A stretch of 64,000 nucleotides of DNA from an uncultured Williamsia sp. (GTDB lineage: Bacteria > Actinomycetota > Actinomycetes > Mycobacteriales > Mycobacteriaceae), in contig NZ_CANLWM010000003.1 of NCBI RefSeq assembly GCF_947494875.1, positions 372,001 to 436,000 on the forward strand, given 5' to 3'. A program made the position numbers and the translations under genes. The notes under the pieces were generated by a model, which was given only the letters and a program-made list of their open reading frames with translations, searched no databases and was not told the DNA's origin. The stretch's first letter is position 1, and the number at the start of each line of letters is the position of its first letter. Positions 1 through 64,000 of this stretch are shown piece after piece.

Positions 1-215
1 GCTGCGACGCCCTGCTGGTCGAGGACGTCGTACCAGCGGCTCAGGAACGCCCGGTAGTCCATGGTCTCGACGTGGACGAACTGCCACCGCACCACGAGAG
101 CGACGACGAGGATCGCGGCGACCACAGCCCAGCGCACGAGGCGGGGTGGGCGGGTGAGCAGCGACCCCCGGTCGGCGTCGGTCGCGGGGGCCGGGTCGGC
201 GAGCACAGCGGTCAT
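1..215 (-). CDS. Membrane glycosyltransferase (GT-C type), N-terminal fragment
   Basis: Only the first 71 codons are present; the gene runs off the window start. The reading frame opens with ATG at 215. It shows a short cytoplasmic arm, one hydrophobic segment at about residues 25-41 (WAVVAAILVVALVV) and then a segment containing DYRAFLSRWYD. A D-Y-x-x-F-x-x-W-Y pattern just after the first membrane helix is typical of polytopic bacterial glycosyltransferases of the GT-C/DUF2029 kind. The family assignment rests on this short stretch and is an inference; the sugar donor and acceptor cannot be told. A perfect palindrome lies immediately upstream. Confidence 0.55.
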   Translation of the reverse strand, partial: MTAVLADPAPATDADRGSLLTRPPRLVRWAVVAAILVVALVVRWQFVHVETMDYRAFLSRWYDVLDQQGVA

Positions 216-225
216 ACCCGACACA

Positions 226-237
226 CTGACCGGTCAG
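226..237. promoter_or_regulatory. 12-bp palindrome upstream of the glycosyltransferase start
   Basis: CTGACCGGTCAG is a perfect palindrome that ends 11 nt before the ATG at 215. A -10-like hexamer CAGTGT (228-223, minus strand) overlaps its edge, so a repressor bound here would block transcription. The size and symmetry resemble TetR-family operators; the regulator is unknown. Confidence 0.35.
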
Positions 238-268
238 GCTGGGAGATCGATGTCAGCGGCCTCCCAGC
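238..268 (-). terminator. Possible metH terminator hairpin
   Basis: GCTGGGAG (238-245) and CTCCCAGC (261-268) form a perfect 8-bp stem with a 15-nt loop, 16 nt past the metH stop codon. There is no T-run, as is common for GC-rich actinobacterial terminators. Confidence 0.4.
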
Positions 269-283
269 CCGCCGTGAGACTGC

Positions 284-3200
284 CTAGACGTTGAAGTACT
301 TCGCCTCCGGGTGGTGCAGCACGAAAGCGTCCGTCGACTGCTCGGGATGCAGCTGGAGCTCCTCGGACAACTCGACACCGATGCGACCGGGCTCCAGGAG
401 CTCGATCATCTTCGCGCGATCCTCGAGGTCGGGGCAGGCCCCGTACCCGAAGGAGTAGCGGGCGCCGCGGTACTCCAGGTCGAAGAACCCCTGCGGCGAA
501 TCCGGGTCGTCGGAGGCCACCGAGCCACCGTCGAACTGCAGCTCCGACCGCACCCGCTGGTGCCAGTACTCGGCCAGCGCCTCCGTCAGCTGCACACCGA
601 TGCCGTGCACCTCGAGGTAGTCGCGGTAGGCGTCCTTCGCGAACAGGTCGTTGGCGAAGTCGGCGATCGGCTGACCCATGGTGACCAACTGGAACGGGAG
701 GACGTCGACCCGACCGAGTTCCCGGGCACGGTCCCGCGACGCGACGAAATCGGCGATGCACAGGAACCGCGAGCGCTGCTGGCGCGGGAACTCGAAGCTG
801 AAGCGGGTGTCGGCGTCGGCGTCGGGCTCGGTGAGCACGTGCACCGTGTCACCCTCGCTCACCGCGGGGAAGTAGCCGTAGACGACGGCCGCGTGCTGGA
901 GGATGTTCTCCGTCGACAGGCGGGCGATCCACTCCCGCAGGCGCGGACGGCCCTCGCTCTCGACCAGCTCCTCATAGCTCGGCCCGTCGCCGCCCCGGGC
1001 ACCACGAAGACCCCACTGGCCGAGGAACAGCGCCCGCTCGTCGAGCAGTCCGCGGTAGTCGGCGATCGGGATGCCCTTGACGATCCGCGACCCCCAGAAC
1101 GGCGGGACGGGGATCTCGTTGTCGGCGGCGACATCCGAGCGCGACGGCACCTCGACAGGCGCGGCCTCGGCCTTGCGCTTCGCCGCGATCCTCGCCGACT
1201 TCTCGTGTCGGGCCTTGCGTTCGGCGGCCTTCGCCTCGGCCGCGGCCTTCTCCTCGGGGTCGGCCGTCGACCCGCCACCGCGCTTGGTGGCCATGATCTC
1301 GTCCATGAGCCGCAGACCCTCGAACGCGTCGCGCGCGTAGTGCACGTCGCCCTCGTAGGTCTCGGTAAGGTCGTTCTCGACGTACCCACGTGTCAACGCC
1401 GCACCACCGAGCAGCACCGGGTAGTTCTCGGCGAGCCCACGCGCGTTGATCTCCTGCAGGTTCTCCTTCATGATCACCGTGGACTTCACGAGGAGCCCCG
1501 ACATCCCGATGACGTCGGCCCGCTTGTCCTCGGCGACCTCGAGGATCGTCGAGATCGGTTGCTTGATACCGATGTTGACGACCTCGTAGCCGTTGTTGCT
1601 CAGGATGATGTCGACGAGGTTCTTGCCGATGTCGTGGACGTCGCCCTTCACCGTGGCGAGCACGATCCGACCCTTGCCGTCCTCACCGGTCGCCTCCATG
1701 TGCGGCTCGAGGTGGGCGACCGACATCTTCATGACCTCGGCCGACTGCAGCACGAACGGCAGCTGCATCTGACCGGAGCCGAACAGCTCACCGACCGTCT
1801 TCATCCCCGAGAGCAGCGTCTCGTTGATGATCTTGAGCGGCGGGACCTCCTTCATCGCGTCGTCGAGGTCGGACTCGAGCCCGTTGCGCTCGCCGTCGAC
1901 GATGCGACGCTCGAGGCGTTCGAAGAGCGGCAGTTTCGCCATCTCCTCGGCCCGGCTCTCGCGCGCCGACGCCGCCGAGACACCCTCGAACAGGCCCATG
2001 AGGGTCTGCAGCGGGTCGTAGTTCTCGTCGCCCTCGCTGCGGATGCCGGCGGTCCCGCGACGGTCGTAGACGAGGTCGAGGGCGACCTCGCGCTGCTCGT
2101 CGGGGATCCGCGCCATCGGGAGGATCTTCGACGCGTGCACGATCGCGGTGTCGAGCCCCACCTGGGCGCACTCGTGCAGGAACACCGAATTCAGGACCTG
2201 GCGCGCGGCCGGGTTCAGTCCGAACGAGATGTTCGAGATGCCGAGGGTGAAATGCACCTCGGGGTGGGCCTCGTGGATGCGGCGGATGGCCTCGATGGTC
2301 TCGATGCCGTCCTTGCGCGTCTCCTCCTGGCCGGTCGAGACCGGGAAGGTGAGCGCGTCGATGATGATGTCCTCGTCGCGCAGACCCCAGTTGCCGGTGA
2401 TGTCGGCGATGAGCCGCTCGGCGACGCGGACCTTCCAGTCGGCGGTACGTGCCTGGCCGTCCTCGTCGATCGTCAGCGCCACCACCGCGGCACCGTGCTC
2501 GACCGCGAGCTGCATGATCTTGGTGAACCGGGAATCGGGTCCGTCGCCGTCCTCGTAGTTCACCGAGTTGACGGCGCAGCGGCCACCGAGGGCTTCGAGA
2601 CCGGCCTGCAGGACCGCGGGCTCGGTCGAGTCGAGCATGATCGGCAGCGTCGACGAGGTCGCCAGACGCGTCGCCAGCGCGGTCATGTCCTCGGCGCCGT
2701 TGCGCCCGACGTAGTCCACGTTGAGGTCGAGCATGTGCGCGCCGTCGCGGGTCTGGTCCTTCGCGATGTCGAGGCACTTCTGGTAGTCGCCGGCGAGCAT
2801 GGCCTCGCGGAAGGCCTTGGAGCCGTTGGAGTTCGTCCGCTCCCCGACCATGAGGAAGCTGTTCTCCTGCTCGAACGGCACCGAGGCGTAGAGCGAGGAG
2901 ATCTCCGGCTCGTGCTCGACGGTGCGCGTCCCCTTGGTGGTGCCGCGCACCGCCTGGGCCAGCTGCCCGATGTGATCCGGGGTGGTGCCACAGCAGCCAC
3001 CGACGAACGACAGGCCGTACTCGGAGACGAATCCGCCGACGGCCTCGGCGAGCTCGTCGGGTGTCAACGGGTACTCGGCGCCGTTCGGTCCGAGCTGCGG
3101 CAGTCCGGCGTTCGGCATGACCGACACCGGGATGCGGGCGTGCTTGCTGAGGTACCGCAGGTGCTCGCTCATCTCGGCGGGGCCGGTGGCGCAGTTCAGT

Positions 3201-3892
3201 CCGATGAGGTCGACGCCGAGCGGCTCGATCGCCGCGAGCGCCGCACCGATCTCCGACCCGAGCAACATCGTCCCGGTCGTCTCGACGGTGACGTGGGAGA
3301 TGATCGGGATGCGCCGGCCGAGCTGCTCCATGGCACGCTTGGCGGCCAACACCGCGGCCTTCACCTGCAGCAGATCCTGCGAGGTCTCGATGAGGATGGC
3401 GTCTGCACCGCCCTCGAGCATGCCCAGGGCGCACTCCTGGTACGCGTCGCGGATCACCGCGAACGTCGTGTGGCCCAGCGACGGCAGCTTGGTACCGGGG
3501 CCGACCGACCCGAGGACGAACCGAGGGATGCCGTCGTCGGAGGGGCCCATCTCGTCGGCCACACCGCGCGCGATCGCGACGCCCTTGCGGGCGAGCTCCC
3601 GGATGCGGTCGGCGATGTCGTAGTCACCGAGATTGGAGAGGTTGCACCCGAAGGTGTTGGTCTCGACGGCGTCCGCACCGGCCTCGAAGTAGGCCCGGTG
3701 GATCCCCGCGAGCACCTCCGGGCGGGTGTCGTTGAGGATCTCGTTGCAGCCCTCGAGGTTGGCGAAATCGTCGAGGGTGAGGTCCGCGGCCTGGAGCATG
3801 GTGCCCATCGCCCCATCGCCCACGAGGACGCGTTTGCCCAGCGCGTCGAGAAACGCCGAGTCGTACGAGTCGGTTCCGGTGGAGACAGACAT
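284..3892 (-). CDS. metH: Cobalamin-dependent methionine synthase
   Basis: Transfers a methyl group from 5-methyltetrahydrofolate to homocysteine through cobalamin; cytoplasmic, last step of methionine synthesis. The 1202 residues match the full modular enzyme. The homocysteine domain carries zinc ligands Cys234 and the Cys300-Cys301 pair (GGCCGTTPDHI). A pterin-binding domain occupies about 330-620. The B12 cap and Rossmann domains contain DVHDIGKN with the cobalt ligand His753. The C-terminal part (about 910-1202) is the AdoMet reactivation domain. The start is set by a -10 box TACCCT 7 nt before the ATG, predicting a leaderless message. No cobalamin riboswitch fits between it and the divergent PAC2 gene 51 bp away. 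Confidence 0.97.
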   Translation of the reverse strand: MSVSTGTDSYDSAFLDALGKRVLVGDGAMGTMLQAADLTLDDFANLEGCNEILNDTRPEVLAGIHRAYFEAGADAVETNTFGCNLSNLGDYDIADRIRELARKGVAIARGVADEMGPSDDGIPRFVLGSVGPGTKLPSLGHTTFAVIRDAYQECALGMLEGGADAILIETSQDLLQVKAAVLAAKRAMEQLGRRIPIISHVTVETTGTMLLGSEIGAALAAIEPLGVDLIGLNCATGPAEMSEHLRYLSKHARIPVSVMPNAGLPQLGPNGAEYPLTPDELAEAVGGFVSEYGLSFVGGCCGTTPDHIGQLAQAVRGTTKGTRTVEHEPEISSLYASVPFEQENSFLMVGERTNSNGSKAFREAMLAGDYQKCLDIAKDQTRDGAHMLDLNVDYVGRNGAEDMTALATRLATSSTLPIMLDSTEPAVLQAGLEALGGRCAVNSVNYEDGDGPDSRFTKIMQLAVEHGAAVVALTIDEDGQARTADWKVRVAERLIADITGNWGLRDEDIIIDALTFPVSTGQEETRKDGIETIEAIRRIHEAHPEVHFTLGISNISFGLNPAARQVLNSVFLHECAQVGLDTAIVHASKILPMARIPDEQREVALDLVYDRRGTAGIRSEGDENYDPLQTLMGLFEGVSAASARESRAEEMAKLPLFERLERRIVDGERNGLESDLDDAMKEVPPLKIINETLLSGMKTVGELFGSGQMQLPFVLQSAEVMKMSVAHLEPHMEATGEDGKGRIVLATVKGDVHDIGKNLVDIILSNNGYEVVNIGIKQPISTILEVAEDKRADVIGMSGLLVKSTVIMKENLQEINARGLAENYPVLLGGAALTRGYVENDLTETYEGDVHYARDAFEGLRLMDEIMATKRGGGSTADPEEKAAAEAKAAERKARHEKSARIAAKRKAEAAPVEVPSRSDVAADNEIPVPPFWGSRIVKGIPIADYRGLLDERALFLGQWGLRGARGGDGPSYEELVESEGRPRLREWIARLSTENILQHAAVVYGYFPAVSEGDTVHVLTEPDADADTRFSFEFPRQQRSRFLCIADFVASRDRARELGRVDVLPFQLVTMGQPIADFANDLFAKDAYRDYLEVHGIGVQLTEALAEYWHQRVRSELQFDGGSVASDDPDSPQGFFDLEYRGARYSFGYGACPDLEDRAKMIELLEPGRIGVELSEELQLHPEQSTDAFVLHHPEAKYFNV

Positions 3893-3899
3893 GGTGCTC

Positions 3900-3905
3900 A
3901 GGGTA
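3900..3905 (-). promoter_or_regulatory. -10 box of leaderless metH promoter
   Basis: TACCCT on the minus strand ends 7 nt before the metH ATG at 3892. It stands back to back with the PAC2 promoter, only 26 bp away, so the two -35 regions must overlap. Confidence 0.55.
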
Positions 3906-3931
3906 GTTCGCTCCGTTTCGGTCTTCGGTCG

Positions 3932-3937
3932 TAGGCT
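3932..3937 (+). promoter_or_regulatory. -10 box of leaderless PAC2-gene promoter
   Basis: TAGGCT ends 6 nt before the GTG at 3944. There is no purine-rich ribosome site in between. Confidence 0.55.
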
Positions 3938-3943
3938 GGGTCG

Positions 3944-4822
3944 GTGACAGCTGACCAGTCGTCCCCACTGCCTTCACTGCGGGCACCGATCCTGGTCGCG
4001 GCCTTCGAGGGCTGGAACGATGCCGGCGACGCCGCGAGCGGCGCGGTCGAACATCTGGCGCTGATCTGGGATGCCCTCCCCCTCGTGGAGATCGACTCCG
4101 ACGACTACTACGACTTCCAGGTCAACCGTCCCATCGTAAAGCAGGTCGACGGGGTGACGCGACGTATCGAGTGGCCGGCCACGTCGATCTCGTGGTGTAG
4201 CCCACCCGGATCGGATCGCGATGTGGTGCTGTTGCGCGGGATCGAGCCGAACATGCGCTGGCGACAGTTCTGCGCCGAGATCATCGACGTCGCCCGCCGA
4301 CTCGACGTGCGGACCATGGTGATCCTGGGTGCGCTGCTCGCCGACGCGCCGCACACACGACCCGTGCCCGTCACGGGCACGACGTACAGCAAGGACTCGG
4401 CGCTGAGCTACAACCTGCAGGAGAGCCGGTACGAGGGCCCCACCGGCATCACCGGCGTGCTGCAGCACCTGTGCGTCGCAGAGGGCATCCCGGCGGTGTC
4501 GTTCTGGGCCGCGGTCCCCCACTACGTCTCCACCCCGCCCAACCCGAAGGCGACGGTTGCGCTGCTGTCCCGCGTCGAGGAGGTCCTCGACATCGAGGTG
4601 CCCCTCGGTGACCTTCCCGCGCAGGCCGAGGAGTGGGAGCAGGCCGTCACGGAGATGACCGAGGACGACGAGGAGATCGCGGAGTACGTGCGCGGTCTCG
4701 AGGAGCGCGGCGACGCCGAGGTCAGCGTCGAGGACGCGATGAGCAAGATCGACGGCGACGCGCTGGCCGCCGAGTTCGAGCGGTACCTCCGTCGCCGCGG
4801 CCCGGGTTCGTTCGGCGGCTGA
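3944..4822 (+). CDS. PAC2-family protein (proteasome-assembly-chaperone-like)
   Basis: 292 residues of the PAC2 fold found in proteasome assembly chaperones and in actinobacteria with 20S proteasomes. Seen: the N-terminal VAAFEGWNDAGDAAS segment typical of the family, a Rossmann-like alternation through about residue 230, and an acidic helical C-terminus (DDEEIAEYVRGLEE). A role in proteasome biology is inferred from the family; the biochemical function in actinobacteria is not established. The neighbour metH is divergent, as in M. tuberculosis (Rv2124c/Rv2125). The GTG start is supported by the -10 box 6 nt upstream. Confidence 0.9.
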   Translation: MTADQSSPLPSLRAPILVAAFEGWNDAGDAASGAVEHLALIWDALPLVEIDSDDYYDFQVNRPIVKQVDGVTRRIEWPATSISWCSPPGSDRDVVLLRGIEPNMRWRQFCAEIIDVARRLDVRTMVILGALLADAPHTRPVPVTGTTYSKDSALSYNLQESRYEGPTGITGVLQHLCVAEGIPAVSFWAAVPHYVSTPPNPKATVALLSRVEEVLDIEVPLGDLPAQAEEWEQAVTEMTEDDEEIAEYVRGLEERGDAEVSVEDAMSKIDGDALAAEFERYLRRRGPGSFGG

Positions 4823-4873
4823 CCGCACTTCACCAGAGCCCGCCGCAGCGGGTGAGTTGCCGACAACCCAGCC

Positions 4874-4889
4874 GTTACGGCGCGGCAAA
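4874..4889 (+). promoter_or_regulatory. GlnR-like box upstream of nitrite reductase operon
   Basis: GTTAC-GGCGCG-GCAAA matches the actinobacterial GlnR pattern GTNAC-n6-GNAAC with one mismatch in the last base. It ends 33 nt before the ATG at 4923. Nitrite assimilation genes are known GlnR targets in mycobacteria, which makes the match meaningful; binding itself is an inference. Confidence 0.45.
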
Positions 4890-4922
4890 GGTCGGTTGAC
4901 CTCGCCCCGACAGGGTGTGCCC

Positions 4923-5267
4923 ATGTCCACACCCCATTTCCTGCAGGGCGTGTTCCCGTTCACGGGCACCGGCCTGACCACGCAGGTGCCGCTGCACCCC
5001 TCACTGCGGTACGTCGTCCCTCCCGGGCTCACCGCGCAGCCGCTGTACTTCCGTGGCGGCAACTCCTCGGACGAGCTCGTGCACGTGGCGCTGACCTGCG
5101 ACGGCCGGACGATGCGGCTCTTCCCGATGGGCGCACGGGGATCGGTGAACATCCCGCTGCGTGTCGTGGAGGACGTCGACCCCGACTCGACGCTGGAGCT
5201 CGTGTTCGCCGCTCCGAGCGGCTGTTCCGGCGAGATGGTCGTCGACTTCGGGATGGTGGTCTTCTGA
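4923..5267 (+). CDS. Conserved small protein leading the nirBD operon
   Basis: 114 residues, no recognised domain. The sequence is rich in beta-strand-like stretches, has no membrane segment or signal peptide, and contains two cysteines (LTCDG, SGCSG). The last codon overlaps the presumed nirB start (CTGA), so translation is probably coupled and a role in nitrite reduction, electron supply or enzyme assembly is plausible but unproven. The ATG at 4923 was chosen because upstream in-frame sequence is low quality; a GTG nearby is possible. No strong ribosome site precedes it. Confidence 0.7.
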   Translation: MSTPHFLQGVFPFTGTGLTTQVPLHPSLRYVVPPGLTAQPLYFRGGNSSDELVHVALTCDGRTMRLFPMGARGSVNIPLRVVEDVDPDSTLELVFAAPSGCSGEMVVDFGMVVF

Positions 5268-7759
5268 ACGCGCGCCGTCGGCTGGTCGTCGTGGGCAACG
5301 GGATGGCCGGGGCGCGGACCGTCGAGGAGATCCTCACCCGTGGCGGCGCTGACATGTTCGACATCACGATGGTCGGCGACGAGCCCTATGGGAACTACAA
5401 CCGCATCATGCTGTCGCATGTGCTCGCCGGCGAGCAGTCGCTCGACGACGACGACCTCATGCTCAACCCCATGGCCTGGTACGCCGAGAACGGGATCACC
5501 CTGCACGCCGGTGACCGGGTGGTGGCGCTCGACCGCTTCGCCAAGACGGTGACGTGCGAGAGCGAGCGGGTCATCCCCTACGACGTCCTCGTCGTCGCGA
5601 CCGGCAGCCTCACCCACTTCCCGAACATGGACGGGCTCCGCGACCCCGACGGGCGACTCGCGCGCGGCGTGTTCGGTTTCCGCACCATCGCCGACACCAA
5701 CGGCATGCTGCAGATGGCCGGCGCCCGCGACGGGACGCGGGCGGTCGTCGTCGGCGGCGGCCTGCTGGGTCTGGAGGCCGCCCACGGGCTGCGCGTCCAG
5801 GGCGTCGAGGTCGACGTCGTGCACTCCCCCGGCCACCTGATGAACCAGCAGCTCGACGAGCGCGGCGGGCGGGTGCTGCGACGGAGGATCGAGTCACTCG
5901 GTGTCGGGGTGCACACGTCGCGTCGCACGTCGGCCGTGCTCCGCGACGACGCCGGGGCGGTCACCGGCGTCGCGTTCACCGACGGCGGACGGCTCGACGC
6001 CGACATGGTGGTGATCACCGCGGGGATCCGTCCCAACGTCGAGCTCGCCCGCCGCGCCGGACTCGTGGTCGAACGCGGGATCGTCGTCGACGACCAGATG
6101 CGGTGCGAGGACGAGAGTGCGATCTTCGCGGTCGGCGAGTGCGCACAGCATCGCGGTGAGGTCTACGGGCTCGTCGCGCCCCTGTGGGAACAGGCCGTCG
6201 TGCTCGCCGACGTCCTCACCGGTGTCGACCCGACGGCGAGCTACCACGGGTCACGACTCGCGACGAAGCTCAAGGTCGCCGGGGTCGATGTCGCGGCGAT
6301 GGGCGTCCAGGGCCCGGAGCGCGACGACGACGAGTTCGTCCAGTTCTACGAACCCCGCAGCGGCACCTACAAATCCGTCGTCGTCCGGGACGACAAGCTC
6401 ATCGGGGCCATGCTCCTCGGCGACATCAGCAAGGCGAACTTCCTCGCACAGGCCTTCGACGAGAAGGTCGCCCTGCCGTCCGAACGCATCAGCATGCTGT
6501 TCGACATGGGAACCCCCGGCCCCGACACCGGTGCCGCCGAGCTCGCCGACGACGCGCAGGTCTGCAACTGCAACGGCGTCACGAAGGGGCGGATCGTCGC
6601 GTGCGTCCGCGACGGTGCGACAACCGTCCGCGCGGTCACCGCGGCCACCCGTGCGGGCAAGGGATGCGGGTCGTGCGTGGGACTCGTCGGCGACATCGTC
6701 GCGCACGCCGGCGGCGGCGCGGCGGCCGATCCCGAGGTCGACCGCTACGTGCCCTGCATCCCGATGACGAAACCCGAACTGATCGGGGCGATCCGGGCGT
6801 CGAACCTGCGGTCGGTGTCGGAGGTGTTCGCCGCGCTCGCCCCCGGCGGGGAGGACGCGACGGCGAAGATGCCGCTGGCGTCGCTGCTGCGCGTCGTCTG
6901 GGGCCCGGACTGGACCGACGAGCGCGGCGCGCTCTTCATCAACGACCGTGTGCACGCCAACATCCAGCGCGACGGCACCTTCTCGGTGGTACCGCAGATC
7001 GCGGGTGGCGTCACCACCCCGGCGCAGCTGCGCAGGATCGCCGACGTCGCCGAGAAGTACTCGGTCCCGATGGTCAAGATCACCGGCGGGCAGCGCATCG
7101 ACCTGCTCGGCGTGCGCAAGGAGGACCTGCCGAAGGTGTGGGACGACCTCGACATGCCGTCGGGATACGCCTACGGCAAGAGCATGCGGACGGTGAAGAC
7201 CTGTGTCGGGACCGACTACTGCCGCTACGGACTCGGGGACTCGACCGCGCTCGGTGTCGCCGTCGAGAAACGGTTCATGGGTCTGGAGACCCCCGCGAAG
7301 CTGAAGCTCGCCGTCACCGGCTGCCCGCGGAACTGCGCCGAGGCGCTGTGCAAGGACATCGGTGCCGTCGCCGTGGGCGAGGGCGGTGTGGCATCCGACC
7401 GGTGGGAGATCTACGTCGGTGGCGCCGCGGGCGCGCACATCCGCAAGGGAGACCTGCTCGCCACCGTCGACTCCGGTGACGAGGTCATCCGGCTGATCGG
7501 ACTGTTCATCCAGCACTACCGCGAACAGGCGCGGTGGCTGGAACGGACCTACGCCTGGGTGCCCAGGGTGGGCGTCGACGAACTGCGTGCGGTCCTGGTC
7601 GACGACCGCGACGGGGTGGTGGCCGGGCTGCAGGAGCGGATGGAGGCGGCGGTCGCCGGCTACCGCGACCCGTGGCGCGAGCGCGAGGCCCCACGGTCGC
7701 CGGCGCAGTTCGCCTCGGCACTCCCCTTGCTGCCCCTCCCGACGGTGCCGGCCCGATGA
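5264..7759 (+). CDS. nirB: Assimilatory nitrite reductase [NAD(P)H], large subunit
   Basis: Reduces nitrite to ammonium using siroheme, a 4Fe-4S cluster and FAD; cytoplasmic nitrogen assimilation. Order of domains: FAD/NAD oxidoreductase with glycine motif VVVGNGMAG near residue 10 and a second one (VVVGGGLLGLEAAHG) near 160; BFD-like [2Fe-2S] domain with CNC near 430 and CGSC near 462; sulfite/nitrite reductase half domain; siroheme/4Fe-4S cysteines C647-x5-C653 and C687-x3-C691. The first ATG (5303) or GTG (5291) would cut into the FAD motif. CTG at 5264, overlapping the previous stop, gives a complete N-terminus (NARRRLVVVGNGM) and is preferred, with moderate certainty. Confidence 0.95.
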   Translation: MNARRRLVVVGNGMAGARTVEEILTRGGADMFDITMVGDEPYGNYNRIMLSHVLAGEQSLDDDDLMLNPMAWYAENGITLHAGDRVVALDRFAKTVTCESERVIPYDVLVVATGSLTHFPNMDGLRDPDGRLARGVFGFRTIADTNGMLQMAGARDGTRAVVVGGGLLGLEAAHGLRVQGVEVDVVHSPGHLMNQQLDERGGRVLRRRIESLGVGVHTSRRTSAVLRDDAGAVTGVAFTDGGRLDADMVVITAGIRPNVELARRAGLVVERGIVVDDQMRCEDESAIFAVGECAQHRGEVYGLVAPLWEQAVVLADVLTGVDPTASYHGSRLATKLKVAGVDVAAMGVQGPERDDDEFVQFYEPRSGTYKSVVVRDDKLIGAMLLGDISKANFLAQAFDEKVALPSERISMLFDMGTPGPDTGAAELADDAQVCNCNGVTKGRIVACVRDGATTVRAVTAATRAGKGCGSCVGLVGDIVAHAGGGAAADPEVDRYVPCIPMTKPELIGAIRASNLRSVSEVFAALAPGGEDATAKMPLASLLRVVWGPDWTDERGALFINDRVHANIQRDGTFSVVPQIAGGVTTPAQLRRIADVAEKYSVPMVKITGGQRIDLLGVRKEDLPKVWDDLDMPSGYAYGKSMRTVKTCVGTDYCRYGLGDSTALGVAVEKRFMGLETPAKLKLAVTGCPRNCAEALCKDIGAVAVGEGGVASDRWEIYVGGAAGAHIRKGDLLATVDSGDEVIRLIGLFIQHYREQARWLERTYAWVPRVGVDELRAVLVDDRDGVVAGLQERMEAAVAGYRDPWREREAPRSPAQFASALPLLPLPTVPAR

Positions 7760-8100
7760 GCACCGGGGTGGACACCGCCACGGGGTGGATCGTCGTCGGG
7801 TCGACCGCCGACCTCACCCCCGGCGAGGGGCGTACCTACGTCGTCGACGGACGACAGGTCGCGGTCTTCCTCCTCGCCGACGGATCTGTGCGCGCCACCG
7901 AGGCGGTGTGCCCGCATCGGGGAGGGCCGATCGCCGACGGCCAGATCGACGCCGCGACGGTGACGTGTCCCCTGCACCAGTACCGGTTCCGGTTCGCCGA
8001 CGGCAGCTGCACCGACGCGGGGATCGGGTCGCTGGGGGTGTTCGGGGCCCGGGTCGACGGGTCGACGATCGCGGTGCGGCTCGCCCCCGCGGTCAGCTGA
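7756..8100 (+). CDS. nirD: Nitrite reductase small subunit (Rieske type)
   Basis: 114 residues. Partner of NirB in nitrite reduction. The Rieske [2Fe-2S] ligands are visible: CPHRGG near residue 53 and CPLHQY near 73, within a beta-rich fold. The ATG overlaps the nirB stop (ATGA), so the two are co-translated. Its end overlaps the convergent gene on the other strand by 8 bp. Confidence 0.94.
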   Translation: MSTGVDTATGWIVVGSTADLTPGEGRTYVVDGRQVAVFLLADGSVRATEAVCPHRGGPIADGQIDAATVTCPLHQYRFRFADGSCTDAGIGSLGVFGARVDGSTIAVRLAPAVS

Positions 8101-8416
8101 TCCGTTCGATCGAGACCACCGGCGTGGTGATGCGCCAGGTGCGAACGTCCGGGTCGTCGACGGCGCGGACCCAGAACTGCGCGGACTCGCCGATCCGGCA
8201 GGACTTCACTCCGAGCAGCGGGATGTCCTCGGAATCGCGCCGCAGCTGACTGACCGCCCACGGGTCCTCGCCGTCCACACCGGGCGGCGGTCCACCGACA
8301 CCGGGTGCGCGCAGCAGAGTCATCTCCTCGAAGTCGAGCAGATAGGTCGAGGTGCGGGTGACCACCGTCCACACGCCCTCGGAGGTGTCGGGGTCCAGTT
8401 CGGTGAGATGGGCCAC
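8093..8416 (-). CDS. Conserved hypothetical protein
   Basis: 107 residues, not assigned to a named family. It is a compact, mostly beta protein: an N-terminal TRTSTYLLDFEEMTLLRAPG segment, a Gly-Pro-rich linker, then SCRIGESAQFWVRA and a VSIERIS end. A single cysteine lies at SCRIG. No membrane segment is seen. Its -10 box (TAGGTT, 8428-8423) lies 6 nt before GTG 8416, which favours this start over GTG 8419. Convergent with nirD and located 9 bp beyond the end of mshC, but on its own promoter. Confidence 0.75.
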   Translation of the reverse strand: MAHLTELDPDTSEGVWTVVTRTSTYLLDFEEMTLLRAPGVGGPPPGVDGEDPWAVSQLRRDSEDIPLLGVKSCRIGESAQFWVRAVDDPDVRTWRITTPVVSIERIS

Positions 8417-8422
8417 CACGGA

Positions 8423-8428
8423 AACCTA
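8423..8428 (-). promoter_or_regulatory. -10 box of leaderless promoter
   Basis: TAGGTT on the minus strand, 6 nt before GTG 8416. It lies just upstream of the stop region of mshC, so the small gene can be expressed independently of mshC. Confidence 0.45.
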
Positions 8429-9685
8429 ACTCGGGTCGACAGCCCGACGCAGGTCGACCCCGAGCAACGCGTCGACCGCATCCGCGATGCGCGCACCCGC
8501 GTCGGACACCGACCCGATCCCGCGCTCCACATCGGTGACCCACCCGTCGATCGCCGCGAGCGCCTTCGGCGTGTCGAGGTCGTCGGCGAGGTGGGTGCGC
8601 AGCCGCAGGATGACGTCCTCGGGGTCGGGACCGGTCCCCCGCGCCACCGCGTCGCGCCACCGGCTCAGCCGGGCCACACCCGCGTCCAGCACGGCATCGG
8701 TCCACATGCGGTCGGCGCGGTAGTGGTCGGCGAAGACCGCCAGACGGATCGCGCCGGGGTCGACACCCGCGGCCGTGAGCTTCGACACGAACACCAGGTT
8801 GCCCAGGCTCTTCGACATCTTCTCGCCGTCGAGCCCGATCATCCCCGTGTGGACGTAGTGCCCGGCGAACCGCCGTTCGCCGGTGACCGACTCGGCGTGG
8901 GCGGCGGAGAACTCGTGGTGCGGGAAGATCAGGTCGCTGCCCCCGCCCTGCACGTCGATCGGTGCACCGAGCCGGTTCAGCGCGATCGCCGCGCACTCGA
9001 TGTGCCAGCCGGGCCGTCCCGGACCGTGCGGGGAGTCCCACGACGGTTCGCCGTCGCGAGCCGCGCGCCAGATGAGCGCGTCGAGCGGGTCGCGCTTGCC
9101 GGGGCGGTCGGGATCGCCGCCGCGCTCGGCGAAGAAGGTCGACATCGTCTCGCGGTCGTAGTTCGACTCGTAGCCGAACTGCGGTGTGGCGTCGGTGCGG
9201 AAGTAGATGTCCGGGTACTCGGCGTCGTCGACGACGTAGGCCGCCCCGGACGCGACGAGCTTCCCGACGAGCTCGATCACCTCGTCGACCGATTCGACCG
9301 CGCCGACGTAGTGGTGCGGCGGCAGCACCCGCAGCGTCGCCATGTCGTCCCGGAACAGTCGGGTCTCCCGCTCACCGAGGTCACGCCAGTCGATGCCGTC
9401 GCGCTCGGCCCGCTCGAAGAGGGGGTCGTCGACGTCGGTCACGTTCTGCACGTAGCGGACCTCGTGCCCGGCGTCCAGCCAGATGCGGTGGATGAGGTCG
9501 AACGTCAGGTACGTCGCGGCGTGCCCGAGGTGCGTCGCGTCGTACGGGGTGATCCCGCAGACGTACATCGTCGCTGTCTGTCCCGGGGTGACCGGGCGTA
9601 CCTGCGCGTCGGAGGTGTCGTGGAGACGGAGCTGGGGACCTGTGCCCGGTACCGACCGGACCTCGACACGCGACCACGACTGCAT
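8426..9685 (-). CDS. mshC: L-cysteine:GlcN-Ins ligase, mycothiol synthesis
   Basis: Joins cysteine to glucosaminyl-inositol with ATP in the pathway to mycothiol, the main low-molecular-weight thiol of Actinomycetota. 419 residues, a cysteinyl-tRNA-synthetase-like fold without the tRNA-binding domain. The HIGH-like motif ([11 protein letters not shown]) is near residue 47 and KMSKS ([10 protein letters not shown]) near 288. The zinc site includes the CGI cysteine before HIGH and GWHIECA. Start: MQSWS at 9685 is the family N-terminus and sits 6 nt after a -10 box (TATGGT), so the longer reading from 9736 is rejected. Confidence 0.96.
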
Positions 9686-9691
9686 GGCTCC

Positions 9692-9697
9692 ACCATA
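9692..9697 (-). promoter_or_regulatory. -10 box of leaderless mshC promoter
   Basis: TATGGT on the minus strand, 6 nt before the mshC ATG at 9685; no ribosome site lies between. Confidence 0.5.
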
Positions 9698-9737
9698 TGG
9701 TCGGCCGTCGCGGACGCGATCGGCGGCCGTGGTCACC

Positions 9738-10601
9738 TCAGAAGGCAGGCCAGGGAATCGGGCGCGACCGGGCGGGTGTGGGCATCTCGGGGACCTCGGC
9801 CAGGAACTCCGCGCGCTCCAGCAACGCCGCCACCTCGGCAGGCGTGATGAGCTCGGCCAGTTCGGCGGCGAGGTCGGAGGTCTCGGTCGCGAGCACGTCG
9901 CAGAGACCGACGACGTCGGCGACGAGATGCGCGGGGATCACGTCGCCGGCCCAGCCCCACAGCACGGTGCGCAGCTTGTCCTCGACGTGCAGGCAGATCC
10001 CGTGGTCGACGCCGTACACGTTGCCGTCGAGACCCTCGAGCACATGGCCACCCTTGCGGTCGGCGTTGTTGATGATGACGTCGAGCACGGCCATCCGCAG
10101 CAGGCGCGGGTCGTCGGCGTGCACCAACGTCACCTCCTCGCCGCGCGCGTCGTAGGCGTCGAGGATCCGTCGGTAGTCGTCGGGGACGAGCTCGGCCGGG
10201 CAGAGGTCGACGAGGTCGAGGCGGTCGGGGACGACGTCGCGCGGTTCGGGGGTGTCGATCCACCGCTGGACCATCCCGGGCCCGAACTTCCCGCCCCGCA
10301 GCACGGTCTCGGGGATGACCGACCACCCGAGCGCGGCGCTGATCCGGTACGACGCGACCTCGCGGCCCGCCAACGTCCCGTCCGGGAAGTCCCACAGCGG
10401 TTGTTCGCCCCGCACCGGCTTGTAGACGCACCGCAACCGCTCGTCGCCGAGCACCGCGTCGCACACCAGGGTGGCGTTGCTGGCGGTGCGGACCTGCCCG
10501 ATGAGCTCGAGGTCACCGGTGGTCAACACCGTCATGACGTCGGCGGGCGTCGCGGTGTCGTCGGTCGCGTTTGGATCGGGTCGGTCGGACGCCGACGTCA
10601 T
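9738..10601 (-). CDS. SCO1664-family protein with PI3/4-kinase-like signature
   Basis: 287 residues, uncharacterised actinobacterial family. Seen: [11 protein letters not shown] near residue 58 (a possible nucleotide-binding lysine), then [12 protein letters not shown] near 175 followed by [10 protein letters not shown] near 195. The N-N-x-D-R-x-x-G-H and D-H-G pair mimics the catalytic and metal loops of phosphatidylinositol 3/4-kinase-like phosphotransferases. Kinase activity is inferred only from these motifs. The ATG at 10601 overlaps the stop of the DUF3090 gene (ATGA), so the two are translationally coupled. The gene lies between DUF3090 and mshC, an arrangement conserved in many actinobacteria. 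Confidence 0.85.
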
Positions 10602-11278
10602 GGACGTGCGGGCCCCGGGTCGTCGGGGTCGTCGGGGTCGTCGTCCTCCTCGAGTGCGTCGCGCAGATCGGGATCGTCGAACACGTCCGGGTCGACGAAG
10701 TCCAGCGACTTGTCGAACGCGACGTCGCGCTTGAACCCGTTCGTCCGCACGCACATGTGGCCGGTCGCGTCGAGCGGCTGGCCGCAGAGCGGGCACGGTT
10801 CCCGGCCGGCGGAGATGACGCGGGTCGAGCGGGCCGCGAACTCGCGCGCGGCGGCCGTGGAGAGGAACACCCGCACGGCGTCGGGTCCCTCCTCGGTGTC
10901 GTCGAGCACGACGGACTCGTCGAAATCGCCCTCGGTGATCGCCAACAGCTCCACGACGACGGCCTCGGACTCGGCGTCCCACCCCAGGCCCATGGTGCCG
11001 ACCCGGAACTCGGCGTCGACGGGCATGGTCAGCGGACGGAGGTCCGCGATCGTGTCGTCCTCGGGCGGCAGCGGGGTACCGAACCGGCGGTGGATCTCCT
11101 CGAGCAGAGCGCCGATGCGCTCGGCGAGGATCTGCACCTGCTGCTTCTCCAGCAGCACCGACACGATCCGTGCCTCGTGGGTGGCCTGCAGGTAGAACGT
11201 GCGGTCACCGGGAGTCCCGACGGTGCCGGCGACGAACCGGTCCGGGGTCCGGAAGACGTGGATGGCCCTGGGCATCAC
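10598..11278 (-). CDS. DUF3090 family protein
   Basis: 226 residues of a conserved actinobacterial family of unknown function. The N-terminus (MPRAIHVFRTPDRFVAGTVG) is characteristic. A probable metal site, CPLCGQPL then HMC, lies near residues 163-175, and the tail is strongly acidic (DDDPDDPDD). A strong ribosome site GAGGAGG precedes the start; the codon at 11275 is an equally possible start. Coupled by ATGA overlap to the SCO1664-family gene downstream. The conserved neighbourhood with a histidine phosphatase and a kinase-like protein suggests one pathway, but the substrate is unknown. Confidence 0.9.
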   Translation of the reverse strand: MMPRAIHVFRTPDRFVAGTVGTPGDRTFYLQATHEARIVSVLLEKQQVQILAERIGALLEEIHRRFGTPLPPEDDTIADLRPLTMPVDAEFRVGTMGLGWDAESEAVVVELLAITEGDFDESVVLDDTEEGPDAVRVFLSTAAAREFAARSTRVISAGREPCPLCGQPLDATGHMCVRTNGFKRDVAFDKSLDFVDPDVFDDPDLRDALEEDDDPDDPDDPGPARP

Positions 11279-11348
11279 ACCTCCTCGCTGCTCGTGAACT
11301 GGCCCGTGTCGTGCTCTGTGTCGATTATTGCCGTACCCGGCCGGTCGA

Positions 11349-12071
11349 TCACGGCCGCACCGCCTGCGCCGGTGCGCCGGTCGACCCGCCGATCACGGCG
11401 TCGTCGCCGCTGGGCGCCGCCTCGCCCTCCTTCGGTGCGGGCGGGGGTGCGGGTACCGGGGGGCGTCCCGTCGTCGAGTTCACCGCGTGGACGTAGGGCC
11501 GCGCGGAGCTGTACCGGATGACGCTCATCGACGACGGCTCGACGACGATCCGCTGGAACGAGTCGAGGTGGACGCCCATGGCGTCGGCGACGATGGCCTT
11601 GATGACGTCGCCGTGGGTGCACGCGACCCAGACACCGGACCGGTCAGCGCCGGCGAGGCGGGCGTCGAGGTCACGGATGGCCCGCACGGCACGCGCCTGC
11701 ACGTCGGCGAGGCCCTCGCCGTCGGGGAACACCGCGGCCGACGGTTGCTGCTGCACCGTCTTCCACAGGTCCTGCCCGATGAGGTCGGTGATCTTGCGCC
11801 CGGTCCACGAGCCGTAGTCGACCTCGACCAGACGCTCGTCGACGATCGGCTCGATGCCGCGTGCGCGGGCCAGCGGCTCGACGGTCTGCTCGCAGCGCTG
11901 CAGCGGGGACCGCACGATGCCGACCAGCTCGGCGACGTCGGCGAGGCGTTCGACGACGACGTCGGCCTGCGAGCGCCCGGTGTCGTCGAGGTCGACTCCG
12001 CCGCTGCGCCCGGCCAACACCCCGGAGGTGTTGGCGGTCGAGCGCCCGTGGCGCAGGAGGATGACGGTCAC
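11349..12071 (-). CDS. Histidine phosphatase, MSMEG_4193 family
   Basis: 240 residues. Phosphoglycerate-mutase-like fold with the phosphohistidine motif LLRHGRS at residues 5-11, the second catalytic histidine in CTHGD near 156, and a conserved LVEVDYGSW segment. A Pro/Ala-rich tail of about 45 residues is probably disordered. Substrate unknown; most members are phosphatases rather than mutases. First gene of the set phosphatase, DUF3090, SCO1664-family, mshC. A -10 box TAGTGT 6 nt before the GTG predicts a leaderless transcript. Confidence 0.9.
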   Translation of the reverse strand: MTVILLRHGRSTANTSGVLAGRSGGVDLDDTGRSQADVVVERLADVAELVGIVRSPLQRCEQTVEPLARARGIEPIVDERLVEVDYGSWTGRKITDLIGQDLWKTVQQQPSAAVFPDGEGLADVQARAVRAIRDLDARLAGADRSGVWVACTHGDVIKAIVADAMGVHLDSFQRIVVEPSSMSVIRYSSARPYVHAVNSTTGRPPVPAPPPAPKEGEAAPSGDDAVIGGSTGAPAQAVRP

Positions 12072-12077
12072 GCACTC

Positions 12078-12083
12078 ACACTA
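12078..12083 (-). promoter_or_regulatory. -10 box of leaderless phosphatase promoter
   Basis: TAGTGT on the minus strand, 6 nt before GTG 12071. Confidence 0.5.
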
Positions 12084-12127
12084 GGCATTGCGTCGCGACG
12101 ATGCCGCCGGGTCCCGAGCAGGGCGGA

Positions 12128-12970
12128 TCACGTGGCGCTGACGACCCCGGTCGACAGCAGGATCAGCACGATCACACCCACCACGACGCGGTAGCCGACG
12201 AACCAGTTCAGCGAGTGCCGCTCGACGAACTTCAGCAGCCACGCGATCGACGCGAAGCCGATGGCGAACGCGATCACCGTGGCGACCAGCAGCTGCGGTC
12301 CGGACGCCTCCAGACCGTCGCCGCTGGGCGAGAACGCGTCGGGAAGGCTGAACAGGCCGGACGCGGTGACCGCCGGGATGGCGAGCAGGAACGAGAACCG
12401 GACGGCCGCTGCGCGTTCGAGGCCGAGGAACAGACCGGCGCTGGCGGTGGCGCCGGACCGCGACACCCCGGGGACGAGGGCGAGACACTGCGCCAGGCCC
12501 ATGGTCAACCCGTCGCGCAGGGTGAGTTCCTCGATCGGCCGGCGTCGGGTGCCGATCCGCTCGGCCAGCACGATGACACCCGAGAACACGATGAGCATGG
12601 TGGCGATGAGCCAGAGATTCCGTGCCCCGGTTCGGATCTCGTCCTTGAACACGAAGCCGAGGATCCCGATGGGGATGGTGGCGAAGATCACGTACCACCC
12701 GATGCGGTAGTCGAGTCCCCTCTCGCCGGGCGAGAAGAGGCCACGCGCCCAGGCGATCACGATGCGCACGATGTCCCGGAGGAAGTACAGGAGCACGGCC
12801 GCCTCGGTGCCGAGCTGGGTGACCGCGGTGAACGACGCACCCGCGTCGTCGCCGTAGAAGATGCCGGACACGATCCGCAGGTGCCCCGAGGAGCTGACCG
12901 GGAGGAACTCGGTGAGGCCCTGCACCGCCCCGAGGACGATGGCCTGGCTCCACGTCATGGCGTCGGTCAC
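12128..12970 (-). CDS. uppP: Undecaprenyl-diphosphate phosphatase
   Basis: Recycles the C55 lipid carrier for peptidoglycan and arabinogalactan synthesis; integral membrane protein, also linked to bacitracin resistance. 280 residues with about seven or eight hydrophobic segments. Both family motifs are present: [14 protein letters not shown] near residue 16 and PGVSRSGAT near 165. Start: GTG 12970 is preceded by a -10 box TACGAT at a distance of 7 nt, which favours it over ATG 12958; a longer reading from 13000 has no support. Same strand as the phosphatase gene but with its own promoter. Confidence 0.95.
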
Positions 12971-12977
12971 GGCGAGG

Positions 12978-12983
12978 ATCGTA
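12978..12983 (-). promoter_or_regulatory. -10 box of leaderless uppP promoter
   Basis: TACGAT on the minus strand, 7 nt before GTG 12970; it decides the uppP start. Confidence 0.5.
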
Positions 12984-13036
12984 CGACACGGACATTCCAC
13001 CGCCGGCGGTCAGCGACCCCGGGCGGGTGCAGCACT

Positions 13037-14083
13037 ATGGACGCCATGCCAGTCCACCCCCGCCGCGCGGCCGTCGCCGTCGTGATCGTCGCGGCGACGA
13101 CCCTGCTCGCCGCCTGCGGTTCCGGCGGCGGGTCGTCGCGGCCGAACGTCGCGACGACCGTCCCGCAGACCCCGCTCGCCGCGCCCCCGCTGGGTTCGCA
13201 GGCGCCGTCGGGGACGGTCGTCGCGGCACCCGCGTCGTCGTCGATGGTCCTCGACCCCGCCGGCCGGCGGATCGCCGTGCTCGGCACCGATCGGACGTCG
13301 GTGTCGGTGTACTCGATCGCCGACGCCCGCAGACCCGTTGCGCTGCAGACTATCTCGCTGCCGGCCGAGGTCGACGTGCTCGGCGCCGACCGCGACGGCG
13401 TGCTCGTCGGGGCGGCAGCCGACCGTCTCGTCGTCGTCGACCTCGCGTCGGGGGCGGTGACCGCACGGTCGGTGCCGGTGTCCCAGCCGTTGTCGCTGGC
13501 GCGCCTGTCCGACGGTCGTGTCCTCGTGGGCAGCGCCACCGGCGAGATCACCGTCGTCGACCTCGCGAACGCGGCCGCACCGGTGACCCGCATCGGCGGT
13601 CTCGTCCGTGTCGACGCGATGGCGGTGCACCCGCGTCAGGGACGGGACGACCAGGTCCTCGCGCTCGACCGTGCGCAGTCGTCGGTCACCACCGTCGACA
13701 TCCCGGACGCGTCACTGGGTGAGGCGCTGCGGGCCGGCGACGGCGCCACCAACATCACGGTCGACCACTTCGGACGATTCCTGGTCACCGACACGCGCTC
13801 CGGCGACATCGTCGCCTTCTACGGCGACCCGATCGTCATGCGGATCCGCTATCCGGTTCCGGGTGGGCCGTACGCCGTAGGATACGACGACGCTCGCGAC
13901 CTGGCCTGGGTGGCGACGACGGGTGACAACGGTCTCGTCGGCTTCGACCTGGCGTCCGGAATCCCGGTGGAGCGGCAGCGGTTGACCACCGTGCGGCAGG
14001 CCGACGCGATCGCCGTCGACAAGGACTCCGGTGTCGTCTACCTGGTGTCGGCGCGCGGGGACGGGCTACAGGCGGCGTACTGA
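13037..14083 (+). CDS. lppL: LppL-like lipoprotein with beta-propeller
   Basis: 348 residues. The N-terminus has a lipoprotein signal: basic residues, a hydrophobic stretch and the lipobox LLAAC with Cys near residue 27, then a Gly/Ser linker. The rest consists of repeated 40-45-residue beta units (for example [37 protein letters not shown]), which suggests a YncE/lactonase-like propeller anchored on the outer side of the membrane. Position between uppP, DUF5703 and pyrD matches Rv2138 (lppL). Function not known. ATG 13046 is an alternative start. Confidence 0.85.
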
Positions 14084-14106
14084 CCGGGCGAGCAGCAGGA
14101 GGCGAG

Positions 14107-14388
14107 ATGCGCAGATCAGCGGCGACCGGCGGTCGTGCGCCCGGGTTCCCCCGCGAGTGGACGGTCGCCACCCGCGGCGACTACGAGTACGTGCCCCTGC
14201 GTCTGCCTCCGGACGTCACGCGGGTGACCGCGTCGGTCCGGTTGGCCATCGAGGCCGAGTTCGGGGGCTGGGAGATCTCGCGCGTCCGCCTGTACTCCGA
14301 CGGCACCCGGAAAGTGCTGCTGAAACGTCGACGTCCGCGCACCGGTCCCGGGTCGTCCACCACCGACGCGATCCGGGACGACTCGTGA
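14107..14388 (+). CDS. DUF5703 family protein
   Basis: 93 residues, conserved actinobacterial family of unknown function. The core [17 protein letters not shown] ... [23 protein letters not shown] is characteristic. Basic, soluble, no membrane segment. A good ribosome site (AGGAGG) precedes the ATG. Its stop overlaps the pyrD start (GTGA), so the two genes are translationally coupled. Confidence 0.88.
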
Positions 14389-15503
14389 TCGTCGCGCTCT
14401 ACCGGCTCCTCTACCCGTTGGCGTTGCGGGTGATGTTCCTGATCGACCCGGAGCGCATCCACACCGTCGCCTCGGCGGTGCTCTCGGGGTTCCTCGCCCG
14501 TCCGCGCGTCGCCCACCAGGCCGCACGTGTGTTCGCGCGACGTGACCCGATACTCGCGACCACGGTGTTCGGCGTCGACTTCCCCGCCCCGCTCGGCCTG
14601 GCCGCCGGGTTCGACAAGGACGCCCGCGCGGTGGACGCGTGGGCCGGTCTGGGCTTCGGGTTCGCCGAGGTCGGGACCGTGACCGGTGCCGCACAGCCCG
14701 GCAACCCCCGCCCGCGACTGTTCCGGCTCCCCGCCGACCGCGCACTGATCAACCGGATGGGCTTCAACAACCACGGGGCCGCAGCCGCCGCACACCGACT
14801 GTCCCGTCGACTCGGAGGTCCGTTGTCGGTGCCGATCGGGGCGAACATCGGCAAGACCAAGGTCGTCGAGGCCGACGACGCCGTCGAGGACTACCTGCAC
14901 AGCGCGCGGCTGCTGTCCCCTGTCGCGGACTTCCTCGTCGTGAACGTCAGTTCGCCCAACACACCGGGCCTCCGCGACCTGCAGGCGGTGGCGTCACTCC
15001 GACCGCTGCTCGCGGCGGTGCAGGACGTCGTGGACATCCCCGTGCTGGTGAAGATCGCGCCCGACCTCTCCGACGAGGACATCGACGCCATCGCAGACCT
15101 GTCTGTCGACCTCGGCCTCGATGGCATCGTCTGCACGAACACGACCATCGGACGCGCGGACCTGCGGACCGGCGCGCACGCCGTCGCGGCCATGGGCGCG
15201 GGCGGCTTGTCGGGCGCGCCGCTCGCCGACCGCTCCCTGGAGGTGCTGCGTCGGCTGTATGGGCGCGTCGGCGACCGTCTGCCGCTGGTGTCCGTCGGCG
15301 GCATCGAGACCGCGGATCAGGCGTGGGGACGCATCCGGGCCGGTGCGTCCCTGCTCCAGGGCTACACGGGTTTCATCTACGGCGGGCCGATGTGGGTTCG
15401 CGACATCCATGACGGAGTGGCACAGCGTCTGCGCGACAACGGGTTCCGGTCGCTGGCCGAGGCTGTCGGGAGCGAGAACGCCCCTCACGCCCGGCAGGCG
15501 TGA
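14385..15503 (+). CDS. pyrD: Dihydroorotate dehydrogenase (quinone), class 2
   Basis: Oxidises dihydroorotate to orotate in pyrimidine synthesis, passing electrons through FMN to the quinone pool at the inner face of the membrane. 372 residues. The N-terminal amphipathic/hydrophobic helix (about 1-30) is the class 2 quinone tunnel. [14 protein letters not shown] near 73, [10 protein letters not shown] near 123 and [11 protein letters not shown] near 188 with the class 2 catalytic serine are all present; TNTTIGR and GGLSGAPL bind FMN/orotate. Overlaps the DUF5703 stop. A strong hairpin overlaps its stop codon. Confidence 0.96.
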
Positions 15504-15509
15504 GGGGCG
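15479..15509. terminator. Bidirectional terminator between pyrD and PEBP gene
   Basis: A perfect 12-bp stem (CGCCCCTCACGC / GCGTGAGGGGCG) with a 7-nt loop spans the pyrD stop codon and lies 15 bp from the convergent PEBP stop. It can serve both genes; there is no T-tract. Confidence 0.7.
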
Positions 15510-15524
15510 TCGTCCCAGCGCTGA

Positions 15525-16067
15525 TCAGCTGTCCGCGGGCACCTCGAAGGTGGCGTGGATGATGCCTCGCGCGATGGCGTGGCTGAACAGGTTGAAGCCG
15601 AGGAAGGCGGGTGTCGCGCCGTCCGGCAGGTCCAGCGACTCGACGTCGACGGCGTGCACGGCCAGGAAGTAGCGGTGCGGGCCGTGTCCGGGCGGCGGAG
15701 CCGCGCCGACGAAGCGCTTCATGCCGCCGTCGTTGGCGAGTGTGACCGCGCCCTGAGGGAGTGCGCTGCCGGTGTCGTCGCCGGCGCCCTCGGGCAGTGA
15801 CGTGGTCGACACCGGGATGTCGGCGACGGCCCAGTGCCAGAACCCGGAGGCGGTGGGGGCGTCCGGGTCGTAGACGGTGACCGCGAAGCTCTTGGTCTCT
15901 GCGGGGAAGCCCGACCAGCTGACCTGCGGCGATGCGTCGTCACCGCCGGGGCCCATCATCCCGCTGGCCTGTCGGGAGCCCCAGGCGCCACCGTCGGAGA
16001 AGCTCTCCGACGTCACCGTGAAGGTCGGGAGGTCCGGGAGCGCGTCGTACGGGTTGTAGCTCGACAT
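15525..16067 (-). CDS. PEBP family protein (YbhB/YbcL type)
   Basis: 180 residues of the phosphatidylethanolamine-binding/RKIP-like family. Visible signature: [15 protein letters not shown] (DPDAP plus HW of the ligand pocket), [12 protein letters not shown] and a C-terminal HAIARG helix. Cytoplasmic; no signal peptide. The biological role in actinobacteria is unclear; the M. tuberculosis homologue at this locus is Rv2140c (TB18.6). The ATG at 16067 was chosen because the upstream extension is Arg-rich and not family-like. Confidence 0.93.
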
Positions 16068-16132
16068 GTCTGTAAGGCACATCCTCTCGTCTCGACGGCG
16101 CGCGGCCACGCGCCTGCTTCGACCACAACCAC

Positions 16133-16164
16133 GCTCCCGCCCCGTGGCTTCCCGAGGCGGGAGC
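16133..16164 (-). terminator. Hairpin downstream of the secreted-protein gene
   Basis: GCTCCCGCC and GGCGGGAGC form a perfect 9-bp stem with a 14-nt loop, 8 nt beyond the stop at 16173. It probably ends transcription of that gene before the PEBP gene. Confidence 0.55.
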
Positions 16165-16172
16165 ACTGGTGG

Positions 16173-16667
16173 TCAGCGCAGTGTGAACGTCGCGGTGCCG
16201 GCGATGTGGGGCAGCGAGATCTCGCCTGATTCGTCGCTCTTCGAATAGGTGTCGACCCGGGCAGCAATGCGCCCGGCGCCGGGCGCGTACCCGAACCCGT
16301 CGCTGATTCCGTCACTGCGCCCGTCCACCGTTCCGTCGCTTGCGACCGTGCCGTATTGACCGCCCGACCCACCCTCGGTGAGGTTGCGCCATTTGACGGA
16401 GTAGATGAACTGACCGCAGTTCGTCCCGATCCGCGCCACCGAGACCTTCACGCGGTACTGCCGGGAGACGGTCTGCGGGAGCTTGGTGACGGAGAGGACG
16501 GCTGCACACGCCGGTGAGCCCGGGATCACCGACACGGTCGGCGTGAACGGGACGCTGTCGTCTCCGGTGGCGGCGTTCGCCCCGGCGACGGGAATGACGG
16601 CGACGGCGGCAACCGCTGCGGCGGTGGCGGTGACGCGACGGACAGTGGACTTCCTGAGAGAGATCAT
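16173..16667 (-). CDS. Secreted protein of unknown function
   Basis: 164 residues. A Sec signal peptide is clear: basic start (MISLRKSTVRR), an Ala/Val-rich core and a probable cleavage after ANA near residue 33. The mature protein is about 130 residues, with two cysteines (SPACAAV, GTNCGQF) that could form a disulfide, and a beta-rich, Gly/Ser-rich second half. It ends in IAGTATFTLR. No known domain was recognised. Monocistronic: a hairpin follows it and a 245-bp region precedes it. ATG 16667 gives a standard signal peptide; the in-frame ATG at 16751 would add a non-conserved arm. Confidence 0.75.
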   Translation of the reverse strand: MISLRKSTVRRVTATAAAVAAVAVIPVAGANAATGDDSVPFTPTVSVIPGSPACAAVLSVTKLPQTVSRQYRVKVSVARIGTNCGQFIYSVKWRNLTEGGSGGQYGTVASDGTVDGRSDGISDGFGYAPGAGRIAARVDTYSKSDESGEISLPHIAGTATFTLR

Positions 16668-16767
16668 CTGACGCTCGCTTTCTACGGGGATCGGACATCC
16701 CTGACGTCCTCGAGGTCGATAGTGAGCGTTACTAGGAAGCCCCAGGTTCACGCGATCGACCGACGTC

Positions 16768-16830
16768 TGTTGGGCAGGTGGAGCCGTCCGCTGGGCGTTT
16801 GGAGTGATCGGTTGGGCGGTTGGAACACGC
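16768..16830. repeat. Three tandem 21-bp imperfect repeats
   Basis: Three units start at 16768, 16789 and 16810, exactly 21 bp apart. Each has a core like GYTGGGCGKTTGGAG (first core: TGTTGGGCAGGTGGAG). They lie in the 245-bp region between the divergent secreted-protein gene and the DUF222 gene. A 21-bp period equals two helical turns, so a protein could bind all copies on one face of the DNA. They may instead be the remnant of a 7-residue coding repeat. Confidence 0.6.
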
Positions 16831-16912
16831 GTCTTTGTGGACGCGAATTAATTTGCGCACAAACAGGTTTGGACAGCCAGAGTTGTCGGACCCCGCGTGT
16901 ACACATGTACTC

Positions 16913-18184
16913 ATGAACCCGATCGGCACCGTCGACGCCCGCGCGGCACTGCGCGAGGTGATGGCTGTGCTCGCCGAGTTGCCGACGGCTGTCGATGAGG
17001 CCGAAGCGATCGATCTGATCTCTCTTGCGGAGTCGGTGAAGTCCTCGTGTGCCGCTGTTCAGGCGGAGCAGACCTTGCGGTTGCAGGATTTGCGGTCGGC
17101 GGCTGAGGCCGAGCGCGGTGTTCCGATCGAGCGGCGGTGCCGGGGGTTGTCTGCTGAGGTGGCGTTGGCGCGGCGGGTGTCGGGCAACGCCGGTGGCCGA
17201 CATCTCGGGTTCGCCCGCGCTTTGGGCGAGATGCCGAACACGTTTGCCCGTCTCCGCGACGGCTCGTTGTCGGAGTGGCGTGCCACGATCCTCGTTCGCG
17301 AGACCGGGTACCTACAGATCGAGGATCGCCGGATCATCGACCACGCACTGTGCTCCGACGCCACGACTCTCGACGGTGTCGGTGACCGCGCTCTCGAGGC
17401 ATTGGCCAAACAGATCGCCTACCAGCGCGATCCACAGGCGGTGGTCGACCGCAACGCATCCGCGCCGAAGGACCGTCGCGTCACGATGCGGCCGAAACCC
17501 GATGCGATGGTTCAGCTCTCCGCGCTACTACCGATGAAGGCCGGGATCGCCGCCTATGCCGCACTCAAGCAGCACGCGGACGGCCTCGTCGGGGACGGTG
17601 ACCGCAGCCACGCTCAGATCATGGCCGACACCGTGATCGAACGATTGACTGGCAAAGCCCGCGCGGAGGATGTCGCCGTCTCCGTCGACGTGGTCCTCAG
17701 CGCGGATGTCCTCGTCGGCGACTCGAGCGCCGCGGCGGAGGTCCCCGGCTACGGGCCGATCCCAGCTGATACCGCCCGGGACCTGATCACCGACGCCCTC
17801 GACGCCGACGCCCTCGTGACACTCCGACGTCTGTTCGCGGCACCCGACTCGGGTGCGCTCGTAGCGATGGAGTCGAAGGCCCGGATCTTCCCCTCCGGGC
17901 TGCGCCGGTTCATCACCCGCCGCGACATCGCGTGTCGCTTCCCGTACTGCGACGCACCGATCGCCGAGATCGACCACGCCCACCCCCACCACGACGGCGG
18001 ACCCACCGATGCCCTCAACGGGCTCGGCGAATGCCGCACCCACAACCGGCAGAAAGAGAGCCCCGGCTGGGCGGTCACGACCGCGATCGACGACGACGGC
18101 ACCCACGAAGCGCTCATCCGAACACCCACCGGACACGAACACCGATCACGCGCACCGGCTCACGCCCCAGGCGAGGCTGCCTGA
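16913..18184 (+). CDS. DUF222 / HNH endonuclease-domain protein (13E12-repeat family)
   Basis: 423 residues. The N-terminal DUF222 domain covers about 1-280 and is largely helical. The C-terminal HNH domain contains CRFPYCDAPIAEIDHAHPH with two Cys, the catalytic His region (DHAHPHHDGG) and a final LGECRTHNRQKE. This is the family of the 13E12 repeats in mycobacteria, often multi-copy and thought to be mobile-element-associated nucleases; function unproven. ATG 16913 follows a weak -10-like TACACA at 7 nt, so a leaderless start is possible. Only one copy is in this window. Confidence 0.9.
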   Translation: MNPIGTVDARAALREVMAVLAELPTAVDEAEAIDLISLAESVKSSCAAVQAEQTLRLQDLRSAAEAERGVPIERRCRGLSAEVALARRVSGNAGGRHLGFARALGEMPNTFARLRDGSLSEWRATILVRETGYLQIEDRRIIDHALCSDATTLDGVGDRALEALAKQIAYQRDPQAVVDRNASAPKDRRVTMRPKPDAMVQLSALLPMKAGIAAYAALKQHADGLVGDGDRSHAQIMADTVIERLTGKARAEDVAVSVDVVLSADVLVGDSSAAAEVPGYGPIPADTARDLITDALDADALVTLRRLFAAPDSGALVAMESKARIFPSGLRRFITRRDIACRFPYCDAPIAEIDHAHPHHDGGPTDALNGLGECRTHNRQKESPGWAVTTAIDDDGTHEALIRTPTGHEHRSRAPAHAPGEAA

Positions 18185-18194
18185 GGAGCACAGA

Positions 18195-19535
18195 TCAGCT
18201 GTGGAGCAGGAAGTGCTCCAGAACCTGGACGCCGAAGAGGAGGCCGTCGACGGGGACCCGCTCGTCGACGCCGTGGAACAGTGCCGCGAAGTCGAGATCG
18301 GGCGGAAGTTGCAACGGCGCGAAGCCGAAGCAGCGGATGCCCAGCTTCGCGAACGCCTTCGCGTCCGTGCCGCCCGACAGCATGTAGGGCACGGTCCGAC
18401 CGTCCGGGTCGAAGGCGAGGATCGCGTCGTTCATGGCGTCCACCAGATCGCCGTCGAAAGTGGTCTCGTACGAATCGAGTTTCGTCACCCACTCGCGGGT
18501 GACATCCGGCCCGATGATGTCGTCGACCTCGGCCTCGAACTCGGCTTGTCGCCCGGGCAGCACCCGACAGTCGACCACCGCGGTCGCGGTCTGCGGGATG
18601 ACGTTGGCCTTGTAGCCGGCGTCGAGCATCGTCGGGTTGGCGGTGTCCCGCAGGGTGGCGCCGACGATGCGCGCGATCGACCCGAGCTTGAACAGGGTGG
18701 TCTCGAGATCCGGCGACGAGGCGTCGAGGTCGAGCGTGGACTCCTGCGACACCGCGGCGAGGAACTCCCCCACCGACTCGGTCATGACCAGCGGGAACGT
18801 GTGTCGCCCGAGCTTGGCGACCGCCTCGGCCAGGATCGTGACCGCGTTGTTCTCGTGCAGGAACGACCCGTGTCCGGCGGTGGCGGTCGCGGTCAGCTTC
18901 ATCCACGCGATGCCCTTCTCCGCCGTCTCGACGAGGTAGAGCCGCTTGGTGTCACCGTCGGGTGTGTCGACGGTCAGCGAGTACCCGCCGACCTCACCCA
19001 CCGCCTCTGTGACGCCCTCGAACAGATCGGGCCGGTTCTCGACGAGCCAGTGCGACCCCCACTTGCCGCCCGCCTCCTCGTCGGCGAGAAATGCGAACAG
19101 GATATCGCGCGGCGGCACGGTCCCCTCGCGCGCGAACTGGCGGGCCAGGGCGAGGGCCATCCCGACCATGTCCTTCATGTCGATCGCGCCCCGGCCCCAC
19201 ACGTAGCCGTCTTTCACCGAGCCGGAGAACGGGTGGACGCTCCAGTCCTCGGGACGCGCCGGCACAACGTCGAGATGCGTGTGCAGCAGCAGGGTGCCGC
19301 GGTCGGGGTCGGACCCCCGCAGGCGCGCGAACACGTTGCCGCGCCCGGGTTGTCCGGACTCGACGTACTCGGTCTCGTAGCCGACCTCGGCGAGTTGATC
19401 GGCGACCCAGCGGGCGCACTCCTCCTCGCCCGCAGTGGTGGCGAGTTCGCCGGTGTTCGAGGTGTCGAAGCGGATCAACCTGCTGACCAGGTCGACCACC
19501 TCGTCGGTGGCGCGGGGCGTGGAGTCGTCGGTCAC
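18195..19535 (-). CDS. M20-family metallopeptidase
   Basis: 446 residues, matching Rv2141c in length and position. Metal ligands are seen: His87-x-Asp89 (LLLHTHLDVV), Asp119 (GRGAIDMKD) and Glu153-Glu154 (ADEEAGG), with a dimerisation domain inserted at about 200-310. Such enzymes hydrolyse dipeptides or acylated amino acids with two zinc ions. DapE-like activity is possible, but this clade is distinct from true DapE; the substrate cannot be told from sequence. GTG start; convergent with the DUF222 gene (10-bp gap). Confidence 0.92.
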   Translation of the reverse strand: MTDDSTPRATDEVVDLVSRLIRFDTSNTGELATTAGEEECARWVADQLAEVGYETEYVESGQPGRGNVFARLRGSDPDRGTLLLHTHLDVVPARPEDWSVHPFSGSVKDGYVWGRGAIDMKDMVGMALALARQFAREGTVPPRDILFAFLADEEAGGKWGSHWLVENRPDLFEGVTEAVGEVGGYSLTVDTPDGDTKRLYLVETAEKGIAWMKLTATATAGHGSFLHENNAVTILAEAVAKLGRHTFPLVMTESVGEFLAAVSQESTLDLDASSPDLETTLFKLGSIARIVGATLRDTANPTMLDAGYKANVIPQTATAVVDCRVLPGRQAEFEAEVDDIIGPDVTREWVTKLDSYETTFDGDLVDAMNDAILAFDPDGRTVPYMLSGGTDAKAFAKLGIRCFGFAPLQLPPDLDFAALFHGVDERVPVDGLLFGVQVLEHFLLHS

Positions 19536-19656
19536 CCGGCCATCCTGTCACCGACGGGCGCTCCCGGGACCCGCGAGAACCGGGCTGCGCGGGAGATTTG
19601 GGGACCGTGCGCGCCCTCGGCTAGTGTGGTCGACGCGCTGCTCCGGCGGCGCACAT

Positions 19657-19742
19657 GTCCGGGTGGCGGAATGGCAGACGCGCTAGCTTGAGGTGCTAGT
19701 GCCCTATTAACGGGCGTGGGGGTTCAAGTCCCCCTCCGGACA
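19657..19742 (+). tRNA. tRNA-Leu (anticodon GAG)
   Basis: 86 nt. The acceptor stem GTCCGGG pairs with TCCGGAC (last pair G-U), the anticodon stem CTAGC/GCTAG holds the loop TTGAGGT with anticodon GAG at 19690-19692, a long variable arm (CCCTATTAACGGG) marks a class II tRNA, and the T arm GGGGGTTCAAGTCCCCC is perfect. Discriminator base A; CCA is not encoded. Reads CUC/CUU codons. Confidence 0.97.
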
Positions 19743-19747
19743 CACAC

Positions 19748-20284
19748 TCACCGACGCGCCGCGGCGTCGACCGCGGCGCTCACCGTCTTCTCGATCTCGG
19801 CCGTGGCGTCGATCGTCACGGCGTTCTCGTCGGGCTGCAGATCCTCATACGTCGACAGCTGCGACGCCAGCATCGCCACCTTCATGTAGTGCCCGGTCCG
19901 CGACTCGAGTCGTCGTCGCAGCTCGTCCTCCGGGACGGCCAACTCCACGAACAGCACGCCACCCGACGCTGTGGCGAGGTGGTCGCGGTAGCTGCGCTTG
20001 AGCGCCGAACACGCGAACACCGTCGACCGCCCCGCGGCGGCCTGGTCGTCGCACCAGGCGACGACCGCGTCGAGCCACGGACGGCGATCGTCGTCGGTGA
20101 GGGGGGTGCCGGCGGCCATCTTGTCGATGTTGCTCTGAGGGTGCAGATCGTCGGCGTCACAGAAGGTGCGGCCCAGCTGCTCCGCGAGCCGGGTGGCGAT
20201 GGTCGTCTTCCCGGACCCGCTCACCCCCATGACGCAGATGTGGCGGTCGGTCGGCGAGGCGTCGTCCACACCCTCTTGTAGCAC
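19748..20284 (-). CDS. Gluconokinase (GntK type)
   Basis: 178 residues. Phosphorylates gluconate to 6-phosphogluconate with ATP, feeding the pentose phosphate pathway. The P-loop GVSGSGKTT lies near residue 20 and the family motif DADDLHPQSNIDKM follows it, then GTPLTDDDRRPWL and the ACSALKRSYRD segment that contacts the phosphosugar. The start is uncertain: GTG 20284 or GTG 20269, both before the P-loop; the much longer reading upstream overlaps the divergent promoter. Ends just beyond tRNA-Leu on the other strand. Confidence 0.9.
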   Translation of the reverse strand: MLQEGVDDASPTDRHICVMGVSGSGKTTIATRLAEQLGRTFCDADDLHPQSNIDKMAAGTPLTDDDRRPWLDAVVAWCDDQAAAGRSTVFACSALKRSYRDHLATASGGVLFVELAVPEDELRRRLESRTGHYMKVAMLASQLSTYEDLQPDENAVTIDATAEIEKTVSAAVDAAARR

Positions 20285-20325
20285 GACCCGGCGAGGCGTG
20301 ATCTGCGTCCCGCGGGCGACTTTCC

Positions 20326-20331
20326 TACACT
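20326..20331 (+). promoter_or_regulatory. -10 box of leaderless promoter for the atypical SDR
   Basis: TACACT, 8 nt before GTG 20340, with no ribosome site. No clear -35 element. Confidence 0.5.
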
Positions 20332-20339
20332 GATCGCTC

Positions 20340-21794
20340 GTGACCGGGCAGACCACGCGCGAACCGGGTATCCCGGACGATGATCTCGAGCAGCTACGGC
20401 GAATTCTCGACCGCGCCGCCGACCTCGGCCCCACCCATCCCGACTCCGTCGCCGTGCAGCACGCCGTCGGCGCGATGTTCAAACAGCTGAAGCGGACACG
20501 TAAACGAACCTCCCGACGCGCTCGCATCGACGCGGACCGCGCCGTCGTCGACGCGACCGCCACCGGCTCCCCCGATCGCGTCGACGACGAGACCGCCGGT
20601 CTCCCCCTCACCCCCTCGGCCGACGGCATCGCCGGACACCTGGTTCGCCCGCAGGGCTGCTACATCTGCAAGACGGAGTACACCCAGGTCGACGCCTTCC
20701 ACCATCAGCTCTGTCCGGACTGCGTCCGCGACAACGGCGCCCGTCGCGACCAACGGGTCGACCTCACCGGACGCCGGGCCCTGCTGACCGGTGGCCGCGC
20801 CAAGATCGGGATGCACGTCGCGCTGATGCTGCTCCGCGACGGCGCCGACCTCACCATCACCACCCGCTTCCCGCGTGACGCCGCCCGGCGGTTCGCCGCA
20901 CGCTCCGACGCCGACGACTGGCTGCACCGCCTGCACATCGTCGGCATCGACCTGCGCGACCCCGCCCAGGTCGTCGCACTCGCCGACGAGGTCGCCGCCG
21001 GTGGGCCGCTCGACATCCTCGTCAACAACGCGGCGCAGACCGTGCGGCGCTCCCCCGGCGCGTACCGATCCCTCGTCGACGCCGAGCAGGCCCCGCTGAC
21101 CGGCGCCGCTTCGCAGGTCCCCGTGCTCACGGTCGGTGAGGCGGCGCACCACCCCGCGGCACTGCTGTCGGCCACCGAGACCGCAGGCGCGATGTCCGAT
21201 GCGGGTGCGCGGGCGCTCGCCGCGGCAGCGATGACCGGGGGTTCGGCCTCCCCGGCACGACTGGCCGACGGGACCGCTGTCGACGCCGGCGGTCTGCTCC
21301 CCGACCTGGTGTCCACCAACAGCTGGGTCGCGACCGTGGACGGTGTCGACCCGCTGGAGCTGCTCGAGGTGCAGCTGTGCAACAGCGTCGCGCCGTTCAT
21401 CCTCCTGTCGCGGCTGACTCCCGCGCTCCGCGCCTCGACCGCGCGCCGTCGGTACGTGGTCAACGTGTCGGCGATGGAGGGTGTGTTCTCGCGCCGCTAC
21501 AAGGGCGCGGGCCACCCGCACACCAACATGGCCAAGGCCGCGCTGAACATGTTGACCCGTACCAGCGCCGGCGACCTGGCCCGCGACGGGATCCTGGTGA
21601 CCGCGGTCGACACCGGGTGGATCACCGACGAACGTCCGCACACAACGAAGACCCGGCTGGCCGACGAGGGCTTCCGCGCCCCGCTCGACCTCGTCGACGG
21701 CGCAGCACGCATCTACCACCCGATCGTGGACGGGGAGAACGGGATCGACCTGTCCGGGTGCTTCCTCAAGGACTTCCGGGTGCACCCGTGGTGA
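20340..21794 (+). CDS. Atypical short-chain dehydrogenase with N-terminal Cys4 knuckle
   Basis: 484 residues, about twice a normal SDR. Residues 1-100 form a polar helical arm with a basic patch (KRTRKRTSRR). A probable zinc knuckle follows: Cys107-x2-Cys110 and Cys125-x2-Cys128. The Rossmann domain begins near 140 with TGGRAKIG (150-157) and contains VNNAA (228-232). About 90 inserted residues (235-330) follow. Where the catalytic Tyr-x3-Lys should be, the sequence reads Thr395-x3-Lys399, while Ser377 is kept. The substrate-binding end (VDTGWITDERPH) is present. Classical dehydrogenase activity is doubtful; the function is unknown. Translationally coupled to the DinB-like gene. Confidence 0.85.
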   Translation: MTGQTTREPGIPDDDLEQLRRILDRAADLGPTHPDSVAVQHAVGAMFKQLKRTRKRTSRRARIDADRAVVDATATGSPDRVDDETAGLPLTPSADGIAGHLVRPQGCYICKTEYTQVDAFHHQLCPDCVRDNGARRDQRVDLTGRRALLTGGRAKIGMHVALMLLRDGADLTITTRFPRDAARRFAARSDADDWLHRLHIVGIDLRDPAQVVALADEVAAGGPLDILVNNAAQTVRRSPGAYRSLVDAEQAPLTGAASQVPVLTVGEAAHHPAALLSATETAGAMSDAGARALAAAAMTGGSASPARLADGTAVDAGGLLPDLVSTNSWVATVDGVDPLELLEVQLCNSVAPFILLSRLTPALRASTARRRYVVNVSAMEGVFSRRYKGAGHPHTNMAKAALNMLTRTSAGDLARDGILVTAVDTGWITDERPHTTKTRLADEGFRAPLDLVDGAARIYHPIVDGENGIDLSGCFLKDFRVHPW

Positions 21795-22270
21795 CACCGC
21801 TGCACGACGCCGCAGTCACGCTGCTGCAGGAGAACCTCACGGCCATCGCCGATCTCGTCGTCGGACTCGGCGACGACGACGCCGCGCGACGACCGGACCT
21901 CCCGGGGGCGAACGCGCCCTACGGCATCGCCAATCACTGCGTGGGTCTGGTCGAGTTCTGGCTCGGCAGCGTCGTCGGCGGCGAACGCATCCCCCGCGAC
22001 CGCGACGGTGAGTTCACCGCGACCGGCACCGTCGCCGATGTCGCGGCCCGGCTGTCCGACATCGCCGACCGGGTCCCGGGGTGGGTGGACATCGCCCTCG
22101 GCGAGGGGCCCCGCGATCGGACCGCGGTCGGGTCGACCCGCACGACGGCGGTACGGGAGGCGTCACCGGAATGGATGCTGCTGCACGTCGTGCGGGAGCT
22201 GTCCCAGCACCTCGGACAGCTCGAGATCACCCGCGACCTGCTGACCGCGTCCGCCGACGGCGCTGCGTAG
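21791..22270 (+). CDS. DinB/DUF664-like four-helix protein
   Basis: 159 residues. The overlap GTGA with the preceding stop sets the start. The helical sequence with His in IANHCVGLVEFWLG near residue 43 and the C-terminal LLHVVRELSQHLGQLEITRD segment match the DinB-like/mycothiol-dependent metalloenzyme superfamily, where three His bind a metal: here His43, His127 and His136 are candidates. Members use thiol cofactors (mycothiol, bacillithiol) in isomerase, S-transferase or detoxification reactions. Specific reaction unknown; the pairing with an unusual SDR is notable. Confidence 0.85.
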   Translation: MTPLHDAAVTLLQENLTAIADLVVGLGDDDAARRPDLPGANAPYGIANHCVGLVEFWLGSVVGGERIPRDRDGEFTATGTVADVAARLSDIADRVPGWVDIALGEGPRDRTAVGSTRTTAVREASPEWMLLHVVRELSQHLGQLEITRDLLTASADGAA

Positions 22271-22273
22271 GGT
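22268..22273 (+). promoter_or_regulatory. -10 box for nucleoside hydrolase
   Basis: TAGGGT, 7 nt before GTG 22281. Its TAG is also the stop codon of the DinB-like gene, so the match may be partly coincidental. Confidence 0.35.
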
Positions 22274-22280
22274 CGTGCGC

Positions 22281-23342
22281 GTGCCCACGTCCGTCCCGCT
22301 GATCCTCGACTGCGACACCGGGATCGACGACTCCCTGGCGATCCTCTACCTGCTGTCCCATCCGTCCGCCGAGCTGCTCGCCGTCGTGTCGACGGCCGGC
22401 AACGTCCCCGCGGACGTCGTGTGTGCCAACAACCTCGCGTGGCTCTCGCTGTGCGGCCGCGACGACATCCCCGTCGCTCTCGGCGCCACCGGTCCGCTGG
22501 TGGCGCCGCTGCGCACCACCGAGGACACCCACGGCCCGCTCGGCGTCGGCTACGCGGATCTGCCCACCGCCGCTCGTCCGGCGTCGACGACATCCGGGGT
22601 GGACTGGTGGATCGACCTCACCACCCGCCGTCCCGGCGAGGTCGTCGGACTCGTCACCGGTCCGCTGACCACGCTGGCGCAGGCGATCGCCGCCGATCCC
22701 GGCCTGCCGGCCCGCCTCCGGCGCCTGGTGATCATGGGTGGGGCGTTCCACCACCCCGGGAACACCACGCCGACGTCGGAGTGGAACGTCGCCGTCGATC
22801 CGGAGGCCGCCAAGGCCGTGTTCGCGGCGTTCGGCCGGGACGGGGCTCCCGAGCCGATCGTGTGTCCGCTGGACCTCACCGAGTCCATCGCCTTCACCCC
22901 TGACCACCTGGGCCGCCTGGCGGCCGCGGCCGAGAGCGAACCCGTGGAGCAGCCCGGCCCCGACGACGAGTACGGCACCCGGTCGGTCGCGTCGAACACG
23001 ATTGTCCGTCACGTCACCGACGCCGTCCGTTTCTATTTCGAGTTCCACGCCGACCACGACGAGGGATACATCTGCCACATGCACGACCCGTTCGCCGCCG
23101 CGGTCGCCGTCGACCCCGGCATCGTGACCACGCGGCCGGCCGTCGTCGACGTCGAGGTCGACGGTGCCCTCACCCGCGGCACCACGGTCGCCGACACCCG
23201 CGGCATGTGGGGTCGCCCGGTGAACGCGCGTGTCGCGACGACGACGGACGCGGACGCCGCGCTCGACGACATCGTCGACCGCGTCGCCGACCTCGCGCGG
23301 CGGACACCGGACGGCGATCAGGGCAACGGGTTGCGCTCGTAG
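22281..23342 (+). CDS. Nucleoside hydrolase (IunH family)
   Basis: 353 residues. Cleaves the N-glycosidic bond of ribonucleosides for base salvage, using a tightly bound calcium. The calcium-binding N-terminal signature DCDTGIDD is at residues 9-16 (D-x-D-x3-D-D). VTGPLTTLAQA, the MGGAFHHPGNTT segment with SEWNVAVDPEAA, and a late HDPFAAAVAVDP with the catalytic-loop Asp complete the fold. The base preference is not visible. GTG 22275 is an alternative start two codons earlier. The last 25 bp overlap the convergent glycosyltransferase gene. Confidence 0.92.
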   Translation: MPTSVPLILDCDTGIDDSLAILYLLSHPSAELLAVVSTAGNVPADVVCANNLAWLSLCGRDDIPVALGATGPLVAPLRTTEDTHGPLGVGYADLPTAARPASTTSGVDWWIDLTTRRPGEVVGLVTGPLTTLAQAIAADPGLPARLRRLVIMGGAFHHPGNTTPTSEWNVAVDPEAAKAVFAAFGRDGAPEPIVCPLDLTESIAFTPDHLGRLAAAAESEPVEQPGPDDEYGTRSVASNTIVRHVTDAVRFYFEFHADHDEGYICHMHDPFAAAVAVDPGIVTTRPAVVDVEVDGALTRGTTVADTRGMWGRPVNARVATTTDADAALDDIVDRVADLARRTPDGDQGNGLRS

Positions 23343-24409
23343 AACTCCAGGTGCGCCTGCGCGGCCGCGTCCCATGTCAGCGATTCGGCGAGACGCCGCC
23401 CTGAGGCCGCGTCGTGCGCGGTATCGAGTGTTGTCGACATCGCGGCGGCCAACGCGTCGACGTCGGCGGCGTAGGACACGGTGTCGCCGAATACCTCTCG
23501 CAGCACGGGTAGGTCACGGGTGACGACGGGCCGCCCCGCGGCGAGCGCCTCCATCGCCGCGAGCCCGAACCCCTCCTTCACCGAAGGGAACGCGAACACG
23601 TCGCACGCCGCCACCAGGGACGGCAGGTCGGCCTCGGCCACCGGGCCCAACACCGTGGGGTGGGCGTCGAGCTCGTCGGCGCGTCGGTCGTGGGCGGCGC
23701 GATAGTCGCGGTAGTCGAACAGGGTCTCCCCGCCGGCGACGACGAGGTCGACGTCGGGGTGCCGCCGACGCATCCGCGCCCACGCCTCGAGCAGGTCGAT
23801 GCTGCCCTTGCGGGGTTCGATGCCGCCGACGGCGAGGACGAAGCGGCCCAGTCGATGCCGCCACGCCTGCCGTGCGGTGACCGCGGTCGGGTCGTCGCCG
23901 GCGGCGGTGGAGAAGCGGAGGGCGTCGACACCGTTGGGGATCACGGTCGGGGTGATGCCCCAGCCCGCCGTCACCTCGGCGGCGACCGCCGCCGACACAC
24001 AGATGTGCGCATAGGGGTCGACGATCGCCTTCTCGTGGCAGCGCACCAGAACCGGCGTGGTGAAGGTGTCGAGATGGTGGACGGTCCGGATGCAGGTGCC
24101 GACCGCGTTGGCGCTGATGCAGTCCTGGGCGTGGACGATGTCGAACCCCGCGTGGTCGACGCCGTCGGCGAGCGCCGCGATCGACCGCACGATGCGGTCG
24201 GCCACGGACTCGCCGTCGCGCGCGGCGAACGGGATCAGGCGGACCTCCACCGACGGGTCGACGGGCCGGAAGAACCCGGGGTCGCCGTCGCGGGCCAATG
24301 AGTGCACCGTGACCCGTGCCCCGGCCCGCGCCAGCGCCTCCGCGAGGTTGAGGGTGTGCACCACCCCGCCACGCGGTCGCGTCGAGTAGGTGACGAGAGC
24401 CACCCTCAC
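23318..24409 (-). CDS. Glycosyltransferase, MSMEG_0565 family (Nit1-type cluster)
   Basis: 363 residues, GT-B fold of family GT4. The N-terminal domain has RPRGGVVHTLNLAEAL; the C-terminal domain has GGIEPRKGSIDLLEAW, then PSVKEGFGLAAMEALA, the E-x7-E nucleotide-sugar site, and GRPVVTRDLPVLRE. This is the glycosyltransferase that accompanies the nitrilase/radical SAM cluster in mycobacteria and other bacteria. Donor and acceptor are unknown. GTG 24409 overlaps the stop of the nitrilase-like gene (GTGA). Last gene of the second transcription unit; overlaps the convergent nucleoside hydrolase end by 25 bp. Confidence 0.92.
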   Translation of the reverse strand: MRVALVTYSTRPRGGVVHTLNLAEALARAGARVTVHSLARDGDPGFFRPVDPSVEVRLIPFAARDGESVADRIVRSIAALADGVDHAGFDIVHAQDCISANAVGTCIRTVHHLDTFTTPVLVRCHEKAIVDPYAHICVSAAVAAEVTAGWGITPTVIPNGVDALRFSTAAGDDPTAVTARQAWRHRLGRFVLAVGGIEPRKGSIDLLEAWARMRRRHPDVDLVVAGGETLFDYRDYRAAHDRRADELDAHPTVLGPVAEADLPSLVAACDVFAFPSVKEGFGLAAMEALAAGRPVVTRDLPVLREVFGDTVSYAADVDALAAAMSTTLDTAHDAASGRRLAESLTWDAAAQAHLEFYERNPLP

Positions 24410-25278
24410 GCGAGGACACCCCCTGTCGGGTCGGACGACTCGGCCGCGGCGATGCGGTAGGTGTCGATCCGACGTTCCGACAGGTGGTCGAGAACGCGAC
24501 GCGCGCGGGCGATCTCGGCGTCGACGTCCATGCTCACGGTGGCCATGCCCCCCTTCGAGCGCGTGGTCGCGAGCGTCTCCCCACCCGGGCCGACCACCTT
24601 GGCCTGGCCGAGGAACCGCAGCGATCCCATCACGCCGGTCTGGTTCGCCGACGCGACCACGACCTGGTTCTCGGCGGCCCGCGCGGCGTCGTAGAGGTCG
24701 AACAGGCGCGACTGTCGGTCGGCGGGCAGTCGGGACGCGCGGTCGGTGACGCTCGCGGGCCACGCCGACAGCATCGCGAGGACCTCCGCGCCGTCGAGCG
24801 CGAGGGTGCGCGCCGACTCGGGAAACGTCTTGTCGTAGTCGATGAGCATCCCGACCCGCCCGACCGGGGTGTCGAACGACGCGAACCGGTCCCCGGGTGC
24901 GAACGCGCGCGCCTCCCCCGCCGGCTGGTGCACCTTCCGGTGCACACCGAGGATCCCGTCCCCGGTGAGACACACGGCGGTGTTGTGCCGTCGGGCCGCG
25001 CCGGCGTCCTCGGTGAGACCGAGGCACACCGTCGTCGACCCGGCGGCCGCACGGACGGCCGCGAGTTCGGGTCCGTCGAGGTGGACCGGCGGCGGCAACT
25101 CGGTGAGGTCGGGGTCGCGCAGATCGCCGATGTACCCGCCCAGGCAGGCGTGTGGCAGCACCAGCAGGTCCACGCCGTCCCGGACCGCCGCCTCGACGAT
25201 CCCCACGACCTTCTCCAGAGACCGGTCGAGGTCGCGACCGAAGTGCGCCGCGACCGCACCGATCGTGATGGGGGCCAT
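24406..25278 (-). CDS. Nitrilase-fold protein with degenerate catalytic triad
   Basis: 290 residues, a carbon-nitrogen hydrolase fold over its full length and similar to the intact nitrilase of the same cluster (31510-32391). The family triad is Glu-Lys-Cys. Here the glutamate position reads His43 (LVLPHACLGGY), the lysine is kept as Lys115 (HRKVHQP), and the nucleophile position is Asp147 (LIDYDKTFPES). With two of three residues replaced it cannot work by the normal thioester mechanism. It may be a regulatory or scaffolding subunit, or catalyse another reaction. The fold outside the triad is well preserved, so it is not a decaying gene. It corresponds by position to MSMEG_0566. Confidence 0.88.
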   Translation of the reverse strand: MAPITIGAVAAHFGRDLDRSLEKVVGIVEAAVRDGVDLLVLPHACLGGYIGDLRDPDLTELPPPVHLDGPELAAVRAAAGSTTVCLGLTEDAGAARRHNTAVCLTGDGILGVHRKVHQPAGEARAFAPGDRFASFDTPVGRVGMLIDYDKTFPESARTLALDGAEVLAMLSAWPASVTDRASRLPADRQSRLFDLYDAARAAENQVVVASANQTGVMGSLRFLGQAKVVGPGGETLATTRSKGGMATVSMDVDAEIARARRVLDHLSERRIDTYRIAAAESSDPTGGVLA

Positions 25279-25320
25279 GCGGTCAGCCCCGGGAGTCCGC
25301 GACCCGCCGCGCCGGTCGGC

Positions 25321-26763
25321 TCATGCGGGGCCCAGCCCGGTCACCGACGGCCCGACCGCGAGGGTCTCGACACCGTCCGGCCAGCGCAACCGGACACCGG
25401 GCTCGGAGGTCAACCTGCCGACGGGTGCCGTCGCCACGCCTGCGGGGGCGTCGGGGGCCGCGGCGCCGGGCGCGTCCGCGGTGAGCATCCCGAACCCGGG
25501 GAAACAGGTGAGCCAGGACGCCATGTCGGCACCGGACGGGCGAGGTACCGCGGCGACGTCGATGCAGGCGCCGGTCCCACCGGCCTCGGCCAGCATCCCG
25601 GTGGTGCCCACGACGCCGGCCATCGAGACGTCCTTGGCCGCGCGTGGCGTCGATCGTGCGACGAGACCGTTCATCGCCCGCAGGTCGTCGGCGCTGCGGC
25701 GCGACGTCGAATCCCACTGTGCACCGGTGTATCCGGGGCGCCACCCGCCGGTCACGTCGACGGTGAGCCGCAGCGTGTCGCCGACGAGTCCGCCACCCGC
25801 CGGGATGGGACGGCTGGTACGACCCAGGGCGGTGACCGACAGCGACGCCGGGACGCCGACCTGGGTGTGACCGCCGAGCACGGGCACACCCCACGTCTGT
25901 GCGGCGGCCGCGAGGCCGCGGACGACGCGGGTGAGCTGGGACGTGGTGCGGGCACCGACCGCGTCGAGCAGACCGGTGGGCGTGGCGCCCATCGCGGCGA
26001 GGTCGTTGAGGTTCACCAGCACCGAGCACCACCCGGCCCACCACGGGTCGCGGTCGACCATCGAGGGCAGGATCGCGTCACAGGCGGCGATCGTGTCGCC
26101 GCCCGGGACCGGGACGCCGTCGTCGCCGACGAACCCGGCGGGACCGAGTCCGCCGGCGTGCGAACGGAGCGGCGCGAGGACGTCGGCGAGGAACGCCTTG
26201 GTGTCGTGGGCGATCCGGGCGATCCGGGGCATGGGTCGACGCATGTGCACGTGCGGGATGTCGCCGATCATGGTGTCGCCCTCGGCGGTCCACCCCAGGC
26301 GGGTGAACAGACCGCGCTGCGCGGCGTTGACACACGCGTCGAAGCGCAGCACGCCTCGACTCTCGGCATGCGCGACGGCCGCGCGGATCAGCGCCGACGC
26401 GACCGTGGCACCGCGGCGATCGGGTGCGACGACCAGTCGGCTGCCTGTCCACCACCCGATGTCGGTCTCGCCGACCGGCGCGAGCCGAACCCCGCCGATG
26501 ACGTCGCCGTCCGAGGCGATCGCGACGAGGACGACCGTGCGGTCGTCAAGGTCGATCTCGTCGACGTCGGTGTGTGGGAACACACCCTGTGCGTCGACGA
26601 AGGTCGCACGACGCAGCGCGCGATACCGCCGGTGATGCTCGGTGGTGTCCGCCGGTCGGACCAGGAACCCCGCGGGCACGGTGGCGGTCCGCGGCATGCC
26701 CTCGAGGATCGACATCGGACCGGACAGGTCGACTGCTGACGGGCCGCGCACGTCGACGATCAT
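25321..26763 (-). CDS. GNAT acetyltransferase / AIR-synthase-like fusion, MSMEG_0567 family
   Basis: 480 residues. About 35-185 is a GNAT domain with the acetyl-CoA loop APDRRGATVASALI and a following VLRFDACVNAAQRGLFTRLGW. About 190-480 resembles AIR synthase/PurM-type ATP-dependent enzymes, with GFVGDDGVPVPGGDT near 220 and a Gly-rich VVGTTGMLAEAGGTG segment near 400. In other Nit1-type clusters these are two adjacent proteins (sll0787 type) or one fusion, as here. The combination suggests ATP-dependent activation and acylation of a small molecule, an inference. The ATG overlaps the radical SAM stop (ATGA). Confidence 0.9.
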   Translation of the reverse strand: MIVDVRGPSAVDLSGPMSILEGMPRTATVPAGFLVRPADTTEHHRRYRALRRATFVDAQGVFPHTDVDEIDLDDRTVVLVAIASDGDVIGGVRLAPVGETDIGWWTGSRLVVAPDRRGATVASALIRAAVAHAESRGVLRFDACVNAAQRGLFTRLGWTAEGDTMIGDIPHVHMRRPMPRIARIAHDTKAFLADVLAPLRSHAGGLGPAGFVGDDGVPVPGGDTIAACDAILPSMVDRDPWWAGWCSVLVNLNDLAAMGATPTGLLDAVGARTTSQLTRVVRGLAAAAQTWGVPVLGGHTQVGVPASLSVTALGRTSRPIPAGGGLVGDTLRLTVDVTGGWRPGYTGAQWDSTSRRSADDLRAMNGLVARSTPRAAKDVSMAGVVGTTGMLAEAGGTGACIDVAAVPRPSGADMASWLTCFPGFGMLTADAPGAAAPDAPAGVATAPVGRLTSEPGVRLRWPDGVETLAVGPSVTGLGPA

Positions 26764-27815
26764 CCGCCCACCGCCGGGAGCACCGAACACGCGCCGCAGG
26801 CCGCGCAGCCGGCCCGTTGGTCCGACCCGCTCATCCCCGCGGTGCGCAGACGGTCGGCGACCCCGCGGGCCACCTTCTCGTACACGGCCGCGTCGGGCGG
26901 TCCCACCCCGTCGACCTCCACGGCGAGCGAGCCGGGATGCGGCCGGTACGGCACGACGAACGGGTACACACCCATCTCGACCAGATCGCTCGCCCCGGCG
27001 ACGAGTTCCTCCGGGTCCTCGCCGAGGCCGACGATGAGATACGTCGACACCTGATTGCGGCCGAACACCCGCACGGCCTCAGCCCAGGCCGCACGGTACT
27101 CCGAGAGCGGCACCTGTGCCTTGCCCGGCATCCACCGTCGCCGCACCTCGTCGTCGAGGGACTCGACGTGGATCCCGATCGCGTCGGCACCCGCCTCGTG
27201 CAGGTCGGTGATGACCGCGAGGTCGGCCGGTGGCTCGCACTGCACCTGCACCGGCAGTTCCGGCACGGCGGCCCGCACCGCGCGCACACATCGCGCGAGA
27301 TGGGTTGCGCCACGGTCGCGGCCGTTGGACGTGCCCGTGGTCATCACCATCTGTCGGACTCCGTCGAGGTCGACGGCGGCGCGGGCGACCTCGGCGAGGT
27401 CGGCCGGCTTCTTCACCGCGACCGTCGCGCCCGACCGCAACGACTCCTCGATGGTGCAGAAGCGGCAGCGCTGGTCGGGTGCATACCGCACGCAGGTCTG
27501 CACGACGGTCGTCGCCAGCACGTCGCGACCGTGCAGGCGCGCGAGCTTCTCGTAGGCGACGCCGTCTGCGGTGTGCAGATCGTAGAAGCGTGGACGTGCG
27601 ACGGCCTCCACCGACAGCCCGGTGTCCGCGCCGTCGAGGAGGATGCGGTCCCCGTCGAACACATAGGGGCTGAGCGGGTTCCGCGGGATGGCCGCGCCCA
27701 GACCGTCGACGACGACATGACCGTCGGCGCTGGGGCCGGCGCCCGCGCCCCTCGACACCGGCGGGTCACCGCGGATGCCGAGGAGTGCGAGATCGACGCG
27801 GGTGGAGACCGACAT
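26760..27815 (-). CDS. Radical SAM protein, MSMEG_0568 family
   Basis: 351 residues. The cluster-binding cysteines are spaced unusually, C-x8-C-x2-C (TCVRYAPDQRCRFCTIEES, near 108-120), instead of C-x3-C-x2-C. The rest looks like a BioB-type TIM barrel: VMTTGTSNGRDRG near 153, QCEPPADL, GIHVESLD and YLIVGLGEDPEE. A second cysteine set C-x2-C-x2-C (CAACGAC) near the C-terminus could hold an auxiliary Fe-S cluster. Its substrate is unknown. It is a defining member of the Nit1C cluster that is needed for growth on cyanide in Pseudomonas fluorescens. It sits 2 bp after the MSMEG_0572-family gene. Confidence 0.92.
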   Translation of the reverse strand: MSVSTRVDLALLGIRGDPPVSRGAGAGPSADGHVVVDGLGAAIPRNPLSPYVFDGDRILLDGADTGLSVEAVARPRFYDLHTADGVAYEKLARLHGRDVLATTVVQTCVRYAPDQRCRFCTIEESLRSGATVAVKKPADLAEVARAAVDLDGVRQMVMTTGTSNGRDRGATHLARCVRAVRAAVPELPVQVQCEPPADLAVITDLHEAGADAIGIHVESLDDEVRRRWMPGKAQVPLSEYRAAWAEAVRVFGRNQVSTYLIVGLGEDPEELVAGASDLVEMGVYPFVVPYRPHPGSLAVEVDGVGPPDAAVYEKVARGVADRLRTAGMSGSDQRAGCAACGACSVLPAVGG

Positions 27816-27817
27816 GA

Positions 27818-28342
27818 TCAGACCATGTAGGTGGAGTTGATGATGGCGCCCTTGCGGGCGTAGTGGATGAGCGCGTCCTGCACGTCGAGCGGATGCGCCG
27901 GGATCACGCCGGCGATGAGGTCCTCCTCGCGTCCGCCGTGCAGTGCGAGTCCGAAGCGACAGCAGTAGACGGTCCCGCCCTCGCCGATGAAGGTCTCGAG
28001 CGAGTTGTTGATGTTCTGCTCACCCGGGAAGCCGCTGTCGCCGGTGGTCGGGAACCCGCGGGTGGCCAGGCAGTTGATCGCACCGGGACCGTAGAAGTAG
28101 ATCGCGGACTCGAACCCCTTGCGCAGCGCGCGGGTGGCCTGCAGGACGGCGACGAAGCTCACCGACGACTCGTGCGCGATGCCGTGCACCAGGGTGAAGT
28201 AGGTCTCGCCGTCCTCGGCCTGGTAGTCGGGGAACAGCTTGGTGCCGCCGTAGATGTTCGAGCCCTTGGGCAGCGAGGGATGTGGGATCTCGGCGAGCGA
28301 GGTGGCGATGTTGGCGGCGATGGTGTCGTCGATCTCGGACAT
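27818..28342 (-). CDS. MSMEG_0572-family protein (first gene of second Nit unit)
   Basis: 174 residues, a small conserved protein found only with this cluster type. It shows LVHGIAHESSVSFVAVLQATRAL, YFYGPGAINCLATRGFP and TVYCCRFGLALHGG, a DsrE-like alternating alpha/beta pattern with cysteines at INCL and YCC. Function unknown; the pattern is reminiscent of sulfur- or adduct-carrier proteins, but this is weak. A strong ribosome site (GGAGGA) precedes the ATG. It leads the operon MSMEG_0572-family, radical SAM, GNAT-AIRS, nitrilase-like, glycosyltransferase, with a GlnR-like box and an inverted repeat upstream. Confidence 0.9.
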   Translation of the reverse strand: MSEIDDTIAANIATSLAEIPHPSLPKGSNIYGGTKLFPDYQAEDGETYFTLVHGIAHESSVSFVAVLQATRALRKGFESAIYFYGPGAINCLATRGFPTTGDSGFPGEQNINNSLETFIGEGGTVYCCRFGLALHGGREEDLIAGVIPAHPLDVQDALIHYARKGAIINSTYMV

Positions 28343-28372
28343 GGGATCCTCCGGGAGGAGAGTGTCGGACCG

Positions 28373-28392
28373 AGAGCCGGGGATCCGGCTCT
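28373..28392. promoter_or_regulatory. Perfect inverted repeat in leader of second Nit unit
   Basis: AGAGCCGG-GGAT-CCGGCTCT, 8-bp arms with a 4-nt loop, 30-50 nt upstream of the ATG at 28342. It could be a leader hairpin, an operator, or a terminator of the upstream ligase gene. The other unit has a similarly placed repeat of different sequence. Confidence 0.5.
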
Positions 28393-28418
28393 GGTGAGGA
28401 CCAGTCAACGGTGATGGC

Positions 28419-28434
28419 GTTGCGCGGTGGTTCG
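28419..28434 (-). promoter_or_regulatory. GlnR-like box of second Nit unit
   Basis: On the minus strand CGAAC-CACCGC-GCAAC. It matches 13 of 16 bases of the box upstream of the nitrilase gene and fits NNAAC-n6-GCAAC. It ends 76 nt before the start codon at 28342. Confidence 0.5.
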
Positions 28435-28510
28435 GTCCGGAACAACGCTGTGTTACAGGCGCATCCGAGTGTTGCGGCGGCGTTTCCGACGTCGCACACG
28501 CCGTGACGCG

Positions 28511-29923
28511 TCACGTCGGTCGACGTGCCTTGCCCGCCGAGTCACGGATGGGACTGCGCCGCAGCCGGATCCGACCGGGGCGACAGTGTCGCGCCACGAC
28601 CGCACGCGCGAACTCGGCGATCGCGGGCTCGTCGGCATGGTCTGCGAGGGTGATGTCCGCGCACAACCCCTGTCCCGCGGGAAGGCTCACGAGGCATTCG
28701 ACGACGTCGCCGTGGCGCAGCAGGTGCTCCTCGACGCGGGCGAGGTCGACGACGGTGTCGCCGCAGGAGCGTCTGTCGGTGGTGCGGCCGACGAGGTACA
28801 GCCAGCCGTCCGCATCGAGGCGCCCGAGATCGCCTGCGGTGTCCCACCCGTCGTCGGTTCTCGACGTCGCACCGCCGACGCGGGAGTACCGGGGCGGCCC
28901 GTCACGCCGCATCCACACCGTGCCGACCTCACCGGCCGGCAGGTCTCGGCCGTCGTCGTCGCGGACGGCGATCTGTGTCCCCCCGATCCCCCGTCCGACG
29001 CTGCCGGGCCGGGCCAGCCATTCGGCCCCCGTGATCATGGTGAGCCCGAACGACTCGCTGCTGGCGTACACCTCGACGACGCGCTCGGGGCCCAGCCAGT
29101 CCATGAGTGCCCGCTTGTCCGCCGGCGGGCACGGTGCGCCGAGATGCACAACGGACCGCAGGGTTGGGACCTCCCCGCGGCGATCGACGGGCAATCGGAC
29201 GAGGCGCCGGAGGAGCGACGGGGCCATCAGCGCCCAGGTGACCTCCTGACGCCGGATGATGTCGGGGAGGTCGGAGGCGTCGGCACGCGGCGCGAGCACC
29301 AGCCGGTGATCGGTCATGAGGCCGCGGAACGCGTAGGTGAACGCCGCGGGGTGCCACAGGTCGGCGGTCACGAGTTGCACGGCGCGGCCGGGCAGGAACG
29401 GCGCGACCGGACGGTCCGGGTCGAAGCGTGCCGGCACGGTCGACCGGATGAGCTTGCGGGGGCCGGTGCTGCCCGACGACGTCGACACCTTCCACGACGA
29501 CGCCCACTGGCCGCTCGGCACGCCCGCCGCGGCGCCCGCACCGTCCGAGTCGACGGACTCGATCGTCGGGACCGCCGATCCGGGTGCCGCGACACCGATC
29601 ACGGCTGCGGGCCCGGCGAGCCGGTCGAGGTGTGCACGCTCGTCCGGTGGCAGATCAGGCGACACCGGCAGCGGGACCGCTCCGGCCGTCCACACCGCGA
29701 CCAGCGCAGCCACCATCGCGGTCGACGTGGGCAGCGCGACGACGACGGTGTCGTCGCGCACCACACCGACGGCCCGCAACCGACCGGCCAGGGCGGTGGC
29801 AGCCGCGTCGAGCGCGGTGGTGGTGAGTTCCTCGCCCGTGCCGGCGTCCACGACGAGCACCTCGTCGGGCTCGCGCAGCGCCCGGCGAGCGACGAGGTCC
29901 CCGATGGGCACGTCCCCGGACAT
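28511..29923 (-). CDS. Adenylate-forming acyl-CoA/acid ligase within Nit cluster
   Basis: 470 residues of the ANL superfamily. Motifs: P-loop STSSGSTGPRKLIRS near 146, the aromatic/Glu motif YASSESFG near 290, TAGDLGRLDADGWLYLVGRTTD near 370 (A7/A8), and a C-terminal lysine in DSAGKARR (A10 position). It is shorter than most acyl-CoA synthetases and its acyl pocket does not resemble a long-chain FadD. It probably activates a small carboxylic acid as an AMP ester; the acid is unknown. It starts 2 bp after the flavoprotein stop, so it belongs to the nitrilase-led unit. A 14-bp palindrome (CGTGACGCGTCACG, 28502-28515) covers its stop codon. Confidence 0.88.
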   Translation of the reverse strand: MSGDVPIGDLVARRALREPDEVLVVDAGTGEELTTTALDAAATALAGRLRAVGVVRDDTVVVALPTSTAMVAALVAVWTAGAVPLPVSPDLPPDERAHLDRLAGPAAVIGVAAPGSAVPTIESVDSDGAGAAAGVPSGQWASSWKVSTSSGSTGPRKLIRSTVPARFDPDRPVAPFLPGRAVQLVTADLWHPAAFTYAFRGLMTDHRLVLAPRADASDLPDIIRRQEVTWALMAPSLLRRLVRLPVDRRGEVPTLRSVVHLGAPCPPADKRALMDWLGPERVVEVYASSESFGLTMITGAEWLARPGSVGRGIGGTQIAVRDDDGRDLPAGEVGTVWMRRDGPPRYSRVGGATSRTDDGWDTAGDLGRLDADGWLYLVGRTTDRRSCGDTVVDLARVEEHLLRHGDVVECLVSLPAGQGLCADITLADHADEPAIAEFARAVVARHCRPGRIRLRRSPIRDSAGKARRPT

Positions 29924-29925
29924 CG

Positions 29926-31206
29926 TCAGCCCGAGACGGCCAGCCGGAGTCCTCCGACGGAACCGACCCGCCGCGCCACCACGTCGGCGACATGCCGTGC
30001 GTCGGTGTCGACGCCGAGGAATCGACCCGATCCCCACGTGTGCATCCACGGCAGACCGATGAAGCTGAGACCGGGCACCTCGCTGATGCCGCGGGTCTGC
30101 ATCGGTCGGCCGGCGCCGTCGAACGCGCTGGCCTCGATCCAGGACCAGTCGGGGCGGTACCCGATGGCCCACACCACCGACGTGATCCCCGCCGACGCGA
30201 GGTCGACCTCGGTCGCTTCGTCGGCCGGCTCCCACACGGGCTCGTACCGCGACGGCGGCGGGGCGTCGAGGCCCTCCCGCTCGATGTACCGGTCGATGTC
30301 GGTGCAGATCGAGTTGTAGACCGCGTCGGCGCCGTCGAGGGCCGCGGTCAGCGTCGGTGCGAACCGCAGCCCGGCACCGTCGCAGTCGACGAGCTGGCCG
30401 TGCAACTGCATCCCCTCGCGCGCGAACGCGCGCAGGTCGATGTCGCGGCCCCCGTCACGCCCGGTGACGTAGTGGTTCGTCTTCTCGCGTGCGGGTGCGC
30501 CGCCCGGATACTGGGCGACCGGGGTGTCGTAGAGCCCCATGTCGGCGAGCCAGGTCATGACGTCGCGGCCGCGGTAGAACCGGGCGACGCGGGGTGCGCC
30601 GCCGACGGCGAGGTGGACGGTACGGCCGGCGAGATGCAGGTCCTCGGCGATCTGAGCGCCGGACTGACCGGTGCCGACCACCAGCACCGCTCCGGGCCGC
30701 AGCTGGTCGGGGTTCCGGTACTGCGCGGAGTGCAGCTGCTCGATGCCGGCGGGGATGCGCGCGGCGTACGGCGGGATGATCGGCACCTGGTAGCCGCCGG
30801 TCGCCACGACGACCTCGTCACAGGTGAGCACCTCCGCCGTCCCGCCACCGGTGGGTTCGACGGTGAGTTCCCACCCGCCGGCCGGTGCGTGCTTCAGGCG
30901 GGTGGCCCGGGTGTGGGTGCGCAGCGGCGGGTGGAAGTCCTCGAGCCACCGATCGAGCCAGGCGACGACCTCGTCGCGGGTCATGAAGCCGTCCGGGTCG
31001 TCCCCGTCGTAGGCGTGACCAGGCAGGCGGCAGTGCCAATTCGGGGTCACGAGGGTGAACGCGTCCCAGCGCGTGTCGGACCAGTGGTGCATCGGTGTGT
31101 GCGCCTCGAGGACCACGTGATCGACGCCGGACTCGGTGAGATACCAGCTGACGGCCAGACCCGCCTGTCCACCACCGACGACGGCGACGGAGACGTGGCC
31201 GCTCAC
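29926..31206 (-). CDS. FAD-dependent oxidoreductase, MSMEG_0569 family
   Basis: 426 residues of the flavin monooxygenase-like class. FAD motif VVGGGQAGLAVSW at residues 9-21, NADPH motif VVGTGQSGAQIAEDL near 176, and a C-terminal WAIGYRPDWSW and GLPWMHTWGSGRFLGV. The HTWGSGRF segment is typical of this cluster's flavoprotein (NitH in Pseudomonas). It probably performs an N- or C-oxidation on the pathway intermediate; the substrate is unknown. ATGA overlap with the MSMEG_0570-family gene. Confidence 0.92.
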   Translation of the reverse strand: MSGHVSVAVVGGGQAGLAVSWYLTESGVDHVVLEAHTPMHHWSDTRWDAFTLVTPNWHCRLPGHAYDGDDPDGFMTRDEVVAWLDRWLEDFHPPLRTHTRATRLKHAPAGGWELTVEPTGGGTAEVLTCDEVVVATGGYQVPIIPPYAARIPAGIEQLHSAQYRNPDQLRPGAVLVVGTGQSGAQIAEDLHLAGRTVHLAVGGAPRVARFYRGRDVMTWLADMGLYDTPVAQYPGGAPAREKTNHYVTGRDGGRDIDLRAFAREGMQLHGQLVDCDGAGLRFAPTLTAALDGADAVYNSICTDIDRYIEREGLDAPPPSRYEPVWEPADEATEVDLASAGITSVVWAIGYRPDWSWIEASAFDGAGRPMQTRGISEVPGLSFIGLPWMHTWGSGRFLGVDTDARHVADVVARRVGSVGGLRLAVSG

Positions 31207-31517
31207 CGGGTGCCCCTGGAGACGGTGGCCGGCAGCGGCGGGTGCATCGCCACGACGGTGACGGTCGCATCGGGTGCGAAGCCCTCGGCGCGCGAACGGA
31301 TGTGGTCGGCGGTGGCCATGGCGGAGGTGCAGGCGAACCCGTAGCGGGCCCGGACACGTTCGGCCGCCTCGCCGAGCGCGACCGTCGCGCGGTCGGTGAA
31401 GTCGGCGACCGTGTAGTCGGTGCCGGCCGTGAGGTGGTCGTGCATCACGAGGCTCGGTGAGTAGCAGTCGTCGCGAGTGCCGTCGGGCCAGCGGACGGTC
31501 ACGGTCATCTCAGGCAT
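31203..31517 (-). CDS. MSMEG_0570-family nitrogen starvation response protein
   Basis: 104 residues, a small cytoplasmic protein named after its nitrogen starvation association in mycobacteria. Features: N-terminal TVTVRWPDGTRDDCYSPSLV, a helical middle (FTDRATVALGEAAERVRARYG), and FACTSAMATADHI. Two cysteines (DDCYS, FACTS). No catalytic motif is recognised. It overlaps both neighbours (8 bp with the nitrilase, 4 bp with the flavoprotein), so all three are co-translated. Confidence 0.9.
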   Translation of the reverse strand: MPEMTVTVRWPDGTRDDCYSPSLVMHDHLTAGTDYTVADFTDRATVALGEAAERVRARYGFACTSAMATADHIRSRAEGFAPDATVTVVAMHPPLPATVSRGTR

Positions 31518-32391
31518 GGGCCAGGTTCCCCTGCGTGAGTGCGCCGTACACGTCGGGGCGACGGTCGCGCAGGTGGAACATCCCTCCGCGCATCGCGGCG
31601 AACGTGCCCTCGATGTCGACGTCCGCGACAGCCATGCCGGATTCGAGAAGTGTCGTGGCCAGGACGTTGCCGCCCGGGTCGACGACCTTGGCGTTGCCGA
31701 CGTACCGCAGCGACCCGAAGGTGCCGGACTGGTTCGAGGCGACCCAGAACACCTGGTTGTCCAGGGCGCGGGCGGAGTCGAACAGGTTGAACCGGTAGGT
31801 CCACCGGTCCTGCTGCAGGTCCTCGGCGGTGGCGGTGCGTGCGGCCGGCCACGCCGAGAGGCTGGCGATGATCTGGGCCCCGTCGAGCGCCATCACGCGG
31901 GCCGCCTCGGGGAACGCCTTGTCGTAACAGATCTGCAGGCCGACACGGCCGACGGGCGTGTCGAACACCCCGTACCCGTCGCCGGATGCGTAGGACATGT
32001 TCTCGCCCAACGGCTGGTGCACCTTGCGGTAGTTGCCGTAGATGCCACTGCCGTCGAGCACCGCGGCGGCGTTGAAGCGGGTGGGTTCGCCGTCGGGACC
32101 GTCGGCGAGTTCGCAGAAGCCGATGGCGACGAGCATGTCACCGGCGATGTCGCGGACCCGGGCGAGTTCCGGACCGTCCAGGGTGATCGCCGGGGGCAGC
32201 GAGACCGCCGAGTCCCGGCGCGTGTCGCCGTGGTTGCCCAGCGAGGAGAGGTAGCCGCCGATCGCGGCCTCCGGGAGGACGAGGAAGTCGACCCCGCGGG
32301 CCCGGGCCCGGCTGACGAGATCGGCGATGAGGGCGTAGTTCTGGTCGAGGTCGCGGGTGAAGTTCGCGGACACGGCGGCGATGGTCGTCAT
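31510..32391 (-). CDS. Nitrilase of the Nit1C type (sll0784/MSMEG family)
   Basis: 293 residues. The carbon-nitrogen hydrolase triad is complete: Glu41 (LVLPEAAIGGY), Lys123 (YRKVHQP) and the nucleophile Cys155 (ICYDKAFPEAA). In Pseudomonas fluorescens the homologous NitC nitrilase and its cluster are needed to use cyanide as nitrogen source; here hydrolysis of a nitrile or cyanide to acid and ammonia is inferred. The ATG has a ribosome site AGGAG; the longer frame upstream runs through the promoter. It heads the unit nitrilase, MSMEG_0570-family, flavoprotein, ligase. A GlnR-like box and a 22-bp inverted repeat lie upstream. Confidence 0.94.
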   Translation of the reverse strand: MTTIAAVSANFTRDLDQNYALIADLVSRARARGVDFLVLPEAAIGGYLSSLGNHGDTRRDSAVSLPPAITLDGPELARVRDIAGDMLVAIGFCELADGPDGEPTRFNAAAVLDGSGIYGNYRKVHQPLGENMSYASGDGYGVFDTPVGRVGLQICYDKAFPEAARVMALDGAQIIASLSAWPAARTATAEDLQQDRWTYRFNLFDSARALDNQVFWVASNQSGTFGSLRYVGNAKVVDPGGNVLATTLLESGMAVADVDIEGTFAAMRGGMFHLRDRRPDVYGALTQGNLAHA

Positions 32392-32418
32392 CGCACTCTC
32401 CTGCTGCTGGGGGACGGG

Positions 32419-32440
32419 AGCACACACGTCGATGTGTGCT
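32419..32440. promoter_or_regulatory. Perfect inverted repeat in nitrilase leader
   Basis: AGCACACA-CGTCGA-TGTGTGCT: 8-bp arms, 6-bp spacer, 27-49 nt before the nitrilase ATG. It suits either a dimeric repressor site or an mRNA hairpin. Confidence 0.55.
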
Positions 32441-32462
32441 GTACCCAGTAAGCGGTCCGCGT

Positions 32463-32478
32463 GTTGCGCAGTGGTTAC
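32463..32478 (-). promoter_or_regulatory. GlnR-like box of nitrilase unit
   Basis: On the minus strand GTAAC-CACTGC-GCAAC, an exact match to the GTNAC-n6-GNAAC pattern of actinobacterial GlnR. It ends 71 nt before the nitrilase ATG, a normal distance for activation of a downstream promoter. Binding is inferred. Confidence 0.6.
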
Positions 32479-32544
32479 CGACAGAACAAACCGCCGCTGC
32501 GGTGTCCTCACAGTCGTCACGCTTGCGACATCTCCGCAGCCGGA

Positions 32545-33534
32545 TCAGCGCGCGTCGAACGCCTCGACGATCTGCTGTGCGCCCAGCGCGGGGGTCAGAC
32601 CACCCGAGCGGACGGCCTCCTCGGCGCGCCGACGGGCCTCCCGCACACCGGGATCGGTGTCGAGGCGGTCGGTGAGGATGTCGGTCACCATCGACCACAT
32701 CCACCGGACCTGTTGGCGACGCCGACGCTCGGCGAACTCGCCCGCGTCGGCGAGCACCTGCTTGTGCTGGAGCACCGTGTCCCAGAACTCGGTGACACCG
32801 ATGTTCTCGAGCGCGCTCATCGTGAGCACCGGCGGATGCCACAGCGCGTCGTGGGGGTAGAGCAGGTGCAGTGCGCCGCGGAGTTCGCGCGCGGCGGAGC
32901 GGGCGTCGCGTTCGTGCTTGCCGTCGGCCTTGTTCACCACCACGATGTCGGCGAGCTCCAGCACACCCTTCTTGATCCCCTGCAGCGAGTCGCCGGTGCG
33001 CGCGAGGGTGAGGAAGCAGAAGCTGTCGACCATGTTCGCGACGGTCACCTCGGACTGCCCCACGCCGACCGTCTCGACGATGACCACGTCGTAGCCGGCT
33101 GCCTCGAGGACCACCATCGTCTCGCGCGTCGCCTTCGCGACGCCGCCGAGCGTGCCCGAGGTGGGCGACGGCCGGATGTAGGCGTCGGGGTGCACCGACA
33201 GCTGCCCCATCCGGGTCTTGTCACCGAGGATCGATCCACCGGTCTTCGTCGACGACGGGTCGACGGCGAGCACCGCGACGCGGTGACCCTGCTCGAGCAG
33301 GTGCATCCCGAGCGCCTCGATGGTCGTCGACTTGCCCACCCCGGGAACGCCGGTGATGCCCACGCGGTAGGAGTTCCCGGCGTGCGGGGTCAGCTCCAGC
33401 AGCATCTCCTGGGCTGCGGACCGGTGGTCGGGGCGCGTGGACTCCACGAGTGTGATCGCGCGCGCGAGTCGGGCACGGTCACCGTCCCGGACGGCAGCGG
33501 CCAGCTCACCGGGGTCGATCGAGGGTGCGGGCAT
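32545..33534 (-). CDS. meaB: Methylmalonyl-CoA mutase-associated GTPase
   Basis: 329 residues of the MeaB/ArgK G3E GTPase family, which protects and reloads the B12 cofactor of methylmalonyl-CoA mutase. G motifs: P-loop GVPGVGKST near 61, the switch ETVGVGQSE near 153, and NKAD near 201; the SRGGSxxGD-like SILGDKTRM metallochaperone loop is near 100. C-terminal dimerisation helices follow. It starts 12 bp past mutB in the same operon. It ends 153 bp from the nitrilase start, in a region that also holds that gene's control sites. Confidence 0.95.
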   Translation of the reverse strand: MPAPSIDPGELAAAVRDGDRARLARAITLVESTRPDHRSAAQEMLLELTPHAGNSYRVGITGVPGVGKSTTIEALGMHLLEQGHRVAVLAVDPSSTKTGGSILGDKTRMGQLSVHPDAYIRPSPTSGTLGGVAKATRETMVVLEAAGYDVVIVETVGVGQSEVTVANMVDSFCFLTLARTGDSLQGIKKGVLELADIVVVNKADGKHERDARSAARELRGALHLLYPHDALWHPPVLTMSALENIGVTEFWDTVLQHKQVLADAGEFAERRRRQQVRWMWSMVTDILTDRLDTDPGVREARRRAEEAVRSGGLTPALGAQQIVEAFDAR

Positions 33535-33546
33535 CGGTGTCGGCGA

Positions 33547-35810
<2,264 letters not shown>

Positions 35811-35814
<4 letters not shown>

Positions 35815-37754
35815 GCCGGGACCCCTGCGGTGTCGGCGCCCTGCGTGGTCAGCAGGTCGAGGATGTCGGTGAGTGCCGCGACGGCGTCGATGCCGAGCGA
35901 CAGGAACCCGTCGGGCCTGCGGTCGCCCTCGAGGTGGGCGACGGCTTTCTCGGTGCCCGCCAGAAGGATTCGCGTCACCCCCGCTGCACGCAGCGCGGCG
36001 ACGGTGTCCCCCGCCTCGTCGGCGTAGCGCTTGTCGGTGCCGCAGACGATCGCGACAGGCGAGGCGGTCTCCCGGGCGGCGGACGACAGATCGGCACCCG
36101 GCCCTGGGTCGACGGCCACGATGCCGCCCGCGCCCAACAGGTTGATCGTGAACGTGGTGCGCGGGGTGTACTCGGCGAGGCTGCCGAGCGGGGCCAGCAG
36201 CACCGCAGGCCGGGAGCTTGTGGCGGCCAGGTGGGCGTCCGACCGGTCGCGCAGGGTCTCGAACGGCGCGGCGTGGCGGCTGACCCGACGGGTCTCGGCC
36301 CCGGGTTCCGGTGCGGGCAGCGGCTTCTCGGCCACGTCCGGGAACTCGCTGACCCCGGTGATCGCGTGCCGGCGGTGGGCGACGTCGTCGGCGCGGCGGT
36401 CGCGGACCGCGCCGATCGTCGCGGCCAGAGCACCGGACACGAGGGCCTCGCGGTAACCACCCTGCGCCTCGATGCCGGTGAAGACGTCCCACGCCGCCCC
36501 GGCCGTGGCGTCGGTGAGGGACTCGACGTACCAGCTGCCCGCGGCCGGGTCGAGCACGCGCCCGAGGTGGGACTCCTCGAGCAGCAGCAGCTGGGTGTTA
36601 ACGGCCATCCGATCGGTGAAGGAGCGCGACACCCCGAGCGCCCCCGGCGGCAGAGCGGAGTCGAACGGCGAGACGGTCACCTCGTCGGCGCCGCCCAACC
36701 CGGCCCCGAACGCCGCGAGCGTGGTGCGCAGCATGTTCACCCACGGGTCGCGCTGGGTCATCATCGCGGCCGAGGTCACCGCGTGCTGGGGGGCGTCACC
36801 GTGCTCCGGCACGCCGAGCACCTCGGCGATCCGGGCCCAGACCCGTCGGGCCGCGCGGAACTTCGCGATGGTCTCGAACTGCTGATCGGTGGCGGCGAAC
36901 CGGAACGCGATCGTGTCGAGGACGTCGGCGACCTGCAGCCCGTTCTCGACCCCCGCCCGGACGTAGGTCAGTCCGGCGGCGATCGCGGCCCCGATCTCCT
37001 GCGCGTCGGAGGCCCCCGCGTCGTGGAAGACGGTGCCGTCCACCACGAGGGCACGCACCTCCTCGGGACGGGCGACGGCCGCACGGGTCAGCGCGACCGC
37101 CTCCTCGTGGGTGGCGGAGTCGACGCCGGCGAACTGTGCGGTGAGGGTGTCGACGCCGAGCGTGATCCGCGTGGTGCTCGCGTCCGGCGGCGGCGCCGAT
37201 CCGGCCGCGGGTGCAGCGGCGCGCTCGTCGAGCAGGGCGAAGAGGGCGTCGGCGGTCGCGGTGACGTGTCGTCCGGCGTCCAGAGTGAGCGGCGCCAGGT
37301 CGAGCAGGACACCGTCGAGGATCCGGGGCAGGTCACCGGGATCGGTGGTGGGCGTGAGCCAGAGCGCGCTGGTGCCGGTGGTCAGACCCTCCAGGATCGC
37401 GGTGTTCGTGTCGGCGGGGTCGGCGTCGGGGGCGCCGACACGGGTGGTGACGTGCCAGCCACGCATCACGTCCCGGGTCGCCTCGCGTCCGCGGACGAAC
37501 GGGAAACCGCCCGGCAGTGGCGGCTCGGGGAGCTCGTCGGCCCGGGTGTAGAGCGGGTCGATGGTGGTGCCGTCGTAGGTGGTGGTCTGCAGGTGCGCCG
37601 CGGCCGGGCGGCTGATCTGCTCGGGCTCGGTCCGCCGGGCCTTCGCGAGCACGCCGGCGACCGCGTCGTCCCAGGCGTCCCGGGCGGCCTGCAGGTCGGT
37701 GGCCGCCGGTGCGGGTGACGCCGGGTCGGCGGATGCGTCGGATGATGGGGGCAC
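35811..37754 (-). CDS. mutA: Methylmalonyl-CoA mutase, small subunit
   Basis: 647 residues. Structural partner of MutB: a related barrel domain ([26 protein letters not shown]) followed by a C-terminal B12-like domain in which the D-x-H-x-x-G cofactor motif is lost, as usual for MutA. GTG start at 37754 with ribosome site AGGGAG. Pro/Ala-rich first 20 residues. First gene of the mutA-mutB-meaB operon; the divergent TVP38 gene starts 184 bp away, and an ACACGTGT palindrome lies between the two. Confidence 0.95.
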
Positions 37755-37925
37755 GGCGAACTCCCTGTCCTCGGCGACGGTCGGGCGACCGTCGTGACCG
37801 GACGCGTGGGCGTGTCGCGCCGCCCGTGTGTCCGGTGCTACACGTGTGTCTTACCCCATCCGAGCATGAGACGACGATCACACCCGTGTGAACGCTCGGT
37901 CGGGAGGGGTCGCAGCGTCGGCGGG

Positions 37926-37931
37926 TAGCCT
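37926..37931 (+). promoter_or_regulatory. -10 box of leaderless TVP38-gene promoter
   Basis: TAGCCT ends 7 nt before GTG 37939; it indicates that this GTG, not the in-frame GTG at 37888, is the start. Confidence 0.5.
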
Positions 37932-37938
37932 CGCCCGC

Positions 37939-38676
37939 GTGATCCGGGCGGCGCGTCGATGGTGGGGACCGATCGCCCTGGCGGTCGTCTTCGTCGCCGC
38001 GCTCGTCGCGGTCGCCGTGGTCGGCCTGCCCGGTGTCGACCGGTTCCGCGCCTGGTCGGACTCGTCGGGCCCGTGGTTCGTCGTGGTGTTCTTCCTCGCC
38101 TACGCGGTCATCACCGTCGCCCCGATCCCCCGCACGGTGTTCACGCTGTCCTCGGGTGTCCTCTTCGGGCCGGTGACGGGGCTGGTGGTGGCGCTCGGGG
38201 CCACGATGATCGCCGCGGTCGTCTCGTTCGTGCTGGTCCGCGCGGCGGGTCGAGATGTCGTCGCACCCCGGTTGACCCATCCGGCGGTGCGCGCGGTCGA
38301 TGCGCGCCTGGCCCGACGCGGGTGGCTGGCGGTCGGGTCGCTGCGGTTGATCGCGCCGGCGCCGTTCTCGGTCATCAACTACTGCGCGGCGCTGTCGCGG
38401 ATCCGCCTGATCCCCTACACCCTCGCGACGGCGGTGGGGATCCTCCCGGGCACCGTCTCGGTGGTGGTGCTGGGCAGTGTCCTGTCGGGCAGTGCCCACC
38501 CTGCGGGACTCGCGATCTCGATCGCCGGCGTGGTGCTCGGTCTCGTGGGCCTCGGGATCGACGCGCGCACGCCGCTGCGATCCGACGGCACCGATGTCAA
38601 GGCGTCAGACGCGACCGACGAGCATCAGGTCGTCGGGCTTGACGGCGACGAGACGGTCACCGCAGACCGGACGTGA
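37939..38676 (+). CDS. TVP38/TMEM64 (SNARE-associated/DedA-like) membrane protein
   Basis: 245 residues with about five or six membrane segments. The family core is clear: PRTVFTLSSGVLFGPVTGLVVALGATMIAA (amphipathic re-entrant region) and a C-terminal LIAPAPFSVINYCAALSRI plus GILPGTVSVVVLGS. Members of the VTT/DedA group act in lipid scrambling or envelope homeostasis; the exact role is not known. The cytoplasmic tail is acidic. Divergent from mutA, as Rv1491c is in M. tuberculosis. Confidence 0.9.
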   Translation: MIRAARRWWGPIALAVVFVAALVAVAVVGLPGVDRFRAWSDSSGPWFVVVFFLAYAVITVAPIPRTVFTLSSGVLFGPVTGLVVALGATMIAAVVSFVLVRAAGRDVVAPRLTHPAVRAVDARLARRGWLAVGSLRLIAPAPFSVINYCAALSRIRLIPYTLATAVGILPGTVSVVVLGSVLSGSAHPAGLAISIAGVVLGLVGLGIDARTPLRSDGTDVKASDATDEHQVVGLDGDETVTADRT

Positions 38677-38688
38677 AAGTCTGCCGAC

Positions 38689-38718
38689 TTGATAGATCAG
38701 AGTAAACCCGAGTAGCTT
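38689..38718 (+). promoter_or_regulatory. Promoter of the SatD-like gene (leaderless)
   Basis: TTGATA (38689-38694), 18-bp spacer, TAGCTT (38713-38718), then 6 nt to GTG 38725. Good -35 and -10 matches with canonical spacing; the transcript should start at the GTG itself. Confidence 0.6.
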
Positions 38719-38724
38719 GACAGG

Positions 38725-39324
38725 GTGTACGTACTGACGGTCGACCAGCGTCGGAGCCGGCGCGACCGTGACCGCGTGCCCGAGCTCGTCGCGCGGCTCT
38801 CCGACGCGCCGCTCGTCCGCGGCTTCGACCGCACCGCCGGTGACGAGGTGCAGGCGGTCGCCGACGACCCGGATGTCGTCGTCGACGTCGTCCTCGACCT
38901 GGTGGCGCTGGGCGGGTGGAGCATCGGCGTCGGCGTGGGCGCCGTCGAGCTCCCCCTGCCCCAGGTCACCCGCGCCGGACGTGGCCCCGCCTTCGAGGCG
39001 GCTCGCGACGCCGTGACCCGGGCGAAACGAGCACCGGGGAACGTGAGCGTCGCCGGCGGGGACCCGGCCCGCGCCGCCGACGCCGGGGCCGTGCTCGCCC
39101 TGCTGGCGATCGTCGTGGCACGGCGGTCGGACGAGGGACACCAGGCGGTCGCCCGGATCCGGGCCGGTGCCTCGCAGAGCGAGATCGCCGACGAACTCGG
39201 CATCAGCAAGCAGGCCGTCTCGCAGCGGCTCTCGGTCGCCGACTGGCAGGCCGAACGAGACGGGAGGATCGCCGCCGCCCACCTCATGGCGGCGGCCGAC
39301 ACGGCCGCAGGAGGCCTGAGATGA
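38725..39324 (+). CDS. SatD-like protein with C-terminal helix-turn-helix
   Basis: 199 residues. The N-terminus MYVLTVDQRRSRRDRDRV and the following RTAGDEVQAVADD resemble SatD-family proteins (D-x-x-x-S-R and G-D-E-x-Q positions). Residues about 140-175 form a helix-turn-helix: ASQSEIADELGISKQAVSQRL. This suggests a DNA-binding regulator linked to the downstream membrane protein. SatD with a DUF3307 membrane protein is a recurrent bacterial pair of unknown function. Overlap ATGA with the next gene indicates coupling. Confidence 0.75.
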   Translation: MYVLTVDQRRSRRDRDRVPELVARLSDAPLVRGFDRTAGDEVQAVADDPDVVVDVVLDLVALGGWSIGVGVGAVELPLPQVTRAGRGPAFEAARDAVTRAKRAPGNVSVAGGDPARAADAGAVLALLAIVVARRSDEGHQAVARIRAGASQSEIADELGISKQAVSQRLSVADWQAERDGRIAAAHLMAAADTAAGGLR

Positions 39325-39872
39325 CGGTCACCGTGGTGTCTCTGGCGATCTGTGCCGCGGTCGCTGTCTCGTCGACCCTGCCGCACGGCCGGTTCCTGCG
39401 CACCGCGGCGGTGGTGGTCGCGACCGTGACGCTGGCGATCGCGGCGGTCGCCGCGGCCATCGCGGACCCCGCCGAGGGATCGGTCCGTGGGGTCGTGGTC
39501 ACCCTGGTGGTGGTGATCGCCGCGTTCGGCGGTGTCGGCCTCGTGCCGCTGGTGTTCGATCTCGTCGAGGTCGACCAGCGCGACCACCGGGGGGATCCCG
39601 GGTCCGAGGACACCGGCGAGGACGACGTCCCGGTCGGGTCCCGGCCCCTGCGGGGTGGGCGGATCATCGGCGTCCTGGAACGCGTGGCCGTGGTCGGCGC
39701 GCTCGTCGCCGGGTGGCCGGAGGGGATCGCCGTGGTCCTGGCCGTGAAAGGTCTCGCGCGCTACCCCGAGATCCGCGACCAGCACGCCGGCGAGCAGTTC
39801 ATCATCGGCACGTTCGCCTCGGTGCTGTGGGCCGTGGCGGCGGCAGGTGTCGCCCGCCTGACCCTCACCTGA
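39321..39872 (+). CDS. DUF3307-like small membrane protein
   Basis: 183 residues, about four or five hydrophobic segments: 5-22, 28-49, 59-85, 118-140 and 160-180, with an acidic loop (VEVDQRDHRGDPGSEDTGEDD). The second half, GGRIIGVLERVAVVGALVAGWPEG ... VKGLARYPEIRDQ ... AEQ-like GEQFIIGTFASVLWA, matches the core of DUF3307 proteins. Inner-membrane location. It starts inside the stop codon of the SatD-like gene. Function unknown. Confidence 0.75.
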   Translation: MTVTVVSLAICAAVAVSSTLPHGRFLRTAAVVVATVTLAIAAVAAAIADPAEGSVRGVVVTLVVVIAAFGGVGLVPLVFDLVEVDQRDHRGDPGSEDTGEDDVPVGSRPLRGGRIIGVLERVAVVGALVAGWPEGIAVVLAVKGLARYPEIRDQHAGEQFIIGTFASVLWAVAAAGVARLTLT

Positions 39873-39890
39873 CGTCGCGTCCGGACGCGC

Positions 39891-41102
39891 TCAGCTCGCC
39901 GACGAACCCGATGCGTCGTCGGTGGGCGGGTCGTCGGTGCTCGTCGCCGGGACGGCCGGCGTCTTCCGTGTCTCGATGCCGGGCGCGACCGACCGCGCCT
40001 CCATCTCTGGTGCGACGGGCTTGCGGGCCACCGCCTCCGCCTCGGCGACGGCCTGCGCCACCTTCGGGTCCGGAGCGAGGTCGAACCAGTCGTCGACCTC
40101 GGAGTCGTCGCCCTGCGGCGTGGCCGCGTCGTCCGACGGCTCGTACCGGAAGACACCGTCGTCGCCCTGGTTCGCGAACGACCGTGCGAAACCCTGCAGA
40201 GCGGAACCGAAGTCGGACGGAACCACCCACACCGAGTTCCCCTCGCCCGCCGCCATCTCGGGCAGCTTCTGCAGGTACTGGTAGGCCAGCAGCTCCGGGG
40301 TGGGCTTGGCCGACTTGATCGCGGCGAACACCTTCTCGATCGACTTCGCCTCACCCTGGGCGTTCAGGTACTGGGCGGCACGGTCACCCTGCGCGCGCAG
40401 GATCCGCGACTGTCGGTCGGCCTCCGCGGCGAGGATCGCCGCCTGCTTGGCACCCTCGGCGGAGAGGATCTGACTCTGCTTGTTGCCCTCCGCGGTCTTG
40501 ATCGACGACTCCCGCTGACCCTCGGCCGTCAAGATCATCGCGCGCTTCTCACGGTCGGCCTTCATCTGCTTCTCCATCGACTCCTGGATCGACGGCGGCG
40601 GCATGATGCTCTTCAACTCGACCCGGGCCACACGCAGACCCCAGCGACCGGTCGCCTCGTCGAGCACACCGCGCAGCTGCGCGTTGATCGAGTCCCGCGA
40701 GGTCAGCGTCTCCTCCAGGGTCATGCCGCCGACCACGTTGCGCAGTGTCGTCGTCGCGAGCTGCTCCACACCGATGATGTAGTCGTTGATCTCGTACACG
40801 GCCGACTGCGGGACCGTCACCTGGAAGTAGACGACGGTGTCGATGGACAGCGTCAGGTTGTCCTCGGTGATCACCGGCTGCGGCGGGAACGACACCACCT
40901 GCTCACGCAGGTCCACCCGAGCGCGGATCCGGTCGACGAACGGGACGAGCAACGTCAGCTGCCCCGACACCGTCTTGGTGTAGCGGCCGAGCCGCTCGAT
41001 CACCGCCGCCTCGGCCTGCGGGATCAGCGCGACCGACCGGAACAGGATCACGAACGCCAGCAGCACCACCACCGCGACGACGACGATCACTCCGATTTCC
41101 AT
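39891..41102 (-). CDS. SPFH/band 7 domain protein (stomatin/paraslipin type)
   Basis: 403 residues. One N-terminal membrane segment (about 1-22), then the SPFH domain (AAVIERLGRYTKTVSGQL ... about 30-190), a long charged coiled coil (about 190-260, EKQMKADREKRAMILTAEGQ) and a disordered acidic tail. Forms membrane microdomain scaffolds and works with NfeD proteins in membrane quality control. Located after its NfeD partner on the same strand. ATG 41102 has a ribosome site (GGAG) 8 nt upstream and is preferred to ATG 41114. Homologue of Rv1488. Confidence 0.94.
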   Translation of the reverse strand: MEIGVIVVVAVVVLLAFVILFRSVALIPQAEAAVIERLGRYTKTVSGQLTLLVPFVDRIRARVDLREQVVSFPPQPVITEDNLTLSIDTVVYFQVTVPQSAVYEINDYIIGVEQLATTTLRNVVGGMTLEETLTSRDSINAQLRGVLDEATGRWGLRVARVELKSIMPPPSIQESMEKQMKADREKRAMILTAEGQRESSIKTAEGNKQSQILSAEGAKQAAILAAEADRQSRILRAQGDRAAQYLNAQGEAKSIEKVFAAIKSAKPTPELLAYQYLQKLPEMAAGEGNSVWVVPSDFGSALQGFARSFANQGDDGVFRYEPSDDAATPQGDDSEVDDWFDLAPDPKVAQAVAEAEAVARKPVAPEMEARSVAPGIETRKTPAVPATSTDDPPTDDASGSSAS

Positions 41103-41141
41103 GACACGCTCCATTTCCCGACCGGCACTCGACCGGTCACC

Positions 41142-41570
41142 TCAGGACTTCCAGACGACCGCTGTGGCCCCGTCGATCTGCATGACCATCACGTCCTCGC
41201 CCTCGGCGAACACGTCGCCGGAGTGCAGCGGACGGGCCGACCAGATCGACCCGTCCAACCGGACCTGGCCGCCGTGGGCGTCGACGGTCGTGGTCACGAT
41301 CGCGGTCTTCCCCTGCAGCGCCTCGGCGTTGGTGGCCAACATCGGCCGCCGCAGCAGGTGCCGCTTGGCGACCGGCCGGACGCCGGCCAGCAACAACACG
41401 CTCACGGCCGCGAACACGACGGCGTCCACCACGACGGGCAGGTCGGTGAACGCCGCGGTACCCGAGGCGGCCACCGCGCCACCGGCGAGCATCAGGAGGA
41501 CCAACTCCCCGCTGAGGGCCTCGGCACCGACCATGACCAGCGCCGCGACCAGCCAGATGATCGCTGCCAT
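41142..41570 (-). CDS. NfeD-like membrane protein
   Basis: 142 residues. Two or three hydrophobic segments in the first 80 residues, then a soluble beta-barrel OB-like NfeD domain (LQGKTAIVTTTVDAHGGQVRLDGSIWSARP ... EGEDVMVMQIDGATAVV). Partner of the SPFH protein immediately downstream. Start at ATG 41570 gives the membrane anchor directly. Homologue of Rv1487. Confidence 0.92.
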   Translation of the reverse strand: MAAIIWLVAALVMVGAEALSGELVLLMLAGGAVAASGTAAFTDLPVVVDAVVFAAVSVLLLAGVRPVAKRHLLRRPMLATNAEALQGKTAIVTTTVDAHGGQVRLDGSIWSARPLHSGDVFAEGEDVMVMQIDGATAVVWKS

Positions 41571-41649
41571 GTCTCCACTGTGCCAGAGATCAGGCGCGCG
41601 TCGGAGAAGCCGCACGCCTCGCCTTTGTGTCTGCGACCTGCGGCGACGG

Positions 41650-42492
41650 TCAGTCGTCGTCCCCGGCGGCGGTCACGAAATCGATGAGTTCCTCCACGCT
41701 GCGGAGCAACTCCACCCGCACGTCGCGGTAGTCGGAGACGGCACGGTTCACGCGACGCCACCCGTCGGTCGGTGTGCCCCAGCGCAATCGCCGACACACC
41801 CCGGCTTTCCACTCCTCCGTGCGCGGGACGCGCGGCCACTCGCCGATGCCGAGCACCTCGGGCTTCACGGCCTCCCAGATGTCGACGAACGGGTGCCCGC
41901 AGACCAGGACGTGTGGCCCGACCTCGCGGGTCAGCCGACTCTCCTTGCTGCCCGTGACGAGGTGGTCGACGAGCACGCCCGCCCGCCGCGACGGTCCGGG
42001 ACCGAACCCGGCGAGGACCTCGTCGAGGTTGTCGAGACCGTCGAGTCCCTCCACCACGACGCCCTCGGCACGCAGGTCGTCGCCCCAGATGCGTTCCACC
42101 AGTGCGGCGTCGTGGATCCCCTCGACGAAGATGCGGCTCGCGCGGGCCACCCGCGCCCGCGACGACGCCGGGGCGACCGATCCGGATGCGGTGCGGGCGG
42201 GGGCCGCGGCGCGGGCGGGCGGTCGTCGCAACGTCACCGGTGCGCCGTCGAGGAGGAACGCCGACGGCCGCATCGCGAAGATGCGGGTCGCCCCGCGGCG
42301 GTCCTCGAGGCGCACGTGGTCACCGTCGTACCCGCGCTCGAAACCCACGACGGCGCCGCAGAACCCGGTCGCCGCGTCCTCGACCACGAGATCGCGGTCG
42401 GCGTCGACGACGGGGACCGCGGGCGTCGCGCGGGCGCGACGTGCCGCCGCGTCGAGGACGTCGAAGCCGTAGCGGTCGTCGGAGAAACCCAT
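41650..42492 (-). CDS. DUF3097 family protein
   Basis: 280 residues, conserved actinobacterial family of unknown function (Rv1486c at the same place). The N-terminal beta-rich domain is followed by a TOPRIM-like half with IFVEGIHDAALVERIWGDDLRAEG, VVVEGLDGLDNL and VLVDHLVTGSKE. The E ... D-x-D-like acidic arrangement is reminiscent of TOPRIM nucleotidyl domains, which would suggest nucleic-acid work; this is inference. The ATG has a -10 box TACGGT at 6 nt. Confidence 0.88.
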   Translation of the reverse strand: MGFSDDRYGFDVLDAAARRARATPAVPVVDADRDLVVEDAATGFCGAVVGFERGYDGDHVRLEDRRGATRIFAMRPSAFLLDGAPVTLRRPPARAAAPARTASGSVAPASSRARVARASRIFVEGIHDAALVERIWGDDLRAEGVVVEGLDGLDNLDEVLAGFGPGPSRRAGVLVDHLVTGSKESRLTREVGPHVLVCGHPFVDIWEAVKPEVLGIGEWPRVPRTEEWKAGVCRRLRWGTPTDGWRRVNRAVSDYRDVRVELLRSVEELIDFVTAAGDDD

Positions 42493-42498
42493 CCCGCG

Positions 42499-42504
42499 AC
42501 CGTA
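42499..42504 (-). promoter_or_regulatory. -10 box of leaderless DUF3097 promoter
   Basis: TACGGT on the minus strand, 6 nt before ATG 42492. Divergent from the promoter at 42579. Confidence 0.5.
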
Positions 42505-42578
42505 GGAGTTCGGCGGCACGGTCGCCCGGTGCCACGCCGGGTGCCGCCGGGCCGACGGCGTCACGTCCGCACCGTCGC

Positions 42579-42584
42579 TATCGT
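42579..42584 (+). promoter_or_regulatory. -10 box of leaderless promoter
   Basis: TATCGT, 7 nt before GTG 42592. Confidence 0.5.
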
Positions 42585-42591
42585 GGCCCGG

Positions 42592-43419
42592 GTGAGCGAG
42601 ATGACCGACCGCGTGGCGACCGCCGGCCTGCCGGCCGTCGCCGCGCTGGGCACCTGGGGGGCGGTGTGGCGTGCCGGCCTGTGCTCTCCGGACGACGTCG
42701 TCGATGCCCTGTCCGACGTCGCACCCGCGCATCGGGTGGTCGCGGCCGATCCCGACGCGGCCGCCGTCGTCGACCTGACCGCGGCCGAGGTCGGCACGGG
42801 GTCGCTGTTACGGGCGATCCGTCAGGCGACGCGCATGCGTGTCCTGCTGCCCGCACCCGGCGACACACTCGGGCTCAGCGGCGCGCCGCTGGGGGCGGCC
42901 CTCGACGCGGGCGCCGTGCTCGTGCTGTGGCTGTCCGAGACGTCGGAGGACGCGATCGGCGTGCTCGCGCGTGTGGTCGGCCCGGGGACGGTCACCTGGA
43001 CCGTTCGCTCGCTCGGGTCCGTCGTCCGCGTCCCGGACCGGGATCTCGGGGAGGCCGAGCTGCTCATGCGCGAGGCCGTCCGAGACGCCACCGCACTGCT
43101 GTCGGGCATCGGTGGTGTCGAGCCGTCCGACGGCACACCGTCGGACCTGCGGACGCGTCTGGCGGCCTTGACGCGGGCCGAGACCCTCGACGTCCCACCG
43201 GATTCGGGTGATCGGGTCGCGCGGGTCATCGGTCAGACCGCGCAGATCGCGGCCATCCTGCATCTCGCGGCGGACGGACGTCCGCGCACGGGGCTGACGG
43301 CGACGGGGCAGGGTCGCGCCGAGGCAGCCCTCGACAGCCTGGACCGGACCGTGCGGACCGCGCGGATGACCGCGCTCAACGCGGTCGTGGCCGACTCGGA
43401 CCGCCTGCCGCGTCGCTGA
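42592..43419 (+). CDS. Conserved hypothetical protein
   Basis: 275 residues, not recognised. Soluble, Ala/Val/Asp-rich, alpha/beta pattern: AALGTWGAVWRAGLCSPDDVVDAL near 15, ATRMRVLLPAPGDTLGLSGAP near 85, then VLVLWLSETSEDAIGVLARV, and a helical C-terminal third (TAQIAAILHLAADGRP, ALDSLDRTVRTARMTALNAVV). One cysteine. No catalytic motif. Probably an actinobacteria-specific protein. Its leaderless promoter is divergent from DUF3097 and it converges on hemH with a 14-bp gap. Confidence 0.75.
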   Translation: MSEMTDRVATAGLPAVAALGTWGAVWRAGLCSPDDVVDALSDVAPAHRVVAADPDAAAVVDLTAAEVGTGSLLRAIRQATRMRVLLPAPGDTLGLSGAPLGAALDAGAVLVLWLSETSEDAIGVLARVVGPGTVTWTVRSLGSVVRVPDRDLGEAELLMREAVRDATALLSGIGGVEPSDGTPSDLRTRLAALTRAETLDVPPDSGDRVARVIGQTAQIAAILHLAADGRPRTGLTATGQGRAEAALDSLDRTVRTARMTALNAVVADSDRLPRR

Positions 43420-43433
43420 GCCCCTCTCGCCGG

Positions 43434-44513
43434 TCAGGCCGGCCGTGTCGGGCGGACCAGTGGACAGCAGCCCTCCACACACCGCTGTCCGTTGTCGGTG
43501 CAGCCCATCCCGGTGCTCCGGGTCGTCGCGCCGGCCAGTTGGTCGCGGATGAGCTCGACGATCATCGCGATGTACCGCGGATCGGTGCCGACGGTCGCCG
43601 CACGCGCCATGGGCATGCCGAGTTCGTCCGCCTTCTCGGCCGCCTCGGTGTCGAGATCCCAGACGACCTCGAGGTGGTCGGAGACGAATCCGACCGGGGC
43701 CACGACCGCCGCGGGGGTCCCGTCGGCGTGGATCGCCTGGAGGTGGTCGACGATGTCGGGCTCGAGCCACGGCACCTGCGGCGGCCCGGACCGGGACTGC
43801 CACACCACGTCGTGCTCGGTGACACCGGCCGCGGCGGCGACAGCCGCGGACGCCGCGATGACCTGCCGGCTGTACAGGTGCCCGCCGTCGTCCGGCGGTC
43901 CGGCGACGGCGTCGGCCGCCGAGGGAACCGAGTGGGCGGTGAAGACGACCCGGGCGTCGGAGCGGACGTTCTCGGGGAGGTCTGCCTGCGCGGCACGGAC
44001 GGCGTCCGCGCCGGCCTCGATCATCTCCGGGCGGTCCCAGTAGTGGGGCAGCTTGCGGAGGGTCATCGGGTCGTCGGCGGACGCGGGACGTCGTTCGGCG
44101 AGCGCGGTGAGCGCGCGGCCGATGTCCTCGTGGTACTGCGCGCACCCCGAGTAGCCACCCCACGCCGACGTCGGGAACACCAGCACGCGGCGGTGTCCCG
44201 CGTCGAACATCTCGGCGACGGTGTCCTCGACCATGGGGTGCCAGTTGCGGTTGCCGAAGAACACGGGCAGGTCGATGCCGTTGTCGCCCAACGCCGTCCG
44301 CAATCGGTCGATGATGTCGAGGTTGAGCTGGTTGATCGGTGACACGCCCCCGAAGTGCATGTAGTGCTCGGCGACCGACTCGAGGCGCTCGCGGGGCACA
44401 CCGCGACCGCGGGTGACGTTCTCCAGGAACGGCATCACGTCGTCGGGACCGTCGGGCCCACCGAACGAGAGCAGCAGGACCGCGTCGAACCCGGCAGTGC
44501 GCGGTGCCGTCAT
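43434..44513 (-). CDS. hemH: Ferrochelatase (coproporphyrin III type)
   Basis: 359 residues. Inserts iron into coproporphyrin III in the actinobacterial heme route (CpfC). Features: [15 protein letters not shown] at the start, [24 protein letters not shown] (catalytic His) and [15 protein letters not shown]. The C-terminal [18 protein letters not shown] supplies cysteines for a [2Fe-2S] cluster, known in mycobacterial ferrochelatases. The ATG overlaps the inhA stop (ATGA). Third gene of the fabG1-inhA-hemH operon, as in M. tuberculosis. Confidence 0.95.
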
Positions 44514-45346
44514 GAACCGGTGAACCCCTCGGGGAACCAGGTGTTGTGGCTTGCGCCCCCGTCGACGTAGATGATCGACCCGGTGGTGCCGGGCAGCCAG
44601 TCGGACAGCAGCGTGCAGATCGACTTCGCCACGACCGTCGGGTCGTCGACGTTCCACCCGATCGGCGATGCCCCGTCCCAGTACTCGTTGAGCATGTTCA
44701 GCTGCTTGGCGTCGTCGGTCGCGGTGCCGGCGATGGCCTTGGCGGCCAGGGTCTTGATCGGGCCGGCCGCGACGAGGTTCGACCGGATCCTCTTGGCCTC
44801 GCCGACCTCTCGCGCGACGTAGCGGTTCACCGACTCCAGCGCGGCCTTCGCGACGCCCATCCAGTTGTAGTACGGCATCGCGGTACGGGGGTCGAAGTCC
44901 ATGCCGACGATGGACCCGCCCTCGTTCATGACCGGCAGCACCGCACGGGCCAGCGACGCGTAGCTCCAGGCCGAGATCTCGAACGACTTGGCGGCGTCGG
45001 GGCCGGGTGCGTCGAGGAAGGGCACCGCGTCGGGCCCCATCAGGTTCTTGGGGGCCATCGCGATGGAGTGCAGGACGCCGTCGACACCCTGGGGTGCCAG
45101 CTCACGGACCTTGTCGGCGAGCTCGGCGAGGTTCTCCTCGTTCGTGATGTCCAGTCCGATCGCGGGCGGGACCTCCTTCGGCAGCCGCTTGGCGATGCGG
45201 TCGATGAGGCGCAGCCGTTCCGGGATGCCGGTGATGATCACCGTGGCCCCCTGCTCCTGGGCGACCGACGCCGCGTGGAAGGCGATCGACGAGTCGGTGA
45301 TGATGCCCGTGATCAGTACGGTCTTGCCCTCGAGCAGTCCGCTCAC
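44510..45346 (-). CDS. inhA: Enoyl-ACP reductase (NADH), mycolic acid synthesis
   Basis: 278 residues. Last reduction step of the FAS-II cycle that elongates mycolic acid precursors; target of isoniazid in mycobacteria. SDR with [13 protein letters not shown] (NADH site), Ser94 in VLHSIAMAP (the position mutated in some isoniazid-resistant strains is serine here), and the enoyl reductase catalytic pair Tyr160-x6-Lys167 ([10 protein letters not shown]). GTG start with ribosome site AGGAG; 45 bp after fabG1. Confidence 0.97.
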
Positions 45347-45391
45347 TGGTGAACTCCTAGGTGGTGGTGGGTGATTCGGGTCGCGCGTGTA

Positions 45392-47185
<1,794 letters not shown>

Positions 47186-47189
<4 letters not shown>

Positions 47190-48125
47190 CGCCCGGCCCC
47201 GGCCACGGCGCCCGCGTGCAGACCGCGACGCCGGCGGGCGACGAACCGCACCACGTCGGCGATCCAGTCACGGTCGGTGCGCAGGCTCATCGTCGGGGCG
47301 CCACAGGTCCGCAGCACCCGGTGCACGTCGGCCTGGTGGGCGGCGGCGGCGCGGGCGTAGTCGGTGCGGACCTTCTCGGTGACCGTCAGCTCGCGGACCT
47401 GTCCGCTCTCGGCGTCGCGCAGGACGATCTCACCGATGGCGGGCAGTTCGAGGTCACGCGGGTCGAGCACCTCGACACCGAGGACCTCGTGGTGACCGCC
47501 GACGGCACGGAGCGGGCGGTCCCAGTCGATCGGGCCGAGGAAGTCGCTCACGATCACCGCGAGACCGCGGCGGCGCTGCGGGCGGCGCAGCGCGTCGATC
47601 GCGCCGGCGAGATCACCGCGGACGCCCTCGGCGCTGCGCCGGGTGGACGCGATGGTCGACAGCAGCGACATCGCGTGCGCCCGCCCCGAGCGGGCGGGCA
47701 CCCGCACGATGCGGTCGCCGGTCGCGACGATCGCTCCGATGCGGTTCCCGCCGCCGAGTGTCAGGTGGACGATCGCCGAGCACGCGGCGACTGCGAGGTC
47801 GCGCTTGGTGCCGCCGGTGGTCCCGAAGTCCAGGCTGGCCGACATGTCGACGACGAGCCAGGTCTCGAGCTCACGGTCGGCGACCATCTGACGCACGTGC
47901 GGGTGCGTGGTGCGCGCGGTGACCGACCAGTCCATGCGCCGGACGTCGTCGCCGGGCTGATACATCCGCGCCTCGCCGGGCTCCGATCCCGGTCCCGGGA
48001 TCAGCCCGAGGTGGTCGCCCTGCAGGACACCGTCGAGTTTGCGACGGACGGTGAGCTCGAGCGTCTTCAGTGCCGCGGTGAGCGTCGGGTCGTCCAGTGC
48101 GCCGTCGCCGAACGACGGAAGGCGG

Positions 48126-48139
<14 letters not shown>
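47186..48139 (-). CDS. DUF58 domain protein
   Basis: 317 residues, a VWA-related cytoplasmic protein. Diagnostic DUF58 motif GDDVRRMDWSVTART near 65, with LVVDMSASLDFG (degenerate MIDAS) near 95 and a RRGLAVIVSDFLGP segment near 170. It overlaps moxR by 14 bp and the VWA gene by 4 bp. Works with MoxR AAA+ ATPases in complex assembly; the client is unknown. Confidence 0.93.
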
Positions 48140-49319
<1,180 letters not shown>

Positions 49320-49449
49320 GCGTTCTCCTCCACCGCTCGTCACGCCTGCTCGGCTCCATGGCATCGCCGGGCACGCCCGCACGCCTGTCGCTCCCGAGGG
49401 TAGCGGTCCGCCCGCCGCCCGCCCGGGCACGCGGGTGCTCCCCCGGCGT

Positions 49450-51075
49450 CTACCCGGTGAGTCGGACGACGTACGGCATCGCGCCACTGGTCCGCAGGGG
49501 CGAGATCTTCACGACCGACCCCGATTGCGGTGCCTCCACCATCTGGTTGTTGCCGAGGTAGAGAGCCACGTGCTGACTGGCGTTGGCACCGTAGAAGATC
49601 ATGTCGCCGCGTTGCATCTGGGACAGCGGGACATGCGGACCCGACGTGTACTGGTAGCCGGTGTAGTGCGGCAGCGAGATGCCGATGCCGGCGAACGCGT
49701 AGATCATCAGCCCCGAGCAGTCGAAGCCCACCTTGTTGTAGTCGCCGTAGCTGTCGGCGACGCCGCCGTCGCGGATGCCCTTCGTCGGGCCGCTGGCGTT
49801 GCCGCCTCCCCACGAGTACGGGACGCCGAGCTGTGACAGCGCGCGGTTGACGACGATCTCGACGGCCGCCGATCCGGTGACACCCGGCGTCACCGAGGTC
49901 GCGCCGCCGCCACCGCCGCTGCCGCCGGACGTGCCCGACCCGCCGTCGGTGCCGTCGATGTCGGTGTGGTTGCCGGTGATCGAGGCGATCACCTGGGCGA
50001 CGACCTGCTGTGCGGCGTCGACGGCCAGCTTGGCGGCGGCCTGTGCGGCGGTCTGGAACGCCGACTGTGCGGCCGTGACGATCGCGTCGCGGAGCGGGTC
50101 GATGGGCGATGCCGCATCCACCCGGCCGGGGATGACCGCGGCGACCCCACCCGGGGTCGGGGCCGGTGCGGCGGCAGGAGTGCTGCCCGGTGGGCTGCTC
50201 GGCGCACCTCCCGGGACGGTGACCGGAGCGGCGGCCGGTACCCGGCCACGCATCGCGTCGAGCTGCTGCTGCGCGGCGTCGCGCGCGGCACTGAGCTGCG
50301 CCTTCGTCGCGGATTCCGTCTTCGCCGCGGCCACGGTCTGCGCGATCGCGTCGACCGCGTCCTGCTTGCGCTGGGCGGCTTGCTCGGCTGCGCGAGCCGC
50401 CGACTTGCGGGTCGCGGTCGCCGTGGCGAGCTTGTTGGCCTTCTCGTTGCGCGAGACCTTCAGCTGCTGGATCGTCGCCTGCTGGTCCTTCGTCAGCTGG
50501 GCGATGATCCCGGCGCGGTCGAGCACGGCCGCGGGGTCACCGGAGGCGAAGATGCCCGCGAGCGACGCCTGGTTGCTGCCCTGCCGGTACAGATCCCGGA
50601 CGAACCCGTCGAAGTTCTTCTGCGCGAGCGCGATCTGGTCGTCGGCCTTCTTCACGGCGTCCGAGGACCCGTTCACGGCGAGCACCGACAGTCGTTCCTG
50701 ATCCCGGGACGTCTGCAGGTCGACGAGGGCGCGGTTGGCGGCTTCCCTCTTGATCGCCAGCGACGCGTCGATGTCGGCGAGACGTTGGTCGACGTCGGCG
50801 ATCTGGTTGATCAGTCCGGCGATCCCCGACGGTCCCCTGGGTGCGGGGGCCGCAGGGTCCGCGGCCACGGCTCCTGCCCCGGCACCGAGCAGACCGATGG
50901 CGGCGAGGAGGGCCACGGTGGCGGCGGTGAGGACGCGCAGACCCCGGGCGGGGCGCGGATGCACGCCGTCTCCGGGGTCCGTCGGATGGATGGGGCCGTC
51001 GTCGACGGCAGGGTGGCGGCGCGGGTCGACGGGATGAAACGACTCCCGACGACCGCATGCGGAACGTCGCCTCAC
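49450..51075 (-). CDS. ripA: NlpC/P60 peptidoglycan endopeptidase RipA-like
   Basis: 541 residues. Signal peptide around 45-70 (LTAATVALLAAIGLLGAGAGAVA), then a long coiled coil (about 85-290, IADVDQRLADIDASLAIKREA), a Pro/Ala and Gly-rich linker, and the NlpC/P60 domain (about 410-541) with catalytic Cys in FDCSGLM, His in SQHVALYLG and Glu in MVEAP. It cleaves D-Glu-meso-DAP bonds for daughter-cell separation. GTG 51075 has GAGGGAG upstream; GTG 50964 (GGAG upstream) would give a normal-length signal peptide and is a serious alternative. No ripB follows it here. Confidence 0.92.
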   Translation of the reverse strand: MRRRSACGRRESFHPVDPRRHPAVDDGPIHPTDPGDGVHPRPARGLRVLTAATVALLAAIGLLGAGAGAVAADPAAPAPRGPSGIAGLINQIADVDQRLADIDASLAIKREAANRALVDLQTSRDQERLSVLAVNGSSDAVKKADDQIALAQKNFDGFVRDLYRQGSNQASLAGIFASGDPAAVLDRAGIIAQLTKDQQATIQQLKVSRNEKANKLATATATRKSAARAAEQAAQRKQDAVDAIAQTVAAAKTESATKAQLSAARDAAQQQLDAMRGRVPAAAPVTVPGGAPSSPPGSTPAAAPAPTPGGVAAVIPGRVDAASPIDPLRDAIVTAAQSAFQTAAQAAAKLAVDAAQQVVAQVIASITGNHTDIDGTDGGSGTSGGSGGGGGATSVTPGVTGSAAVEIVVNRALSQLGVPYSWGGGNASGPTKGIRDGGVADSYGDYNKVGFDCSGLMIYAFAGIGISLPHYTGYQYTSGPHVPLSQMQRGDMIFYGANASQHVALYLGNNQMVEAPQSGSVVKISPLRTSGAMPYVVRLTG

Positions 51076-51392
51076 AGATGACTCCCTCGCAGAACGGACA
51101 CGCGATCGGCGGGTGGCGACACCACGGCTCAGCCGAACGTCGACCCACCCCCGAAGTGCGCCACGGGAGGTGTCAACTTCCCCATCAACACCACCAATGA
51201 CATGAGGAACAGTACGTCACAATCGCCACCAGTGAAACACGAGTAACAAATTACAAGTACGTGATTACCTGCGGAAACACCGCTCGCGAGCCCGTTCTGG
51301 GGGCTGATCAGCCGAACCACATCGACGTGATTCGATGTGCGATCGTAAAGAGTGACTACGCCACTGTGACGTGGGCGATCCCGGTGGCCGCG
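51076..51392. other. 317-bp AT-richer region upstream of ripA
   Basis: The least GC-rich stretch of the window, without a supported gene. It holds an inverted repeat at 51318-51339, a GTAA-n4-TTAC element (51243-51254, GTAACAAATTAC) and two GTGAC copies 14 bp apart (about 51352 and 51366). It should carry the ripA promoter and possibly a long leader. No clear c-di-AMP (ydaO-type) riboswitch was found. Short frames here lack ribosome sites. Confidence 0.5.
51318..51339. promoter_or_regulatory. 22-bp perfect inverted repeat
   Basis: CACATCGA-CGTGAT-TCGATGTG, 8-bp arms and a 6-bp spacer, 53 bp beyond the stop of the DUF6676-type gene and about 240 bp upstream of ripA. It may be a terminator of the former or an operator of the latter. 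Confidence 0.45.
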
Positions 51393-55107
<3,715 letters not shown>

Positions 55108-55124
55108 GCAGTCCGTCCGATGTC

Positions 55125-55162
55125 CGCGCGCCCCGGTCCCTCCCACAGGACCGGGGCGCGCG
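55125..55162. terminator. Strong hairpin after acnA
   Basis: CGCGCGCCCCGGTCC / GGACCGGGGCGCGCG form a perfect 15-bp stem with an 8-nt loop, 17 nt past the acnA stop. It should attenuate readthrough into acnR. Confidence 0.75.
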
Positions 55163-55202
55163 CCCATCGCCGCCGTGTCGATCGAGGAGAGGAGGCGCAG
55201 CC

Positions 55203-55775
55203 GTGCCTCGCGTGAGCGAAGACCACCTGGCGGCACGCCGCCGCGAGATCCTCGACGGTGCGCGACGCTGCTTCGCCGAACACGGGTACGACGGCGCCAC
55301 GGTGCGCCGTCTCGAAGACGCGACCAGCTTGTCCCGGGGCGCGATCTTCCACCACTTCCGCGACAAGGAGGCGCTGTTCCTCGCACTCGCGCACGAGGAC
55401 GCCGAACGCATGGCCGACGTCGCGGCCGAGCAGGGACTCGTCCAGGTCATGCGCGACATGCTCGACCACCCCGAGGACTTCGACTGGCTCGGCACGCGAC
55501 TCGAGATCGCGCGCAAGCTGCGGTCGGACCCCGACTTCCGGTCGGAGTGGGTGGCCCGGTCCATCGACCTCGAGGCCGCGACCCTCGCCCGGCTCGAACG
55601 CCAACGCAGCGCCGGCCGTCTCCGCGACGACCTCCCCACCGAGGTGATCGTGCAGTACCTCGACCTCGTCCTCGACGGCCTCATCACCCGCCTCGCATCC
55701 GGCCACCGCGGCCGTGACCTGCACGCCGTCCTCGACCTCGTCGAGGAGTCGGTCCGTCGCCCCCGCGCGGAGTAG
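55203..55775 (+). CDS. acnR: TetR-family repressor of aconitase
   Basis: 190 residues. The N-terminal helix-turn-helix contains ARRREILDGARRCFAEHGYDGATVRRLEDATSLSRGAIFHHFRDKEALFLAL, the usual TetR pattern; the C-terminal ligand/dimer domain has the DFDWLGTRLEIARKL segment of AcnR. It sits right after acnA as in C. glutamicum and mycobacteria (Rv1474c). It binds the acnA operator above and senses citrate-cycle metabolites and iron status in C. glutamicum. The GTG has ribosome site GGAGAGGAGG. Confidence 0.92.
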   Translation: MPRVSEDHLAARRREILDGARRCFAEHGYDGATVRRLEDATSLSRGAIFHHFRDKEALFLALAHEDAERMADVAAEQGLVQVMRDMLDHPEDFDWLGTRLEIARKLRSDPDFRSEWVARSIDLEAATLARLERQRSAGRLRDDLPTEVIVQYLDLVLDGLITRLASGHRGRDLHAVLDLVEESVRRPRAE

Positions 55776-55855
55776 ACCGAACACATCAGGCGAGTTGCTC
55801 GCCGACCCAAAGCGACAAGTTGCCGAATCTGTTCCATCGGCGGCATAGGTGTGGT

Positions 55856-55861
55856 TATCCT
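55856..55861 (+). promoter_or_regulatory. -10 box of leaderless acyl-CoA synthetase promoter
   Basis: TATCCT, 6 nt before ATG 55868, without a ribosome site. Confidence 0.5.
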
Positions 55862-55867
55862 GTCGCC

Positions 55868-57391
55868 ATGTTCCCAGGAGTGTTCGCGGCGACGACGCCC
55901 GACAAGCCCGCAGCCATCCTCCCTGCGACCGGTGAGCAGATCACCTACGCCGAACTCGACGATCGGTCCGTCCGCCTGGCGAACCACCTCCGGGAACTCG
56001 GACTCCGACGGGGCGACTGCATCGCACTCGTCTCGACCAACGACCTGCGGGTCTTCGAGGTCTACTGGGCCGCCCTGCGGTCCGGGCTCTACATCACGCC
56101 GGTGAACAATCACCTGACCGCCGCCGAGACGAACTTCATCCTCGGTGACTGCGGTGCGCGTGTCCTGTTCGCCTCCGCGGCGTCGGCCGGTGCCGTCGCC
56201 GACGCCGCGGAGGTCACCACCCTGGAACACCGGATCGCCTGGGGTGGGATCGACGGCTTCGAGTCGTACGACGAGGTGCTCGCCGCCGCCTCCCCGGAGA
56301 AACCGGCGAGCCAGCCGCGCGGCCACGACATGCTCTACTCCTCGGGCACCACCGGTCGCCCCAAGGGGATCCAGCCGCCGCTGCCCGAGGGCGAGGTCGA
56401 CGAGGTCCCCGACATCTACACGGTGATCTTCTCCGGCATGTACGGCTTCGACGCCGACACCGTGTACCTCTCCCCCGCCCCGCTGTATCACGCTGCGCCG
56501 CTGCGCTATTGCGGCATGACGCAGTCGGTGGGCGGCACAGTCGTCGTGATGGACCGCTTCGAACCCGAGGAGGCCCTGCGGCTCATCGAGGCCTACCACG
56601 TCACCCACAGTCAGTGGGTGCCCACGATGTTCGTGCGGATGCTCAAGCTGCCCAAGGAGGTCCGCGACCGCTACGACGTCTCGTCGATGAAGGCCGCGAT
56701 CCACGCCGCCGCACCGTGCCCCGTGCACATCAAGCGGGCGATGATCGACTGGTGGGGTCCGGTGATCCACGAGTACTACTCGTCGACCGAGGCGATCGGT
56801 GGCACCTTCATCAACTCGGAGGAGTCGCTCGCGCACCCCGGATCGGTCGGCAAGCCCCTGCTCGGCGTCATCCACATCTGCGACGACAGCGGTGCGGAGG
56901 TGCCCGTCGGCGAGACCGGCACGGTGTACTTCGAGCGCGAGGCGAAGGCGTTCGAATACCACAACGATCCCGAGAAGACGCGCGCCGCGGAGCATCCCGA
57001 CCACGAACTCTGGGCCACTACGGGCGACATCGGGCACGTCGACGACAAGGGTTATCTCTACCTGACCGACCGCAAGGCGTTCATGATCATCTCCGGTGGC
57101 GTGAACATCTACCCGCAGGAGGCCGAGAACGTCCTCATCGGTCACCCCGCCGTCTTCGACGTCGCCGTGATCGGCATCCCCAACGACGAGTTCGGCGAGG
57201 AGGTGAAGGCCTGCGTGCAGCTCGAGGAAGGCCACACCGGTTCGCCGGAACTGGCCGCCGAGCTCGACGCGTTCGTCCGTCGGGAGCTCGCCGCCTTCAA
57301 GGCTCCGCGGAGCTACGACTTCGTCGACGAACTCCCCCGCACGCCCACCGGCAAGCTGGTCAAGGGGAAGCTCAAGGCCGCCTACGTCTGA
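55868..57391 (+). CDS. Acyl-CoA synthetase (FadD-like)
   Basis: 507 residues, ANL superfamily. Motifs: YSSGTTGRPKG (P-loop) near 156, YYSSTEAIGG near 300, TGDIGHVDDKGYLYLTDR near 380, NIYPQEAEN and the A10 lysine in RTPTGKLVKGK near 495. It activates a fatty or aromatic acid as CoA thioester; chain length is not readable. The leaderless ATG replaces a longer upstream reading. It ends in convergence with the ABC-F gene. Confidence 0.9.
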   Translation: MFPGVFAATTPDKPAAILPATGEQITYAELDDRSVRLANHLRELGLRRGDCIALVSTNDLRVFEVYWAALRSGLYITPVNNHLTAAETNFILGDCGARVLFASAASAGAVADAAEVTTLEHRIAWGGIDGFESYDEVLAAASPEKPASQPRGHDMLYSSGTTGRPKGIQPPLPEGEVDEVPDIYTVIFSGMYGFDADTVYLSPAPLYHAAPLRYCGMTQSVGGTVVVMDRFEPEEALRLIEAYHVTHSQWVPTMFVRMLKLPKEVRDRYDVSSMKAAIHAAAPCPVHIKRAMIDWWGPVIHEYYSSTEAIGGTFINSEESLAHPGSVGKPLLGVIHICDDSGAEVPVGETGTVYFEREAKAFEYHNDPEKTRAAEHPDHELWATTGDIGHVDDKGYLYLTDRKAFMIISGGVNIYPQEAENVLIGHPAVFDVAVIGIPNDEFGEEVKACVQLEEGHTGSPELAAELDAFVRRELAAFKAPRSYDFVDELPRTPTGKLVKGKLKAAYV

Positions 57392-57487
57392 TCAGGCGAG
57401 CTCGATGAGTTCTGTGACACGGCGGAGGAGCTCATCTCCGCACCGGGTCATCAGGCGAGCTCGATGAGCTCCTGATACTCGGCGGAC
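57391..57487. repeat. 60-bp-offset duplication of the ABC-F gene's 3' end
   Basis: ATCAGGCGAGCTCGATGAG occurs at 57391 and again at 57451, and CGGCGGA recurs at 57421 and 57481, the same 60-bp offset. The second copy encodes the C-terminus of the ABC-F protein (ELIELA-stop); the first, between the two convergent genes, reads VTELIELA-stop in the same frame. This looks like a partial tandem duplication or recombination scar. Confidence 0.65.
57423..57442. terminator. Small hairpin between convergent genes
   Basis: GCGGAG and CTCCGC with an 8-nt loop, lying between the acyl-CoA synthetase and ABC-F stops. A weak bidirectional terminator candidate within the duplicated segment. Confidence 0.35.
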
Positions 57488-59079
57488 CAGTGGTCCTCGG
57501 TGCCGTCGGGCAGCAGGATCACACGCTCGGGTTCCAGCGCGGCGGCCGCACCCGGGTCATGCGTGACCAACACGACCGCGCCGGCGTAGGTGCGCAGCGC
57601 GTCGAGCACCTGCTCGCGCGATATCGGGTCGAGGTTGTTCGTGGGCTCGTCGAGGAGCAGTACGTTGGCCGCCGACGACACCAGGCCCGCCAGCGCGAGA
57701 CGGGTCTTCTCGCCACCCGAGAGCGTCCCCGCCGGCTGCTCGAGCTGGGGACCGCTGAACATGAACGCCCCCAACAGCCCACGCAGGTCCTGCTCACCGG
57801 CGTCGGGCGCGGCGTGGCGGATGTTCTCCCACACCGAGGCCATGTCGTCGATCGTGTCGTGCTCCTGCGCGAAGTACCCGAGTTTCAGCCCGTACCCGGG
57901 CTCGATGCTGCCCAGGTCCGGCTTCTCCACGCCCGCGAGCAGTTTGAGCAGCGTCGTCTTGCCGGCACCGTTGAGGCCGAGGACCACCACGCGGCTGCCG
58001 CGGTCGATGGCGAGGTCGACGCCGGTGAAGATCTCCAGCGACCCGTAGTTCTTGGTGAGTTCCTTCGCCATGAGCGGCGTCTTGCCGCAGGCGGTCGGCT
58101 CGGGGAAGCGGATCTTCGCCGTCCGGTCGGCCACCCGCTCCTCGTCGAGGGCGTCGATCATCTTGTCGGCCCGCTTCAGCATCTGTTGTGCCGCAGCGGC
58201 CTTCGTCGCCTTCGCGCCGAGTTTCGCGGCCTGGGTCCGCAACGCAGACGCCTTCTTCTCGGCGTTGGCCCGTTCCCGCTTGCGCCGTTGTTCGTCGGTG
58301 GCGCGTGCGTCGAGGTACTTCGCCCACCCCATGTTGTAGACGTCGGCCTCGCCGCGGACGGCGTCGAGGAACCACACCTTGTTGACCACGTCGGCGAGGA
58401 GGTCGACGTCGTGGCTGATGACGACGAGGCCTCCCTCGTGGTTCTGCAGAAAGCTGCGCAGCCACGTGATGGAGTCGGCGTCGAGGTGGTTCGTGGGCTC
58501 GTCCAGCAGGAGCGTGGTGTTCGACTTGCCGCCGCCGGTCGACGCGGCGAACAGGATCCGGGCCAACTCGATACGCCGGCGTTGTCCGCCCGACAGCGTC
58601 GACAGCGGCTGCCCGAGGACGCGGTCGGGCAGGGCGAGGCTGTGGCAGATCCGCGCGGCGTCGGACTCGGCCTCGTACCCGCCGAGGGAGGAGAACCGTT
58701 CCTCGAGCCGCCCGTACTTCGCCACGGCCTTGTCACGGGTCGCGTCGTCGGCGGCCTCGGCCATCAGCGCCTGCTGCTTCTCCATGTCCCGGACCATCGC
58801 GTCGAGTCCGCGAGCCGACAACACGCGGTCCTTCGCCAGGACGCCGAGGTCGCCCTCCTTGGGATCCTGCGGGAGATATCCGACGTCGCCGGTGCGGGAC
58901 ACGGTGCCGGCGTACGGCTCGCCCTCGCCGGCGAGGATCCGCATGGTGGTCGTCTTGCCGGCGCCGTTGCGGCCGACGAGGCCGATCCGGTCGCCGGGCT
59001 GGATGCGCAGCGCAGGACCGGGCGCCGAGAGCAGGGTCCGCACCCCTGCCCGCACCTCGAGGTCCGTTGCCGTGATCAC
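57451..59079 (-). CDS. ABC-F family ATPase
   Basis: 542 residues with two ABC cassettes and no membrane segment. First cassette: Walker A GRNGAGKTTT near 36, signature LSGGQRRR near 163, Walker B LLLDEPTNHLD; second: GLNGAGKTTLL near 355, LSGGEKTR near 445, LLLDEPTNNLD. A charged linker (RRKRERANAEKKASALRT) joins them. ABC-F proteins act on ribosomes as translation factors (EttA-like) or antibiotic protection proteins; which applies is unknown. Homologue of Rv1473. GTG start 8 nt after TAGACT. Confidence 0.93.
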   Translation of the reverse strand: MITATDLEVRAGVRTLLSAPGPALRIQPGDRIGLVGRNGAGKTTTMRILAGEGEPYAGTVSRTGDVGYLPQDPKEGDLGVLAKDRVLSARGLDAMVRDMEKQQALMAEAADDATRDKAVAKYGRLEERFSSLGGYEAESDAARICHSLALPDRVLGQPLSTLSGGQRRRIELARILFAASTGGGKSNTTLLLDEPTNHLDADSITWLRSFLQNHEGGLVVISHDVDLLADVVNKVWFLDAVRGEADVYNMGWAKYLDARATDEQRRKRERANAEKKASALRTQAAKLGAKATKAAAAQQMLKRADKMIDALDEERVADRTAKIRFPEPTACGKTPLMAKELTKNYGSLEIFTGVDLAIDRGSRVVVLGLNGAGKTTLLKLLAGVEKPDLGSIEPGYGLKLGYFAQEHDTIDDMASVWENIRHAAPDAGEQDLRGLLGAFMFSGPQLEQPAGTLSGGEKTRLALAGLVSSAANVLLLDEPTNNLDPISREQVLDALRTYAGAVVLVTHDPGAAAALEPERVILLPDGTEDHWSAEYQELIELA

Positions 59080-59087
59080 GACGATTC

Positions 59088-59093
59088 AGTCTA
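59088..59093 (-). promoter_or_regulatory. -10 box of leaderless ABC-F gene promoter
   Basis: TAGACT on the minus strand, 8 nt before GTG 59079. Confidence 0.5.
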
Positions 59094-59162
59094 CGGAGGG
59101 GTGCAAACCGGTTCCCCCACCGACGACGGGGTTGACCTGGCAGGACGCGCGGCGGTGTCGGA

Positions 59163-59168
59163 TAGCGT
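59163..59168 (+). promoter_or_regulatory. -10 box of leaderless SDR promoter
   Basis: TAGCGT, 7 nt before GTG 59176. A TTGACC at 59132-59137 is too far upstream to be its -35. Confidence 0.45.
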
Positions 59169-59175
59169 CGTGGGT

Positions 59176-59946
59176 GTGACCGATGTGACACAGCCCCTGT
59201 CCGGACGGACCGCCCTCGTGACCGGCGGGAGCCGCGGGATCGGCCTCGGAACCGCGTCTGTGCTGGCCGCGCGGGGCGCCGCGGTGACGATCACCGGTCG
59301 TAAGGCCAACGCACTCACCGCCGCCGAGGCGACGATCCGTGAAACGGCACCGGATGCCGACGTGCGGACCATCGCCGCGAACACCGGTTCGCCCGACGAC
59401 CGACGAGCCGCCGTGGAGCTCGCCGCTCGCGACCACGGCACCGTCGACATCCTCGTCAACAACACGGGGATCAATCCCGTCTACGGCCCGCTGATGGACG
59501 CCGACCTGGACGCGGTGCGCAAGATCTTCGACGTCAACGTGGTCGCGGCCCTCGGCTACCTCCAGGAGTGTCACCGCGCCGGCATGGGCAGCGGCGGCGG
59601 TGCCGTCGTGAACATCGCGAGCACCGCAGGACTGCGGTCGACCGGGGTCATCGCCGCCTACGGGGCGTCGAAGGCCGCACTCATCCGATTGACCGCGGAG
59701 TTGGCCGCCGAGCTCGGCCCCGGCATCCGCGTCAACGCCATCGCGCCGAGCATCGTCAAGACGCAGTTCGCGGAGGCGCTCTACAGCGCCGACGAGCAGG
59801 GCGTGGCCGCGCGCTTCCCGATGAAGCGGCTCGGCACGCCGACCGACGTCGCCGAACTGGTGGCCTTCCTCGTCGACGACGAGCGGTCGGGCTGGATCAG
59901 CGGAGAGACCATCACGCTCGACGGCGGGCTGCTCGCCGGTGGGTGA
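59176..59946 (+). CDS. SDR-family oxidoreductase
   Basis: 256 residues, a classical SDR. NAD(P) site VTGGSRGIGLG, VNNTGINP, catalytic Ser in NIASTAGL and Tyr-x3-Lys in AAYGASKAAL, then ERSGWISGETITLDGGLLAGG. Substrate not predictable; most similar architecture is 3-oxoacyl reductase-like. Its stop overlaps the lycopene cyclase start (GTG GGTGA), so the two are coupled. Confidence 0.9.
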   Translation: MTDVTQPLSGRTALVTGGSRGIGLGTASVLAARGAAVTITGRKANALTAAEATIRETAPDADVRTIAANTGSPDDRRAAVELAARDHGTVDILVNNTGINPVYGPLMDADLDAVRKIFDVNVVAALGYLQECHRAGMGSGGGAVVNIASTAGLRSTGVIAAYGASKAALIRLTAELAAELGPGIRVNAIAPSIVKTQFAEALYSADEQGVAARFPMKRLGTPTDVAELVAFLVDDERSGWISGETITLDGGLLAGG

Positions 59947-61132
59947 CCGTCCGACGGCACGACACCGGCTCGTCGTCGTCGGCGCCGGGCCGGCCGGACG
60001 CGCGGTCGCCCACCGTGCCGCGCTGGCCGGCATCGACGTCGCGATCGTGGACCCCCACCCAGCAGCGGTGTGGTCGGCGACCTATGCGGCCTGGGAGGAC
60101 GAACTGCCGCTCTGGCTGCCACCCGAGGTGATCGCGACGAGGGTGCGTCGCATCTCCGTCCACACCGGGCGCCGGCACAGCATCGACCGGCCCTACGTCG
60201 TCCTGGACAGCGCCGCCCTGCGATCGGCGCTGGGCGCCGAGGTCAGCGAGTACGCCGCCATGGTCACCGACATCACGGCGCAGGCGGTGCGGCTCGCCGA
60301 CGGTCGCGTGCTCGCCGCGGACGTGGTCGTCGACGCCCGCGGCAGCCAGGACGCCCCCGGGCCGGCGCAGACGGCATCGGGAATCTTCGTCGACACCGCC
60401 ACCGCGGCGCCGGTCCTCGGCGACGAGGAGGCGGTCCTCATGGACTGGCGCGATCCCGACGGCCGCCCGCTGGACGCCACCACCGTGGACAGCAAGGGAC
60501 GCACGCTTCCCGCGACGTTCCTCTACGCGATCCCGGTCGCCGAGAACACGGTGTTGCTCGAGGAGACGTGTCTGGCCGCGGACCCGCCGGTGCCCGTCGC
60601 CGAACTCCGCGCCCGGCTGCTGAGACGGCTGGTCCGTGCCGGACTCGACGCTGACGCGATCACCGAGGCGCCGCGGGAGTCGGTGCGGTTCGCGCTGGAC
60701 GGCGGCGGCGAACGACCCTGGCACGCCGACCCGGTCCGGTTCGGCGCCGCAGGCGGACTGATGCATCCCGCCACCGGCTACAGCGTCGCGGTGTCGCTCG
60801 CCCTCGCCGACGTCGTGGTGCGAGCGGTGGCGGACGGGACCGACGTCGTCGGTGCGCTGTGGCCGTCGCCGGCGCGGACGGTCCACGCGTTGCGGCGGCG
60901 CGGCCTGAACACGATGTTGCGCCTCGACGCCGCCGCGACGATCGGGTTCTTCGACGGCTTCTTCCTGCTCGACCCGGCGCGACGCGACGCCTACCTCAGC
61001 GATCGCGACGACCTCGGCGCCGTGGCCGGAGCGATGGCCGCACTCATGCCGATCGTCGGCCCTGCCGCGGCGGTGCGGATCGCCCGCGGGGCGATGCGAC
61101 GACCGTCGTGGGCGTCGACGCGAGCCCGCTGA
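59939..61132 (+). CDS. crtL: Lycopene beta-cyclase (CrtL/CrtY type)
   Basis: 397 residues. Introduces beta-ionone rings into lycopene; FAD-dependent. FAD motif VVVGAGPAGRAVAHRAA near 12, the cyclase motif LMDWRDP near 162, and GGLMHPATGYSVAVSLALADV near 275. No crtE, crtB or crtI gene is in the window, so the rest of the carotenoid pathway lies elsewhere. GTG start overlaps the upstream SDR stop. Confidence 0.85.
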   Translation: MGDRPTARHRLVVVGAGPAGRAVAHRAALAGIDVAIVDPHPAAVWSATYAAWEDELPLWLPPEVIATRVRRISVHTGRRHSIDRPYVVLDSAALRSALGAEVSEYAAMVTDITAQAVRLADGRVLAADVVVDARGSQDAPGPAQTASGIFVDTATAAPVLGDEEAVLMDWRDPDGRPLDATTVDSKGRTLPATFLYAIPVAENTVLLEETCLAADPPVPVAELRARLLRRLVRAGLDADAITEAPRESVRFALDGGGERPWHADPVRFGAAGGLMHPATGYSVAVSLALADVVVRAVADGTDVVGALWPSPARTVHALRRRGLNTMLRLDAAATIGFFDGFFLLDPARRDAYLSDRDDLGAVAGAMAALMPIVGPAAAVRIARGAMRRPSWASTRAR

Positions 61133-61141
61133 CCAAGCGGG

Positions 61142-61564
61142 TCAGACGCCGTCCGCGGTCAGTTCGGTCAGGAGTTCCAGCAGGGTCTGTCGCTGCGTCT
61201 CCGACAACCGATCCATCGCCGCGGGAGGTCTGCGGAGGATCGCCTCGACCGTGGTGAGGGCGTCCCGACCGGCCTCGGTGAGCGCGACCAGCTTGCGCCG
61301 ACGGTCGTCGGGGTGGGGTCTGCGGTCGACCAGTCCGTGCGACTCGAGTTTGTCGACGATGACGGTGGCGTAGGGCGCGTCCACCCCGATGTCGGCCGCG
61401 ATGTCCCGCAGGGTCCGCGGACCCTCACCGAGCCGCGTCAACACCTTGCCGCGACCACCACCGAGCGAGAACCCCAGCGCCTGCGCCAGTTCCGCGCGTC
61501 GGCCCTGCGCCTCGACGAAGTCGTACAGCAACGCCCACGAGCGGGTCGCGCTGTCGTCGGTCAC
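61142..61564 (-). CDS. MarR-family regulator
   Basis: 140 residues. Winged helix with TLRDIAADIGVDAPYATVIVDKLESHGLVDRRPHPDDRRRKLVALTEAG in the usual helix-turn-helix and beta-wing order. The GTG at 61564 overlaps the stop of the SDR gene (GTGA), so the two are co-expressed from one promoter that carries a perfect operator. Autoregulation is likely. The effector is unknown. Confidence 0.9.
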   Translation of the reverse strand: MTDDSATRSWALLYDFVEAQGRRAELAQALGFSLGGGRGKVLTRLGEGPRTLRDIAADIGVDAPYATVIVDKLESHGLVDRRPHPDDRRRKLVALTEAGRDALTTVEAILRRPPAAMDRLSETQRQTLLELLTELTADGV

Positions 61565-62259
61565 CACGGGACGGTCCGTCCGAGGTAGTCGACGTAGTGG
61601 ACACCGGGGCGGTCGGCCAGGGAGTCGAGCGTGGCGACGACCCCGGGGATGCTCTCGTCGACGGTCAGACGGGCGCCCGCGCCGCCCAGTTCGGTGCGCA
61701 CCCATCCCGGCGCCATCAGGACGATCGGTCCGCGCTGTTCTCCTCGACGGGCCGCCCAGCTGCGGACGAGGGTGTTCAGTGCCGCCTTGCTGGCGCGGTA
61801 CACCTCGTGCCCGCCGCGCGTGTTGTTCGCGACGCTCCCCTGACCCGACGACATCACGCCGATCATCCCGCCGGGCGAGACGAGATCCTCGAGCGCGTCG
61901 ATGACACGCAACGGGCTCAGCGCGTTGGTGACCATGAGACGGGTGAACTCGTCGGTGGACACCTCCGCGACCGTTGCGTCGGATTCGTCGGTGACCCCGG
62001 CGTTGACGAACAGCAGCCCGAACGACCGACCGTCCAGTCGGCCGCGCAGTGCCGCGATCTGGTCGACATCGGTGACGTCGACGTTCTCGATCTCGACGTG
62101 GTCGGGATGGGCGGCCGCGAACTCGTCGAGAGGCGTGTGACCGCCACGGGTGGTCGCGACGACGCGCCGACCACCCGACACCCATTCGGCGACCAGCGCC
62201 GCACCGAGTCCGCGCGAGGCACCGATGATCAGGACATCACCCACAATGGTTGTACTCAT
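61561..62259 (-). CDS. SDR-family oxidoreductase controlled by MarR
   Basis: 232 residues. NAD(P) motif IIGASRGLGAAL near residue 9, NAGVTDES, Ser in VMSSGQGS and Tyr-x3-Lys in EVYRASKAAL; the C-terminus is short, as in CsgA-like SDRs. ATG 62259 lies inside the palindromic operator; ATG 62268 is an alternative three codons earlier. Co-transcribed with the downstream MarR gene. Confidence 0.88.
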   Translation of the reverse strand: MSTTIVGDVLIIGASRGLGAALVAEWVSGGRRVVATTRGGHTPLDEFAAAHPDHVEIENVDVTDVDQIAALRGRLDGRSFGLLFVNAGVTDESDATVAEVSTDEFTRLMVTNALSPLRVIDALEDLVSPGGMIGVMSSGQGSVANNTRGGHEVYRASKAALNTLVRSWAARRGEQRGPIVLMAPGWVRTELGGAGARLTVDESIPGVVATLDSLADRPGVHYVDYLGRTVPW

Positions 62260-62272
62260 GACAACCATTGTG
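62242..62272. promoter_or_regulatory. 31-bp perfect inverted repeat, likely MarR operator
   Basis: CACAATGGTTGT-ACTCATG-ACAACCATTGTG: two perfect 12-bp arms and a 7-bp spacer. It covers the -10 box, the predicted transcript start and the SDR start codon, so binding of the co-encoded MarR protein would shut off its own operon. Confidence 0.75.
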
Positions 62273-62296
62273 TACTCTACAACGATCCCGCGTCAA
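62269..62296 (-). promoter_or_regulatory. Promoter of SDR-marR operon
   Basis: On the minus strand TTGACG (62296-62291), 16-bp spacer, TACACA (62274-62269). The transcript would begin 2-3 nt before ATG 62259, so the message is close to leaderless. Confidence 0.55.
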
Positions 62297-62306
62297 GCGG
62301 CAGGGA

Positions 62307-62672
62307 TCAGACGGTGAACCCCAGGGCGCGCAGTTGCTCGCGGCCGTCGTCGGTGATCTTGTCCGGGCCCCACGGCGGCAGCCAGACCCAGTTGATCTCG
62401 ATGTCGGTGCACAATCCGCTGGTGACCACGGCGGCACGCGACTGGTCCTCGATGACGTCGGTGAGCGGGCACGCCGCCGAGGTGAGGGTCATGTCGATCT
62501 TCGCGACGGCCTCGGCGTCGACGTCGATCCCGTAGACGAGACCGAGGTCGACGACGTTGATCCCGAGTTCGGGGTCCACGACGTCGCGCATGGCCTCCTC
62601 GACGTCGTCGATGCTGGGCAGCGAGGTCTGTACCTCGGCGGGCACCGGTTGGGTCTGTTGCTGGTCGGTCAT
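62307..62672 (-). CDS. sufT: SufT-like MIP18/DUF59 iron-sulfur assembly factor
   Basis: 121 residues. MIP18 family: VEEAMRDVVDPELGINVVDLGLVYGI near 24, and LTSAACPLTDVIEDQ with a conserved Cys. Helps mature Fe-S proteins. The stop of sufU overlaps its ATG (ATGA). Last gene of the suf operon in this window. Confidence 0.92.
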   Translation of the reverse strand: MTDQQQTQPVPAEVQTSLPSIDDVEEAMRDVVDPELGINVVDLGLVYGIDVDAEAVAKIDMTLTSAACPLTDVIEDQSRAAVVTSGLCTDIEINWVWLPPWGPDKITDDGREQLRALGFTV

Positions 62673-63145
62673 GTCGTGCTCCTGGCTGTGCTGGTCTCGT
62701 CGTCGGGCAGTGTGGCGTCGGTGCGGCCGAGGGCGTCCTTGAACGCCATCCACCCGAGCAGGGCGCATTTCACCCGGGCGGGGTACTTCGACACGCCGGC
62801 GAAGGCGATGCCGTCGCCGATCACGTCCTCGTCGCCCTCGACCTCGCCGCGAGAGGTGACCATGCCGGTGAACGCCCCGACGGTGTCGAGCGCCTCGGCG
62901 ACGGACAGGCCGACGACCTGGTCGTACAGGACGGACGTGGCGGCCTGGGAGATCGAGCACCCCTGGCCGTCGTAGGAGATGTCGGCGATGGAACCGTCGG
63001 CGACCGCGACGCGCAGCGTCACCTCGTCACCGCAGGTGGGGTTGACGTGGTGCACCTCCGCGCCGAACGGCTCACGCAGACCCCGGCCGTGCGGGTGCTT
63101 GTAGTGGTCCAGGATCACGTCCTGGTACATCTGCTCCATCCGCAT
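62669..63145 (-). CDS. sufU: Fe-S assembly sulfurtransferase SufU
   Basis: 158 residues. Accepts sulfur from SufS. The zinc and sulfur ligands are in place: Cys in NPTCGDE near 38, Cys in DGQGCSISQAATS near 63 and Cys in ARVKCALLGW near 125, with Asp of CGD. ATG 63145 or 63139. Starts 4 bp after sufS. SufU is the scaffold/transfer factor of Gram-positive SUF systems. Confidence 0.95.
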   Translation of the reverse strand: MRMEQMYQDVILDHYKHPHGRGLREPFGAEVHHVNPTCGDEVTLRVAVADGSIADISYDGQGCSISQAATSVLYDQVVGLSVAEALDTVGAFTGMVTSRGEVEGDEDVIGDGIAFAGVSKYPARVKCALLGWMAFKDALGRTDATLPDDETSTARSTT

Positions 63146-63149
63146 GTGC

Positions 63150-64000
<851 letters not shown>

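Follow-up and report, generated by a model that had tools for sequence, protein, structure and literature searches.

A gpr-type gene cluster of an uncultured Williamsia sp., with a conserved pseudo-nitrilase and predicted GlnR boxes

Searches with NCBIfam and Pfam profiles revealed a nine-gene cluster on the minus strand at 23318-32391 of the 64 000 nt of DNA analysed here (the window), which comes from an uncultured soil actinobacterium, a Williamsia sp. It belongs to the actinobacterial gpr type (MSMEG_0565-0572), of which it is the form found in Williamsia: all eight gpr gene families were present, six identified by NCBIfam and nitA and nitB by clade and by synteny with Mycolicibacterium. 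There was an even chance, in our judgement, that the whole explanation offered below is correct, in which the cluster is a sister of Nit1C with a shared core and a different hydrolase (NitA), and forms a GlnR-induced small-molecule pathway that would help starved cells to maintain their NADP(H) pool and tolerate peroxide. The features are as follows.

32462..32478, minus strand: GlnR-consensus box upstream of nitA, GTAACCACTGCGCAACA; kept in L084, L085 and L109
31510..32391, minus strand: nitA, carbon-nitrogen hydrolase (PF00795, 5.6e-43) with intact Glu-Lys-Glu-Cys; MSMEG_0571 counterpart by synteny
31203..31517, minus strand: MSMEG_0570-family small protein (TIGR04042, 122.8 bits, cut-off 79.85)
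29926..31206, minus strand: MSMEG_0569-family flavin-dependent oxidoreductase, FMO (TIGR04046, 635.3 bits, cut-off 498.35)
28511..29923, minus strand: AMP-forming ligase, ANL superfamily (PF00501, 3.8e-45); start ATG 29923 or TTG 29929
28470..28486, minus strand: GlnR-consensus box upstream of 0572, GAAACGCCGCCGCAACA; kept in L084 and L085
27818..28342, minus strand: MSMEG_0572/Sll0783-family protein (TIGR04044, 254.3 bits, cut-off 109.85)
26760..27815, minus strand: MSMEG_0568-family radical SAM protein (TIGR04043, 502 bits, cut-off 303.7)
25321..26697, minus strand: MSMEG_0567, GNAT-AIRS-type ATP-binding fusion (TIGR04045, 84.5 bits, and TIGR04050, 480.1 bits, both above cut-off); start ATG 26697 or further upstream
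24406..25278, minus strand: nitB, conserved pseudo-nitrilase (PF00795, 8.9e-32); MSMEG_0566 counterpart by synteny
23318..24409, minus strand: MSMEG_0565-family glycosyltransferase, GT4-like (TIGR04047, 462.1 bits, cut-off 259.85)

Two units and predicted nitrogen control

Six genes passed NCBIfam cut-offs (TIGR04042, TIGR04046, TIGR04044, TIGR04043, TIGR04050 with TIGR04045 in one fusion, and TIGR04047). The family matches and coordinates bore out the first-pass annotation, which had described nine minus-strand genes with these functions and of the MSMEG_0565-0572 type; the AMP-ligase is one gene more than that type contains. The end of the cluster, previously placed at 32478, was corrected, as the start codon of nitA is the ATG at 32391 and position 32478 marks the boundary of a GlnR box. 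Unit 1 comprises nitA, 0570, FMO and AMP-ligase, in that order, and unit 2 comprises 0572, radical SAM, GNAT-AIRS, nitB and glycosyltransferase. Intergenic gaps did not exceed about 60 bp, except for 168 bp before 0572, and because this was the sole large gap the earlier reading of a nearly gapless cluster in two units was right; each unit is headed by its own GlnR-consensus box. Across the nine genes, dN/dS against W. serinedens ranged from 0.019 to 0.253. The genes mutA, mutB and meaB lie directly upstream of the cluster.

Four strict GlnR matches were found in the window against 0.91 expected, two of the four being in the two upstream gaps. The perfect consensus recurred in other Williamsia at the nitA box (3/3) and at the 0572 box (2/3), with no GlnR box found within 180 bp upstream of 0572 in L109. 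Upstream of 0572, GlnR-like sites (at least 8 of 9 positions) were present in 51/111 relatives compared with 65/1500 control stretches; the strict consensus occurred there in only 15/111 relatives, and the window's own 0572 upstream region reached 7 at best on the 9-position score. GlnR binding upstream of msmeg_0572 has been reported from gel shifts (PMC4222082). A GlnR-controlled promoter, as in gpr, is thus predicted in both gaps from boxes that are kept in Williamsia, and the boxes support the link to nitrogen limitation made previously. By analogy with the published work on relatives, it is most likely that GlnR switches on two co-regulated units under nitrogen starvation.

NitA and the pseudo-nitrilase NitB

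The two nitrilase-like proteins scored 37.4 and 22.2 bits against TIGR04048 (Nit6803/NitC), for which the cut-off is 502.6, and no Nit6803-family nitrilase above cut-off was found in the window's whole genome or in any of 394 Actinomycetes genomes (0/394). The first-pass identification of a 'complete Nit1C' was therefore rejected, since both nitrilases fall outside the Nit6803/NitC family and the second lacks the catalytic Cys and Glu. In the tree, NitA and NitB formed one clade (92/85) that was separate from Nit6803 (100/100), and NitA shared 27 % identity with the Nit6803 protein of Pantoea.

These results bear on a rival reading in which the cluster would assimilate cyanide or nitriles like the Nit1C of Pseudomonas, with NitA instead of NitC acting on a cyanohydrin. 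The core is common to Nit1C, with core proteins 34-53 % identical to those of the Pantoea cluster, and control by nitrogen starvation (the GlnR boxes) would fit such a role; two Pseudomonas strains require NitC to assimilate cyanide (PMC11049912), and cluster homologues are described as essential to nine bacterial species for assimilating cyanide (PMC10094980, citing Jones 2018). Nevertheless, the 394 genomes without a Nit6803-family nitrilase and the different clade of NitA argue against it, and the gpr work describes redox and biofilm defects, with no mention of cyanide in the portion of that paper covered (PMC6039565). The cyanide phenotype is tied to clusters with NitC (PMC11049912), which is absent here, so its earlier transfer to this cluster was not supported, and cyanide assimilation is considered distinctly unlikely.

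The Glu-Lys-Glu-Cys (EKEC) residues were kept in all 110 distinct NitA sequences, a new observation. The nearest solved relative of NitA was a protein filed as nitrilase/beta-ureidopropionase, followed by N-carbamoyl amidohydrolases, with plant NIT4 among the last of 28 solved relatives; the second NCBIfam match was also filed as nitrilase. An amide preference of NitA is suggested by sequence likeness alone, and the filing of the best solved and second NCBIfam matches as nitrilase counts against it. It has been proposed that the MSMEG_0571 stop codon is read through as selenocysteine (PMC6039565). The present comparisons would speak in part against this, since 0570 was in a different frame from nitA in 77 of the 78 relatives in which it follows nitA; the stop codon itself does not exclude read-through, because it was TGA in 108/109 relatives.

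In NitB of the window the catalytic Cys is replaced by Asp and the first Glu by His. Both residues were lost in 99/99 distinct sequences, the Cys always to Asp (DKED in 88, GKED in 6, HKED in 4 and QKED in 1), so that the Glu-Lys-(Glu)-Cys signature of the catalytic nitrilase superfamily is present in NitA and absent from NitB. NitB was monophyletic (100/94), and dN/dS of nitB was 0.083 against W. serinedens and reached 0.194 and 0.202 in comparisons with two other Williamsia. The gene is under purifying selection despite the lost catalytic residues, which is likewise a new observation, and a decaying pseudogene was rejected on the basis of the low dN/dS and the conservation across the 99 distinct sequences. 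MSMEG_0566 was taken as a putative amidase in the gpr work (PMC6039565), whereas its likely orthologues, assigned by synteny, lack the catalytic Cys. In a literature search for nitrilase-superfamily pseudoenzymes, the term 'nitrilase superfamily' was absent among the matches listed.

Linkage between NitB and the flavoprotein was also considered. The raw table for 60 genomes (both in 31, NitB only in 1, flavoprotein only in 2, neither in 26) gave a Fisher value of 1.4e-13; the linkage was not upheld, as there were 2-3 changes on a 39-row tree and the independent-pairs test was not significant.

The remaining proteins and the function proposed

The 0570 protein, found above cut-off in only 17/60 genomes, has a predicted compact fold (AlphaFold2 pLDDT 93.1), for which Foldseek gave no match in the PDB at E ≤ 0.001. 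Cys128 of 0572 was at least 98 % conserved (119 rows); its structure model failed (pLDDT 39.6), and a profile match to a DsrE/F-like chain was weak (E 0.86) and ranked below unrelated chains. The radical SAM protein carries CX8CX2C and a C-terminal CX2CX2C, with each of the six Cys at least 98 % conserved (114 rows), and had no solved relative at E ≤ 0.01. The closest solved relatives of the AIRS domain were ThiL and then HypE, and the flavoprotein matched NAD(P)H-dependent monooxygenases.

The AMP-ligase lies outside the eight-gene gpr set and, because homologues were found in just 14/120 related loci (some of them truncated), is not regarded as central. In Williamsia, and in some Gordonia, an ANL ligase comes immediately after the flavoprotein, and an AMP-binding protein occupies the equivalent slot on a Pantoea Nit1C plasmid; close kinship of the Pantoea and Williamsia ligases was not supported, a BLAST match at 1e-3 being absent. 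In many relatives 0572 is adjoined by an amidohydrolase gene, an extra metabolic enzyme, and the recurrent flanking frames near 0572 proved to be this single gene read in four alternative frames. The window does not contain it, and one such amidohydrolase, used as query against the genome of the window with no positive control, gave no match.

Such neighbours would suit amide nitrogen scavenging, in which NitA frees ammonia from an amide, the AMP-ligase links the acid so released to CoA as a thioester, and central metabolism takes up the carbon, perhaps near the step of the methylmalonyl-CoA mutase genes next to the cluster. The intact catalytic residues of NitA, the position of the ligase in Williamsia, some Gordonia and Pantoea, mutA, mutB and meaB immediately upstream, and the amidohydrolase of the relatives are all in its favour, but it has no need for radical SAM, AIRS, GNAT or glycosyltransferase and the ligase was not found in 106/120 related loci, some truncated. 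We consider it rather improbable.

The set of encoded functions (a ligase for acid activation, a radical SAM protein, an ATP-dependent AIRS domain, GNAT, a flavoprotein and a glycosyltransferase) supports the small-molecule pathway that had been suggested previously, and the amidohydrolase beside 0572 in many relatives also speaks for it; no described product of the cluster was found among the papers listed in a literature search. The results spoke neither for nor against the earlier suggestion of a nitrile or cyanide-binding product. In the order of steps that we infer, the AMP-ligase and the ATP-dependent AIRS domain would activate an acid or amide, the radical SAM, GNAT and glycosyltransferase proteins would build and decorate the product, and the flavoprotein would consume or recycle NAD(P)H. 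NitA would hydrolyse an amide-type C-N bond, with NitB as a putative non-catalytic partner or ligand-binding subunit. Starved cells would thereby keep up their NADP(H) pool and tolerate peroxide, rather than grow on cyanide. Gene content, motifs, the missing NitC, the dead NitB and the GlnR-type boxes are observed; the redox phenotypes, like GlnR control, are carried over from publications on relatives, and substrate, product and NitB partner are as conjectural as the step order.

Deletion of gpr in M. smegmatis lowers peroxide resistance and NADPH/NADP, with redox and biofilm defects, and preliminary single-gene complementation failed (PMC6039565). In Synechocystis with a mutated 0572 homologue NADPH/NADP fails to rise and amino-acid changes resemble the wild type, the authors favouring nitrile use (PMC3901256), and these last two points count against the pathway proposed here; core mutants of Mycobacterium and Synechocystis both have lower NADPH/NADP than the wild type under nitrogen starvation (PMC6039565, PMC3901256). 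According to the gpr authors, the encoded reductases regenerate NADPH directly, in which case the cluster would encode a set of redox enzymes and no dedicated metabolite would be involved. The lowered NADPH/NADP, the failed preliminary complementation (PMC6039565) and the likeness of the flavoprotein to NAD(P)H-dependent monooxygenases agree with this, but the sole clear reductase-like protein is monooxygenase-like and would use up NADPH, and the glycosyltransferase, radical SAM and GNAT proteins remain without explanation. Such a system is considered very doubtful. A redox or biosynthetic role is favoured over growth on cyanide; the redox phenotypes could be indirect effects.

A bolder version, unlikely as a whole, is that NitB arose once from the NitA lineage within the cluster and is an obligate non-catalytic subunit or an Asp-for-Cys non-hydrolytic enzyme, that the cluster with NitB makes a hitherto undescribed, glycosylated redox metabolite under nitrogen starvation, and that gpr and Nit1C share this product, whose loss would explain the NADPH phenotype in two phyla.

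Comparison with gpr and Nit1C

The cluster family spans several phyla and has been linked both to the use of cyanide and to NADPH balance. Here the core is separated from the NitC nitrilase, a separation suggesting that the redox phenotype comes from the core and not from that nitrilase.

With gpr (MSMEG_0565-0572) the Williamsia cluster has eight families in common, and a GlnR box is upstream in both. Three Mycolicibacterium loci (L120, L129 and L133) had the order 0572-nitA-0570-FMO-rSAM-GNATAIRS-nitB-GT, which fits the MSMEG locus numbers. Relative to gpr, the Williamsia cluster has gained the AMP-ligase and 0572 has moved; as a result of this relocation there are two units, with a GlnR box on each.

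The references for Nit1C were Podar 2005 (PMC1199592), Pseudomonas nitBCDEFGH and Synechocystis sll0783-sll0787. Homologues of all six core proteins were above cut-off, corresponding in Pseudomonas names to NitB (0572), NitD (radical SAM), NitE (GNAT), NitF (AIRS), NitG (0570) and NitH (flavoprotein); the pseudo-nitrilase called nitB here is distinct from Pseudomonas NitB. A glycosyltransferase is also found in the Nit1C clusters of Burkholderia and Rubrivivax. Unlike Nit1C, the Williamsia cluster has no subfamily-1 nitrilase (NitC), and possesses a fused GNAT-AIRS protein, two other carbon-nitrogen hydrolases and an AMP-ligase.

Gene content and separation from Nit1C

The nine minus-strand genes (23318–32391) have the functions that the first-pass annotation had given them, as borne out by family or profile matches. 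Six were above the NCBIfam cut-off, namely the 0570 protein, the flavoprotein 0569, 0572, the radical SAM protein 0568, the GNAT-AIRS fusion 0567 and the glycosyltransferase 0565, and the remaining three encode two PF00795 proteins (NitA and NitB) and an AMP-forming ligase. Two starts were read on the sequence:

32391, minus strand: ATG start of nitA
28342, minus strand: ATG start of 0572

The assembly comprises 4.77 Mb in 17 contigs. The nearest named locus was that of Williamsia serinedens (L084), in which 0572 was 99 % identical and all nine genes were in the same order. Directly upstream on the same strand lie meaB and two methylmalonyl-CoA mutase genes (32545–37754), separated from nitA by 153 bp that include a GlnR box. 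Just past the cluster is a gene for a protein of the mycothiol-S-transferase family (PF04978; 21791–22270), followed by a nucleoside hydrolase gene that is convergent with the glycosyltransferase gene.

The radical SAM protein possesses a CX8CX2C motif and a C-terminal CX2CX2C motif, each of the six cysteines being at least 98 % conserved (114 rows); the same level was found for Cys128 of 0572 (119 rows). The AIRS domain retained the GDD motif, and its nearest solved relatives were thiamine-monophosphate kinases (1.1e-9), then HypE (4.1e-5). The predicted model of the 0570 protein (31203–31517) was confident (pLDDT 93.1) and had no match in the PDB at E ≤ 0.001; a new small fold is possible. 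Inspected by eye, the ligase keeps what we take to be the customary motifs for ATP binding and for the C-terminal lysine.

Podar et al. based their definition of Nit1C on a nitrilase of subfamily 1 accompanied by six partners (PMC1199592). The proposal that the cluster is a complete Nit1C did not hold, NitA and NitB scoring 37.4 and 22.2 bits with TIGR04048 against a cut-off of 502.6. This cut-off was passed by none of 394 Actinomycetes genomes and by one of 14 control genomes, presumably that of Synechococcus elongatus; the best Actinomycetes scores (484 bits in G161 and 460 bits in G510) came from genomes outside the 60 that carry 0572. Nit6803-family nitrilases were annotated in two plasmid clusters, from Pantoea and Rhizobium. 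The other core proteins of the Pantoea cluster were 34–53 % identical to those of the window, whereas its nitrilase was only 27 % identical to NitA. In the nitrilase tree NitA and NitB formed one clade (92/85) and Nit6803 a separate one (100/100), with deep placement unsure because of the great length of several outgroup branches and because 12 of the 48 forks were open. The best NCBIfam match of NitA below cut-off was N-carbamoylputrescine amidase (102 bits), but the next was an archaeal nitrilase (88 bits), so that its sequence leans towards an amidase without amounting to a proof.

A conserved nitrilase with a dead site

The catalytic residues Glu-Lys-Glu-Cys were present in all 110 distinct NitA sequences. 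In NitB (distinct from Pseudomonas NitB, a 0572 homologue) the cysteine was replaced by Asp in 99 of 99 distinct sequences and the first Glu by Asp (88), Gly (6), His (4, including the window) or Gln (1), whilst the Lys and second Glu were retained; rows covering less than 60 % of the window protein had been excluded from these counts beforehand. NitB formed a single clade (100/94). Compared with W. serinedens, dN/dS was 0.083 for nitB and 0.06 for nitA, and 0572 and the ligase gene had 0.019 and 0.253, respectively; with two more distant Williamsia the values were 0.194 and 0.202 for nitB and 0.49 and 0.524 for the ligase gene. The lost cysteine and first Glu, the conservation and the low dN/dS thus indicate, at the level of sequence, a maintained protein incapable of the usual nitrilase chemistry. 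No account of this dead site was found in the literature on nitrilase pseudoenzymes or under these locus tags, in a search mainly of open-access papers. At one locus (L054, genome G222) a gene resembling nitB showed the signature of the dead site, with no 0572 match and no further cluster gene in 20 kb.

Variation among related loci

Of the 60 Actinomycetes genomes that carry 0572, 54 had the radical SAM protein, 48 had NitA or a close relative and 32 had NitB; the flavoprotein was over the cut-off in 33, and 0570 in 17, all of them within the flavoprotein set. This nested presence suggests a core with optional additions, although the nesting goes back to few independent events. In Williamsia soli and W. 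muralis the set was divided between a pair of loci that both have a 0572 of their own (pairs L087 and L089, L095 and L105, L090 and L112), one containing 0572-nitA-FMO and the other 0572-rSAM-GNATAIRS-0570-nitB-GT (FMO, flavoprotein; GT, glycosyltransferase); L087 has an extra nitA-type gene. Three Frankia-like loci (L173, L174 and L175) had 0572 with no radical SAM protein or nitrilase in 18 kb, and in their genus five genomes with 0572 had no cluster radical SAM protein at all.

The related loci numbered 120 (a 40-locus set and 80 named loci, the best 80 of at least 423 confirmed), with a few genomes represented in both and with some incomplete loci. An AMP-ligase homologue was present in 14 of these 120, some of them incomplete (5 of 40, and 9 of the best 80 named). 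The order nitA-0570-FMO-AMPL (AMPL, the ligase) followed by 0572-rSAM-GNATAIRS-nitB-GT was found in the window, L084, L085 and L109, all four from Williamsia. In Mycolicibacterium, Gordonia and Nocardia the order was 0572-nitA-0570-FMO-rSAM-GNATAIRS-nitB-GT (eight genes), which fits the numbering of the Mycobacterium smegmatis gpr cluster from MSMEG_0572 down to MSMEG_0565; by synteny MSMEG_0571 is NitA and MSMEG_0566 NitB. In a Pantoea plasmid Nit1C (L164) the position that the ligase has in Williamsia, immediately following the flavoprotein, is taken by an AMP-binding protein, and the two proteins gave no BLAST match to each other. In Rhodococcus qingshengii (L166) a linear plasmid of 565 kb carries an eight-gene gpr-type cluster flanked on either side by IS256 transposases, and in the plasmid collection 0572 homologues occurred on 515 records, 374 of them from Klebsiella.

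Recurrent frames adjoining 0572 encode a PF04909 amidohydrolase: all five same-strand frames tested matched, and the three opposite-strand frames tested did not. As a same-strand neighbour of 0572 it was found in 30 loci of the 40-locus set (within L049–L083) and in five of the best 80 named loci of at least 423 (L142, L144, L145, L153 and L161, all Frankia). It was absent beside 0572 from the Mycobacteriaceae-type loci L044–L048 and from the window, and a search without positive control found none in the window's genome. None of three same-strand frames submitted to NCBIfam received a family name. Outside Mycobacteriaceae-type loci the amidohydrolase is a tenth cluster gene; it is missing from the gpr gene list as published. 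It is one more metabolic enzyme tied to the core, in keeping with a pathway.

Proposed nitrogen control and function, and known systems

Both upstream gaps, before nitA (box at 32462–32478) and before 0572 (28470–28486), contain a perfect match to the consensus Gn2AC-n6-GnAACA reported for M. smegmatis GlnR (PMC3662644). These were two of four strict matches in the window, against 0.91 expected; genome-wide there were 64, against 27 for the pattern read backwards. Counting the window, the nitA box was present in four of four Williamsia and the 0572 box in three, none being found within 180 bp upstream in L109. Upstream of 0572 the strict motif occurred in 15 of 111 relatives (40 of 3330 control stretches) and a 9-position score of at least 8 in 51 of 111 (65 of 1500 control stretches), the window itself scoring 7 at 0572 and 8 at nitA. 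A separate count over 300 bp upstream gave the strict motif for 0572 in 14 of 110, nitA in 3 of 9, FMO in 0 of 7 and 0570 in 0 of 4 (controls, 19 of 2400 stretches). Most relatives thus lack the strict motif upstream of 0572. In M. smegmatis a gel shift is reported to show GlnR bound upstream of msmeg_0572 (PMC4222082), and GlnR-dependent induction of the gpr operon to exceed 500-fold (PMC6039565).

From the enzyme set we infer that the cluster makes a metabolite. Deletion of the gpr operon is described as lowering peroxide resistance and NADPH/NADP and weakening biofilms, with planktonic growth not weakened; preliminary single-gene complementations failed (PMC6039565). In Synechocystis, mutation of sll0783 (a 0572 homologue) reportedly kept NADPH/NADP from rising in nitrogen starvation (PMC3901256). 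The Synechocystis cluster carries the other nitrilase; because the core, and not the nitrilase, is common to it and gpr, we see the core as the source of the redox phenotype. Against this counts the suspicion of the Synechocystis authors themselves that nitriles are used (PMC3901256). Growth on cyanide has been tied to NitC (PMC11049912), and one paper states, by citation, that in nine species such growth required homologues of the cluster (PMC10094980).

The cluster is real, conserved and of the nitrogen-starvation type, and its outline was already known. What is new compared with the known systems is that the cluster stands clearly apart from Nit1C, that its GlnR arrangement has two units and an extra ligase, and that its dead nitrilase is strictly conserved; also new, outside the window's genome, is the amidohydrolase linked to the cluster.
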